Source: Dehalococcoidia bacterium
GTDB taxonomy: Bacteria > Chloroflexota > Dehalococcoidia > DSTF01 > WHTK01
Direction: 5' to 3'
Assembly: GCA_035574915.1 (NCBI GenBank)
Contig: DATLYJ010000055.1
Location: forward strand, 1-39,303
DNA: 39,303 bases
Part shown: in pieces, positions 1-39,303 of the stretch
How positions within the stretch are numbered: the first letter of the stretch is position 1
Layout: each line of letters starts with the position of its first letter
The notes under the pieces: model-generated
Databases searched by the model: none
The model's input: the letters and a program-made list of their open reading frames with translations, nothing else
What the model was told of the DNA's origin: nothing
Translations under genes and position numbers: made by a program

Positions 1-287
1 TCGCCGCTGGGGATGTCTGCCCCGCCCCGGCCGCCATTCAGGATGCCGATTCCAGAGATACAGGCCTTTTCGTTCGCGGCGCCCACCGCACCACGGCCGG
101 TCACCTCGTGGTGGGGGAACTTGTAGGCGTCCTTGGTCTCGGGCTTCCCCCGAGGGTCAACCCATGCGTAGAGGGCCCGCATCTTGGCCGGCGGCGCGTC
201 GTTGGGCAGGTTAGCTTCCGTGCCGGGGCCGTCCCAGTCGCCATCGGACGTCCTGGTGTGGTGGACCCGGATCGCTCCACTCGCCAT
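1..287 (-). CDS. Phage head-maturation-like protein, C-terminus cut by window edge
   Basis: An open frame begins at ATG 285-287 and runs off the left edge (95 codons visible). A good ribosome-binding site (GGAGGT) lies 7-8 nt upstream of the ATG. The visible protein contains KMRALYAWVDPRG, then YKFPHHEV, then GAANEKACISGIGILNGG and GGADIP. From memory, this order (AWVDP, YKxxHHE, GAxN, GxxxLNGxRGG, IP) recurs in proteins annotated as phage head maturation or prohead protease and in prophage or gene-transfer-agent head modules. The protease domain itself is not visible, so the role is inferred from this motif block only. It lies downstream of an unrelated lipoprotein gene on the same strand. 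It could be a prophage edge continuing to the left or an isolated remnant. Confidence 0.65.
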   Translation of the reverse strand, partial: MASGAIRVHHTRTSDGDWDGPGTEANLPNDAPPAKMRALYAWVDPRGKPETKDAYKFPHHEVTGRGAVGAANEKACISGIGILNGGRGGADIPSG

Positions 288-431
288 GTCGCACCTCCAG
301 CCCTGATCCTGAGCCGCCAGTGCTCGCGGGAGACTAGGCTGACGCACGCATGACCTCTCGGTTTCGTGACAACTGGCCTCCCGATGATCGGCAAGCGGGC
401 GGGCCGCCGGGGCGAGGCGCCGGGTGTTCGG

Positions 432-1565
432 CTAGCCTGGCCAGACCAGCCGGCCGTCTCTGTAGATAGCCCGCAGGAACTGGTCCGTGAAGACCTTGCT
501 CACGTCCACCGCCTTCTCGATGCCCCTGTGTTCGAGCAAGATGTCATGCGCGCGCTGCCACTGTTCTCGCGTCTGCCAGCCGATGCCATTGCGCGCCGTA
601 AGGTCGTTCTTCGCCCGCGAGAGCTCCGTCTCGAGCATGAACTTCTGGTGGGCGCGGTCCTCCTGCGGCGCGTACCTCATGACGATGTCGATCGCCTCGT
701 CGCGGTTACGGTCGGCGTAGGCGATGCCGTAGAGGGCGGCGCGCAGGAAGCGAAGGAGCCGGTCGGGGTCCTTCGAGACCTGCTCGGCGCTCGAGGCGTA
801 GGTGAGGCCCAGAGACTCGATGCCGTAGTCGTTGGGGTCGAAAAGGCGCGTGCGCACGCCCTGAGCGGCGAGCACGCCCGGCTCGTTCGAGAAGAACACG
901 GGCAGGATGTCCACGCGCCCCTCGGACAGAATGCGCGGATCGAAGCCAACGCTCACCTGGTTGATCCGCGCGGGGTCGACGCCGTTGGCGCGCGTGATCG
1001 CCGGGAACTCGGCCGGGACCGACCCCTTGTAGCCGAAGGTCTTGCCCTCCCAGTCTTTCACGCTGCGGATGGGGGAGCTTTCCAGCACGGCGAAGGCGAG
1101 CTCGCTGCGCTGGCCGATGAGCGCGAGAGACACGAGGTTCAAGTCCTGGGCGTTGCGCTTCAGGACGGAGGCGCCGTTGGCGGTCGTGACGTTGACCTCG
1201 CCGGCCAGGGTGAGCTGCAGGTGCTCGCCCGACTGCGCGTGTCTGATATCGACTTCCAGGCGCTGCTCGGCGAAGAAGCCCTTCTCCTTGGCCACGTAGG
1301 CGCCAACGAAGGGCAGGTTGGCCTGCGCCTTGAAGCCGGCCATGAAGGTGGCCTTCTTGATCTCGGGCAGGCCCGTGGCGGCCGCCGCCGGCTCCTCGCT
1401 GCTGTCTCCGCAGGCGGCCAGCGCGAACGCCAGCCCCGGCATTGCTGCCAGCAAGCGGCGGCGAGATATGGCCCGGCCGACGGGATTGCGGTTCCCCCTC
1501 CTCCTGCCGGGGGAGGGGGCAAAGAGGTGTGGTGTCCGGGAAATACCGGCCCCGGTTAGACGCAT
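432..1565 (-). CDS. ABC transporter substrate-binding lipoprotein (NMT1/THI5-SsuA type)
   Basis: A 377-residue secreted solute-binding protein. The N-terminus has SRRRLL (residues 34-39), a hydrophobic stretch and a lipobox ending in Cys52 (LALAAC), which reads as a Tat-type lipoprotein signal. The mature part follows the NMT1/THI5-like order: KATFMAGFKAQANLPFVGAY, then EKGFFAEQRLEVDI, then the SGEHLQLTLAGEVNVTTANG segment and DWEGKTFGYKG. This family binds thiamine precursors (ThiY), sulfonates (SsuA), nitrate or similar small ligands for import; the ligand here cannot be read from sequence. The start is fixed by AAGGAGAGG about 5 nt upstream of ATG 1565. No ABC permease or ATPase gene lies next to it within the window, so it is an orphan here. 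The flanking genes are unrelated. Confidence 0.88.
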   Translation of the reverse strand: MRLTGAGISRTPHLFAPSPGRRRGNRNPVGRAISRRRLLAAMPGLAFALAACGDSSEEPAAAATGLPEIKKATFMAGFKAQANLPFVGAYVAKEKGFFAEQRLEVDIRHAQSGEHLQLTLAGEVNVTTANGASVLKRNAQDLNLVSLALIGQRSELAFAVLESSPIRSVKDWEGKTFGYKGSVPAEFPAITRANGVDPARINQVSVGFDPRILSEGRVDILPVFFSNEPGVLAAQGVRTRLFDPNDYGIESLGLTYASSAEQVSKDPDRLLRFLRAALYGIAYADRNRDEAIDIVMRYAPQEDRAHQKFMLETELSRAKNDLTARNGIGWQTREQWQRAHDILLEHRGIEKAVDVSKVFTDQFLRAIYRDGRLVWPG

Positions 1566-1628
1566 GTGACCTCTCCTTTCGAGGCTGCGGGTCTAGCCGG
1601 ACCGGCGATGCTCTAGCTCTGTTGACCG

Positions 1629-2558
1629 CTAGACGGTGTAGACTCTCTCGCCTGGTCCCTTAAGGACGATTGCCTGGGTCCCGTCTGGCTTCCAGAAGGG
1701 CCCGATGAGGTTGTCGTTCGTGCCGCTATCTAGCTCTTCGATTCCTCCTTCCCGGTCCATGAGCGCCAGCAGTCCGGCCTCGCCGGCCAGCAGCGCCCGC
1801 TCCTGCCCCGGCCACCAGGCGGCGCCAAGGACCGCGCCCCTCCCCTGCCATTCGCGACCACGCCACAGGGCGCCGTCATAGAAGAGGAGCTTGTTTGCGC
1901 CAGTCCCGTCCTGGCCGAACGCCCGATAGCCCGCTACCAGCGCCACCGAGTCCTGGCGCCAGTCGACGGCCAGGAAGTCGTCCTCATCGTCGCTGGCCAG
2001 GAGCGCCTGAAGATAGCGCCCGTCGCAGCGGTAGAGGGCGTGGGGACGCGGGTAGCCGGCCCAGCGGCTGGCATAGGCCCCGACGAGCGCGTAGGCCCCG
2101 TCCGGCCGGAAGGCTATCGCCCGCAAAGTATGCGCGCGGTCGCCCGGGACCGGGACGAGGTCACCGGAGGAGGCATCATACCGGAGCACCGTGCCAGCAT
2201 TGCCCACGATCAGGGCAAAACTGCCGTCCGGATGCCAGGCGACGCGCCTCAGGTTCTCGCTCGTCGGCGCCGCCAGCTCTTCGAAGCGCTCCCCTTGCGT
2301 CCGCAATACGCTGCCCCGGTTCCCGACCAGCAGGGCCATCTTGCCGTCTGGTGACCAGGCAGCGCCGCGCAGGTTCTGCCTGGTGCCGGTCTCGAGGGAG
2401 TGGAGGCGGGAGCCGTCGAAGAGCAGGGCCGAGCCGCCGTTGGCGACGAGTATAGCGGAGCTTCCGTCCGGCCGCCACGCGACCCAGCGTGGCGTCCGGC
2501 GCGGCTGCCAGGGCAGCGGCTCCAGGGCGTGGCCGTCGAAGACGTAGGCGACCGTCAT
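1629..2558 (-). CDS. WD40-like beta-propeller protein
   Basis: A 309-residue protein built from about six or seven repeats of roughly 42 residues with the pattern AWxPDGSxALxVGxxGxxLxxxG. Examples are WRPDGSSAILVANGG, WSPDGKMALLVGNRG, WHPDGSFALIVGNAG and FRPDGAYALVGAYAS, with a last WKPDGTQAIVLKGPG. Such repeats fold as beta-propeller blades and usually serve as binding scaffolds. No signal peptide or catalytic domain is visible, so it is probably cytoplasmic and its partner is unknown. The final strand, ending RVYTV, resembles the first (VAYVFDG), which would allow velcro closure of the propeller. It is divergent from mnmA across a 246-bp intergenic region. I see no gene or clear structured element in that gap apart from the mnmA promoter. 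Confidence 0.8.
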   Translation of the reverse strand: MTVAYVFDGHALEPLPWQPRRTPRWVAWRPDGSSAILVANGGSALLFDGSRLHSLETGTRQNLRGAAWSPDGKMALLVGNRGSVLRTQGERFEELAAPTSENLRRVAWHPDGSFALIVGNAGTVLRYDASSGDLVPVPGDRAHTLRAIAFRPDGAYALVGAYASRWAGYPRPHALYRCDGRYLQALLASDDEDDFLAVDWRQDSVALVAGYRAFGQDGTGANKLLFYDGALWRGREWQGRGAVLGAAWWPGQERALLAGEAGLLALMDREGGIEELDSGTNDNLIGPFWKPDGTQAIVLKGPGERVYTV

Positions 2559-2789
2559 GCAGGGATTCTAACCCGGGGCCAGTGAACCATCGAACCTCGT
2601 GCTCGGAGAGCACGCTAAGGCCGCCGAGGGCCGTGGGGTTATTTCGATAGTGCAGTCCACTTCCGTGGCTCAGTCTGGGACGACGCTGAGGCAGCACCGT
2701 CGTCGCGAATGCCGCAGTCTCGACGGCTCAGCGTTGGGAACGGAGCCGCGCCATCAACTGACGGCGACAGGCGGGACGCCGAAACCCGT

Positions 2790-2795
2790 TACACT
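2790..2795 (+). promoter_or_regulatory. Predicted -10 element of mnmA
   Basis: TACACT lies 9 nt before the mnmA ATG, so transcription would begin within a few bases of the start codon and the mRNA would be nearly leaderless. No convincing -35 is visible. This is inference from position and motif only. Confidence 0.35.
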
Positions 2796-2804
2796 GAAGG
2801 GGAT

Positions 2805-3920
2805 ATGGCTGCGAAGAAGCGCGTGATCGTCGCGATGAGCGGAGGCGTTGATTCGGCCGTGGCGGCGGGGCTGCTCGTCCGCGACGGCTACGAGGTCGTC
2901 GGCATCACCATGCGGCTGTGGACGAACGAGGACCCGGAGGCCAGGCGCAACCAGAAGTCGTGCTGCGGCGTCGAGGACGTCGATGACGCGCGCGCCGCAG
3001 CGGACGTGCTCGGCATCCCTCACTATGTCATGAACCTGGAGCAGGAGTTCGGCAGAAAGGTCGTCGACTACTTCGTCGCCGAGTACCGGCGTGGGAGGAC
3101 CCCGAACCCCTGCCTGGCCTGCAACGAGCACGTGAAGTTCCGGGCGCTGCTGGACCGCGCCCTGGCCATGGACGCCGACTACCTGGCGACCGGCCACTAT
3201 GCCCGCATCCGCCGCGAGCGCGACATCGTAAGCCTCTTGCGGGCCATCGACGACTGCAAAGACCAGTCCTACGTGCTCTACACGCTCCGTCAGCCAGAGC
3301 TTAGGCGGCTCCTTTTCCCCGTCGGGGAGTTTCCGAAGTCGGAGACGCGGCGCCTGGCGGCGGAGTGGGGGCTGCCCGTGGCCGACAAGCCCGACAGCGC
3401 CGAGATCTGCTTCGTGCCCGGAGGCGACTACCGCGCCTTCCTTGCGGAACGGCTACCACAGGCCGCCGGCGCGATTGTCGACAGCGTCGGCGAGGTCGTG
3501 GGCCAGCACCAGGGCATCGCCGGGTTCACGGTCGGACAGCGGAAGGGCCTTGGCGCCTTCGGCACGCCCCGGTACGTGACCAACATCGACCCCGAGCGAA
3601 ACCTGATCACCATCGGTGACGAGGACGACCTCTTCTGCCGTTACCTTATCGCCGAGGACATCAGCTGGGTCGAGGGCGGGCCGCCGGCGGATGAGTTCGC
3701 CGCCTCCGTAAAGGTCCGCTACAAGTCGCCGGCCGCGCCGGCGGTCGTGCGCCTCCGGGCAGGGGAAGTTGAGGTCGAGTTCGAGCGCGGCGTACGGGCG
3801 ATAACGCCTGGCCAGGCCGCGGTGTTCTACGAGGGCGACAGGGTTATTGGCGGCGGCGTTATCAGCCGAGCATTCAATAGAGAACCAGTCGCGAGATCGG
3901 CCACTGCTATACTGCGCTAA
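2805..3920 (+). CDS. mnmA: tRNA-specific 2-thiouridylase MnmA
   Basis: A 371-residue enzyme that thiolates U34 in tRNAs for Lys, Glu and Gln, using ATP activation and persulfide sulfur. The N-terminal PP-loop SGGVDS is at residues 12-17. TPNPCLACN carries Cys103 and Cys106, and a distal Cys202 sits in SAEICFVPGGDYRAF; GHYARI and DQSYVLYTL are also family hallmarks. Cys106 and Cys202 match the catalytic pair. Cys103 replaces the Asp of the E. coli enzyme and gives a three-cysteine arrangement of the kind associated with an Fe-S-dependent variant. The ATG at 2805 is preferred to upstream in-frame starts because the conserved KKRVIVAMSGG segment begins right after it and GAAGGGG lies just before it. 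Length is typical for the family. Confidence 0.97.
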   Translation: MAAKKRVIVAMSGGVDSAVAAGLLVRDGYEVVGITMRLWTNEDPEARRNQKSCCGVEDVDDARAAADVLGIPHYVMNLEQEFGRKVVDYFVAEYRRGRTPNPCLACNEHVKFRALLDRALAMDADYLATGHYARIRRERDIVSLLRAIDDCKDQSYVLYTLRQPELRRLLFPVGEFPKSETRRLAAEWGLPVADKPDSAEICFVPGGDYRAFLAERLPQAAGAIVDSVGEVVGQHQGIAGFTVGQRKGLGAFGTPRYVTNIDPERNLITIGDEDDLFCRYLIAEDISWVEGGPPADEFAASVKVRYKSPAAPAVVRLRAGEVEVEFERGVRAITPGQAAVFYEGDRVIGGGVISRAFNREPVARSATAILR

Positions 3921-3954
3921 AGTCAACCGCCTATTTCAGCGACCGGAGTCCTGA

Positions 3955-4287
3955 ATGACAGTCCTGGGAATCCTCGCGGACATCCGCGATGTCGTGATCA
4001 TCGTCTACGGCGCGCTCGGCATCGTGCTCGTTTCCCTGCTCAGTGTCCTGATCTTTGCCGTGTACCGCGCCTTCCGCGGCCTGCAGAACACTATCAACGA
4101 GCTCATAGACGACTCGGTGAAGCCCACTCTTACCTCGATCAGGGAGACTGCTGAGACCGTCAAGGGCACGACGGAGTTCGTTGGCCAGACGGCCGTCTCG
4201 CCGATTATCCGCACCTACGGCATGGTGGCCGGCGTGCGACGCGGCCTTGGCGTGCTCGCCGGCCTGAACCGCCGCAAGGAGGGCTAG
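3955..4287 (+). CDS. Small membrane protein, YtxG/DUF948-like
   Basis: A 110-residue protein with one strong N-terminal transmembrane helix (residues about 12-38, DVVIIVYGALGIVLVSLLSVLIFAVY) followed by an amphipathic region rich in Thr, Glu and Val. The order of membrane anchor, LQNTINELIDDSVKPTL and ETAETVKGTTEFVG resembles DUF948/YtxG-type envelope proteins of Gram-positive bacteria. The start ATG 3955 follows the mnmA stop by 34 nt. The next small gene begins 3 nt after this stop, so the two form an operon and may also be read through from mnmA. Molecular function is unknown; a role near the cell envelope is inferred from the topology. Confidence 0.75.
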   Translation: MTVLGILADIRDVVIIVYGALGIVLVSLLSVLIFAVYRAFRGLQNTINELIDDSVKPTLTSIRETAETVKGTTEFVGQTAVSPIIRTYGMVAGVRRGLGVLAGLNRRKEG

Positions 4288-4290
4288 GAC

Positions 4291-4545
4291 ATGGGGCTCC
4301 TGCGACTCCTCATCCTGGCTGGTGCCGCCGTGTCAGCTGCGGCCTTCGCGCTCCGCAAGGCCGGCCGCGCGCAGGCCCCGAGTGAGGGCGGGGCGCCGGA
4401 GTCCGAGAGCGCGCCCTCGGACCCACTCGACGCCGTCAAGCGGCGCGCCGAAGAGGCGCTGGCGGCCGCCCGCGAGGCAAAGGCCGAGAAGGAAGCAGAA
4501 CTGCAGCGCCAGTTCGAAGAGGCGAAGCGCGGCGCCAGGAGATGA
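4291..4545 (+). CDS. Small anchored coiled-coil protein
   Basis: An 84-residue protein starting at ATG 4291, only 3 nt after the preceding stop. Residues 3-21 (LLRLLILAGAAVSAAAFAL) form a membrane helix or signal anchor. A Pro/Ser/Glu linker (about 29-45) leads to a charged, strongly helical tail rich in Ala, Glu, Lys and Arg (about 48-84) that should form a coiled coil. The family was not recognised. Pairing with the neighbouring YtxG-like protein suggests a two-gene envelope unit. After the stop, 4546-4715 holds nothing that I can identify. Confidence 0.65.
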   Translation: MGLLRLLILAGAAVSAAAFALRKAGRAQAPSEGGAPESESAPSDPLDAVKRRAEEALAAAREAKAEKEAELQRQFEEAKRGARR

Positions 4546-4715
4546 CCGCCGGCCGGCCCCCCGCTTGGCGGCTGGGAAGCACGGGGCAAACTGCTACCGA
4601 GACGACTCGTATGGCCTACGGTGTGTGCGGCCGGCCGCAACTGACCGAGGGCCTTCAGGAGCACCGGACCCTAAGCGCTGAACACCTGACCGCTGACAGG
4701 CTGAAGAGCTGGAAC

Positions 4716-4809
4716 TGGCGGAGAGGGTGGGATTCGAACCCACGAACCCCCTTTCGGAGGTTACGCGATTTCCAGTCGCGCCTGTTCGGCCACTCCAGCA
4801 CCTCTCCGC
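4716..4809 (-). tRNA. tRNA-Ser(GGA), CCA encoded
   Basis: Read on the minus strand, a 7-bp acceptor stem GGAGAGG/CCTCTCC closes the molecule with discriminator G and an encoded CCA (4716-4718). The anticodon stem CGCGA/TCGCG presents the loop CTGGAAA, so the anticodon is GGA. A long variable arm (CCTCCGAAAGGGGG region) marks it as class II. The T-arm contains GGTTCGAATCC. All features fit tRNA-Ser decoding UCC and UCU. Confidence 0.97.
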
Positions 4810-4889
4810 AGACCAGTCTACCAGACCCCCGCCGGCCGATCAGGGCCCTGCAAAGTTGGCGTTAACTGACGCTATTTGACCGCGGGTTA

Positions 4890-4918
4890 TTGACAGCATG
4901 TTTCATCGCTAATAGAGT
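4890..4918 (+). promoter_or_regulatory. Sigma-A-type promoter of the 97-residue gene
   Basis: TTGACA (4890-4895), a 17-bp spacer and TAGAGT (4913-4918) form a consensus-like vegetative promoter. Transcription would start near 4925, giving a leader of about 50 nt before ATG 4975. A perfect -35 and optimal spacing support it. Confidence 0.65.
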
Positions 4919-4974
4919 CTCCTAGTATGACAAGTCAGATTCCGGAATGAGACGAGGTTAGTAGGAGAGGTTGG

Positions 4975-5268
4975 ATGCCAAAGCTTCATATCAGAAAACC
5001 AGGCGAGGTTCCTCCACCTTCCAGGGCTTCGCGCGCCGTCCGTGAACAGCAGCAGAAGTTCGATGAGTTTGTCCGCGGAATAGATATGTCAGACGTCGGC
5101 GACCTGGAGCTCGAACCGGGCGAGAACCTGCGCAGCGTGAAAGTGCGTCTACGCCGCGCTTCCTCGAGGCTCGGAGTTGACCTCGATATCTGGGATGCCA
5201 ACGGCCACGTCTATTTCAAGCGCGTAACTCGTCGCGGAAGACCCCGCCGGAGCAGGGCCGAGGGCTAG
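4975..5268 (+). CDS. Small basic hypothetical protein
   Basis: A 97-residue protein with its own consensus-like promoter and a strong Shine-Dalgarno (AGGAGAGG) 6-7 nt before ATG 4975. The N-terminus is basic and Pro-rich (IRKPGEVPPPSRASRAV). The middle is acidic (MSDVGDLELEPGENL), followed by a beta-like segment (RSVKVRLRRASSRLGVDL, then DIWDANGHVYFKRV) and a very basic tail RRGRPRRSR. The tail and the alternating charged strand pattern would suit nucleic-acid contact, but no family was recognised. It sits between two tRNA-Ser genes on the opposite strand. A GC-rich hairpin follows the stop. Confidence 0.7.
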   Translation: MPKLHIRKPGEVPPPSRASRAVREQQQKFDEFVRGIDMSDVGDLELEPGENLRSVKVRLRRASSRLGVDLDIWDANGHVYFKRVTRRGRPRRSRAEG

Positions 5269-5292
5269 CGCCGGGCCTCTCCGCGCCTACTT

Positions 5293-5313
5293 GGCGGCCC
5301 GGCGAGGGCCGCC
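5293..5313 (+). terminator. Hairpin downstream of the 97-residue gene
   Basis: GGCGGCCC (5293-5300) and GGGCCGCC (5306-5313) form an 8-bp GC stem with a 5-nt loop, 24 nt after the stop codon. There is no T-run, so it may act weakly or only protect the 3' end. Confidence 0.4.
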
Positions 5314-5391
5314 CCATGCGCGCGGCCGCGTCCGGCCGCATAGGCGCTTGCGTCCTTCGCAGCACCCTGGCGTCGGAAGGTCAGTCGGGGC

Positions 5392-5649
5392 TCAAACGCG
5401 GCCGTCGCGGCGCCAGCGCTCGCGTTCGATCGCTTCCAGGCGTTCGGAGTCAGGCAGGTCGGAGTCCGGCAGCTCTTCGTCCGGTTCCGGGATCTCCGTC
5501 CCGGACATCTCAGGCAGGATGACGCCGCGGCCCATCCCGGTGAGCGAGCCGATGCCGAATGGGCTACGGACCCTGAAGGACAGGAGCCGGATACGGAAGG
5601 AGAGCGGGTCCTGGGGCGCGTGCCGCCGGGGTGGACGCCGCCGCCTCAC
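5392..5649 (-). CDS. Possible small protein with acidic tail
   Basis: An 85-codon frame from GTG 5649. Its C-terminal half is protein-like: GVILPEMSGTEIPEPDEELP followed by DSDLPDSERLEAIERERWRR. Third codon positions are strongly G/C throughout, as in the neighbouring genes. The N-terminus is very basic and there is no clear ribosome-binding site for the GTG, so the real start may be an internal ATG (near 5535 or 5508). The family was not recognised. It lies downstream of a tRNA-Ser on the same strand. If it is not real, 5314-5701 is non-coding. Confidence 0.4.
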   Translation of the reverse strand: MRRRRPPRRHAPQDPLSFRIRLLSFRVRSPFGIGSLTGMGRGVILPEMSGTEIPEPDEELPDSDLPDSERLEAIERERWRRDGRV

Positions 5650-5701
5650 GATGCGTCAGCCGGGCAGCCGAATTGGAGGTCAGGCATCGGGCCTCTGGGG
5701 A

Positions 5702-5793
<92 letters not shown>

Positions 5794-5880
5794 GGAGGGA
5801 TTATAGCAGCGGGGATCGGCCGAGGCCCGGCCGCTGGACCGGGTGGCGGCTGCCAGGACCGGTCTCTGAGCCGAGGCCGG

Positions 5881-6555
5881 CTACTGTGTCCGGACGGATG
5901 ACTCGAGCACGCGCTCGGCCCGCACGACCAAGCGCTGGTCGTATTCGCGCGTGCGGGTGTTGAAGGTCCCTCCGCAGGTTATGAGCGTCACGCTCTGACG
6001 CTCCGTGGGCCCGACGATTTCCTGCACCGGAGCCTGGTCCGCGACGTACTGGGTGCTGCTCACGACCCGGTAGCTGTAAGTGGTCCCATCGGCGAGCACG
6101 ACCTTGATCTCATCGCCGAGGTTGAGTTGGCGCAGCTTCCAAAAGACCGCGGGGCCGTAATTCCGGTAGTCGACGTGTCCGGCAAAGACCGCATTCCCTT
6201 CCCAGCCGGGGTGGGCCGAGAAGTCGTACCAGGCCACCTCCTCCGGCCCTTTGGGGTCCTGCATGACGCCCTGGGCGTCGACGCCGAGGACGACGATCGG
6301 GGCATCGACGCCGATGCGTGGGATCTGGAGGCGGACGATAGGCGCCCGGCTCGGCTCCGGGGTCGGCTGAGGCGCCGGCGTGGGCGGCAGCGGAGTGGGC
6401 TCGAGGACAGCGAAGTCCCCCTGGGCATCCGGGCCGGGGATCGTGCGCGCCTTGTCGCGGGCGCCGACACCCGCGAGCGCCGCGACAATGATCGCGATGC
6501 CGCCCACGAGCATGAGGGCGGAGAGTGCAACGGTTACCGTTCGCCGGCGGAGCAT
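5881..6555 (-). CDS. Sortase (class E/F-like), copy 1
   Basis: A 224-residue membrane-anchored transpeptidase that would cut a C-terminal sorting motif and attach the protein to the cell wall or to another acceptor. An N-terminal transmembrane segment (about 9-31) is followed by a Pro/Thr stalk (LEPTPLPPTPAPQPTPEPS). The sortase barrel has the catalytic triad His127 (FAGHVDY), Cys194 (TLITCGG) and Arg208 (YDQRLVVRA). It is the last and shortest of four consecutive sortase genes and lacks the Cys-bracketed linker motif seen in copies 2 and 3. It starts 128 nt after the stop of copy 2, so it may have its own promoter. The class is inferred from size and context. Confidence 0.93.
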   Translation of the reverse strand: MLRRRTVTVALSALMLVGGIAIIVAALAGVGARDKARTIPGPDAQGDFAVLEPTPLPPTPAPQPTPEPSRAPIVRLQIPRIGVDAPIVVLGVDAQGVMQDPKGPEEVAWYDFSAHPGWEGNAVFAGHVDYRNYGPAVFWKLRQLNLGDEIKVVLADGTTYSYRVVSSTQYVADQAPVQEIVGPTERQSVTLITCGGTFNTRTREYDQRLVVRAERVLESSVRTQ

Positions 6556-6683
6556 CGCTGTCTCACTGAGGTGGCCTGCTTAGTTCTCGGCATGAATCGG
6601 CCGGCACATAGCGTCCTCTCTATCTTACGCCGAACCGCCCGCGTCCATGCTCACAACCTGGAACACGAGACGGACAACGGACG

Positions 6684-7499
6684 TTACCCGCCATCGGAGC
6701 TCGCGACCAGGACCGCGCGCACCACGCGGCGATGGCTGTACTCGCGGGCGCGCGGGTCGAACGTGCCGTTGCAGGTGATCAGAGTCATGATGTTTGGGCC
6801 GCCGCTGAGGAGGCTCGCCCAGTTCGTGTCCGGGGGGTAGTCGCCGTACCACTGCACCACGTACTGATAGTGGCCGCCATCGCCGGTGTAGTAGTCGATC
6901 ACGTCGCCTTCCACGACGTTGCGGAGTTGGGCGAACACCGCCGGACAGCAGATGTAGTCGACGTGGCCCGCTATGACGGTGTTGCCGCCGGCGGGGGGAT
7001 AGCCCCCGAGTCCGGGCAGCGCGCTGAAGTCATAGAGGACTACGTCACTGCCCCCGAGCGGGTTGCCCATGGTGCCGTCAGGACCGACCACGCTGACATT
7101 TACCGGCGCGTTGATGCCCAGCCGCCTCATGACGAAGCGGTCCGCCGTGCCGTAGATGTTCGCGGAGGGACTGGATGGGGCGGTCACCACCTGCCGGGGG
7201 GAGGGCGTTGGGTCGGGGCAATTCTGGCGGTACCAGACGCGCTCGGCCTCCGACTGGTACTCCGTGCCCCTGATCGCCGCGCAGTCCGCCCGCACGACCG
7301 GTGTCGCCGATGGCGCCGGCGTGGCGGTCGGCGCTGGCGCCGTGGTCGGTGTCGCCTGCGAATCGAGGTGCACTGCCACGGACGAGGGCGACGCTGCCAC
7401 GGTACGCCCATCCTTTTCGTCCAGCGCGAGCACGCCCCCGAGCACGCCGAGAAAGACGGCGAGCGGGGCGCCCAGTAGGAGGACAAGCCGGAGCCTCAA
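6684..7499 (-). CDS. Sortase (class E/F-like), copy 2, with Cys-bracketed linker
   Basis: A 271-residue sortase. It has an N-terminal membrane anchor (about 4-26), a Thr/Pro/Ala-rich stalk, then a compact segment with Cys73 and Cys94 flanking AAIRGTEYQSEAERVWYRQN, then the catalytic barrel. The active-site triad is His179 (IAGHVDY), Cys243 (TLITCNG) and Arg257 (YSHRRVVRA). Two further cysteines follow the His (YICCPAV), so extracytoplasmic disulfides are plausible. The start is TTG 7499, preceded by GAGGAG. The preceding sortase ends 70 nt upstream. The Cys73-Cys94 segment is shared with copy 3 and is absent from copies 1 and 4. Confidence 0.92.
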   Translation of the reverse strand: MRLRLVLLLGAPLAVFLGVLGGVLALDEKDGRTVAASPSSVAVHLDSQATPTTAPAPTATPAPSATPVVRADCAAIRGTEYQSEAERVWYRQNCPDPTPSPRQVVTAPSSPSANIYGTADRFVMRRLGINAPVNVSVVGPDGTMGNPLGGSDVVLYDFSALPGLGGYPPAGGNTVIAGHVDYICCPAVFAQLRNVVEGDVIDYYTGDGGHYQYVVQWYGDYPPDTNWASLLSGGPNIMTLITCNGTFDPRAREYSHRRVVRAVLVASSDGG

Positions 7500-7569
7500 G
7501 ACTCCTCGCCTCGCGGTGATCTCAGCGCGCCGCCGCTGCAGGCCATCGGTCTAGCGCAGACGGCAGCAA

Positions 7570-8424
7570 TCAGGCTTTCCTCGCCTGGACTACGCGGCGG
7601 AGACTGTACTCGCCGCCGGAGAAGGTGCCCGTGCAGGTGATGATGGTGATGTCCGCCGCCGAGGACGCCACGATCGAGCCCCAGTCGGCGCTCGGGGAGT
7701 AGTCTCCCGCAAAGGTGACGACGTAGCGGTATACCTGGCCGGCCTGGGTGTAATACTCGATGGTGTCGCCGGGCACAAGATTGCGCATGTAGTAGAGGAC
7801 GGCAATGCTCGGCGTGCCACCGGGCCCGCAGCGGCCGCAATCGACATGGCCAGCCAGCACGGCGTTTCCGGAGGCAGGCGTGCCGCCCAGGCCGGGAAGG
7901 GCGGAGAAATCGTACAGTACGACGTTGAAGTAGCCCGTAGGGTCGGGCATTACGCCGCTACTGGGAACAGCCATGCGAGAGACGGGCGCGTTGACCCCGA
8001 TCTTGGGGATCACCAGCCTGTCGCCCAGGGCCACCTCAGCGGCCGTCGGCCTGCTGGCCGCGGGGGCGCCCGTACCACCGCCGCCGCTGGCTGCCGTCGT
8101 GGCGCCGCCACCGCTGCAGTTGCGGATGTACCATTCGCGCTCAGCGTCGGAGCGGTACGCGGTCCCCTGTATCTCGCTGCAGTTCGTCCTGTGCGGGACC
8201 GCTGTCGGCGCAGTAGTTGCCACAGCGGTCGGAGTCGTCTGATTCTGCTGCACGACCACCTGGACGGTGGGCGTCGCCGCGTTCTTTTCGTCGCCGCCGC
8301 CTGTTGCCAGACTGAACCCTATGGTCAGGGCGAACGCAAAGGCCGGTATGCCCACGATGAAACCCGCGCGCGGGAGCCGGAGCAGTTGGCTCAATCTATC
8401 AGAGCTGAATCGACCGCCGTTCAA
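7570..8424 (-). CDS. Sortase (class E/F-like), copy 3, with Cys-bracketed linker
   Basis: A 284-residue sortase. It has a membrane anchor (about 20-41), a Thr/Ala/Pro stalk, and a Cys82-to-Cys103 module (SEIQGTAYRSDAEREWYIRN between the cysteines) like that of copy 2. A glycine-rich spacer precedes the barrel, which carries His193 (LAGHVDC), Cys264 (TIITCTG) and Arg276 (YSLRRVVQA). A CGRCG pair directly follows the catalytic His. The start is TTG 8424 with GGGGGT 6-8 nt upstream. The preceding sortase stops only 25 nt away, so copies 4 and 3 are cotranscribed. Pairwise differences in stalks and loops suggest different substrates or timing rather than a fresh duplication. Confidence 0.92.
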   Translation of the reverse strand: MNGGRFSSDRLSQLLRLPRAGFIVGIPAFAFALTIGFSLATGGGDEKNAATPTVQVVVQQNQTTPTAVATTAPTAVPHRTNCSEIQGTAYRSDAEREWYIRNCSGGGATTAASGGGGTGAPAASRPTAAEVALGDRLVIPKIGVNAPVSRMAVPSSGVMPDPTGYFNVVLYDFSALPGLGGTPASGNAVLAGHVDCGRCGPGGTPSIAVLYYMRNLVPGDTIEYYTQAGQVYRYVVTFAGDYSPSADWGSIVASSAADITIITCTGTFSGGEYSLRRVVQARKA

Positions 8425-8449
8425 GTCCGACCCCCTTTTATCGCGCAGC

Positions 8450-9229
8450 CTAGATGCGCACGCCGGTGACGACCTGCCGGTGAGAGTACTCGCGCGTGAC
8501 CGGATTGAAGTCGCCGCCGCAGGTTATGAGAGTGATGGTCTCTTGCGCCGTAGAGGACACGATGCGCGTCCAGTCCCCGGAGGCAGCGTGGACCGACTCA
8601 TTCGAGGTGACGCGGTACTTGTAGCTCCGGCCGGCTACGACCAACTCGATTTCGTCGCCGACTCGGAACTTGCCGATGTCCCAGAACACGGCCTGGCAGG
8701 GCGGCGGCACCGTGCCGTTCTTGCAGGCCACCCGTCCTGAATCGACGTGACCGGCCAAGACGACGTTGCCGAAACCCGGCACGCCGCCCAGGCCCTCGTG
8801 GTTCTTGAAGTCGTAGAAGGCCACATCGTCCGGGCCATTCGGGTTCGGCATGACCCCGTCCGGGCCGACCACCTTGTAAGTCAGCGGCGCATTGACGCCG
8901 AACTTGGCGATGATGAGCCGGTCGCCGCTGCTGGCGCCGGGCATCGGGGCGTTCGGGTCGCGGGTTGCGACCGGTGTGGGCTTGTTCAGGTCGATGGTCG
9001 CTTCAGGTGTGGCAAGCGGCGTGCTCGCCGCGAGGCCGCCACTCGCGCCGTCATCCGGGTGGTCCGGGCCCGTAACGCCAGAGCCGTTCCCCCCGGATGC
9101 CAGGGACACGAACAGCACGCCGATGGCCGCTATGACGGCGAAGCCGCCGGCGATGGGCAACGCGCCCTTGCGCCGCATGAGTTCCGAAATCCGCGCTCCT
9201 ATGCCACCACTTCCTTCGGTTCCCCTCAT
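8450..9229 (-). CDS. Sortase (class E/F-like), copy 4
   Basis: A 259-residue sortase and the first of the four downstream of the surface-protein gene. A cytoplasmic basic N-terminus (ISELMRRKGALP) leads to a membrane helix (about 26-45), an Asp/Pro/Thr-rich stalk and the barrel. The triad is His161 (LAGHVDS), Cys237 (TLITCGG) and Arg251 (YSHRQVVTG). An insertion with two Cys (VACKNGTVPPPCQA) follows the His. The start is ATG 9229; the ribosome-binding site is weak. The terminator at 9331-9348 separates it from the substrate gene, so it may be transcribed by read-through or from an unrecognised promoter in the 142-nt gap. Confidence 0.92.
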   Translation of the reverse strand: MRGTEGSGGIGARISELMRRKGALPIAGGFAVIAAIGVLFVSLASGGNGSGVTGPDHPDDGASGGLAASTPLATPEATIDLNKPTPVATRDPNAPMPGASSGDRLIIAKFGVNAPLTYKVVGPDGVMPNPNGPDDVAFYDFKNHEGLGGVPGFGNVVLAGHVDSGRVACKNGTVPPPCQAVFWDIGKFRVGDEIELVVAGRSYKYRVTSNESVHAASGDWTRIVSSTAQETITLITCGGDFNPVTREYSHRQVVTGVRI

Positions 9230-9330
9230 CCCTGCAACAAACCCCTGGGTATTCTAGATGGCCCTGTTACGGGCTCCCTCCAGCATACGAACCGCCTCCT
9301 GAGCGGGCAACCTGGAGATATGTGAAGAGA

Positions 9331-9348
9331 GCGGCCCCGAAGGGCCGC
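9331..9348 (-). terminator. Hairpin after the PPATG surface-protein gene
   Basis: On the minus strand GCGGCCC and GGGCCGC (7 bp) enclose a TTCG tetraloop, followed by TCTCTTC. It lies 24 nt after the stop of the surface-protein gene and before sortase copy 4. It probably reduces transcription from substrate into sortases. Confidence 0.55.
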
Positions 9349-9371
9349 CCTCCAGAAACCGTATGCGAAGC

Positions 9372-10358
9372 CTAGGCGCGGGCGCGCCGCCAGCCGAGGG
9401 CAGCAGCGCCGGCCAGGGCCATGCCGAGGAGCGTGAAGCCGGCCAGGCGCTGCCAGCCGCTCCCGGCCTCGAGGCCGCCATCACCAGTGGCCGGCGGCGT
9501 AATCCCCGTGGGCGGGACCGCCGTTGGCGGGATCGCGGTGTTAGTGGCCGTCGCCTGGGCGCAGTTGATCGTCGCGGTAGCCGAGCCCGTCACGCCGCCG
9601 GCAGAGGCCGTAATCGTGGCCGTACCGCCCTGCGTGCCCGGAGCTGTCAGCACCGCGAGCACGCCGGCGCCCTGGTCGATCGCGCTGGTCGGCGAGATCG
9701 TCCCAAGGGTCGTGGAGAGCGTTACGGTCCCGGCGGCGACCACCTGGCCGGCTGCGTTGCGCGCCACGACCGTCACGAAGGCGGAGCCGTTGCAGCTCAG
9801 CGTCGAGGGAGCAATGGAGACGGTCAGGGTGGAGACGGTCACTGTGCCGGTAGCCGTGGGCGTCGCCGTAGCAGGCGTGCCGGTGACGGTAGGCGTGGAA
9901 GTGGGCGTGCCTACGGTCACGAAGGTGTAGAGGCAGTGGACGTGTTCGTCGTCGCGGATGTTTACCTGGACGTCGCCGTCACTCCCATCCGGATCGATTA
10001 TTATCGACTGATTACCCGCGGTGTCGCCATCGTCGGTAATCGTGCAGGCAATATCGCCGCTAATCGAGTACCCCGCAACGGGAACCCAGTCGATCTCGAC
10101 ATTGCTGTCGTCTCCGCAGTTCAAGACTCCAGATTCTTCGTCTCCCAGGTCGGCGAGGGAGCCGGTACATGCCGTGCCGGAGACCGTGTTTACCGTGAAG
10201 TCAAAGTCTCCCGAGGGAGTCTCCACTTCGATGGTGAGCTGCTCGTCGTGATCGGCGAGGGCTACCTTCACACCTGTTGGCCCGGGAACCGAGAGCGCGA
10301 GCAGCGCCCCTAATGTCGCGACGAACGCGAGGCCAAACGCTTTCCAAGATCTGAGCAT
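9372..10358 (-). CDS. Cell-surface protein with PPATG sorting signal and Ig-like domain
   Basis: A 328-residue exported protein and the probable substrate of the adjacent sortases. A signal peptide (SWKAFGLAFVATLGALLALS) ends near VALADHDEQ. The next domain, about 120 residues, is acidic and Cys-containing. A Thr/Pro linker precedes a Big-1/invasin-type Ig-like domain (LTVSIAPSTLSCNGSAFVTV through GSATATINC). A second Thr/Pro linker leads to the sorting signal: PPATG at residues 288-292, a 36-residue tail with a hydrophobic stretch (LAGFTLLGMALAGAAALGW), and basic RRARA at the end. PPATG is an LPXTG-like variant. The start is ATG 10358 because GGAGGT lies 8 nt upstream; an upstream in-frame start would add an unlikely basic leader. 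The structure suggests an adhesin or S-layer-type display protein. Confidence 0.88.
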   Translation of the reverse strand: MLRSWKAFGLAFVATLGALLALSVPGPTGVKVALADHDEQLTIEVETPSGDFDFTVNTVSGTACTGSLADLGDEESGVLNCGDDSNVEIDWVPVAGYSISGDIACTITDDGDTAGNQSIIIDPDGSDGDVQVNIRDDEHVHCLYTFVTVGTPTSTPTVTGTPATATPTATGTVTVSTLTVSIAPSTLSCNGSAFVTVVARNAAGQVVAAGTVTLSTTLGTISPTSAIDQGAGVLAVLTAPGTQGGTATITASAGGVTGSATATINCAQATATNTAIPPTAVPPTGITPPATGDGGLEAGSGWQRLAGFTLLGMALAGAAALGWRRARA

Positions 10359-10387
10359 ACTTCTGCACCTCCGCAGGGTGTTATGGT

Positions 10388-10402
10388 GACCGCTGGGCGG
10401 TC
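10388..10402 (-). promoter_or_regulatory. Hairpin in the 5' leader of the surface-protein gene
   Basis: GACCGC and GCGGTC form a perfect 6-bp stem with a 3-nt loop, ending 30 nt before the ATG on the minus strand. It belongs to a leader of about 180 nt (10359-10547) in which other partly paired segments can be drawn. No named riboswitch consensus was matched. The rest of 10359-10755 holds no gene that I can support. Confidence 0.35.
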
Positions 10403-10547
10403 TGGAGCGCCTGGGAAGCACGCCGGGCACGGATCAGCCACTTCCGTTCCCCCGGACGAGCCCGCCACTCCTCCCCGTTTGGCGCAGCCTTATCGTTGAC
10501 CCCGTACTTACGAGGCCGGCCGAGCGGTCCCCGCGCGGCCAGAGGGC

Positions 10548-10553
10548 AGTATA
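10548..10553 (-). promoter_or_regulatory. Possible -10 element for the surface-protein transcript
   Basis: On the minus strand TGCTATACT contains an extended -10 (TATACT preceded by TG and one base). It lies 190 nt upstream of ATG 10358. No clear -35 is visible, which is usual for extended -10 promoters. Low certainty. Confidence 0.3.
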
Positions 10554-10755
10554 GCATCACCATCCGTGTATTTCGCTACCCCCCGAGCACAAGTAGAGAC
10601 CGTTGATATGAGAGCGAGCAGAAGGAGGATGCGGGGCGGGCCAGTCGCGACCAAGAATCCGCTCGAGATCGACGGCATGCTGGCAGCCGCATCTCGGGAC
10701 CTCGAGGAGGCCTGGCGGCACCGCCCGCGACCCCCGTCTTCGCGCTTCCCGCTTC

Positions 10756-12075
10756 CTACAGGATGGGCAGGTAGCGCTTGAGCTCGAAGTCGGTGATGTG
10801 CGAGCGGTAGGCCTCCCACTCGATCCGCTTGCTCTTCAGGAGGCTCTCGAAGACATGGTCGCCTAGGCAGGTGCGCAGCAGCTCCGAGCGCTCCGCCTCC
10901 AGCAGCGCCTCGTAGAGGCTGCCCGGCATCGTGGACGCCTCCTCGTAGGCCTCCGGGGCCGTCGCCGGGTCCCGCGCCGGTGGCAGGGGGTACTCGCGCT
11001 CGATGCCCTCCAGGCCCGCCGCCAGCAGCGCCGCGAACGCTAGGTAGGGATTGCAGGCGGCGTCCGGCGCCCGGTACTCGATGCGGGCGGCGATCTCGCG
11101 GCCCGGGCGGTACTCCGGCACGCGCAGGAGGTCGCCGCTGCTGCGGCGCGCCCATGTCAACCGCACCGGCGCCTCGAACCCGGGTACCAGGCGCTTGTAC
11201 GAGTTCACCCACTGGTTAGTGACCAGCGCGATCTCGCGCGCGTGGCGCAGGAGCCCGGCGATGAAGCCGCGGGCTACGGCCGAGAGATGTATGGGGTCCT
11301 GGGCGTCGAAGAAGGCGTTGCGTTCGCCGCGGAAGAGCGAGAGGTGGGTGTGCATGCCAGACCCGTTCTGGTCGCTGAGGGGCTTGGGCATGAAGGTCGC
11401 GTACACGCCGGCGGCCATCGCGACTTCCTTGACGACGAGGCGGCAGGTCATCGTACTGTCCGCCATCGTGAGGGCATCCGTGTAGCGGAGGTCGACCTCG
11501 TGCTGGGAGGGGGCGACCTCATGGTGACTGGACTCCACGCCGATGCCCATCTCTTCCAGCGTGAGCACGGTCTCGCGCCGCAGGTCACTGCCGGCGTCCA
11601 GGGGCGTTAGGTCGAAGTAGCCGCCGTGGTCGAGTAGCTCGGTGCCGGAGGCGTCCTTGAAGTAGAAGAACTCGATCTCGGGGCCGACGTAGAAGGTGAA
11701 GCCCAGGGCCGCCGCCCGGGCCAGGTTCCGCTTCAGCACCTGGCGAGGGTCACCTTCGAAGGGCGTCCCGTCTGGCAGGTGGATATCGCAGAACATGCGG
11801 GCGACCCGCCGCTCCCGCGGGCGCCAGGGCAGCACCTGGAACGTGCTGGGGTCCGGGATCGCCGTCATGTCGGTCTCGCCGGTGCGGGCGAAGCCCTCGA
11901 TGGCGCCGCCGTCGAAGCCGACGCCCTCTTCGAGCGCCTCCTCGAGCTCCTCGAAGGTGATCGCGAAGCTCTTCAGCGACCCGAGGATGTCCGTGAACCA
12001 CAGGCGGATGAACTTGACGTCCTGCTGGCGGCACTGCTGGAGGACGTACTCGTTGGCTGGTTGGCTTGTTGGCAT
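10756..12075 (-). CDS. Glutamine synthetase, type I-alpha-like
   Basis: A 439-residue GS that would make glutamine from glutamate, ammonia and ATP as a dodecamer. The hallmark segments are [56 protein letters not shown] and [19 protein letters not shown]. The form SSHHEVAPxQHE, the short length and the absence of an adenylylation tyrosine loop place it with GSI-alpha, whose activity is normally controlled by feedback and regulator contact. FDGGAIEGFARTGETDM departs from the usual FDGSSI...ESDM, so a changed metal or substrate geometry, or a non-canonical substrate such as a polyamine or other gamma-glutamyl acceptor, is possible. It is divergent from the GlnR-like regulator with a GlnR-type box between them. 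Confidence 0.9.
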   Translation of the reverse strand: MPTSQPANEYVLQQCRQQDVKFIRLWFTDILGSLKSFAITFEELEEALEEGVGFDGGAIEGFARTGETDMTAIPDPSTFQVLPWRPRERRVARMFCDIHLPDGTPFEGDPRQVLKRNLARAAALGFTFYVGPEIEFFYFKDASGTELLDHGGYFDLTPLDAGSDLRRETVLTLEEMGIGVESSHHEVAPSQHEVDLRYTDALTMADSTMTCRLVVKEVAMAAGVYATFMPKPLSDQNGSGMHTHLSLFRGERNAFFDAQDPIHLSAVARGFIAGLLRHAREIALVTNQWVNSYKRLVPGFEAPVRLTWARRSSGDLLRVPEYRPGREIAARIEYRAPDAACNPYLAFAALLAAGLEGIEREYPLPPARDPATAPEAYEEASTMPGSLYEALLEAERSELLRTCLGDHVFESLLKSKRIEWEAYRSHITDFELKRYLPIL

Positions 12076-12123
12076 TTGGAAGGCCGGCCAGAAAGCGAGC
12101 TAAGGGGTCGTGGCGACTTATCC

Positions 12124-12150
12124 ATGATAACGGCGGCCGGCGGCCAGCAA
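12124..12150 (-). promoter_or_regulatory. Promoter of the alpha-type glutamine synthetase gene
   Basis: On the minus strand TATCAT (12129-12124, five of six consensus bases) is preceded at 15 bp by TTGCTG (12150-12145), or at 16 bp by TTTGCT. Transcription would start near 12117, giving a leader of about 40 nt. The GlnR-type box lies immediately upstream of the -35, a standard place for an activator. Confidence 0.45.
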
Positions 12151-12160
12151 AGCAGAGCAG

Positions 12161-12176
12161 GTTAAGTTTTGGTTAC
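12161..12176. promoter_or_regulatory. GlnR-type box between GS-alpha and the regulator gene
   Basis: Plus strand GTTAA-N6-GTTAC; read on the minus strand it is GTAAC-N6-TTAAC, the 5-mer pair with 11-bp phasing used by GlnR regulators. It lies about 85 bp from both start codons and just upstream of the predicted GS-alpha -35, so it could control the synthetase and the regulator itself. Confidence 0.6.
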
Positions 12177-12248
12177 TTTGGCCCGCCGGCCTGCGATCGG
12201 CCGCTTGCGCTCAGGTCCTGGCCGCTGCCTCGGCGCGTTCGCGAGACA

Positions 12249-12254
12249 TATACT
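12249..12254 (+). promoter_or_regulatory. -10 element giving a leaderless regulator mRNA
   Basis: TATACT ends 8 nt before ATG 12263, so transcription should begin at or within a couple of bases of the start codon. There is no Shine-Dalgarno (the bases before ATG are GGCCCCAA), which agrees with a leaderless transcript. The -35 is weak. Confidence 0.5.
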
Positions 12255-12262
12255 GGCCCCAA

Positions 12263-12919
12263 ATGGCACGCGTCCTCCTCGCCTACCACTCTGAAGGCAG
12301 CGCGTTTCTCGAGCGCGACCTGGGCGCTGCCGGCTTCGAGGTGGTTGCCCGGCGCATGGTCGATGCGGACGTCCTGGCCGAGGAGCACGGCGCCGACGTC
12401 ATCGTCATTGAGTCGCCGGTGCGGATGGACGACCTGCGGCGGCTCGTGGAGAACCCGGCCCGCGGGCCTAAAACGCCCCTCGTCGTCCTGCTCCGGCCGG
12501 ACCAGCTCGGCGGCCTCGAGCCGACCCTGCCGATCGACGACTTCGTGCTCATCCCCGTGGCCGCGGAGGAGCTGGTCCTCAGGCTGCGACGCTTGATCTG
12601 GCGCAAGACCGGGCTGGATGAAGCCTCCGTCGTCCGCTACGGGGAACTGGTGATGGACCTGGCGAACTACAAGGTCTACGTCGGGGACACACCCGTGAGC
12701 CTGACCTACAAGGAGTTCGAGTTGCTGCGGTTCCTGATGGTCAACCGCGGCAAGGTCTTCACGCGTGAGGCGCTGCTCAACCGCGTGTGGGGCTACGAGT
12801 ATTACGGCGGCGCCCGCACGGTCGACGTCCACATCCGCCGCCTCCGCAGCAAGATAGAGTCCGGCTCGACCGTTTACATCGAGACCGTCCGCAACGTGGG
12901 CTACCGCTTCCCGGCGTAG
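12263..12919 (+). CDS. glnR: GlnR-like orphan OmpR-family nitrogen regulator
   Basis: A 218-residue transcription factor with an N-terminal receiver-like domain (about 1-108) and a C-terminal winged helix (about 124-217; SLTYKEFELLRFLMVNRGKV, RTVDVHIRRLRSKIE, YIETVRNVGYRF). The receiver lacks the phosphorylation machinery. Its first strand ends LAYHSEG with no acidic pair, the phosphoacceptor position reads VIVIESP with Glu instead of Asp, and the Lys of the usual KP motif is absent (LIPVAAEE). This is the pattern of actinomycete GlnR, which acts as an unphosphorylated dimer. No kinase gene is adjacent. The neighbours are GS-alpha, amt, PII and GS-beta, and GTAAC/GAAAC arrays precede them, so global nitrogen control is strongly suggested. 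The name is inferred from context plus domain features. Confidence 0.85.
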   Translation: MARVLLAYHSEGSAFLERDLGAAGFEVVARRMVDADVLAEEHGADVIVIESPVRMDDLRRLVENPARGPKTPLVVLLRPDQLGGLEPTLPIDDFVLIPVAAEELVLRLRRLIWRKTGLDEASVVRYGELVMDLANYKVYVGDTPVSLTYKEFELLRFLMVNRGKVFTREALLNRVWGYEYYGGARTVDVHIRRLRSKIESGSTVYIETVRNVGYRFPA

Positions 12920-12998
12920 TCGGCGGCGCTCAGGGCGGACGCCGGCCGCGGCGAGTCCGGAAATCGGCGTCAGGAGCCGTCCTGGCATCGTTCGCTCG

Positions 12999-13052
12999 TT
13001 AACCGAGGCGTAACCCCAACGAAACATCGCCGTAACAAGGCGGGCCTACGCT
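12999..13052 (+). promoter_or_regulatory. Four-part GlnR-type operator and promoter of amt-glnB
   Basis: TTAAC (12999-13003), GTAAC (13010-13014), GAAAC (13021-13025) and GTAAC (13032-13036) are spaced by exactly 6 nt each, giving an 11-bp period. This matches the GlnR pattern GTnAC-N6-GAAAC repeated. Ten nt after the last 5-mer comes TACGCT (13047-13052) as a -10. The leader to ATG 13117 would be about 58 nt. Confidence 0.8.
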
Positions 13053-13116
13053 CCCTGCGTTGGGTCGGAGTCCTTCTGTGCCCGGAAGGACCAGTAACTA
13101 TTGGAGGGGAGAAGGC

Positions 13117-14475
13117 ATGGAGATTAGCTCAGGCGACACCGCATGGGTCCTGGTCTCATCGGCGCTGGTGATGCTGATGACGCCGGGACTGGCGCTGTTT
13201 TACGGGGGCCTCACTCGCAGCAAGAACGTGCTCGCCACGATCATGCAGAGCTTCATCATGCTCGGCCTGATCACGGTCGAGTTCGTGCTGATCGGTTACA
13301 GCCTGGCCTTCGGGCCAGACCACTGGGGGCTCATCGGCGACTTCTCGTGGTTCGGCCTCAAGGACGTTTCCATGAGCGAGCCGGGGCCGTACGCGCCGAC
13401 AATCCCGCACCAGACCTACATGATCTTCCAGCTTATGTTCGCGGTGATTACCCCGGCGCTGATCACGGGCGCATTCGCCGAACGGGCGAAGTTCAGCACC
13501 TTCCTCGTGTTCATGCTCGCCTGGGCGATCCTCGTCTACAACCCGGTGGCGCACTGGGTCTGGGGACAGGGCGGCTGGCTCGGCGGCATCCCGGACCAGG
13601 ACGGGCAGACAGGGTTGGGCGCGCTCGACTTCGCGGGCGGCACCGTCGTGCACATCAACGCCGGTATCGCCGCGCTGGTGGCGGCCTGGCTATACGGGAA
13701 GCGCCACGGCTTCGGCCGCGAGCCGATGGAACCGCACGACGTCACGATGGTCGTGGTGGGCGCCGCGCTCCTGTGGTTCGGCTGGTTCGGCTTCAACGCC
13801 GGCAGCGCCGTCGCGGCGAGCGCCCTGGCCTCCAACGCCTTCGTCGTCACTCACGTCGCGACCGCGACGGCGGCGCTGACCTGGATGGCGTTGAGCTGGC
13901 TCGTCTCCGGCAAGCCGAGCGTCGTCGGCGCCGCGTCCGGCGCCGTCGCCGGCCTGGTCGCCATCACCCCCGCCTCGGGCTCCGTCACGCCGATGGCGGC
14001 GCTCGCTATCGGCGCCGGCGCCGGCAGCCTCTGTTACCTGGCGGTGCGTATCCGCGCCAGGGTCGGCCTGGACGACTCGCTGGACGTCGTCGGCGTGCAC
14101 GGCGTCGGCGGCACCTGGGGCGCCCTGGCCACCGGCCTCTTTGCCGTCGCCTCGGTGACGGGCGCTGCGGAGGGTCTGTTCTCCGGCGACAGCGAGCAGT
14201 TCGGCAAGCAGCTCATCGCCGTCGTCGCGACCATGGCTTACTCCGCTATCGTTACCTTCATCATCCTCAAGGTCCTGGATGCCGTGATGGGTCTGCGGGT
14301 GAGCGAAGAAGAAGAGATCATGGGGCTGGACGTCAGTCTGCACGGCGAGCGCGGTTACATCCTCGATGGCGGCCCGGGTTACTCCGGCATCCCGATCGTC
14401 GTCGCAAACGGCGGCCCCTCCTCGAGTTCGCCGCCCCAGCCCTCGCGGCCGGCAACCAGCGAGGCCACGAGCTAG
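13117..14475 (+). CDS. amt: Ammonium transporter Amt
   Basis: A 452-residue integral membrane channel for ammonium of the Amt/Mep/Rh family. The hydrophobic profile suggests 11 transmembrane helices. Family signatures include DTAWVLVSSALVMLMTPGLA at the first helix, FYGGLTRSKNVL, the pore segments NAGIAALVAAWLYGKR and GWFGFNAGSA, and the twin-His region with VVGVHGVGGTWGALATGLFA. The start is ATG 13117, preceded by TTGGAGGGGAGAAGG; upstream in-frame codons would place charged residues before the first helix. The cytoplasmic C-terminal tail (EEEIMGLDVSLHGERGY) is the usual PII contact. It is cotranscribed with the PII gene 32 nt downstream and lies behind a four-part GlnR-type operator. Confidence 0.97.
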   Translation: MEISSGDTAWVLVSSALVMLMTPGLALFYGGLTRSKNVLATIMQSFIMLGLITVEFVLIGYSLAFGPDHWGLIGDFSWFGLKDVSMSEPGPYAPTIPHQTYMIFQLMFAVITPALITGAFAERAKFSTFLVFMLAWAILVYNPVAHWVWGQGGWLGGIPDQDGQTGLGALDFAGGTVVHINAGIAALVAAWLYGKRHGFGREPMEPHDVTMVVVGAALLWFGWFGFNAGSAVAASALASNAFVVTHVATATAALTWMALSWLVSGKPSVVGAASGAVAGLVAITPASGSVTPMAALAIGAGAGSLCYLAVRIRARVGLDDSLDVVGVHGVGGTWGALATGLFAVASVTGAAEGLFSGDSEQFGKQLIAVVATMAYSAIVTFIILKVLDAVMGLRVSEEEEIMGLDVSLHGERGYILDGGPGYSGIPIVVANGGPSSSSPPQPSRPATSEATS

Positions 14476-14480
14476 GCTAG

Positions 14481-14849
<369 letters not shown>

Positions 14850-14873
14850 CCGCTGACGTGCCGGATCTGCACG

Positions 14874-14911
14874 AAATCGGCCCCAAAGTCGCGACTTTGG
14901 GGCCGATTTTT
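14874..14911 (+). terminator. Perfect 36-bp palindrome, intrinsic terminator of amt-glnB
   Basis: AAATCGGCCCCAAAGTCG (14874-14891) is followed directly by its exact reverse complement (14892-14909) and then further T residues. As RNA it gives a stem of about 16 bp with a CGCG loop, ending in a U-rich tract on either strand. It separates the PII gene from the next GlnR-type promoter. Confidence 0.85.
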
Positions 14912-14950
14912 GTCATTTTGGCCCAAATTCCTGCCATTTTCGCCGCCCAG

Positions 14951-14982
14951 GAAACAAGACCGTAACACGGCGGCCCTAAGCT
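14951..14982 (+). promoter_or_regulatory. GlnR-type box and promoter of glnA (GS-beta)
   Basis: GAAAC (14951-14955), N6, GTAAC (14962-14966), then 10 nt and TAAGCT (14977-14982) as -10. The layout GAAAC-N6-GTAAC-N10-TAnGCT is the same as in front of amt, and the intervening bases are also alike (CGGCGGCCC against AGGCGGGCC). Confidence 0.75.
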
Positions 14983-15005
14983 TCATCTACCAAGGAGGAG
15001 AAACA

Positions 15006-16421
15006 ATGCCAACACCGGAAAACGTCGCCAGGCTCATCCAAGAGAACAACATCCAGGTAATCGACCTCAAGTTCAACGACCTGCCGGGTATCTGGCAGCA
15101 CTTTTCCGTGCCGGTCGCCGAACTCGAGCACGGGATCTGGGAAGACGGCGTCGGCTTCGACGGCTCCAGCATCCGCGGCTTCCAGAAGATCCAGGAATCG
15201 GACATGAACCTGTTCCTGGACGCATCGACCGCGGTTGTCGACCCCGCTTGCGAGGTGCCTACCCTCTCGATAATTTGCGACATCTTCGACCCGCTGACGA
15301 AGAAGGAGTACACCCGCGACCCGCGCTACATCGCGAAGAAGGCTGAGGCCTATCTGAAGTCGACGGGCATCGCCGACGTTAGCTACTGGGGCCCCGAGCT
15401 CGAGTTCTTCATCTTCGACGACATCCGCTTCGACTCGACCGAGAACGCGAGCTACTACTACGTCGACTCCATCGAGGGCGAGTGGAACACGGGGCGCGAC
15501 GAGAAGCCAAACCTCGGTTACAAGCCTCGCTACAAGGAAGGCTACTTCCCCGTCCCGCCGCACGACTCCTACCAGGACCTGCGCAGCCAGATGATCATCG
15601 AGATGGCCAAGGTGGGCATCCCCGTCGAGAAGCAGCACCACGAGGTTGCCACCGCCGGCCAGGGTGAGATCGACTTCCGTTACGGGACCCTGGTCCAGAC
15701 CGCGGACCGGGTGATGATGTACAAGTACATCGTCAAGAACGTGGCCCGGAAGGCGGGCAAGGTCGCCACGTTCATGCCCAAGCCGCTCTTCGGCGACAAC
15801 GGCTCCGGCATGCACACGCACCAGAGCATCTTCAAGGACGGCCGGAACCTGATGTCCGACCCCAAGGGCTACGCGGGCATTTCCGACATCTGCAAGTGGT
15901 ACATCGGCGGGCTGCTGAAGCACGCCGCGGCCATCCTGGCCTTCGCTGCCCCCACCACCAACAGCTACAAGCGCCTGGTGCCCGGCTACGAGGCGCCTGT
16001 GAACCTCGTCTACTCCGCCCGCAACCGCTCGGCCGTGTGCCGCATCCCGATGTACACGGACCACCCTAACGCCAAGCGGATCGAGTTCCGCGCCCCGGAC
16101 CCGAGCTGCAACCCCTACCTCGCTTTCGCGGCTTGCCTCATGGCCGGCCTGGACGGGATCGAGAACAAGATCGACCCCGGCCCGCCGCTGGACAAGAACA
16201 CTTACGAGCTCTCGGAGCGAGAGCAGCGCCGCATCCGCACCGTGCCGGGCTCGCTGAACGAGGCGCTCGACGCCCTCGAGCGCGACCACGCCTTCCTGCT
16301 CAAGGGCGGGGTGTTCACTCAGGACGTAATCGACACGTGGCTGGAGTACAAGCGCCTGGAGATCCCGAAGGTGTCCATGCGCCCCCACCCGTACGAGTTC
16401 CACCTCTACTTCGACGCCTGA
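15006..16421 (+). CDS. glnA: Glutamine synthetase, type I-beta
   Basis: A 471-residue dodecameric GS for ammonia assimilation. Signature segments are [90 protein letters not shown] and [20 protein letters not shown]. The C-terminal part has [11 protein letters not shown], where the Tyr corresponds to the adenylylation site of GSI-beta enzymes, and it ends [11 protein letters not shown]. Length and a roughly 25-residue beta-type insertion (around [20 protein letters not shown]) agree. The start is ATG 15006, with AAGGAGGAG 6 nt upstream. It has its own GlnR-type box and is followed by a strong terminator, so it is a single-gene unit. Confidence 0.97.
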
Positions 16422-16464
16422 CGGCTTCACGCTTCGGCGTGCACCGCTTCGGGGAGACGCTCAT

Positions 16465-16493
16465 GGGGCCGGGCGCAGTGCCCGGCCCCTTTA
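16465..16493 (+). terminator. Intrinsic terminator of glnA
   Basis: GGGGCCGGGC (16465-16474) and GCCCGGCCCC (16480-16489) pair perfectly over 10 bp with loop GCAGT, followed by TTTA. It lies 44 nt after the glnA stop. Confidence 0.8.
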
Positions 16494-16544
16494 CGTCGCC
16501 CGCCACGAAGGCGTCGTTACCGGAGTGCTCTCAAGAAGACAAAG

Positions 16545-16574
16545 TTGACATCTGCGTAAGTCATGGCTTACAGT
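16545..16574 (+). promoter_or_regulatory. Promoter with overlapping operator palindrome (ArsR gene)
   Basis: TTGACA (16545-16550) and TACAGT (16569-16574) are 18 bp apart. Inside, GTAAG (16556-16560) and CTTAC (16567-16571) form an inverted repeat with 6-nt spacing that overlaps the -10, as expected for autorepression by a dimeric ArsR protein. The mRNA would start near ATG 16585 and be leaderless. Confidence 0.6.
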
Positions 16575-16584
16575 GGCCTCCGGC

Positions 16585-16902
16585 ATGGAGGACGCCCTGC
16601 GAGCCATCGCCGAGCCACGGCGGCTCGAGATCCTGCGCCTCATCGCGACGCGGGAGATGCCTTCAGGCGAGATCGCCTCGCACTTCACCGTATCGCGGCC
16701 CGCGATCTCGCAGCACCTGCAGGTCCTGAAAGCCGCCGGCCTCGTGTCGGAGCGCCGGCAGGGCACGCGGCGCCTCTACCGGGCGCGGCCAGAGGCGCTG
16801 GCGGAGCTGCGGGCCTTTCTCGACAAGTTCTGGGAGTCGAGCCTCGATCGGCTGAAACAGGCCGCGGAGGCCCAGGAGAGGAGGGCCAGCCGTGGCGGGT
16901 GA
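16585..16902 (+). CDS. ArsR-family winged-helix regulator
   Basis: A 105-residue DNA-binding repressor with the ArsR fold: ALRAIAEPRRLEILRLIA, MPSGEIASHFTVSRPAISQH (recognition helix), LQVLKAAGLVSERRQGTRRL and YRARPEALAELRAFLDKFW. No metal-binding CxC motif is present. It therefore belongs to the SRPBCC-partnered branch, in which ArsR-like proteins occur next to AHSA1-domain genes. A GTG at 16573 is in frame (109 residues), but ATG 16585 fits the predicted leaderless start better, since there is no Shine-Dalgarno. The next gene overlaps the 3' end by 11 nt, showing tight translational coupling. Confidence 0.88.
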   Translation: MEDALRAIAEPRRLEILRLIATREMPSGEIASHFTVSRPAISQHLQVLKAAGLVSERRQGTRRLYRARPEALAELRAFLDKFWESSLDRLKQAAEAQERRASRGG

Positions 16903-17365
16903 GCGGCCACAGGACGCCGTCGTCAAGGAGGTGCGGATCAGGGCTTCGCCGGAAACGGTGTTCGCCTTCTTCACCGACCCGGCGAAGATGGTCCTCTGGA
17001 AGGGTGTCGACGCGATGCTGGACCCGCGGCCCGGCGGCGCTTACAGGGTGAACGTCACGGGCCGCGATGTCGTCCTGGGCGAGTATCTGGAGGTCGTCCC
17101 ATACAGCCGCGTCGTTTTCACCTGGGGCTGGGAGAACGAGACCATCCCGCTGCCGCCGGGATCCAGCACGGTTGAGGTCACGCTGACCCCGGACGGGCCC
17201 TACACGATCGTGCGGCTGCGCCATTCAGGACTCTCGCCCGAGATGGCGGAGGAACATGCGCGCGGCTGGGACCACTACCTCGCGCGGCTGCTCGAGGCCG
17301 CCGAAGGCCGCGACGCGGGGCCGGACCCTAATGTGATGGGGCAGCGTCCCGGACGCAGCGGCTGA
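16892..17365 (+). CDS. SRPBCC/AHSA1-domain protein
   Basis: A 157-residue START-like (helix-grip) protein of the AHSA1 type. Segments are VVKEVRIRASPETVFAFFTD, PAKMVLWKGVDAMLDPRPGG, GEYLEVVPYSRVVFTWGW and the C-terminal helix EMAEEHARGWDHYLARLLEA. These proteins bind hydrophobic or unknown small ligands in a deep cavity. They are often encoded with an ArsR repressor, and a VOC protein follows in many genomes. GTG 16892 overlaps the ArsR gene by 11 nt, with GAGGAGAGG upstream, so the two are cotranslated. The ligand is unknown. Confidence 0.88.
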   Translation: MAGERPQDAVVKEVRIRASPETVFAFFTDPAKMVLWKGVDAMLDPRPGGAYRVNVTGRDVVLGEYLEVVPYSRVVFTWGWENETIPLPPGSSTVEVTLTPDGPYTIVRLRHSGLSPEMAEEHARGWDHYLARLLEAAEGRDAGPDPNVMGQRPGRSG

Positions 17366-17474
17366 GCCGCAAACCGCATGGCAAAGGAGGTGCCGGGCTA
17401 CCAGGCAGGGATCGTATTCAGAAGGGAACTCCGCCAGCCAAGCCGCGCGCCCACCGCGCGCCGAAAGGGATGGA

Positions 17475-17825
17475 ATGATGCCGAACCCTGTCGTGCACTT
17501 CGAGATCGTGGGGAAGGACGGGAAGAAACTGCAGGACTTCTATAGCCGCGTCTTCGACTGGCAGATCAACGCCAACAACCCCATGCAGTACGGCATCGTG
17601 GACAACGGCGGCCAGGGCATCAACGGCGGCATCGCCGCCACCGACCAGCCGAACGGCCACGCGACCTTCTACATCGAGGTCAGCGACACGGACCAGTACC
17701 TGCGCAAGATCGAGAGCCTGGGCGGCAAGACGGTGGTGCCGACAACGGTGATCCCGGACATGGTGACCTTCGCGATGTTCACGGACCCGGAGGGCAACCT
17801 GGTCGGCCTCGTGAAGGCGGAGTGA
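17475..17825 (+). CDS. VOC-family (glyoxalase-like) protein
   Basis: A 116-residue protein with one beta-alpha-beta-beta-beta unit pair of the vicinal-oxygen-chelate fold. Segments are VVHFEIVGKDGKKLQDFYSR with VFDW, GHATFYIEVSDTDQYLRKIE with LGGKTVV, and FAMFTDPEGNLVGLV. The His at position 8, Glu at 10 and the final acidic region could supply metal ligands, but the substrate cannot be read from sequence. Members include glyoxalases, dioxygenases and antibiotic-binding proteins. It lies 109 nt after the SRPBCC gene on the same strand, in an ArsR-SRPBCC-VOC arrangement that suggests a shared small-molecule response. GAAAGG precedes the ATG. Confidence 0.88.
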   Translation: MMPNPVVHFEIVGKDGKKLQDFYSRVFDWQINANNPMQYGIVDNGGQGINGGIAATDQPNGHATFYIEVSDTDQYLRKIESLGGKTVVPTTVIPDMVTFAMFTDPEGNLVGLVKAE

Positions 17826-17965
17826 TGCTATAACCGGCCGGCGAGTGGCGCCCACGGTGCTGAGGAAGCTCGCGTACCTTCGCCGGCAGGAGCGGGGAGC
17901 GCTCCTCGGGTCACCCCATCGTCCACCACTCGGACATCCTGCCTAAACGGCAGGCCGGTTGGCTT

Positions 17966-17995
17966 TTGCCGCTGGCGCGGGCAGCGGGCTATGAT
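17966..17995 (+). promoter_or_regulatory. Promoter of the lipoprotein gene
   Basis: TTGCCG (17966-17971), an 18-bp spacer and TATGAT (17990-17995) lie 30 nt before the TTG start at 18025. The rest of the 199-nt gap (17826-17965) shows no further structure. Confidence 0.5.
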
Positions 17996-18024
17996 CGCGC
18001 GGGCGGGGAGATCGAGGTGTACCC

Positions 18025-18570
18025 TTGGCGCGCATCTCCGCCCTTGCCGCTGCCCTTCTGCTTGCCGCCCTCCTCGGCACCGCCTGCGGGCCGGCCGACA
18101 GGCTCCCGGACCCGACCCCCGCCGAGGCCCCGACGCCCACGGACGCCGGCGCCATACGCCAGCTCGACCTCCTGAAGTCTCCGCCCGTCCAGGCCCTGAT
18201 CCGCCAGGTCGGCGGCGGCGACGTTGACCCGCGCGAGATCATCTATGCGGACCTCACGCAGGACGGCCGCGAGGAAGCCATAGTGCCAGTCTCGTCCGGT
18301 GGGACTCTCGGCAATCTCGGCTACGTCGTGCTCGCCCTGCGCTCGGGATCGCCGGTGGCCATCCTCACCGTGCTCCGCGACCGCAACACTGTCGGCGCGG
18401 TCTCCCTCAGGGTCGAAGACGGTCAGCTCGTCAAGACCATCGGCAAGTACGCGCCGGAAGACCCCTTCTGCTGCCCTTCCACCCTGATCCGTACCGTCTA
18501 CTACTGGGACGGGTCGAACCTGCAGGTCCAGCGCGAAGAGGAGGTCAAGGTCGTTTCCACCAAGCAGTAG
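18025..18570 (+). CDS. Secreted lipoprotein, LppP/LprE-like
   Basis: A 181-residue protein with a lipoprotein signal peptide (ARISALAAALLLAALLGTAC; lipid Cys at 21), a Pro/Thr-rich linker (DRLPDPTPAEAPTPTDAG) and a single folded domain. That domain has the pattern YADLTQDGREEAIVPVSSGG, LGYVVLALRSGSPVAI and GQLVKTIGKYAPEDPFCCP, then RTVYYWDGSNLQVQREEEV. The ADLTxDGxEEAIVPVxSGG pattern recalls the LppP/LprE lipoproteins and FG-GAP-type calcium loops. The start is TTG 18025, supported by GAGGTG upstream and by the signal peptide. It would be anchored on the outer face of the membrane. The exact function is unknown. The stretch 18571-18804 after it contains no recognisable gene. Confidence 0.7.
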   Translation: MARISALAAALLLAALLGTACGPADRLPDPTPAEAPTPTDAGAIRQLDLLKSPPVQALIRQVGGGDVDPREIIYADLTQDGREEAIVPVSSGGTLGNLGYVVLALRSGSPVAILTVLRDRNTVGAVSLRVEDGQLVKTIGKYAPEDPFCCPSTLIRTVYYWDGSNLQVQREEEVKVVSTKQ

Positions 18571-18804
18571 GGGCTCATCGTCAGGGCCCGCCCCGCGGGA
18601 TCCGGGCGCCATGCTCGACCCCGGCCGTCGCGGGCAAGGCGTTGCACCGAGCCGGGCCTCGGTGGCCGGCTCGACATCGGGAGGCGCTAACCCTTGCCGG
18701 CGTCCGCCGCCGCGGCACGGGCTCAGTGTCAGCCGGGCTGCGACATCGCGACCGACGACACCCGCTAGGGACTGCTTGCTCCCCGCGGCGCGCCAGCCGC
18801 GCCG

Positions 18805-19077
18805 TCAGGCCGTCCAGATGGCTACGAGGCCGCCGTAGAAGTCGCGGCCACGGAAACGCAGCCGGCCATCTGGTCCGTAGATCAGGAGGTCCGCGCGGGC
18901 GCCCGGAAAGTCGCTTGGATGGGCCTCGTAGGTATAGGTGGCGACCTCCGCTTCATCGAGGCCCGCAATGTGGGCCATCAACTGCCGCCGGAGGTGGGGC
19001 GAAAGGGGTGCGCGGCCGCCGGTCTCGAGCCGCGCATCGGAAAGAGATGAAGGTCTCGTTCGCAGTCCCCGCAGCAT
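18805..19077 (-). CDS. Small hypothetical protein linked to the acetate-type transporter
   Basis: A 90-residue protein starting at ATG 19077 with GAGGGAG 8 nt upstream. After a basic N-terminus it reads APLSPHLRRQLMAHIAGLDE, AEVATYTYEAHPSDFPGARA and DLLIYGPDGRLRFRGRDFYG, ending GLVAIWTA. The second half looks like four beta strands with a DGRLRFRG turn. No family was recognised. It follows the transporter gene by 73 nt on the same strand and is probably in its operon. High G/C at third codon positions supports coding. Confidence 0.6.
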   Translation of the reverse strand: MLRGLRTRPSSLSDARLETGGRAPLSPHLRRQLMAHIAGLDEAEVATYTYEAHPSDFPGARADLLIYGPDGRLRFRGRDFYGGLVAIWTA

Positions 19078-19150
19078 TGCAAGACTCCCTCATCGAACGG
19101 CGCACCCGGGCGGGAGGCAGAGGCGCCTGCCGCCCGGGCGCGGTAGGAAG

Positions 19151-19774
19151 CTAGCGGCCACGCAGGCGCAGGCCGCGGAACCAGCCGACGTCGGTCGGCA
19201 GCACGGGGCGCTCGAACTCCATGTTGAGCATGTCCGCCAAGGCGGAGTACCAGGCCAACACGGCCGTGACGAAACCGACCCAGCCGCCGGCTTCGATGAA
19301 CCCGCCGTCACCGGCGAAGTGGCCGATCGCCAGCACGACGAACATCACCGCCGCGCCGAGCGTCACCAGCATGTAGGTCCAGTGCTCGCGGATCGAAGCC
19401 AGCCACAGGATGGCCATGCTTACTGCCCAGGCAGAGAACAGCAGGCCGCGCAGGTCGCCCGTCACGGCGTCTTCATCGATGACGCCGTTCTGCATGAGCC
19501 AGAGCATGGCGCCGTACGTAAGCCAGAAGGCGCCGAAGATAGCCGCCATCGTGGCCAGGTACGTCTGGTGCCGCTGGTAGGCCCACATGGCGCCGCCGAA
19601 GCCAATCGCGCCACCAAGGAGGATGGCCAGCGGGATGATGAAGGCCTCAGCGTCCAGGTCAAAGTAGCCCGCGTTGAAAGCGCTCCAGACGAACAGGGGC
19701 AGCGCGAAGGCAGCCATGATCATCGGCCCAACCTCGGCCGTAGCGGAGCGCCGGCCCTCGATTTCCTGTGTCAT
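19151..19774 (-). CDS. Acetate/succinate uptake transporter family (SatP/GPR1/YaaH-like)
   Basis: A 207-residue protein with six predicted transmembrane helices: VGPMIMAAFALPLFVWSAFN, IIPLAILLGGAIGFGGAMWA, QTYLATMAAIFGAFWLTYGA, LLFSAWAVSMAILWLASI, WTYMLVTLGAAVMFVVLAIG and WVGFVTAVLAWYSALADML. The last helix with AWYSALADMLN resembles the end of acetate uptake (AceTr) proteins. The N-terminal NPAPLGL-type motif of SatP is not conserved, so the substrate may differ. Start ATG 19774 is set by AAAGGAGGTG 6 nt upstream. The mRNA has an unusual leader of about 270 nt with strong secondary structure and a terminator-like hairpin just before the ribosome-binding site. Confidence 0.78.
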   Translation of the reverse strand: MTQEIEGRRSATAEVGPMIMAAFALPLFVWSAFNAGYFDLDAEAFIIPLAILLGGAIGFGGAMWAYQRHQTYLATMAAIFGAFWLTYGAMLWLMQNGVIDEDAVTGDLRGLLFSAWAVSMAILWLASIREHWTYMLVTLGAAVMFVVLAIGHFAGDGGFIEAGGWVGFVTAVLAWYSALADMLNMEFERPVLPTDVGWFRGLRLRGR

Positions 19775-19813
19775 CTGAGACACCTCCTTTTGAAGTCGAA
19801 AGGTAACGAAAAG

Positions 19814-19845
19814 GAATGCAGGAGGCCGTCTGACCTCCTGCATTC
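19814..19845 (-). terminator. Terminator or attenuator hairpin in the transporter leader
   Basis: GAATGCAGGAGG and CCTCCTGCATTC pair perfectly over 12 bp with an 8-nt loop. On the minus strand the hairpin is followed by CTTTTCGTTACCTTT. It lies 40 nt before the transporter ATG, so it could end a separate small RNA or attenuate the gene. Confidence 0.65.
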
Positions 19846-20048
19846 TGCCCTCGAAAATCCTTTTGACTGTCAGGGCCAGACGGCGACCACGCCGCCCGGC
19901 CGTCACATCAACTCAACCCCTGCAGAAATGCAGTGGTCTACGGTCTGCCTCGTTGCCCTGTCGTCGCCGACAGGGCCTTATCTGTCCACCTGCCATAGAC
20001 ACAAGCGAACGCGCTCAGCCACTGGACACCTCCGGGTGGAGGTACTCT
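19846..20048 (-). ncRNA. Candidate structured leader RNA or small RNA (unnamed)
   Basis: Between a strong minus-strand promoter (20055-20082) and the terminator hairpin (19814-19845), the minus strand can fold into a three-way arrangement. Helix A is CAGUG/CACUG (20024-20020 with 19935-19931). A small hairpin AGCG-CGUU-CGCU follows. Helix B is GUCUAUGG/CCGUAGAC (20000-19993 with 19943-19936), including one G-U pair that would be an A-C mismatch if the plus strand were the RNA. Helix C is a perfect 9-bp stem GCCCUGUCG/CGACAGGGC (19976-19968 with 19963-19955) capped by the GNRA tetraloop GCGA. The wobble pair and the GNRA loop both favour the minus strand as transcript. The interior loop between B and C is purine-rich and could be a ligand pocket. 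I matched it to no known riboswitch, 6S, SRP or RNase P pattern. Confidence 0.5.
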
Positions 20049-20054
20049 AGGACA

Positions 20055-20082
20055 AATATAGAACAGCCGTTTCCGCTGTCAA
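20055..20082 (-). promoter_or_regulatory. Strong minus-strand promoter of the structured leader
   Basis: On the minus strand TTGACA (20082-20077), a 16-bp spacer and TATATT (20060-20055). It is about 280 bp upstream of the transporter ATG, and no other minus-strand gene lies between. Confidence 0.65.
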
Positions 20083-20146
20083 GACCATAGGCACAGCGAA
20101 TCCTGCCATGCCTCCAACCTATCCTGCGCCCGCGTGCGCACAGCAG

Positions 20147-20165
20147 TTGATAGAATACTTATCAA
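20147..20165. promoter_or_regulatory. Inverted repeat next to the clpB-operon promoter (HAIR-like)
   Basis: TTGATA-N7-TATCAA is a perfect inverted repeat ending 5 nt before the -35 of the heat-shock operon promoter. The HspR operator (HAIR) is CTTGAGT-N7-ACTCAAG. Spacing and the TTGA/TCAA core agree, the outer bases do not. Confidence 0.5.
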
Positions 20166-20170
20166 TCTTG

Positions 20171-20199
20171 TTGACAGGAATGAGGGAGTTCTGTTAAAA
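20171..20199 (+). promoter_or_regulatory. Promoter of the zinc-ribbon/clpB/hsp20 operon
   Basis: TTGACA (20171-20176), a 17-bp spacer and TTAAAA (20194-20199). Transcription would start near 20206, about 25 nt before the first ATG. This is a sigma-A-type promoter, so heat control would be by repression at the adjacent inverted repeat. Confidence 0.7.
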
Positions 20200-20230
20200 A
20201 GCTTCTAGAAAGACCTGAGAGGTGGCGGTC

Positions 20231-20446
20231 ATGTACGAGTACGGTTACCTGGCCGCTCCGCTCGCTTTCATTCCCTGCAAGCGGTGCGGCCGCACCAGTT
20301 TCTATGACAGGGTTGCCGATGCCTTCGTCTGCATCGGCTGCGGCAACCGCGAGGAAATTGTAGCCCGCCGGCCGGTCGAGTTTTGGCGCAAGTCCGAACG
20401 CATGCGCCGCGCCGAGCCAGTCGCGGCAGGCAACGGCACCCGCTAA
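20231..20446 (+). CDS. Zinc-ribbon miniprotein, first gene of the heat-shock operon
   Basis: A 71-residue protein starting at ATG 20231 (GAGAGGTG 4-5 nt upstream; a GTG three codons earlier is also possible). Cys16-x2-Cys19 and Cys34-x2-Cys37 form a zinc ribbon (PCKRCGRTSFYDRVADAF then VCIGCGNRE). The C-terminus is basic (FWRKSERMRRAEP). It is separated from clpB by 24 nt and shares its promoter. A role as a small nucleic-acid- or protein-binding factor in stress is possible. No named family was recognised. Confidence 0.75.
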   Translation: MYEYGYLAAPLAFIPCKRCGRTSFYDRVADAFVCIGCGNREEIVARRPVEFWRKSERMRRAEPVAAGNGTR

Positions 20447-20470
20447 TAGAACTTCTCACAAGGGGGACAG

Positions 20471-23056
<2,586 letters not shown>

Positions 23057-23092
23057 GAGTCTGCCACTGAAATTCGTGAAGGAGGTGTCGAT

Positions 23093-23545
23093 ATGACTTC
23101 TCTGGTTCCCTACCGCTCGCCGCTCGCCGTCGACCGCCTGGTCGAAGACCTGTTCTCCTTCCCATGGTCACTCCCCAGGCCAGCCGGTTTTCCGGTCGAC
23201 GCCTGGGTCGAGGACGGCGTCTTCGTCGTCCAGGCCGCCGCTCCCGGCATCGATCCCGATGAGTTCAAGGTCGCCGTGAAGGAGGGCGTCCTCGAAATCC
23301 GGGCGGAAAGAAAGCGCGACCAGGAGTACACTCGTGGCCGCTCTCACATCAGGGAGATTGGTTATGGCCTTCTGGCAAGCACATTGCGGCTGCCATTCGC
23401 GGTCGACGCCGGCAAGGCCAACGCGGAATACAAGGATGGACTGCTCACTGTCCGTCTCCCCATGGCGGAGGCAATGAAGCCGAAAACCATCAAGGTACGC
23501 GACCACAAGGGCCTGCCGCTCGTCGGCAAACTGCTCGGGCGCTGA
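23093..23545 (+). CDS. Small heat-shock protein Hsp20, copy 1
   Basis: A 150-residue holdase with an alpha-crystallin domain (about 40-135): VDAWVEDGVFVVQAAAPGID, FKVAVKEGVLEIRAERKRD, FAVDAGKANAEYKDGLLTVR and LPMAEAMKPKTIKV. The GLLTVRLP strand and a C-terminal LPLVG, near the IxI/V position used for oligomer contacts, are visible. The N-terminal arm is short (LVPYRSPLAVDRLVEDLFSF). ATG 23093 has a strong AAGGAGGTG. It follows clpB in the same operon, so unfolded proteins held by it would be passed to the disaggregase. A terminator follows the stop. Confidence 0.94.
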   Translation: MTSLVPYRSPLAVDRLVEDLFSFPWSLPRPAGFPVDAWVEDGVFVVQAAAPGIDPDEFKVAVKEGVLEIRAERKRDQEYTRGRSHIREIGYGLLASTLRLPFAVDAGKANAEYKDGLLTVRLPMAEAMKPKTIKVRDHKGLPLVGKLLGR

Positions 23546-23562
23546 CGCGGGCCGGACCGATC

Positions 23563-23598
23563 AAGAACCGCCGCCTGGGTTGGGCGGCGGTTCTTGTT
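23563..23598 (+). terminator. Terminator of the clpB-hsp20 operon
   Basis: AAGAACCGCCGCC (23563-23575) and GGCGGCGGTTCTT (23583-23595) pair over 13 bp with a 7-nt loop, followed by GTTCC. It lies between the Hsp20 stop and the convergent miniprotein gene. Confidence 0.8.
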
Positions 23599-23607
23599 CC
23601 TCTGGCC

Positions 23608-23691
23608 TCAAGCCGCAAGCAGGGCAATCACGAGGATGCTTCCGGCCATGAGCGCGAGCGCCAGGGTTGCCAGCAGCGGCTCCAGGTTCAT
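23608..23691 (-). CDS. 27-residue single-helix membrane miniprotein
   Basis: ATG 23691 opens a 27-codon frame, preceded by an excellent ribosome-binding site (GGAGGGG, 4 nt spacing) and by a plausible minus-strand promoter. The whole peptide (MNLEPLLATLALALMAG then SILVIALLAA) is a single hydrophobic helix with a negatively charged Glu near the N-terminus. That is the look of small regulatory membrane peptides such as KdpF or CydX, though it matches neither. It ends just before the hsp20 terminator and is divergent from the CDGSH gene. The stress context suggests a membrane-associated stress peptide. Confidence 0.6.
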   Translation of the reverse strand: MNLEPLLATLALALMAGSILVIALLAA

Positions 23692-23720
23692 CGTTCCCCT
23701 CCTGCAAGACCGTCGACTCT

Positions 23721-23749
23721 TTCTTATCACTTGACAATGAGTCTAGCAA
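23721..23749 (-). promoter_or_regulatory. Promoter of the membrane miniprotein
   Basis: On the minus strand TTGCTA (23749-23744), a 17-bp spacer and TAAGAA (23726-23721) lie 30 nt before ATG 23691. The -35 lies inside the GAGT-N6-ACTC repeat. Confidence 0.45.
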
Positions 23750-23752
23750 CTC
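23739..23752. promoter_or_regulatory. Inverted repeat GAGT-N6-ACTC between divergent stress genes
   Basis: GAGT (23739-23742) and ACTC (23749-23752) flank CTAGCA. The repeat ends 2 nt before the -35 of the CDGSH-gene promoter and overlaps the -35 of the divergent miniprotein promoter. GAGT/ACTC is also the core of the HspR HAIR element, though the spacer there is 7 nt. Confidence 0.4.
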
Positions 23753-23754
23753 TC

Positions 23755-23783
23755 TTGACAGGCTCTCAGCAGCATGCTATTTA
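23755..23783 (+). promoter_or_regulatory. Promoter of the CDGSH-hsp20 unit
   Basis: TTGACA (23755-23760), a 17-bp spacer and TATTTA (23778-23783). A second TTGACA occurs at 23731-23736 without a matched -10. Transcription would start near 23790. Confidence 0.65.
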
Positions 23784-23831
23784 GTGCTTCTGGACGAACC
23801 TCCAGACTCAGCGAGGAAGGGGGTGGTATCC

Positions 23832-24056
23832 ATGGCCGAAGCTACCATCACTGTGACGGCGGCGGGGCCATATCTGGTGCGGGGAGACGTCGCCATCATC
23901 GATTCGAAGGGCAATCGGTTCGCTCACAAGGGGGACGTGGTTGCCCTTTGTCGCTGTGGCGGCTCGGCCCGCAAGCCGTTCTGCGACGGCACTCACGCCC
24001 GCATTGGCTTCTCCGACCAGGCCTCCGCCGCAGCGGCCGCCGCAATTTCCCACTGA
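23832..24056 (+). CDS. CDGSH-type iron-sulfur domain protein
   Basis: A 74-residue protein. ATITVTAAGPYLVRGDVAI and RFAHKGDVVA form the short beta lead-in. Cys40, Cys42, Cys51 and His55, in CRCGGSARKPFCDGTH, make the three-Cys/one-His ligand set of the CDGSH (mitoNEET-like) redox-active [2Fe-2S] cluster. Bacterial members are small cytoplasmic electron or cluster carriers. The start is ATG 23832 with GAAGGGGGTGG upstream. It has its own promoter and lies 71 nt before the second hsp20, so the two are probably cotranscribed and link cluster redox state with stress. Confidence 0.93.
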   Translation: MAEATITVTAAGPYLVRGDVAIIDSKGNRFAHKGDVVALCRCGGSARKPFCDGTHARIGFSDQASAAAAAAISH

Positions 24057-24127
24057 GACAGGCGCGCCGGCCGGGCGCAGCGCCTGCCTGATCCCAGACA
24101 AGACCAAACAGGAAAGGAGGCTTCAAG

Positions 24128-24598
24128 ATGAGCAACCTGATCCAGTTGGAACCGTTCGCTGACCTCCGCGCGACGATGGACCGGCTTTTCGAGGAGGGTT
24201 TCTCGCGGCCTTGGCGCCTCCTCTTCGCGGCCGAGGAGCAGACGGCCTTCCCGGTCCGGATGTGGGAGACCGACGAGGCAGTTGAGATTGAGGCTGCCCT
24301 GCCCGGCATCGATCCCAACGCTGTGGACATTTCCGTCGCCGGCAATGTCCTGACCATCAAGGCCGAGCACCCGGCGCCCCAGGACGAGGCGCAGCGTACC
24401 TACTACCGCCGCGAGATCGCCTACGGCCCCTGCATGCGCTCGTTCAGCCTCCCCGCGGAGGTGGACGCCGACAAGGCCCAGGCGACCTATGAGTACGGCA
24501 TCCTGCACGTGACCCTGCCCAAGGCGGAGTGGGTGCGGCCGAAGCGGATCAAGGTCATCGCTGGCCCGCAGAAAGAGCCTGTCGCCGCTCTCGCCTGA
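24128..24598 (+). CDS. Small heat-shock protein Hsp20, copy 2
   Basis: A 156-residue alpha-crystallin-domain holdase (FPVRMWETDEAVEIEAALPG, AVDISVAGNVLTIKAEHPA, YGPCMRSFSLPAEVDADKAQ, YEYGILHVTLPKAEW and RPKRIKVIAG). The N-terminal arm (MSNLIQLEPFADLRATMDRL) is the usual Hsp20 type and differs from copy 1, so the two may form separate oligomers or hetero-oligomers. ATG 24128 follows GGAAAGGAGG. It ends the second heat-shock unit; a terminator follows. Confidence 0.95.
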   Translation: MSNLIQLEPFADLRATMDRLFEEGFSRPWRLLFAAEEQTAFPVRMWETDEAVEIEAALPGIDPNAVDISVAGNVLTIKAEHPAPQDEAQRTYYRREIAYGPCMRSFSLPAEVDADKAQATYEYGILHVTLPKAEWVRPKRIKVIAGPQKEPVAALA

Positions 24599-24625
24599 CG
24601 CACACTCAGCCCGGCCGGCGCCTAG

Positions 24626-24652
24626 AGGCCTCCCTTGTGGAGGCCTTGTTCG
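24626..24652 (+). terminator. Terminator of the CDGSH-hsp20 unit
   Basis: AGGCCTCC (24626-24633) and GGAGGCCT (24639-24646) pair over 8 bp with a CTTGT loop, followed by TGTTCGTT. Confidence 0.7.
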
Positions 24653-24679
24653 TTGCCTGGCTCCTTTGCCCTACCCCGC

Positions 24680-24707
24680 TTGACGCACAAACGTTCTGGG
24701 CTGTAAC
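24680..24707 (+). promoter_or_regulatory. Promoter of the mrfAB-like operon
   Basis: TTGACG (24680-24685), a 16-bp spacer and TGTAAC (24702-24707). A LexA-like site overlaps the spacer and a second lies about 20 bp downstream of the expected start. The leader before GTG 24805 is about 90 nt. Confidence 0.5.
24684..24697. promoter_or_regulatory. LexA-like (Cheo-box) site 1
   Basis: CGCACAAACGTTCT compared with the Gram-positive SOS box CGAACRNRYGTTYC has mismatches only at the third and last bases. It overlaps the promoter spacer. Confidence 0.5.
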
Positions 24708-24719
24708 CTCTCGCCGTCC

Positions 24720-24733
24720 CGAACAAACGTACG
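24720..24733. promoter_or_regulatory. LexA-like (Cheo-box) site 2
   Basis: CGAACAAACGTACG matches CGAACRNRYGTTYC except at the T-to-A change in the right half and the last base. The centres of the two sites are 36 bp apart. Confidence 0.5.
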
Positions 24734-24804
24734 GCTCTCCGCTGCCGCCGGCTCCGTGAGTCCGAAAGGCAAAACCACAAAACGAACTGAGAGGTAGTCA
24801 CAGA

Positions 24805-27090
24805 GTGCCCTCACCCGCCCACGGCCCTCAGCCCCTCGCAGGCGCGCCCCGAGTCCTTGACCTGCACCTCGATCCCGATTTCGCCTCTGGCTTCACGCTG
24901 TGGCAACGGCTGCCCGCCAAGCCTGCCGCGTTCGCGCCCTGGCCGGCCGGCCTTAGTGCGCGCCTCGTCTCCGCCCTCACCGAGCGGGGCATCGAGAGGC
25001 CGTACACCCACCAGGCCGAGGCCATCGAGCATGTGCTCGCCGGCCGTGACGTGGTTGTCGTCACTCCGACGGCTTCAGGCAAGACGCTGTGCTACAACGC
25101 ACCCGTAGTCGAAGCTCTGCTGCGCGAGCCGGAGGCGAGGGCGCTCTACCTCTTCCCCACCAAGGCCCTGGCGCACGACCAGTACGACGAGCTGCAGGCC
25201 CTTGTCCGAGCGCTGGGCGCCTCCATCAAGGCCTTCACCTACGACGGCGACACGCCAGCCGACTCCCGGCGTTCCGTGCGCGCCGCCGGGAACATCGTCA
25301 TCTCCAACCCGGACATGCTGCACAGCGGCATCCTCCCTCACCATACGAAGTGGATGAAGCTCTTCGAGAACCTGCGCTTCGTGGTCATCGACGAGCTGCA
25401 CCAGTACCGCGGCGTATTCGGCAGCCACGTCGCGAACGTGGTCCGCCGCCTCCACCGCGTCTGCCGCTTCTACGGCTCCAACCCGGTCTTCATTTGCTCC
25501 TCGGCCACCATCGGCAACCCAGGTGAGCTCGCCGAGCAGCTGCTGGACCGCCCCGTGCGAGTCGTCGACCGCAACGGCGCGCCGCAGGGAGAAAAGTACA
25601 TCGGCGTCTACAACCCGCCGGTAGTGAACGCAGAGCTCGGCATCCGCCGCAGCGCGCTGGCCTCGACCGAGGCCATGACTGCCCGCCTCGTCCGCTCCGG
25701 CGCCCAGACCATCACCTTCGCGCCCAGTCGCATGGCCGTCGAGCGGTTGGTGCATGGCCTGCGCCAGCGCCTCAAGGCCAAGCCCGGCGCGGCGCCTCTG
25801 ATCGAGGGCTACCGCGGCGGCTACCTGCCGAACGAGCGCCGGGCGATCGAGGCGGCGCTGCGTGCCGGCACCATCAGGGGCGTGGTCGCGACCACGGCCC
25901 TCGAGCTGGGTATCGACATCGGCGGCCTGGAAGCGGCCGTCCTCGCCGGCTACCCTGGCTCGCTGGCCAGCGCCTGGCAGCAGATGGGCCGCTCCGGCCG
26001 GCGCAGCGGCCGATCAGTCGCCGTCCTCGTGGCCGGCTCAAAGCCGCTGGACCAGTACGTCGCCCGCCACCCGGAGTACCTCTTCGAGACCTCGCCCGAG
26101 TCCGCCCTGATCAACCGCGACAACCTGGCGATACGCGTCGCGCACATGAAGGCCGCCGCCTTCGAGCTGCCCTTCGAGGCCGGGGAAGAATTCGGTCCGG
26201 ACACCGCGGAGCTTCTCGCCCTCCTCGACGAGGGGGGCATCCTCCATCGCAACGGCGACCGCTACTACTGGATGGCGGAGTCATATCCCGCGGACGGGAT
26301 CAGCCTCCGCGGCGCCGCCGTCGACAACGTCGTCATCATCGAGCAGGGCGCCTCGCCGCGCGTCATCGGGGAGGTCGATACGCCGTCCGCGCCCCTGCTC
26401 GTGCACGAAGAGGCCATCTACATGCATGGCGGCCGGCAGTACCACGTCGACCGCCTCGACTGGCAGGAGAAGAAGGCCTACGTCCGCCCTGTCGATGTCG
26501 ACTACTACACCGACGCCAACCTGGCAGTCGACCTCAAGGTGCTGGAGGTGGCGGACGAGAGGCCGGCCCGCGGCTGCCGCCGCGCCCACGGAGACGTCGC
26601 CGTCACCTATCTGGCGACGATCTTCAAGAAGATCAAGCTCGAGACCCAGGAAAACGTGGGCTGGGGCAAGATCCACATCCCCCAGGAGGACATGCACACC
26701 ACCTCCTACTGGCTCGCCCTGTCGCCAAACGCGACCGAAGGCATGAGCCAGCCCGCCGTCGAAGCGGGGCTCTGGGGGGTAGCGCATCTCCTGGCCGGCG
26801 TCGCGCCCCTCTTCCTGATGTGCGACCCGAAGGACCTGCAGGTGGTAGCGCAGGTGCGCTCGCCGTTCACGAGCGCCCCTACGCTCTTTATCTATGAGAG
26901 CCGGCCAGGCGGCGTCGGCTTCGCCGAGGGCCTCTTCCGCGCGCACGACGACCTGCTCCGCGCAGCCCTCGATCTGGCGGCCGAGTGCCCCTGTCCCTCG
27001 GGCTGCCCGTCCTGCGTTGGCCCGGCCGTGGACGACACGCCCCACATGAAGCTCTCGGCGCTCACCCTGCTCCGGCGGCTGGTGTCCTGA
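24805..27090 (+). CDS. mrfA: DEAD/DEAH helicase with DUF1998, MrfA/YprA-like
   Basis: A 761-residue ATP-dependent 3'-to-5' DNA helicase. It has a Q-region (YTHQAEAIEHVLAGRDVVV), Walker A (VTPTASGKTLCYN), YLFPTKALAHDQ, the Walker B box VVIDELHQYRG, motif III (FICSSATIGNP), VVATTALELGIDIGG, and motif VI (WQQMGRSGRRSG). The C-terminal DUF1998 region ends with four clustered cysteines (CPCPSGCPSCVGP) that bind zinc in this family. The B. subtilis protein (749 residues) repairs mitomycin-type adducts outside the UvrABC route together with the nuclease MrfB. Here the next gene is an MrfB-like protein overlapping the stop by 1 nt. The start is GTG 24805, with GAGAGG upstream. Confidence 0.92.
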   Translation: MPSPAHGPQPLAGAPRVLDLHLDPDFASGFTLWQRLPAKPAAFAPWPAGLSARLVSALTERGIERPYTHQAEAIEHVLAGRDVVVVTPTASGKTLCYNAPVVEALLREPEARALYLFPTKALAHDQYDELQALVRALGASIKAFTYDGDTPADSRRSVRAAGNIVISNPDMLHSGILPHHTKWMKLFENLRFVVIDELHQYRGVFGSHVANVVRRLHRVCRFYGSNPVFICSSATIGNPGELAEQLLDRPVRVVDRNGAPQGEKYIGVYNPPVVNAELGIRRSALASTEAMTARLVRSGAQTITFAPSRMAVERLVHGLRQRLKAKPGAAPLIEGYRGGYLPNERRAIEAALRAGTIRGVVATTALELGIDIGGLEAAVLAGYPGSLASAWQQMGRSGRRSGRSVAVLVAGSKPLDQYVARHPEYLFETSPESALINRDNLAIRVAHMKAAAFELPFEAGEEFGPDTAELLALLDEGGILHRNGDRYYWMAESYPADGISLRGAAVDNVVIIEQGASPRVIGEVDTPSAPLLVHEEAIYMHGGRQYHVDRLDWQEKKAYVRPVDVDYYTDANLAVDLKVLEVADERPARGCRRAHGDVAVTYLATIFKKIKLETQENVGWGKIHIPQEDMHTTSYWLALSPNATEGMSQPAVEAGLWGVAHLLAGVAPLFLMCDPKDLQVVAQVRSPFTSAPTLFIYESRPGGVGFAEGLFRAHDDLLRAALDLAAECPCPSGCPSCVGPAVDDTPHMKLSALTLLRRLVS

Positions 27091-28325
27091 TGCAGCTTCG
27101 CGACCGCCTTGCCTACGCCGGCGTCGCCCGCGGCCGTTTGCCACCGCGGCCAAAGACGGCAGTCGCCTTGCCCCGTGGCTTCAAGACCGGGCGTAACCGC
27201 CTCGGTGAGGTCCACTACCGCGACCAGTACTGGTCCCTGGACCACCGCCACGGCGAATACGAGTTAGCGGCAGCGCTCGACCTGGACCCGGTCCTCGCGG
27301 ACCGCCTGGCGCCTGGCCTCCCGGGCCTGGACCTCCGCGCCGCCGCCTTTCTCGACATCGAGACCACCGGCCTCTCCGGCGGCACAGGCACCTATGCCTT
27401 TCTGGTAGGCCTCGGGACGTTCGAAGCCTTCAGCTTCCGCGTGCGCCAGTTCTTCCTCGCCGACCCCTCCGGCGAGGCGGCCATGCTCTCGGAGTTGACG
27501 GACGCGCTCGACCGTCGCGGCCTCGTCGTCACCTACAACGGCAAGAGCTTCGACCTCCCTCAGCTGGCTACCCGGTACACGCTCTCGCGCCTGCTTGGCC
27601 CTCTGCAGGGAATGTTCCACATCGACCTCCTCCACCCGGCCCGGCGCCTCTTCGGGAGGCGGCTCGAGTCCTGCCGGCTGGCGGACGTCGAGCGCGAGGT
27701 GCTCGGCCTGCGCCGGCCCGGCGACGTCCCGAGTTGGCTGATCCCCGGGCTCTATTTCGCCTTCATCCGCCGCCGTGACCTCGCCGGCCTCCACCCCGTG
27801 TTCGAGCACAACACCCTGGACGTCCTCTCCCTGCCTTCCCTCCTCGCCGCCCTCAACTCCGCCGCCGGCGCCGCCGCCGAAGGCGACGCGGCCCACCTCC
27901 TGGCACTGGGCCGCTGGGACGAGCAGCGGGGCCGCCTGCAGGAAGCGGCTTCGCTGTATCGCCGCGCCTGGCTGGCGGAATCAGACCCCCACACCGGCGG
28001 CGAGGCCGCCTGGAGGCTCGCAAGGCTGCTGCGCAGGGAGGGCGCCTGGGACGAGTGCGCGGCCGTCTGGCGTGCGGAAGAAGCCAGCGCCGCCAGTATC
28101 GTCCGCGTGGTGCGTGCCCGTGTTGAGCTTGCCAAGATGGCCGAGCATCGCGACCGCGACCTGCCGCGCGCCCTTACCCTCGCGCGGGCCGCCGCGGCGC
28201 TGCTGCAACGCCACCCTTCGGTGGCTCGCAGCCTTCCTCGCACCAATGCCTCCCTTGCGCACCGCCTAGCCCGCCTCGAGAGGCGCACAGCCAGCGCGAG
28301 TCTCGGTCGGCAAGCTCCCGGATGA
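27090..28325 (+). CDS. mrfB: RNase H-like exonuclease with TPR tail, MrfB/YprB-like
   Basis: A 411-residue protein. After a basic N-terminus, the DnaQ-like exonuclease fold is visible: FLDIETTGLSGGTGTYAFLV (first Asp-x-Glu pair), VVTYNGKSFDLPQLATRY (second acidic site), DLLHPARRLF and EHNTLDVLSL (His and last Asp), so the DEDDh ligand set is present. The last third (about 270-410) is a helical, Ala/Arg-rich region with TPR-like repeats such as ALGRWDEQRGRLQEAASLYR. The ATG at 27090 shares its A with the helicase stop codon, which implies translational coupling. In B. subtilis MrfB acts as a metal-dependent nuclease with MrfA in mitomycin C repair; the same partnership is inferred here. Confidence 0.88.
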   Translation: MQLRDRLAYAGVARGRLPPRPKTAVALPRGFKTGRNRLGEVHYRDQYWSLDHRHGEYELAAALDLDPVLADRLAPGLPGLDLRAAAFLDIETTGLSGGTGTYAFLVGLGTFEAFSFRVRQFFLADPSGEAAMLSELTDALDRRGLVVTYNGKSFDLPQLATRYTLSRLLGPLQGMFHIDLLHPARRLFGRRLESCRLADVEREVLGLRRPGDVPSWLIPGLYFAFIRRRDLAGLHPVFEHNTLDVLSLPSLLAALNSAAGAAAEGDAAHLLALGRWDEQRGRLQEAASLYRRAWLAESDPHTGGEAAWRLARLLRREGAWDECAAVWRAEEASAASIVRVVRARVELAKMAEHRDRDLPRALTLARAAAALLQRHPSVARSLPRTNASLAHRLARLERRTASASLGRQAPG

Positions 28326-28549
28326 GCCATCTGCTCGCTGGCTCCGCCTCCGCCAACGCCCGGGCAGGAGCCGGCCGGGGGCAGAAGGGCCTCCTTTTAG
28401 TCTCCCTCCGGCGGCTCTCCCACCACTCGCCGCCCCTCCCATGCGCGATGCAGCCTTAAGGCGGGCGGTCGCCCTGGGCGCGGCGCCGCCACCCGCCCGC
28501 GGCTAGACTGACGGCACCGGCGCGATCGCACGTCGCCGCGCGAGGCTCC

Positions 28550-29690
28550 TTGGGCGCACTCAGTTCCCCTGCATCGCAGCCAGACATCGCTTCCGGCGCT
28601 ACCGGCTTTCTGGCCGCGGCCGAAGAGGCTGACCTTGTCTACGTCAGCGACACACAGCCTGGCATACGGCGAAAGGAAGACGCCCTCCGGCTTCGACTAC
28701 GTCGGTCCCGGTGGCAGGCCGGTGCGAGACTCCGCGACGCTCGCCCGCATCAAGAGCCTCGCGGTCCCGCCTGCCTGGACAGACGTGTGGATCAGCCCGC
28801 TTTCCAGGGGCCACATCCAGGCATCCGGCCGCGACGCACGCGGGCGCAAGCAGTACCGCTACCATCCGCGCTGGCGCGAGGCCAGGGACAGGACCAAGTT
28901 CGAGCGCATGGTCGCCTTCGCGGAGGCCCTGCCCGCGATCCGCGGGCGGGCCGCCGGGGACCTGGCATCGCCCGGCCTGCCCAGGGAGAAGGTGCTCGCC
29001 GCCGTAGTGCGCCTCCTCGAAACGACGCTGATCCGGGTCGGTAACCGCGAGTACGCCAGAGAGAACAATTCCTTCGGCCTGACCACGCTCCGCAACCGCC
29101 ACGTTGGCGTCAACGGCAGCACCATGCGGTTCGAGTTTCGCGGCAAGGGCGGCAGGAAGCACGAAGTGTCCGTGCGCGACCGCCGCCTGGCGAACCTCGT
29201 GCGCCGCCTCCAGGACCTCCCCGGCCAGGAGCTCTTCCAGTACATCGATGAGGACGGCCGGCGACGGCCCGTCGGCTCAGCCGACGTCAACGCCTACTTG
29301 CGCGAGACCACCGGCGAAGACTTCTCCGCCAAGGACTTCCGCACCTGGACGGCGACCGTCCTGGCAGCGCTGACCCTGTGCGAGCGCGGCCCGGCCGCAA
29401 ACACGGCCGAGGCCAGGCGCAATATCACCGCGGCCGTCGAGGCCGTCGCGCGCGGCCTTGGGAATACCCCCAGCGTGTGCCGCCAGTGCTACATCCACCC
29501 CGAGGTCTTTGAGCACTACGAGCGCGGCGCTCTCGACTCCCTGCGGGAAGACTTCTCCGGTGGCGACCAGGACGGCGTGGCTGGCCTGTATCCCGAGGAA
29601 GCTGCGGTCCTCCGCCTCCTGCGAGGGGCGAAGCCCTCCGGCGCTAGGACGTCCCGGGCGCCAGCAGGCCCAGGGCGACGGCGCGGCTGA
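28550..29690 (+). CDS. DNA topoisomerase IB, apparent frameshift near the N-terminus
   Basis: A bacterial type IB topoisomerase that relaxes DNA through a 3'-phosphotyrosine intermediate. The main frame (from a TTG at 28635) has FDYVGPGGRPVRDSATLARI, AWTDVWISPLSRGHIQASG, GRKQYRYHPRWREARD, active-site Arg in GLTTLRNRHV, Lys in GKGGRKHEV, DFRTWTATVLAAL and the nucleophile Tyr in VCRQCYIHPEV. The normal N-terminus ADLVYVSDTQPGIRR is encoded just upstream in another frame (from TTG 28550). The two join into the family pattern PGIRRRK...GFDYVG if one A is removed from AAA at 28672-28674. This is either a sequencing error, a recent mutation, or shortened translation from the weak TTG. The 3' end overlaps the convergent regulator gene by 47 bp. 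Confidence 0.87.
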
Positions 29691-32001
29691 TCGCCTCGGC
29701 ACGCGTGGATGCGCCGAGCTTGTTGAGCAGAGACGCCACGTGGAACTTGGCTGTGTTCTCGCTAACTACCAGGGTCTCGGCGATGCGCCGGTTCGACATG
29801 CCCTTCGCCACGAGCGTCAGGACCTCGAGCTCGCGAGGGCTCAGGATGCCAGAAGCCCTCGCGGGTTGGGGTCGCCGGCCTGCGTGCGCAGAACCCTCCT
29901 CGTCGAAGAGCGCATGGGTTGCGGCAAGAAACTCCTCAATCCGGGTCATGCTTTCGGGCCCTGCGCTGGCGTCGAGCTCCGCGCCGCCGACCGCCACCGC
30001 CCTGTCGTATGCCGCCTGTTCCATGGGCGTGAGCCAGTAGCCGATGGAGTCGCGATAGCGCTTGAGGCCTCGCAGCAGGGGAAGCGCGCGCGAGCCGAAC
30101 CCCCTCGCCGCGAGGTAGGTGAGAGAGAACAACACCTGGCTGCAGGTCGAGAGCGGCAGGCCGCCGGGCTTCGCCACCTCGAAGCCCTCCTGCAGCAGCG
30201 AGCGGGCTCGATCGAGATTCCCCCTCGAAAGGTGGAGGGCTGCCAGCCGGGTAAGCACATAGAGCAGGCCATGCAGGCCTCCCAATTCCCGCAAGATGGC
30301 GACACTTTCTTCGAGACGTGCAGCAGCAGCCTCCGGATCCGAGGGACCGAGCGCGACGCCCATCTGAAAGAGGGCATCCGCGCGGAGGACTTCATCGCCA
30401 AACGAAACCGCCAGATCGAGCGCCTCCTGGTTCACCGCCAGGGCGGTCTCGATGTCTCCCCGCTGCCAGGCGGCGATCCCGGCAGCCAGCTTCGCCCAGC
30501 CGAATTCGTGCAGGTCCTCCGTGCGGCGAGCGCTTCGCTCCGCCCGGGCGGCAAGATCATGTGCCGCCTCGGGATCGCCCTGGGAGAAGGCGAGCGTCGT
30601 CGCCCGCACGAGAGCCTCGGCCTTCGCAGTCGATTCACGGTCGGCGTGGGCCAGCGCGCGCGCCAAAAGCATGCGGCCCTCGCTGAGGCGACCTGTGATC
30701 CAGTAGTAGTAGCCGAGGTCCGCGGCGAACTGGAGGGCGGCCTCGTACTCGCCGTTGTCCAGGAACCACTGCGCGGCGACGCGCAGGTTGTCTATCTCCC
30801 GGTTGAGGCGCAGGACCCAGGCTGTCTGGTCATGCCGGCGGATCTCCTGAGCGGCCTCCCGCGCCAGCGCGCCGTAGTACCGGGCATGGCGCTGAAAGGC
30901 GGAGTCGCGCTCGCCCACCGCCTGCAGTTGCTCCAGGGCGTACTCCCTGACCGTCTCGAGGAGCCGGAAGCTGACTCCGTCCTCGGCCGGGGCGGGTTCG
31001 ATGAGGCTCTTGTCAGCCAGAGACATCAGCCCGGCGAGGACATCCAGGCCCTCCTCACCGCCCAGGACAGCCTCGGCCGCTTCGAGGGTGAGGCTGGAGG
31101 CGAACGGCGCCAGACGGCGGAATAGCGACTGCTCCGCCGGCGTCAGCAGCTCGTAGCTCCAGCCGATCGCCTCGCTCAGGCTCTGGTGCCTGCCGGGGGC
31201 ATCGCGAGCGCCTGCCACGGGCAACGGCAACCGTCGCTCGAGGCGGTCAAGCACGGTCGCAACGCCGAGCTGGGCGGCCCGCGCCGCCATCAACTCGAGG
31301 GCAAGGGGCAGGCCATCCAGCCTGACCACAAGGCGGGCCACAAGAGAGGCGTTGTCCTGCGTCAGCCTGAAGTTCGGCCGGGTGGCGCGGGCGCGCTCGG
31401 CGAAGAGCGCCACCGAAGGCGCCTTCTCCAGCTCCGCGGGATTCGTGGTGTCCAGCGCCGGCAGGGCAAGAGGCCCCACGGGCACTTGGCGCTCGAGGCT
31501 CAGTCGCAAGGGCTCACGGCTCGTCGCGACCACCTTCATGTCTGGCACGGCAGCGAGGAGCCTGCCGATCTCGCGGGCGGCCGGCAGCACGTGCTCGAAG
31601 TTGTCGAGGATGAGCAGCAGACGCCGGCCCGCGAGGAGCTCCACGAGGGCGTCCAGCGGCGAGCGCGTGTCCGTCTCCAGGGCCCCCACGAGCGACCGCA
31701 CCGTCGGCAGGACGAGTGCGGCGTCGCGCAGCGGCGACAGGTCAACCAGGTAGATGCCGTCAGGAAAGGCCTCGTGCCCGTCCAGGTGCTGGGCGACTTC
31801 GACAGCGAGACGCGTCTTGCCCACCCCGCCCGGGCCGACGAAGGTGAGCAGCCGGACATCCGAGTGCAGCAGGAGGTCGTGGGCCGCCCGGAACTCGGCC
31901 TCGCGCCCGACGAGCGCCGATGGATGCGTCGCAGCGCCGGAAAGCGTCATTTCACGCGCGGTCGAGAGCGCAGGCGCACAAGCAATCCCCACCTCTGGCA
32001 C
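29644..32001 (-). CDS. STAND-type LuxR-family transcriptional regulator
   Basis: A 785-residue regulator with an N-terminal NB-ARC-like ATPase and a C-terminal LuxR helix-turn-helix. Visible are LVGREAEF, the P-loop GPGGVGKT (56-63), LLLILDNFEHVLPAAREIGR (Walker B), VVATSREPLRL, the GLPLALELMAARAA motif and a winged-helix segment (SYELLTPAEQSLFRRLAPFA). A long TPR-like helical region (about 380-680) precedes the HTH LSPRELEVLTLVAKGMSNRR with ENTAKFHVASLLNKLGA (about 718-780). Such STAND regulators hold ADP until a ligand or protein inducer docks on the repeats. The start GTG 32001 is in frame; ATG 31950 (TLSGAATHPSAL) is the alternative. Targets are unknown. Confidence 0.92.
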   Translation of the reverse strand: MPEVGIACAPALSTAREMTLSGAATHPSALVGREAEFRAAHDLLLHSDVRLLTFVGPGGVGKTRLAVEVAQHLDGHEAFPDGIYLVDLSPLRDAALVLPTVRSLVGALETDTRSPLDALVELLAGRRLLLILDNFEHVLPAAREIGRLLAAVPDMKVVATSREPLRLSLERQVPVGPLALPALDTTNPAELEKAPSVALFAERARATRPNFRLTQDNASLVARLVVRLDGLPLALELMAARAAQLGVATVLDRLERRLPLPVAGARDAPGRHQSLSEAIGWSYELLTPAEQSLFRRLAPFASSLTLEAAEAVLGGEEGLDVLAGLMSLADKSLIEPAPAEDGVSFRLLETVREYALEQLQAVGERDSAFQRHARYYGALAREAAQEIRRHDQTAWVLRLNREIDNLRVAAQWFLDNGEYEAALQFAADLGYYYWITGRLSEGRMLLARALAHADRESTAKAEALVRATTLAFSQGDPEAAHDLAARAERSARRTEDLHEFGWAKLAAGIAAWQRGDIETALAVNQEALDLAVSFGDEVLRADALFQMGVALGPSDPEAAAARLEESVAILRELGGLHGLLYVLTRLAALHLSRGNLDRARSLLQEGFEVAKPGGLPLSTCSQVLFSLTYLAARGFGSRALPLLRGLKRYRDSIGYWLTPMEQAAYDRAVAVGGAELDASAGPESMTRIEEFLAATHALFDEEGSAHAGRRPQPARASGILSPRELEVLTLVAKGMSNRRIAETLVVSENTAKFHVASLLNKLGASTRAEAISRAVALGLLAPGTS

Positions 32002-32096
32002 TTAAGCGCCACGCTCATTCTACATATGCGAAGGTAAGGGGGACCGCTGCCGCTTCTGCGCGCCGGTGGCCGCCCGTGAGCTTGAGCTAACGCTCC

Positions 32097-32648
32097 TCAG
32101 GTAGGCGCAACCGGCGGAGCGCCGTTATCGTCGCCGCCTCGAGGGTGCCTCCCGGGGTGGGGCAGGTGCACGAGCGACCCTGCCCTGCGCAGGGGCAATC
32201 TCAGTAGAGGCCATAGACCCAGGAACAGGACCGCCACCAATGCCGGCACGACGACAACCGCCGCCAGGATCTCGGAGTAGGCCAGCGTGAAAACCCTGGA
32301 GGACGTTGGCGCCTGAAGCAGCCGTTCCCCGCTTCGGATGAACGACGCCACGTTTCCCACGATTACCGCGCTGATCAGGCCGTAGAAGAGGGCCCGCAGG
32401 ACCGCGGCTCGCTCGTCCAGTTCCCAGACGAGGGCGATCGCGGCCATCGCGTAGATGACGCCCAGCGCGAGGAACGGCCAGGAGTCCAGCAGCAGCCGTC
32501 CTCCCGCTCGCGACACTCCGGCCTTGTCCGCCTCGTCGCCGACCGGCGTGATGGCGACCAGCGCGAGTATCACGACCTCGACGGCAATGGCGCATGCGAG
32601 CCAGAAGCGGACCACTTCCGAGCCCAGGAGCGGGTTCCCTGCCTTCAT
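32097..32648 (-). CDS. Four-helix membrane protein, unrecognised
   Basis: A 183-residue protein from ATG 32648 (an in-frame GTG at 32744 would add 32 mostly polar residues without a better ribosome-binding site). Four hydrophobic helices are clear: FWLACAIAVEVVILALVAI, WPFLALGVIYAMAAIALVW, ALFYGLISAVIVGNVASFI and ILAAVVVVPALVAVLFLGLW. A loop between helices 1 and 2 is charged (TPVGDEADKAGVSRAGGR). The tail is His/Pro/Gly-rich (LVHLPHPGRHPRGGDD). The gene is on the same strand as the STAND regulator but upstream of it by 95 nt, so cotranscription is possible. No family was recognised. Confidence 0.65.
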   Translation of the reverse strand: MKAGNPLLGSEVVRFWLACAIAVEVVILALVAITPVGDEADKAGVSRAGGRLLLDSWPFLALGVIYAMAAIALVWELDERAAVLRALFYGLISAVIVGNVASFIRSGERLLQAPTSSRVFTLAYSEILAAVVVVPALVAVLFLGLWPLLRLPLRRAGSLVHLPHPGRHPRGGDDNGAPPVAPT

Positions 32649-32774
32649 GTCATTGCCATTCTCAGTCGAGTCCCGCCCGTCTCCGGTCCGCCCTGCCTGC
32701 AAGATGCCCCGGCGCCGCACTCCGAGCCTGCCACAAGCGATCACGCCGCGCCAGTTCCGATCGAACCGAATTCC

Positions 32775-32836
32775 GGCCGGAGTGCTAGAGAGTCGAACCC
32801 TCCAGCACGGCGACGCCGCGCCGCAACGTCTTGAAG
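32775..32836 (-). repeat. Degenerate tRNA-Sec-like 3' half, copy A
   Basis: On the minus strand it begins at the anticodon loop CTTCAAG (UCA), continues through the long variable arm (GCGGCGCGGCGTCGCC) to a T-arm with GGTTCGACT, and ends near an altered CCA. Its T-stem is broken (GAGGG against CTCTA) and it has single-base deletions relative to copy B. No 5' half is present, so it is a fragment. Confidence 0.6.
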
Positions 32837-33053
32837 AGCGCTAGCCTGAGCGCACCCTCGGGCGGCAGGCCAACGGAAGTAGGCCAATCGCCGAGCTTGA
32901 TTCCCGCCCCTGTCCCAACGGCTGAACGGGCCGAGCGTCCGCCCGCGTGGTCTGGGGAAGGGTGCGGGCAATCCGGGTTGACTCGCCGTGTATGATTGCG
33001 CCCATCACGCGGGCTCGCCTGTTCCGTGGCGAAAGAGTGCCCAGGAGGACAAG

Positions 33054-33563
33054 GTGGCTGTATCTCTCAGGCGCACTGGTACCTTCAGTTGTGAGGTGAG
33101 CTTTTCCACCCCGGTATCACCAGAGGTGGCGTTCGACTACCTGGCAGACTTCAGCAAGCATCCGGAGTGGTCGCAGGGCCTTCTCAGCATGACTCAGACC
33201 TCCGTGGGTGAACCGGGGCCCGGTACCACTTACCGTACGGAGGAGTCGGCGGCGGGGAGCAAGGACATCACAGTCAGCGAGATCACGGAGCTGCAGAGGC
33301 CTCGACGGATTGCCTGGAAGGCCCAGACTGAGAAGCAAAGCTGGCCGACGGGAGCCCGCTCGATCTGGTCGTTCGACATCGAGCAAGAAGGGACGGGCAG
33401 CCGCGTCACCCAGCGCATGGAGCTCATACCCGCGAGCCGGGCCATGGTCCGGGCGCTCTTCTTCGTGGCGGACACGTTCTTCGGCGGCACGGGCGCGACG
33501 CCCAAGTCCGTGCGAAAGAACGCGGAACGGCTGGAGCAAAGGCTTGCCTCCATGAAGTCATAG
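33054..33563 (+). CDS. SRPBCC-family (polyketide cyclase-like) protein
   Basis: A 169-residue helix-grip protein: FSCEVSFSTPVSPEVAFDYL, ADFSKHPEWSQGLLSMTQTS, GPGTTYRTEE, RRIAWKAQTEKQSWP and SRVTQRMELIP, with a C-terminal helix KSVRKNAERLEQRLASM. It resembles the polyketide-cyclase/dehydrase and lipid-transport branch of START-like proteins, which bind a hydrophobic ligand in a cavity. The ligand is not evident. The start is GTG 33054 with AGGAGGA 5 nt upstream. The gene lies between the two tRNA-Sec-like fragments and may have come with that element. The upstream 32837-33053 holds no other gene. Confidence 0.82.
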   Translation: MAVSLRRTGTFSCEVSFSTPVSPEVAFDYLADFSKHPEWSQGLLSMTQTSVGEPGPGTTYRTEESAAGSKDITVSEITELQRPRRIAWKAQTEKQSWPTGARSIWSFDIEQEGTGSRVTQRMELIPASRAMVRALFFVADTFFGGTGATPKSVRKNAERLEQRLASMKS

Positions 33564-33694
33564 CGACTCATAGCGACGCCTCGAGTTGCCGCTTCCGGGA
33601 GGCGGAGGCGCTACAGCCGCCGACGAGTGCCGGCGACCTCGGCAGGGACCTCAGCTCGAGCCGTAGCGGGCCACGCCTTAGATTCGATTTCGCC

Positions 33695-33759
33695 TGGCGG
33701 GAGTGCGAGGGAGTCGAACCCTCCCAGCACGGCGACGCCGCGCCGCAACGGTCTTGAAG
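33695..33759 (-). repeat. tRNA-Sec-like 3' half with intact T-arm and CCA, copy B
   Basis: Minus strand from the anticodon loop CTTCAAG (33759-33753), through a long variable arm (GCGGCG paired with CGCCGT), a perfect 5-bp T-stem GAGGG/CCCTC (33707-33711 and 33719-33723, loop TTCGACT), the 8-nt acceptor strand GCACTCCC, discriminator G and CCA (33695-33697). The inner anticodon-stem pairs are mismatched. No matching 5' acceptor strand (GGGAGTGC) is found upstream. It matches copy A almost base for base over about 50 bp, 923 bp away. Nothing else is recognised in 33564-33941. Confidence 0.65.
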
Positions 33760-33941
33760 GTCGTTAACGTTTGATTCCTGGCGTGTGCCAAAGTCCGGGC
33801 ACGGCGGGACTCGACACCGAATCAAGCCCGAAGGCGTTTGCACTACTCAGTGGCGATCCCGCAAGGATTGGGGGCGAGCAGTAACTGGCCGGCGCAGGAA
33901 TAGCGCCTACCCCTCATTGGACACGACCGCGCTGGCCGGTC

Positions 33942-35054
33942 TTACATGATGTTGAAGCGCCGGGTGCTCATGGCCCGGCGCAGGCCGGACGCGGCCAACT
34001 CGAGCGCGGCGGAACGAGGGGTGATGCCGCGCTGGCCCGTCGCCGCGAGCACTGCCGCGACGTTGGCGCGGATCTTTTCTTCGATCGCTTCGAAGGCTGC
34101 GGTCTGGGTTGCGCCGGCGTACTCCATCGCTGCGCAGATCACGCCCCCGGCATTGGCCACGAAATCGGGCAGGCAGAGGACGCCCCGCTTGTGCAGGGAC
34201 TCCTCGGCCTCGGCCGTCAGGGGGATATTGGCGCCTTCGAGCACGAGCTTCGCGCGCAGGCGGTCGGCGCTGGCGACGGTGATCACGTCAGGGCGCGCGG
34301 CGGGCAGCCAGATCTCACAATCGAGGTCCAGAAGCTCATCGCCGCTGGCCTTGCGGCCGCCGGGGAAATCGCAGACCGAGGCTCCGTACTGCTTGAAGGC
34401 GATGAGCTCTTCGACGTCGAGGCCTGATTCCTTGATGATTGCGCCTCTCGAGTCCGAAGCGCCGACAAGCACAGCGCCCCGCGATGCGAGGAAGCGCGCG
34501 GCGTGCTTGCCGACGGCGCCGAAGCCCTGAATGACGACGCGGGCGCCATCGAGGGCGAACCCGGCAGCGGGCGCGGCAACCTCGGCCGCGTGCAGGAGGC
34601 CCCAGCCGGTGGCGCCAAGCTCGTCCAGGGGGATGCCGCCGAGCGCGGCCGGCAGGCCGACAGCGCGGCCGATCTCGTCCTTGATCCACGCCATGCAGCT
34701 CTCATCGCTGCCCATGTCCGGCCCAAAGATGTAGTCCGGTTCATTGCGCAGGGCGTGGGCGAACGCTCGGAGCAAGGCCTCCTTTTGCTCCGAGGGCATC
34801 CTCGGGTCGCCCCAAATGACTGACTTGCCGCCGCCGTGGGCGAGGCCGGCGGCGGAGTTCTTGAGCGTCATCGCCCGGGCCAGGCGGAAGCACTCGCTGA
34901 CGGTCACGTCGGGGGCGATCCGCAGGCCGCCGATCGACGGCCCCCGTGCGACGTTGTCGATAACCAGCAAGCCCTTCAGGCCCAGCCGGGGCTCGTGGAC
35001 GAAGATGGACTTGGCGGGTCCAAGGTCGTCGGCGAGCTCGAAGATCTCAGGCAC
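33942..35054 (-). CDS. Glu/Leu/Phe/Val dehydrogenase family enzyme
   Basis: A 370-residue NAD(P)-dependent amino-acid dehydrogenase (oxidative deamination of an L-amino acid to the 2-oxo acid and ammonia, or the reverse). GLKGLLVIDNVARGPSIGGL and MTLKNSAAGLAHGGGKSVIW carry the substrate-binding and catalytic lysines; FGPDMGSDESCMAWIKDE is the conserved Asp segment. The Rossmann domain begins at ARVVIQGFGAVGKHAARFLA. LVLEGANIPLTAEAE and LPDFVANAGGVICAAMEY close the family pattern. The start is GTG 35054 (GAGGA upstream) and overlaps the preceding gene by 8 nt. The length is nearer to Leu/Val dehydrogenases than to glutamate dehydrogenases, so the substrate is left open. Confidence 0.92.
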   Translation of the reverse strand: MPEIFELADDLGPAKSIFVHEPRLGLKGLLVIDNVARGPSIGGLRIAPDVTVSECFRLARAMTLKNSAAGLAHGGGKSVIWGDPRMPSEQKEALLRAFAHALRNEPDYIFGPDMGSDESCMAWIKDEIGRAVGLPAALGGIPLDELGATGWGLLHAAEVAAPAAGFALDGARVVIQGFGAVGKHAARFLASRGAVLVGASDSRGAIIKESGLDVEELIAFKQYGASVCDFPGGRKASGDELLDLDCEIWLPAARPDVITVASADRLRAKLVLEGANIPLTAEAEESLHKRGVLCLPDFVANAGGVICAAMEYAGATQTAAFEAIEEKIRANVAAVLAATGQRGITPRSAALELAASGLRRAMSTRRFNIM

Positions 35055-35367
35055 TTGTCCTCGTGTCGGGGCCGGGCACGGGCTCGTGTGTCTGGGCCGA
35101 GGGATGCGCAGGCGGCGCGCCAGCGGCCGCCTGGCGCTCCAGGTCCTCAGCGAGGCGCTCCAGGGGCCCGACGCAGGCCAACACCTCTTGCCTGAGGAAA
35201 GCAACGAGGCCGCGAATGGTGTTCAGGCTGTGGCGTATCGCCTCGAGAGTACTCTCGCGCTCGTGTGCTCTCACGGCGTCCTCAAACTCCGCGAGCCGCG
35301 TTTCGAACTCCTCCGGGACGAGCGCGAAGGAGAGGAGCTCCTGGCGAAGGCTATCAAGTGTGTCCAT
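35047..35367 (-). CDS. Short helical protein upstream of the dehydrogenase
   Basis: A 106-residue, highly charged helical protein (MDTLDSLRQELLSFALVPEE then FETRLAEFEDAVRAHERE, STLEAIRHSLNTIRGLVAFL and ECLA-like VGPLERLAEDLERQAAAG). The N-terminal two thirds should form a coiled coil or helical hairpin, and the tail is Pro/Ala-rich and disordered. ATG 35367 has GAGGGA 4-5 nt upstream, and its stop overlaps the dehydrogenase start by 8 nt, so the two are translationally coupled. No family was recognised. A regulatory or assembly partner of the dehydrogenase is possible. Confidence 0.7.
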   Translation of the reverse strand: MDTLDSLRQELLSFALVPEEFETRLAEFEDAVRAHERESTLEAIRHSLNTIRGLVAFLRQEVLACVGPLERLAEDLERQAAAGAPPAHPSAQTHEPVPGPDTRTSA

Positions 35368-35477
35368 GGCATCCCTCGTCGAAGCGCATGGCTGCAATTT
35401 CAGCGTACGCCGGCCGGGAGGAGGCGGCGAGGGCCGAACGGCTTCCTCCGGCGGTCACGTTAACTGCGAGCAGCGCC

Positions 35478-36440
35478 TCAACGCTGGAAGAGGAGGCCGC
35501 TGACCGCCTGGTCGTGATGGATACGGGTGATGGCCTCGGCCAGGAGGCCGGCAACGCCGACGCGCTCGACGTTGGGGAGCGCTGGCGTCGCCTGGACGCT
35601 GTCGGTGACCACGAGGCGCTCGAGCGGCAGGGCAGCAAACCTCTCGGCGCACTCGCCGACGAAGAGGCCGTGCGTTGCCGCGACGATCATCCGGGCGGCG
35701 GCCCCGCCGGCTACGAGGGCGCGAGCGGCGGCTTCGATCGTGGCGCCGGTGCTGACCATGTCGTCGACGATCACGGGCACTCGGCCGCTGACATCGCCGA
35801 TGACCGCGGTCGCCCTGACCTCAGCCGGGCCGAGCCTGGTCTTCTGCACGATGGCGACGGGGAGCTCGAGGACCTCCGCGTAGCGCTCGGCGAGCCGAAT
35901 TGCCCCGAGGTCCGGAGCGACGACGACAGCCTCGGGCGGCAACAACGGCTGCAGGTGGGCAGCGAGAATCGGGACGGCCGTGAGGTGCTCCAACGGCACG
36001 GAAAGAAAGCCCTCGACGGCTGGCGAATGCAGGTCGAGTGCGACGACGCGGTCGATCCCTACCTGGCCCAGCAGGTCGCAGACGACTCGTGCTGCGATCG
36101 ACTCGCGGCCGCTGGAGCGCCGGTCCTGGCGGGCGTATCCGAAGTAGGGGATGACGGCCGTCAGGCGGTCCGCGCCCGCGCGGTACGAGGCGTCAGCGAG
36201 GAGGAGTAACTCCATGAGGTGGCCGTCAACGGGCGGCGATGTGGGCTGAATGAGGTAGACGTCGCGGCCGCGCACCGAGGCGCCGAGCTGGACGTGCGCT
36301 TCGCCGTCAGGGAAGCGCGAGGTCTCGATCGGCCAGAGGACAAGGCCGAGGTCGTCGGCGATCGCCGAGGCGAGGGGGTGATTCGCGGACCCCGCGATGA
36401 GGACCAGGTCTCCTCCGGCCAACTCCTTGTGCGGTGTCAT
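35478..36440 (-). CDS. prs: Ribose-phosphate pyrophosphokinase (PRPP synthetase)
   Basis: A 320-residue enzyme making 5-phosphoribosyl 1-diphosphate from ribose 5-phosphate and ATP. Visible hallmarks are LVLIAGSANHPLASAIADDL, SRFPDGEAHVQLGASVRGRD, YLIQPTSPPVDGHLMELLLL, VIPYFGYARQDRRSSGRESI, LDLHSPAVEGFL, VVVAPDLGAIRLAERYAE and the PRPP loop VIVDDMVSTGATIEAA. The RQDRR and FPDGE motifs and two-domain phosphoribosyltransferase fold are intact. ATG 36440 has GGAGGG upstream, and the fused phosphoribosyltransferase gene ends 15 nt before it, so both are cotranscribed. Compared with standard PrsA the sequence is divergent at the flexible loop (VQKTRLGPAEVRAT), which may indicate a second or archaeal-type paralogue. 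Confidence 0.94.
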   Translation of the reverse strand: MTPHKELAGGDLVLIAGSANHPLASAIADDLGLVLWPIETSRFPDGEAHVQLGASVRGRDVYLIQPTSPPVDGHLMELLLLADASYRAGADRLTAVIPYFGYARQDRRSSGRESIAARVVCDLLGQVGIDRVVALDLHSPAVEGFLSVPLEHLTAVPILAAHLQPLLPPEAVVVAPDLGAIRLAERYAEVLELPVAIVQKTRLGPAEVRATAVIGDVSGRVPVIVDDMVSTGATIEAAARALVAGGAAARMIVAATHGLFVGECAERFAALPLERLVVTDSVQATPALPNVERVGVAGLLAEAITRIHHDQAVSGLLFQR

Positions 36441-36455
36441 GCTCGCCCTCCGGCC

Positions 36456-37775
36456 TCAGATCTCTTCGCCGGCGGGCTGGCGCACCCGACCGAGGCCTGG
36501 CAGGCCCGCCTGGGGCAGGAGAAAGCGTTCGAACCAGGCGACGGTGCGCTTTCGGGCTTCTTCGAGCGCCCCAGGTTCTTCGAAAAGGTGACCCGCGCCT
36601 TCCACGATCGAGAGCTCTACGCAGCCGCTGCGGCGGGCGCCTGCAGTGGCTTCCGCGAGCAGCGGGTCCTCGGAGCCGATCAGGAGCAGAGAAGGTACAT
36701 CAAGTTGGGCGAACTGCTCCGGGCGGGCCGGCGGCGCACGGAGCACCATGGCGGCCGGGCGTACCTTGCGCTTGATCACGGCCTCGATCGCGACGACGGC
36801 ACCGAGACTAGAGCCGGCGATGCCGAGGCGCGCGGGATCGACCTCCGGTTGGAGTTCCGTCCAGGCGTAAACGGCACGAAGGTCATCGACATAAGCGGAG
36901 AGGCCGTCGTCCGGCGACCCGGTTGATTCGCCGTGGCCGCTGAGGTCGAAGAGGACCGAAGCGATGCCGCAGTCGACTAGCGCCTCGGCGATTACGACGT
37001 TGCGCGGCGACTCCTTGCTGCTGCCGAGGCCGTGCACGAAGATGACGGCCGGAAAGGGGCCGTTTCCGGCGGGAGTCGTAAAGCGCCCCCGGAGCCTTCC
37101 TTCGCCGCGGAAGACAGTGAAGTCGCGCGAGGGGTCAACGGCGACAGGCGCGAAGGAGCGCAGGATGCGCACTATCTCCTCGTCAGGTACCTGCTCGAAC
37201 TGCTCATAGAACTGGCCTACGGCAAAGAACCGCGGCTCGACACGCAGGCAAACGACGTCGTCGGCTTCCTGACGAAGCCGTTCGATCGTGCGCGGTGGTC
37301 CTACGGGCACAGCGACTATCACGCGGGCGGCGCCGGCGGCCTTGACCGCGCGCAACGCGGCGATGACGGTCGAACCGGTGGCGACTCCATCGTCCACCAC
37401 CACTACGTTGCGGCCACGCAACGCGGGCCGGCGATGCGAGTCGAACAAGGCTTCGCGGCGAGCCGCTTCGCGTTGCTGGCGTTCCTTTTCTGCGGCGATG
37501 TAGGCGTCACTAGCGCCTGACATCGCAACAGTCTCCTCGTCGAGGTAGCAGGCGCCTTCGGCAGTGATGGCGCCGATCGCGAGCTCGGGCTCGCCGGGCG
37601 CGCCGAGCTTCCGGGCGACGATCACGCCGAGCTCGGCACCGAGGGCGCGCGCTACCTCGGCCGCGACAGGAACGCCGCCCCGCGGAATGCCGAGGACGAC
37701 GGGGCGTTCGAGGCGCATCGGCTTGATAAGCTCGGCGAGCCGCCGCCCCGCGTCGGTACGGTCGCGGAAGATCAT
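36456..37775 (-). CDS. Fused phosphoribosyltransferase - alpha/beta hydrolase
   Basis: A 439-residue two-domain protein. Residues 1-210 are a type I phosphoribosyltransferase: RDRTDAGRRLAELI, VVLGIPRGGVPVAAEVARAL, ARKLGAPGEPELAIGAI and the PRPP-binding loop VVVVDDGVATGST (125-136). Residues about 225-430 are an alpha/beta hydrolase of the dienelactone-hydrolase type: AVIFVHGLGSSKESPRNV, DLSGHGESTGSPDDG, the nucleophile elbow GSSLG with Ser323, Asp370 (GSEDPLL) and His396 (GAGHLF). Both active sites look complete. The gene sits in an operon directly before PRPP synthetase. Such fusions have been annotated in several bacteria, but the reaction is unknown; ribose salvage or a phosphoribosylated ester substrate is possible. 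Confidence 0.9.
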   Translation of the reverse strand: MIFRDRTDAGRRLAELIKPMRLERPVVLGIPRGGVPVAAEVARALGAELGVIVARKLGAPGEPELAIGAITAEGACYLDEETVAMSGASDAYIAAEKERQQREAARREALFDSHRRPALRGRNVVVVDDGVATGSTVIAALRAVKAAGAARVIVAVPVGPPRTIERLRQEADDVVCLRVEPRFFAVGQFYEQFEQVPDEEIVRILRSFAPVAVDPSRDFTVFRGEGRLRGRFTTPAGNGPFPAVIFVHGLGSSKESPRNVVIAEALVDCGIASVLFDLSGHGESTGSPDDGLSAYVDDLRAVYAWTELQPEVDPARLGIAGSSLGAVVAIEAVIKRKVRPAAMVLRAPPARPEQFAQLDVPSLLLIGSEDPLLAEATAGARRSGCVELSIVEGAGHLFEEPGALEEARKRTVAWFERFLLPQAGLPGLGRVRQPAGEEI

Positions 37776-37821
37776 CGAGTACCCCCTGAAGACCGCCCCG
37801 CCGGGGATGCCGCAGAGGCGG

Positions 37822-38316
37822 TTATACCGGCGGAGAGGGCTGCGCCGGCTCGCGGGCGAAGTCCAGGACTCTCGGGGACGCCACCTTCAGGTAGTCCTGC
37901 AGGGGCATCATCACCGCCTGGGTGTGCAGGCCGGCTTCGAACACGACCTCTTTGGCGTCGAGCAAGCCAGAGTCCACGTACACTGGCAGGCGCCAGGGGC
38001 CGCCGAACGGCGGCTGTGCGCCGACGTCGCAGTCCGGGAAGAGCTCGGCCATTTCCTTTTCGGTCGCGAGGCGGACGTCGCGAGCGCCAAGCGCGTCGCG
38101 GACGGCGGCGATTGAGACCACATGAGGCGCTGGGAGCACGAGCATGCCCGGCTTGCCGTCGATGTATACGACTACGGACTTACAGAACTCGTGGCCGGGG
38201 ACATGAGCAGCCTGCGCCGCTTCCTGTGCCGTGTAAGCGGTGGGGTGCGCCACAAGCTCGTAGTGGGCGCCGTGTCTGTCGAAGAGGTCACGGAGCTTTT
38301 CGAGACAGGGGTTCAC
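37822..38316 (-). CDS. YbaK/ProX-type aminoacyl-tRNA deacylase
   Basis: A 164-residue protein of the YbaK/EbsC superfamily, which removes wrongly charged amino acids from tRNA (for example Ala- or Cys-tRNA-Pro). Visible: LFDRHGAHYELVAHPTAYTA, QEAAQAAHVPGHEFCKSVVV with the conserved Lys, MLVLPAPHVVSIAAVRDALG, ATEKEMAELFPDCDVGAQPP (the GxxxPF segment) and FGGPWRLPVYVDSGLL. The start is taken as GTG 38316, which has GGAGAG 4 nt upstream; TTG 38328 would add four residues. It is on the same strand as the flanking genes, with a 46-nt gap to the fused transferase. Free-standing editing proteins like this act in trans on tRNA in the cytoplasm. Confidence 0.9.
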   Translation of the reverse strand: MNPCLEKLRDLFDRHGAHYELVAHPTAYTAQEAAQAAHVPGHEFCKSVVVYIDGKPGMLVLPAPHVVSIAAVRDALGARDVRLATEKEMAELFPDCDVGAQPPFGGPWRLPVYVDSGLLDAKEVVFEAGLHTQAVMMPLQDYLKVASPRVLDFAREPAQPSPPV

Positions 38317-38344
38317 GGGTCTCTCCAATCTCCCCCGGGACGTG

Positions 38345-38701
38345 TTAGGAGACCGAGGGGTGGCTGTGGTCGTGAATATGGGCCTCGCCCAGGTGCTCGT
38401 GCTCAGCGTTTTCGTGGGGCAGGTGCGCGTGCGCGACAGCCGCGTGGTTGTGCTCGTGAGTGTGCACGGAGGTGAGGTGCTCCCACTCGCCCAGTACCCC
38501 TTCGGCGCCCTGGCGGCGGTTATGGGTCACGTGAGGGTGCTCGTGGGCGTGCACTACCGCCTCATGCGAGTGCTCCTCGAAGTGCCCCAGATGGGAGTGC
38601 TTGACGACCTCGAATTTCAGCGCTGAACGCGCCGACCTGCCGACCGCAACGGCAAGAGCGGAAAGCACTGCCAACGGTGCGATGAACGCCAACTTCTTCA
38701 T
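38345..38701 (-). CDS. Histidine-rich membrane-anchored or secreted protein
   Basis: A 118-residue protein with an N-terminal signal or anchor (MKKLAFIAPLAVLSALAVAV) and a histidine-rich body. Residues 35-114 contain 24 His (about 30 percent), mostly in His-x-His pairs separated by Glu, Ala, Val or Asp. Examples are HSHLGHFEEHSHEAVVHAHE, SVHTHEHNHAAVAHAHLPHE and HEHLGEAHIHDHSHP. A short His-free linker (NRRQGAEGVLGEWE) divides it into two lobes. It probably binds several transition-metal ions (Zn, Ni, Cu or Co) outside the membrane. ATG 38701 has GGAGG 8 nt upstream. It leads a run of minus-strand genes and precedes the deacylase by 28 nt. No transporter gene is adjacent. Confidence 0.8.
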   Translation of the reverse strand: MKKLAFIAPLAVLSALAVAVGRSARSALKFEVVKHSHLGHFEEHSHEAVVHAHEHPHVTHNRRQGAEGVLGEWEHLTSVHTHEHNHAAVAHAHLPHENAEHEHLGEAHIHDHSHPSVS

Positions 38702-38974
38702 GTTCCTGCCTCCAGATGGGGACTTCCTGAATCTACTCTGGTACGCGCCTGCCAGGGTTTCAAGGCCTCAATGGCCTGTTTGTGAGGTGCCCGATTCCCG
38801 CCCTTCTCATCTCGCCCGATGTCGCGCGGTCCTGGGCAGCCGGCGAGGTAATGAGTACGGACAGACCGGCGAGTAGGGCAGTTCGGCCCATCTCAAGCAG
38901 GCCGCGGCTCGGCTACGCTGGTGTCCCGCGGTTCAAGGCCAAGCCACCGCAGACACTGCCCTGAGGGATCAGCG

Positions 38975-39303
38975 ATGCCGAAGGCTTTCTCGATAGAAAA
39001 CGGACTCGATTGGGACACTGAGGTAGCCAGCTTCTGGGCCTGGTTTCAGGATGCTCGGGACGTGGTACAGGGGCGAGTCGAGGCCCACGGCCTGGTGCAA
39101 GAACTGGTAAGCAGTCAACTGGACAGGATCAAGGATCTGGCGAAACGCGAGTCTGACCCGGACAGCGCGGAGTTGACCTTTACGGTCGCCGTGGCGCTGG
39201 TTGGGTTTCACTACGCCTCAATTCAGAAGCTCCTCAGTGGCCTGCAGGAAGCCGGCGTACTCCGACCATCGCACGGATTGCCGGCCTTTGACACCATCGT
39301 TCA
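38975..39303 (+). CDS. Unrecognised protein, cut by the right window edge
   Basis: ATG 38975 (GAGGGA 7-8 nt upstream) opens a frame with no stop before the end of the window (109 codons visible). The protein begins MPKAFSIENGLDWDTEVASF and continues through WAWFQDARDVVQG, LVQELVSSQLDRIKDLAKRE, LTFTVAVALVGFHYASIQKL and LSGLQEAGVLRPSHGLPAFD. It is helical with mixed charge and one moderately hydrophobic helix. No family was recognised. The 273-nt region before it (38702-38974), between two divergent genes, shows no other gene or clear promoter. Confidence 0.65.
   Translation, partial: MPKAFSIENGLDWDTEVASFWAWFQDARDVVQGRVEAHGLVQELVSSQLDRIKDLAKRESDPDSAELTFTVAVALVGFHYASIQKLLSGLQEAGVLRPSHGLPAFDTIV

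What the first reader, a model, noticed from the sequence alone, without database searches (positions are those of the whole stretch)
12999..13052. Four-part GlnR-type operator with strict 11-bp phasing upstream of amt-glnB
Seen: TTAAC, GTAAC, GAAAC and GTAAC each separated by exactly 6 nt, then 10 nt to a TACGCT -10. Known: actinomycete GlnR binds GTnAC-N6-GAAAC pairs with 11-bp phasing. A GlnR-like protein is encoded in the same cluster. In a probable Chloroflexota genome this would show that the GlnR code extends beyond Actinobacteria.
Basis: partly seen in the sequence, partly recalled or inferred. Interest (0 to 1): 0.85.

Follow-up and report, generated by a model that had tools for sequence, protein, structure and literature searches.

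The report
GlnR-type nitrogen switch in Chloroflexota
A nitrogen-control DNA code known from actinobacteria, short boxes repeated every 11 bases and read by the protein GlnR, is also present and conserved in another phylum (Chloroflexota), ahead of the genes for ammonium uptake, glutamine synthesis and nitrate use, together with a GlnR-like protein.

Summary
TTAAC, GTAAC, GAAAC and GTAAC start at 12999, 13010, 13021 and 13032, and a TACGCT lies 10 nt further on. None of 200,000 dinucleotide shuffles of the 197-nt gap gave four phased boxes. In the whole 3.25-Mb genome, box-pair plus -10 occurs three times: before amt-glnB, before glnA, and before a PII/molybdo-oxidoreductase/MFS/nitrite-reductase operon; the reversed control gave 0. 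Upstream of amt/glnB/glnA genes in class relatives, box pairs sit 6 nt apart 48 times and 0-3 times at any other spacing, on one strand only. In a neighbouring family, amt lies away from glnR and keeps the operator. Actinomycete amt promoters, tested identically, show the same peak. The 218-aa protein has a GlnR-type degenerate receiver and groups with actinomycete GlnR, not with canonical OmpR regulators. The genome has no sigma-54. The class is Dehalococcoidia (Chloroflexota). Best reading: a genuine GlnR regulon outside Actinomycetota. Protein-DNA binding, the nitrogen signal and the evolutionary route are not shown; two relatives have boxes but no detectable GlnR.

The parts
12999..13036 (+). 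Four-box GlnR-type operator of amt-glnB (TTAAC-N6-GTAAC-N6-GAAAC-N6-GTAAC)
   Evidence: found again in relatives' amt promoters; top hits of a matrix built without the window
13047..13052 (+). Putative -10 (TACGCT), 10 nt after the proximal box; box 3 falls at the -35 position
   Evidence: TAnnnT offsets after the last box peak at 10, 21 and 32 nt in 74 arrays; no sigma-70 -35/-10 pair was found here
13117..14475 (+). amt, ammonium transporter (452 aa)
   Evidence: frame translated; tblastn homologues at 57-75% identity next to glnR/glnB in relatives; named from sequence and context, Pfam was not run on this frame
14508..14849 (+). glnB/glnK, PII signal protein (113 aa)
   Evidence: Pfam PF00543 2.8e-28
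14873..14910 (+). Intrinsic terminator after glnB (18-nt perfect arms, then T run), making glnA1 a separate unit
14951..14966 (+).
14977..14982 (+). Putative -10 of glnA1 (TAAGCT), again 10 nt after the proximal box
15006..16421 (+). glnA1, type I glutamine synthetase
   Evidence: NCBIfam TIGR00653 670 bits, above cut-off
12161..12176 (-). Two-box element GTAACCAAAACTTAAC in the glnA2/glnR divergent gap, reading towards glnA2
   Evidence: near-identical GTAACCAAATCTTAAC upstream of glnA2 in the same-family genome G001 (L036)
10756..12075 (-). glnA2, glutamine-synthetase-like protein divergent from glnR
   Evidence: Pfam Gln-synt_C 1.6e-113; TIGR00653 441.7 bits
12263..12919 (+). glnR-like regulator P0001 (218 aa): degenerate receiver + OmpR/PhoB winged helix

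Best explanation
The element is a GlnR-type activator site. Copies of the 218-residue GlnR-like protein most likely bind head to tail, one winged-helix domain per 5-mer and one helical turn apart, with two dimers on the four boxes. Box 3 sits at the -35 position and box 4 just downstream, 10 nt before the -10, so the bound protein would replace a missing -35 and recruit RNA polymerase. The target genes are for scarce nitrogen: amt-glnB, glnA1, probably glnA2, and a distant nitrite/nitrate assimilation operon. The receiver lacks its phosphorylation residues, so control is probably not by a histidine kinase. Shown here: box anatomy, phasing, conservation, genomic targets and protein relationship. 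Inferred: binding by this protein, activation, tetramer formation and the nitrogen signal.
For: Exact phased array, 0 of 200,000 shuffles. Spacing test over 75 upstream regions of nitrogen genes in class relatives: 48 pairs at 6 nt, 0-3 at other spacings, 0 at 6 nt on the opposite strand. The own genome has exactly three box-pair + -10 sites, all before nitrogen operons, control 0; over 18 genomes of the order, 17 hits against 1 control. In family f3, amt away from glnR keeps GAAAC/GTAAC-N6-GTAAC-N10-TA. Triple arrays over 294 class genomes: 193 against 61 reversed controls (summed by hand); of the 30 places chosen by the tool, 15 are directly before amt, PII or glnA. The -10 keeps the 11-bp register: offsets 10, 21 and 32. 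A matrix from relatives only puts the five best window hits (15-23 bits, next 8.7) in these gaps. Actinomycete amt promoters give the same peak in the same test, 22 at 6 nt against 0-1 at other spacings. Best PDB sequence hits of P0001 are GlnR 8hih and 8hig. The tree parts canonical OmpR regulators from all GlnR-like proteins at 100/99, winged helix alone at 95. No sigma-54 in the genome. Published M. smegmatis motif Gn2AC-n6-GnAACA, where spacing and adenines are needed (PMC3662644); S. coelicolor amtB box a2 at the -35 (PMC5826061); GlnR tetramer on four sites (PMC10704036).
Against: No binding, expression or mutant data. The recognition helix RTVDVH-RRLR-K is partly shared with other OmpR-type regulators, including an own-genome paralogue with RTVDVHVSWLRQK (L075). 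G046 (97% complete) and G040 have phased boxes before amt/glnA, yet a profile search found only canonical regulators there. Within the GlnR side the tree does not resolve whether Dehalococcoidia and Actinomycetota are sisters. The Foldseek ranking of the model does not single out GlnR.
Confidence: 0.88

Rival explanations
1. The boxes are read by another OmpR/PhoB-type regulator of the same cell (PhoB/RegX3/MtrA-like); the nearby glnR-like gene is incidental or shares the sites, as PhoP and MtrA do with GlnR in actinomycetes.
For: Canonical paralogues in the own genome have related recognition helices. G046 and G040 have boxes but no degenerate-receiver GlnR. In another Chloroflexota family (f96) GTAACT-N5-GTAACT repeats precede non-nitrogen genes such as isocitrate lyase. 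PhoP/MtrA competition for GlnR sites is cited in PMC11162112.
Against: In the own genome all three promoter-type sites are before nitrogen operons. The glnR-amt-glnB-glnA linkage is conserved across the class. P0001 matches GlnR better than RegX3, PhoP or MtrA and falls on the GlnR side of the tree.
Confidence: 0.08
2. The array is a repressor or dual-purpose site: bound GlnR-like protein covers the -35 and blocks transcription in nitrogen excess.
For: Boxes 3-4 overlap the core promoter. M. smegmatis GlnR acts as activator and repressor (PMC3662644).
Against: No -35-like hexamer is found that a repressor could mask. The -10 keeps an 11-bp register with the boxes, as expected if bound protein contacts polymerase. 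Target functions are those of nitrogen scarcity.
Confidence: 0.08
3. A chance array or a structural repeat without regulatory meaning.
For: Pairs alone are common: about 16 expected per genome for the loose pair, and an own-genome search for GWAACN6GTAAC gave 5 hits, only 2 in this cluster.
Against: 0 of 200,000 shuffles with four boxes; conservation in register and orientation across the class.
Confidence: 0.01

Closest known systems
Actinomycete GlnR (OmpR-type atypical response regulator) and its regulon
   Same: 5-mers GTnAC/GaAAC with 6-nt gaps in tandem, a box at the -35 of the ammonium-transporter promoter, trailing A as in GnAACA. Targets amt-PII, glnA, nitrite/nitrate genes. Degenerate receiver and near-identical recognition helix; a glutamine-synthetase-like gene beside glnR, as in Acidimicrobiia.
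   Different: Phylum Chloroflexota. Box order TTAAC-GTAAC-GAAAC-GTAAC here and GTAAC-GTAAC-GAAAC-GAAAC in another family of the order, not a-b-a-b. Gene cluster glnA2-glnR-amt-glnB-glnA. Receiver has E where GlnR keeps D (D-50).
PhoB and the pho box (E. coli)
   Same: Same protein fold class; tandem 11-bp direct repeats replacing the -35, about 10 nt before the -10 (from memory, not tested here).
   Different: Different 5-mers and targets; PhoB is phosphorylated by PhoR. P0001 scores 116.9 bits against the PhoB model cut-off of 296.2.
GlnR of Bacillota (MerR family)
   Same: Name and nitrogen role.
   Different: Unrelated protein family; P0001 is Trans_reg_C, not MerR.

Membership tests
Actinomycete-type GlnR regulator | OmpR/PhoB winged-helix DNA-binding domain with GlnR-like recognition helix | tested here: met
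   Pfam Trans_reg_C 5.4e-29; best PDB sequence hits are GlnR 8hih and 8hig; GGARTVDVHIRRLRSK against GGTRTVDVHVRRLRAK
Actinomycete-type GlnR regulator | Receiver domain present but phosphorylation pocket degenerate | tested here: met
   No Pfam receiver hit; acidic pair absent, phospho-Asp replaced by Glu, Lys absent; model shows alternating strands and helices in the N-terminal part
Actinomycete-type GlnR regulator | Conserved Asp (D-50/D-48) that stabilises the homodimer | tested here: not met
   E in P0001 and L036 at the aligned place; D or N in some relatives. It is a feature of the studied actinomycete GlnRs rather than a strict criterion; glutamate may serve, untested
Actinomycete-type GlnR regulator | Groups with GlnR, apart from canonical OmpR-type regulators | tested here: met
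   100/99 for the branch that parts 15 canonical regulators from all GlnR-like rows; SH-aLRT 95 with the winged helix alone. Sampling of canonical regulators was limited
Actinomycete-type GlnR regulator | Orphan: no adjacent histidine kinase | tested here: met
   Neighbours are glnA2 and amt
GlnR operator | Tandem 5-mers GTnAC / GaAAC with 6-nt gaps ahead of nitrogen genes | tested here: met
   consensus from PMC10704036 and PMC3662644
GlnR operator | Bound by the GlnR protein in vitro or in vivo | not testable with these tools
   needs gel shift or ChIP
NtrC / sigma-54 nitrogen control (considered) | sigma-54 encoded in the genome | tested here: not met
   no PF04552 match in the 96%-complete genome, control genomes positive

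The most novel reading that the evidence does not exclude
GlnR and its 11-bp box code are an old nitrogen-control system, present before Chloroflexota and Actinomycetota parted (or spread between early lineages), kept with the same promoter geometry, and still running nitrogen assimilation across much of Dehalococcoidia, possibly also in Omnitrophota and Armatimonadota.
Probability: 0.4. Interest if true: 0.7.

Novelty: new member of a known kind. Interest (0 to 1): 0.58.

Why it matters
GlnR is described as the nitrogen regulator of actinomycetes. In the paper library searched here no paper holds both GlnR and Dehalococcoidia, and the 13 papers holding both GlnR and Chloroflexi have neither term in the title or abstract. 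A conserved cis-code plus regulator gives a predicted nitrogen regulon for a large group of mostly uncultivated bacteria. It also makes a question testable: how a transcription-factor code stays fixed across a phylum boundary while box order, gene order and receiver residues drift.

Tried and rejected
Own-genome search for GWAACN6GTAAC alone is too weak: 5 hits, about what base composition predicts; adding a third box or the -10 context was needed. NtrC was rejected because sigma-54 is absent. Rfam shows no RNA element above the gathering score in 11900-16600. The phylum-wide scan with the looser KWAAC promoter pattern is not informative outside the class: controls often match or exceed hits, and one family (f96) has a different repeat (GTAACT) before other genes. 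Foldseek puts PhoP, PrrA and GlnR at similar E-values, though GlnR 8hih_N, with CosR, has the best full-length TM-score, 0.59. The GlnR-RNA polymerase structure paper (PNAS 2023) is not held, so base-contact residues could not be compared.

Full report
WHAT IS THERE. The 197-nt gap between the 218-aa regulator gene (12263-12919) and amt (13117-14475) holds TTAAC, GTAAC, GAAAC and GTAAC at 12999, 13010, 13021 and 13032, each 11 bp from the next, then AAGGCGGGCC and TACGCT at 13047. No shuffle of 200,000 reproduces four phased boxes. It also did not mention that the glnA2/glnR divergent gap holds GTAACCAAAACTTAAC on the minus strand (12176-12161), with a near-identical element before glnA2 in the same-family genome G001.

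GENOME-WIDE TEST. With -10 context (GWAAC-N6-GWAAC-N9..11-TANNNT) the 3.25-Mb genome holds three places: amt, glnA1 and G000:C39:2328-2359; the reversed control holds none. The third starts an operon of PII, a molybdopterin oxidoreductase, an MFS transporter and a nitrite/sulfite reductase; its array has three boxes. So all three predicted sites precede nitrogen assimilation genes. A weight matrix built only from relatives' sites gives 15-23 bits for the five sites of the window and at most 8.7 bits elsewhere in 39 kb. Because the training sites were picked by a strict core, that matrix is mostly the core plus a preferred following A.

CONSERVATION. Relatives carry glnR-amt-glnB-glnA-glnA2 in various completeness. 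Upstream of amt/glnB/glnA genes (75 regions of 300 nt; some overlap) the distance between boxes is 6 nt in 48 cases and 0-3 at each other distance, and 0 at 6 nt on the other strand. In family f3 of the same order amt lies away from glnR, yet amt is preceded by (GAAAC or GTAAC)-N6-GTAAC-N10-TA in eight genomes: L248-L254 and L260. Over 294 class genomes triple arrays number 193 against 61 for the reversed pattern (my sums). Of the 30 places fetched automatically, 15 lie directly before amt, PII or glnA. -10-like hexamers fall 10, 21 or 32 nt after the last perfect box (15, 19 and 7 of 74 arrays; other offsets 0-4), which is the 11-bp register with further imperfect boxes in between.

POSITIVE CONTROL. 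The same spacing test on amt genes of Actinomycetota relatives of IMCC26256 gives 22 pairs at 6 nt and 0-1 at every other spacing, with -10-like hexamers at 10 nt in several. In S. coelicolor amtB a box lies at the -35 (PMC5826061), as box 3 does here (about -38 to -34 by count from the -10). M. smegmatis GlnR needs the adenines and the spacing of Gn2AC-n6-GnAACA (PMC3662644). Four GlnR molecules bind head to tail on a four-site promoter (PMC10704036).

THE PROTEIN. P0001 has a winged helix (Pfam PF00486) and a receiver too degenerate for Pfam. Best PDB sequence hits are M. tuberculosis GlnR 8hih (1e-32) and GlnR 8hig (1.6e-29; S. erythraea by its title), ahead of RegX3 (7e-28). In the tree, 15 canonical regulators from this genome, an acidimicrobial genome and RegX3 fall on one side (100/99) and all GlnR-like proteins of Dehalococcoidia, Actinomycetota, Omnitrophota and Armatimonadota on the other, with three Omnitrophota rows nearest the canonical ones (in that script the row 'AmedGlnR_8hig' is the S. 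erythraea protein). The winged helix alone gives the same split. Order within the GlnR side is not resolved. The acidic pair, phospho-Asp and Lys are gone, which argues against classical phosphorelay.

ORGANISM. The window's class is inferred: contigs of 'same class' genomes G043:C104 (114,960 bases) and G033:C34 (50,268 bases) match in length and hits the records JACPQD010000012.1 (Chloroflexi bacterium) and DDXZ01000042.1 (Dehalococcoidia bacterium UBA2247). Dehalococcoidia is a class of Chloroflexota.

WHAT IS INFERRED. Binding of P0001 to the boxes, activation rather than repression, tetramer formation and the nitrogen signal rest on analogy. Weak points: two class genomes (G046, 97% complete; G040, 84%) have boxes before amt/glnA but only canonical regulators among the top hits of a profile search; the recognition helix is not exclusive to GlnR; and other Chloroflexota use similar GTAACT repeats for something else.

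VERDICT. It is a new phylum-level member of a known kind of regulon, not a new kind of system.

Noticed in passing
window 13070-13091: A perfect 7-bp hairpin (GTCCTTC-TGTGCCCG-GAAGGAC) lies in the amt leader between the -10 and the start codon; no Rfam match.
   Followed up: partly
G000:C39:2317-2359 (L207 2317-2359): Three-box array plus TAGAGT ahead of an operon of PII, molybdopterin oxidoreductase, MFS and nitrite/sulfite reductase genes; a predicted nitrate/nitrite assimilation operon under the same control.
   Followed up: yes
L317-L321 and family f96 genomes: Another Chloroflexota family has conserved GTAACT-N5-GTAACT-N9-TAnnnT repeats before non-nitrogen genes (isocitrate lyase, acetyltransferase); probably the regulon of a different OmpR-type protein.
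   Followed up: partly
G046 (L219, L333) and G040 (L235, L332): Phased boxes before amt/glnA in genomes where no degenerate-receiver GlnR was found; only canonical response regulators.
   Followed up: partly
L095, L103, L106, L117, L121, L126 (Omnitrophota), L094 (Armatimonadota), L112 (Latescibacterota): GlnR-like proteins in MAGs of further phyla, in L121 before a glnA2-like gene and in L094 after one; could be real or mis-binned.
   Followed up: no
L113 and L148: Record titles look wrong: 'Bifidobacterium breve' L113 groups with Ferrithrix and 'Acidobacteria' L148 lies inside the Acidimicrobiia GlnR group.
   Followed up: no
G445, many contigs: GTAACACGAAGGAAACCTT repeated at about ten places of one genome; looks like a dispersed repeat, not a regulon.
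   Followed up: no

Follow-up and report, generated by a model that had tools for sequence, protein, structure and literature searches.

GlnR-type promoters of amt and glnA in a Dehalococcoidia bacterium of the phylum Chloroflexota

The window analysed here, a stretch of 39,303 nucleotides from a Dehalococcoidia bacterium (phylum Chloroflexota), carries a gene cluster with the order glnA2-like gene, glnR-like gene, amt, P-II gene, terminator and glnA. The glnA2-like gene (10756-12075, minus strand) codes for a second glutamine-synthetase-like protein, which matches NCBIfam TIGR00653 just above cut-off (441.7 vs 429.15), and is divergent from the glnR-like gene (12263-12919, plus strand). The latter codes for a protein of the OmpR/PhoB family with a degenerate receiver and a winged-helix domain, the proposed activator discussed below. 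All further genes of the cluster are on the plus strand. The ammonium transporter gene amt (13117-14475, ATG at 13117; NCBIfam TIGR00836 above cut-off) is followed by the gene of a P-II signal protein (glnB/glnK, 14508-14849; Pfam P-II) and by glnA, which codes for a type I glutamine synthetase (15006-16421, ATG at 15006; TIGR00653 above cut-off). A terminator scan detects an intrinsic-terminator-like hairpin of 17 pairs (14873-14910) in the gap between the P-II gene and glnA. This hairpin would separate glnA from the amt transcript, making a promoter of its own necessary for glnA. The window also has two tRNA genes (4719-4807 and 5705-5793, both minus strand) and codes for a class F sortase-like protein (8450-9229, minus strand) that scores below the family cut-off.

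The regions preceding amt and glnA feature the same succession of motifs. Direct reading gives GAAAC-ATCGCC-GTAAC-AAGGCGGGCC-TACGCT at amt (13021-13052) and GAAAC-AAGACC-GTAAC-ACGGCGGCCC-TAAGCT at glnA (14951-14982); the arrangement GAAAC-N6-GTAAC-N10-TAnGCT, which the original prediction had assigned to both promoters, is thus present at each of them. The boxes are composed of two 5-base half-sites 6 bases apart and form a direct repeat with a period of 11, the organization of GlnR boxes, for which PMC10704036 describes the half-site consensus GTnAC/GaAAC. The glnA operator has two half-sites, GAAAC (14951-14955) and GTAAC (14962-14966), the second ending 10 bases before the -10 element TAAGCT (14977-14982). 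The amt operator has four, TTAAC (12999-13003), GTAAC (13010-13014), GAAAC (13021-13025) and GTAAC (13032-13036), spaced by exactly 11 bases, and the fourth again ends 10 bases before the -10 element TACGCT (13047-13052). Further upstream half-sites in the 11-base register are absent from glnA, unlike amt. The two additional half-sites of amt limit the predicted identity of geometry to the box adjoining the -10 element, where it holds, and it is lost upstream. With the -10 element numbered -12 to -7, the two half-sites nearest to it fall at about -38 to -34 and -27 to -23, where a -35 element would lie. The distance from the end of the -10 element to the start codon is 64 bases in amt and 23 bases in glnA, and transcription would start near 13059 and 14989, respectively. 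A GlnR-type box, GTAAC-N6-TTAAC, is also found before the divergent glnA2-like gene (12161-12176, minus strand), without a clean -10 element at the 10-base place.

What is rare is a box joined to a -10 element at a fixed distance, not the box alone. The pattern GAAAC-N6-GTAAC-N10-TANNNT has two exact matches in the 3.25-Mb genome, those of amt and glnA, and the reversed control pattern has none; a mononucleotide model at 67% GC gives 0.007 expected matches and a probability of 2.4e-5 for two or more. The genome contains 22 strict pairs KWAAC-N6-KWAAC vs 8 in the control. Most of these bare boxes lack both a -10 element in register and a clear downstream gene, and one of them falls within an apparent 16S rRNA gene. 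With up to two mismatches allowed, the box shows no enrichment in the window (15 matches vs a shuffle mean of 11.1). This, together with the match between the two 10-base intervals in 8 of their 10 positions (probability by chance about 0.001), would speak for a likeness due to chance or to recent duplication of one of the promoters. Such an origin is extremely unlikely, given the two exact matches against 0.007 expected and the recurrence of the design upstream of both genes in other genera and a second phylum (see below). Duplication was rejected on the flanks as well: the 20-base blocks next to the two promoters have just 3 to 7 positions in common, which is background level and shows that no larger stretch around them is duplicated.

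A promoter scan of positions 12000-15100 finds neither a -35/-10 pair nor any sigma-70 promoter that has a -35 hexamer. The operator therefore stands in the place of the -35 element, as had been proposed. Two other modes of control were tried and rejected. The sigma-54 motif TGGCACG-N4-TTGCW, with 3 mismatches, has 35 matches in the window vs 56 in shuffles and none at the amt and glnA promoters. For an RNA switch, the Rfam search of the window finds just the two tRNAs.

The position of the boxes bears also on the direction of control. They could be repressor sites by which GlnR blocks amt and glnA, and there is precedent for this in Amycolatopsis, whose ald gene is repressed by GlnR sitting on the start site, as described in PMC4140684. 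The boxes found here are differently placed: they lie upstream of the -10 element, end 10 bases before it and replace the -35 element in promoters for which no sigma-70 -35 match was found. The same register recurs at amt and glnA of Actinomycetota, and amtB of Streptomyces coelicolor is activated by GlnR according to PMC5826061. Repression is thus a very unlikely role for these sites.

Conservation was assessed with amt and glnA loci from up to 60 relatives (30 loci for each gene, among the matches listed), which yielded 59 usable upstream regions of at least 200 bases (30 of amt and 29 of glnA). Among these listed matches, a strict half-site pair is found on the coding strand in 31 of the 59 regions, 22/30 for amt and 9/29 for glnA, which is the less uniform of the two in the class. 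The pair is absent from 8 of the 30 listed amt regions. On the opposite strand it occurs in none of the listed amt regions and in one of glnA, and the reversed control gives none for either gene. Several relatives have glnA closely behind the P-II gene and lack the box.

In the 31 regions with a strict pair, again among the matches listed, TANNNT begins exactly 10 bases past the last half-site in 15 cases vs 0.31 expected per offset, and no other offset between 0 and 30 has more than two; the rows share common ancestry, so that probabilities computed from this register, here and in the Actinomycetota counts below, overstate the case. A second count of the listed matches, which leaves out the own genome and defines the last half-site slightly more loosely, gives at offset 10 TANNNT in 12/22 and NANNNT in 17/22 for amt, and TANNNT in 2/10 and NANNNT in 4/10 for glnA. 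The interval between box and -10 element does not share this conservation. In relatives it keeps only a leading A (12/14), a T (10/14) and a C at place 5 (11/14). The GC-rich interval to which the original prediction had drawn attention is thus common to the amt and glnA promoters of this genome and not kept beyond it, and reflects mainly composition rather than a conserved element.

In a blind scan of 148 genomes from the class, the exact pattern GAAAC-N6-GTAAC-N10-TANNNT has 14 matches in 13 genomes; the backward control has 4 matches in the same genomes. The gene downstream is amt for nine of the 14 (L001, L033-L038, L042, L043), glnA for one (L002), a glnA2-like gene for one (L044) and glnII, coding for type II glutamine synthetase (NCBIfam NF041605 above cut-off), for two (L039, L040). 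In all, amt or a glutamine synthetase gene lies behind 13 of the 14 matches, and behind 11 of 12 when the two of the window are left aside; like known GlnR boxes, the pattern stands before genes of nitrogen assimilation. The two glnII genes, from genomes G066 (L039) and G112 (L040), carry the exact amt/glnA pattern, which makes type II glutamine synthetase look like a target too. The remaining match (L041) lies before a winged-helix regulator gene and is accompanied by further half-sites upstream. At this locus, on the minus strand of genome G039 around 1500-1560, five half-sites follow one another with a period of 11, and the DNA-binding domain of the encoded regulator is GlnR-like.

The register extends to Actinomycetota, sampled as the named genomes reached via the regulator search. 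Upstream of amt a half-site chain is present in 17 of the 20 rows used, and NANNNT occurs 10 bases behind it in 12 of these 17 against a mean of 0.43 at other offsets; TANNNT is found at that place in 0/17. Upstream of glnA the chain is present in 20 of 22 regions and TANNNT follows at 10 bases in 6/20. In 13 of the 14 other glnA rows the count can be taken from a degenerate fourth half-site 22 bases on, a choice made post hoc after the data were seen, and TANNNT is then found at 10 bases in 11/13. The fourth half-site of these 11 fitting rows is GAAAT, GCAAC, GTAAT or GCAAT. The -10 element therefore tends to begin 10 bases behind the last half-site for both genes and in both phyla, and the boxes of the window have the same place relative to it as in Actinomycetota, a correspondence that is in part post hoc.

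The gene adjoining amt codes for a plausible partner of these boxes. Pfam recognizes the Trans_reg_C domain in the protein encoded at 12263-12919 and does not recognize its receiver half. Its best sequence match in the PDB is GlnR of the Mycobacterium tuberculosis GlnR initiation complex (8hih, E 1e-32), and a profile built from 17 relatives of the regulator ranks first 8hig, by its title GlnR of Saccharopolyspora erythraea, and 8hih. A Streptomyces protein retrieved by the same regulator search is GlnR itself (8hih, E 5.5e-90). By sequence, the regulator is thus closest to GlnR among proteins of solved structure. Its AlphaFold model (mean pLDDT 89.8) is matched along its length by two-domain OmpR-family structures in Foldseek, in which 8hih_N has rank 15 with PhoP, MtrA and others ahead, so that the fold by itself does not point to GlnR in particular. 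In a quick tree with 105 rows and few outgroups, 98 GlnR-like rows are separated from 6 labelled paralogs and one Roseburia row with a support of 95. The nearest named records in the regulator search are from Chloroflexi and Dehalococcoidia, and in the tree the regulator of one genome of the class (L023) all but coincides with the one from a Dehalococcoidia record (L136).

Genome context agrees with an orphan regulator: no kinase gene is adjacent and the neighbours are the glnA2-like gene and amt. In several relatives of the genome glnR adjoins amt as well, and in Acidimicrobiia and Coriobacteriia it adjoins glutamine synthetase genes. The receiver departs from that of GlnR. Alignment to GlnR, which has Asp, places Glu50 at the acceptor position, and Asp was read by eye at this place in 5 of the 17 regulator rows. 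In actinobacterial GlnR the conserved receiver Asp (D48-D50) is described as needed for the dimer (PMC10704036), and the protein is for this reason named GlnR-like rather than GlnR.

The genome has 11 matches to the OmpR/PhoB family, in which operators are often built as direct repeats with a period near 11 bases. The boxes might then be bound mainly by another member, of the PhoB, RegX3 or MtrA type, in response to a different signal such as phosphate; PMC6988585 reports that some GlnR sites of Streptomyces are also bound by PhoP and MtrA. Such an assignment is improbable in view of the nitrogen genes behind 13 of the 14 class-wide matches that share this half-site and register, and of the adjacent regulator being the GlnR-like one, with 8hih and 8hig first by sequence.

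The two sites are very probably GlnR-type operators at which the -10 element follows the last half-site after a 10-base gap and the GlnR-like protein acts as activator. The original prediction had argued from the repeated spacing for one activator contacting polymerase in the same way at both genes. This is well supported by the spacing kept at amt and glutamine synthetase promoters of relatives and Actinomycetota and by the GlnR-like gene adjoining amt, and the activator would take a fixed position that substitutes for the -35 element. In the proposed mechanism, the OmpR-family protein encoded just upstream of amt would bind the 11-base direct repeats of both promoters head to tail when nitrogen is scarce. 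Seated in the -35 place, it would recruit RNA polymerase to a weak -10 element, presumably through contact with sigma region 4. Nitrogen limitation would thus switch on, rather than repress, amt together with the P-II gene, and glnA, behind the terminator, would be switched on by a separate copy of that promoter.

The promoter pair is GlnR-type and mostly ordinary, of a known kind. It shares with the GlnR regulon of Actinomycetota (Streptomyces, Mycobacterium, Amycolatopsis) the GTnAC/GAAAC half-sites with period 11, the tandem boxes before amt and glnA, the orphan OmpR-family regulator and the 10-base gap to the -10 element. It differs in the half-site next to the -10 element, GTAAC here and mostly GAAAC, GAAAT or GCAAC in Actinomycetota, in the receiver, with Glu50 instead of the Asp of actinobacterial GlnR, in the position of glnR next to amt and in glnA having one box, not two. 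GlnR of Bacilli is of the MerR type, unrelated in protein family and operator, and has only the name and the nitrogen genes in common. Another parallel in design is the PHO box, which also stands in the -35 place 10 bases from the -10 element and whose PhoB half-site differs in sequence from the GlnR-type half-site. PhoB, as described in PMC4415409, binds direct repeats head to tail and contacts sigma-70, as proposed for the regulator of amt and glnA; it requires phosphorylation, according to the same source, and its genes differ from those found here.

A search of the literature by title retrieved no paper on GlnR in Chloroflexi, Chloroflexota or Dehalococcoidia. The modest novelty is probably GlnR-type control outside Actinomycetota, in Chloroflexota, by a regulator without the usual receiver aspartate; a switch described for actinobacteria would probably extend to this phylum. 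It is possible, at slightly less than even chances, that this type of control predates the separation of Chloroflexota and Actinomycetota or passed between them, and that the Chloroflexota receiver, often devoid of the acceptor, senses nitrogen status without phosphorylation, perhaps via the clustered P-II protein. Where the acceptor site had been lost in this way, nitrogen status would have to arrive by such a route. Since the acceptor residue is not kept, comparison of these regulators may reveal by what means GlnR senses nitrogen status. The sequence rule GWAAC-N6-GWAAC-N10-TANNNT gives few false matches and finds nitrogen promoters in uncultured bacteria.

A relaxed form of the pattern has four matches in the own genome vs none in the control. 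The fourth of them, TTAAC-N6-GAAAC-N10-TACACT at G000:C81:4456-4487 (L106), precedes an ORF of 133 residues whose product has no match in Pfam or NCBIfam; the ORF is possibly an unfamiliar nitrogen gene, or the match is due to chance. The third lies before an operon coding for a P-II protein, a Mo-oxidoreductase, a NarK-like transporter, a ferredoxin-nitrite-reductase-like protein (NirA-like; 534.8 bits vs a cut-off of 594) and a second P-II protein. This nitrite-assimilation operon (G000:C39:2328-6523; L105, L242) shares the promoter design of amt and glnA and both begins and ends with a P-II gene. Among four relatives, the promoter of its P-II gene has no box in two (L245, L248), boxes without the register in one (L247) and the 10-base register in the other (L246).
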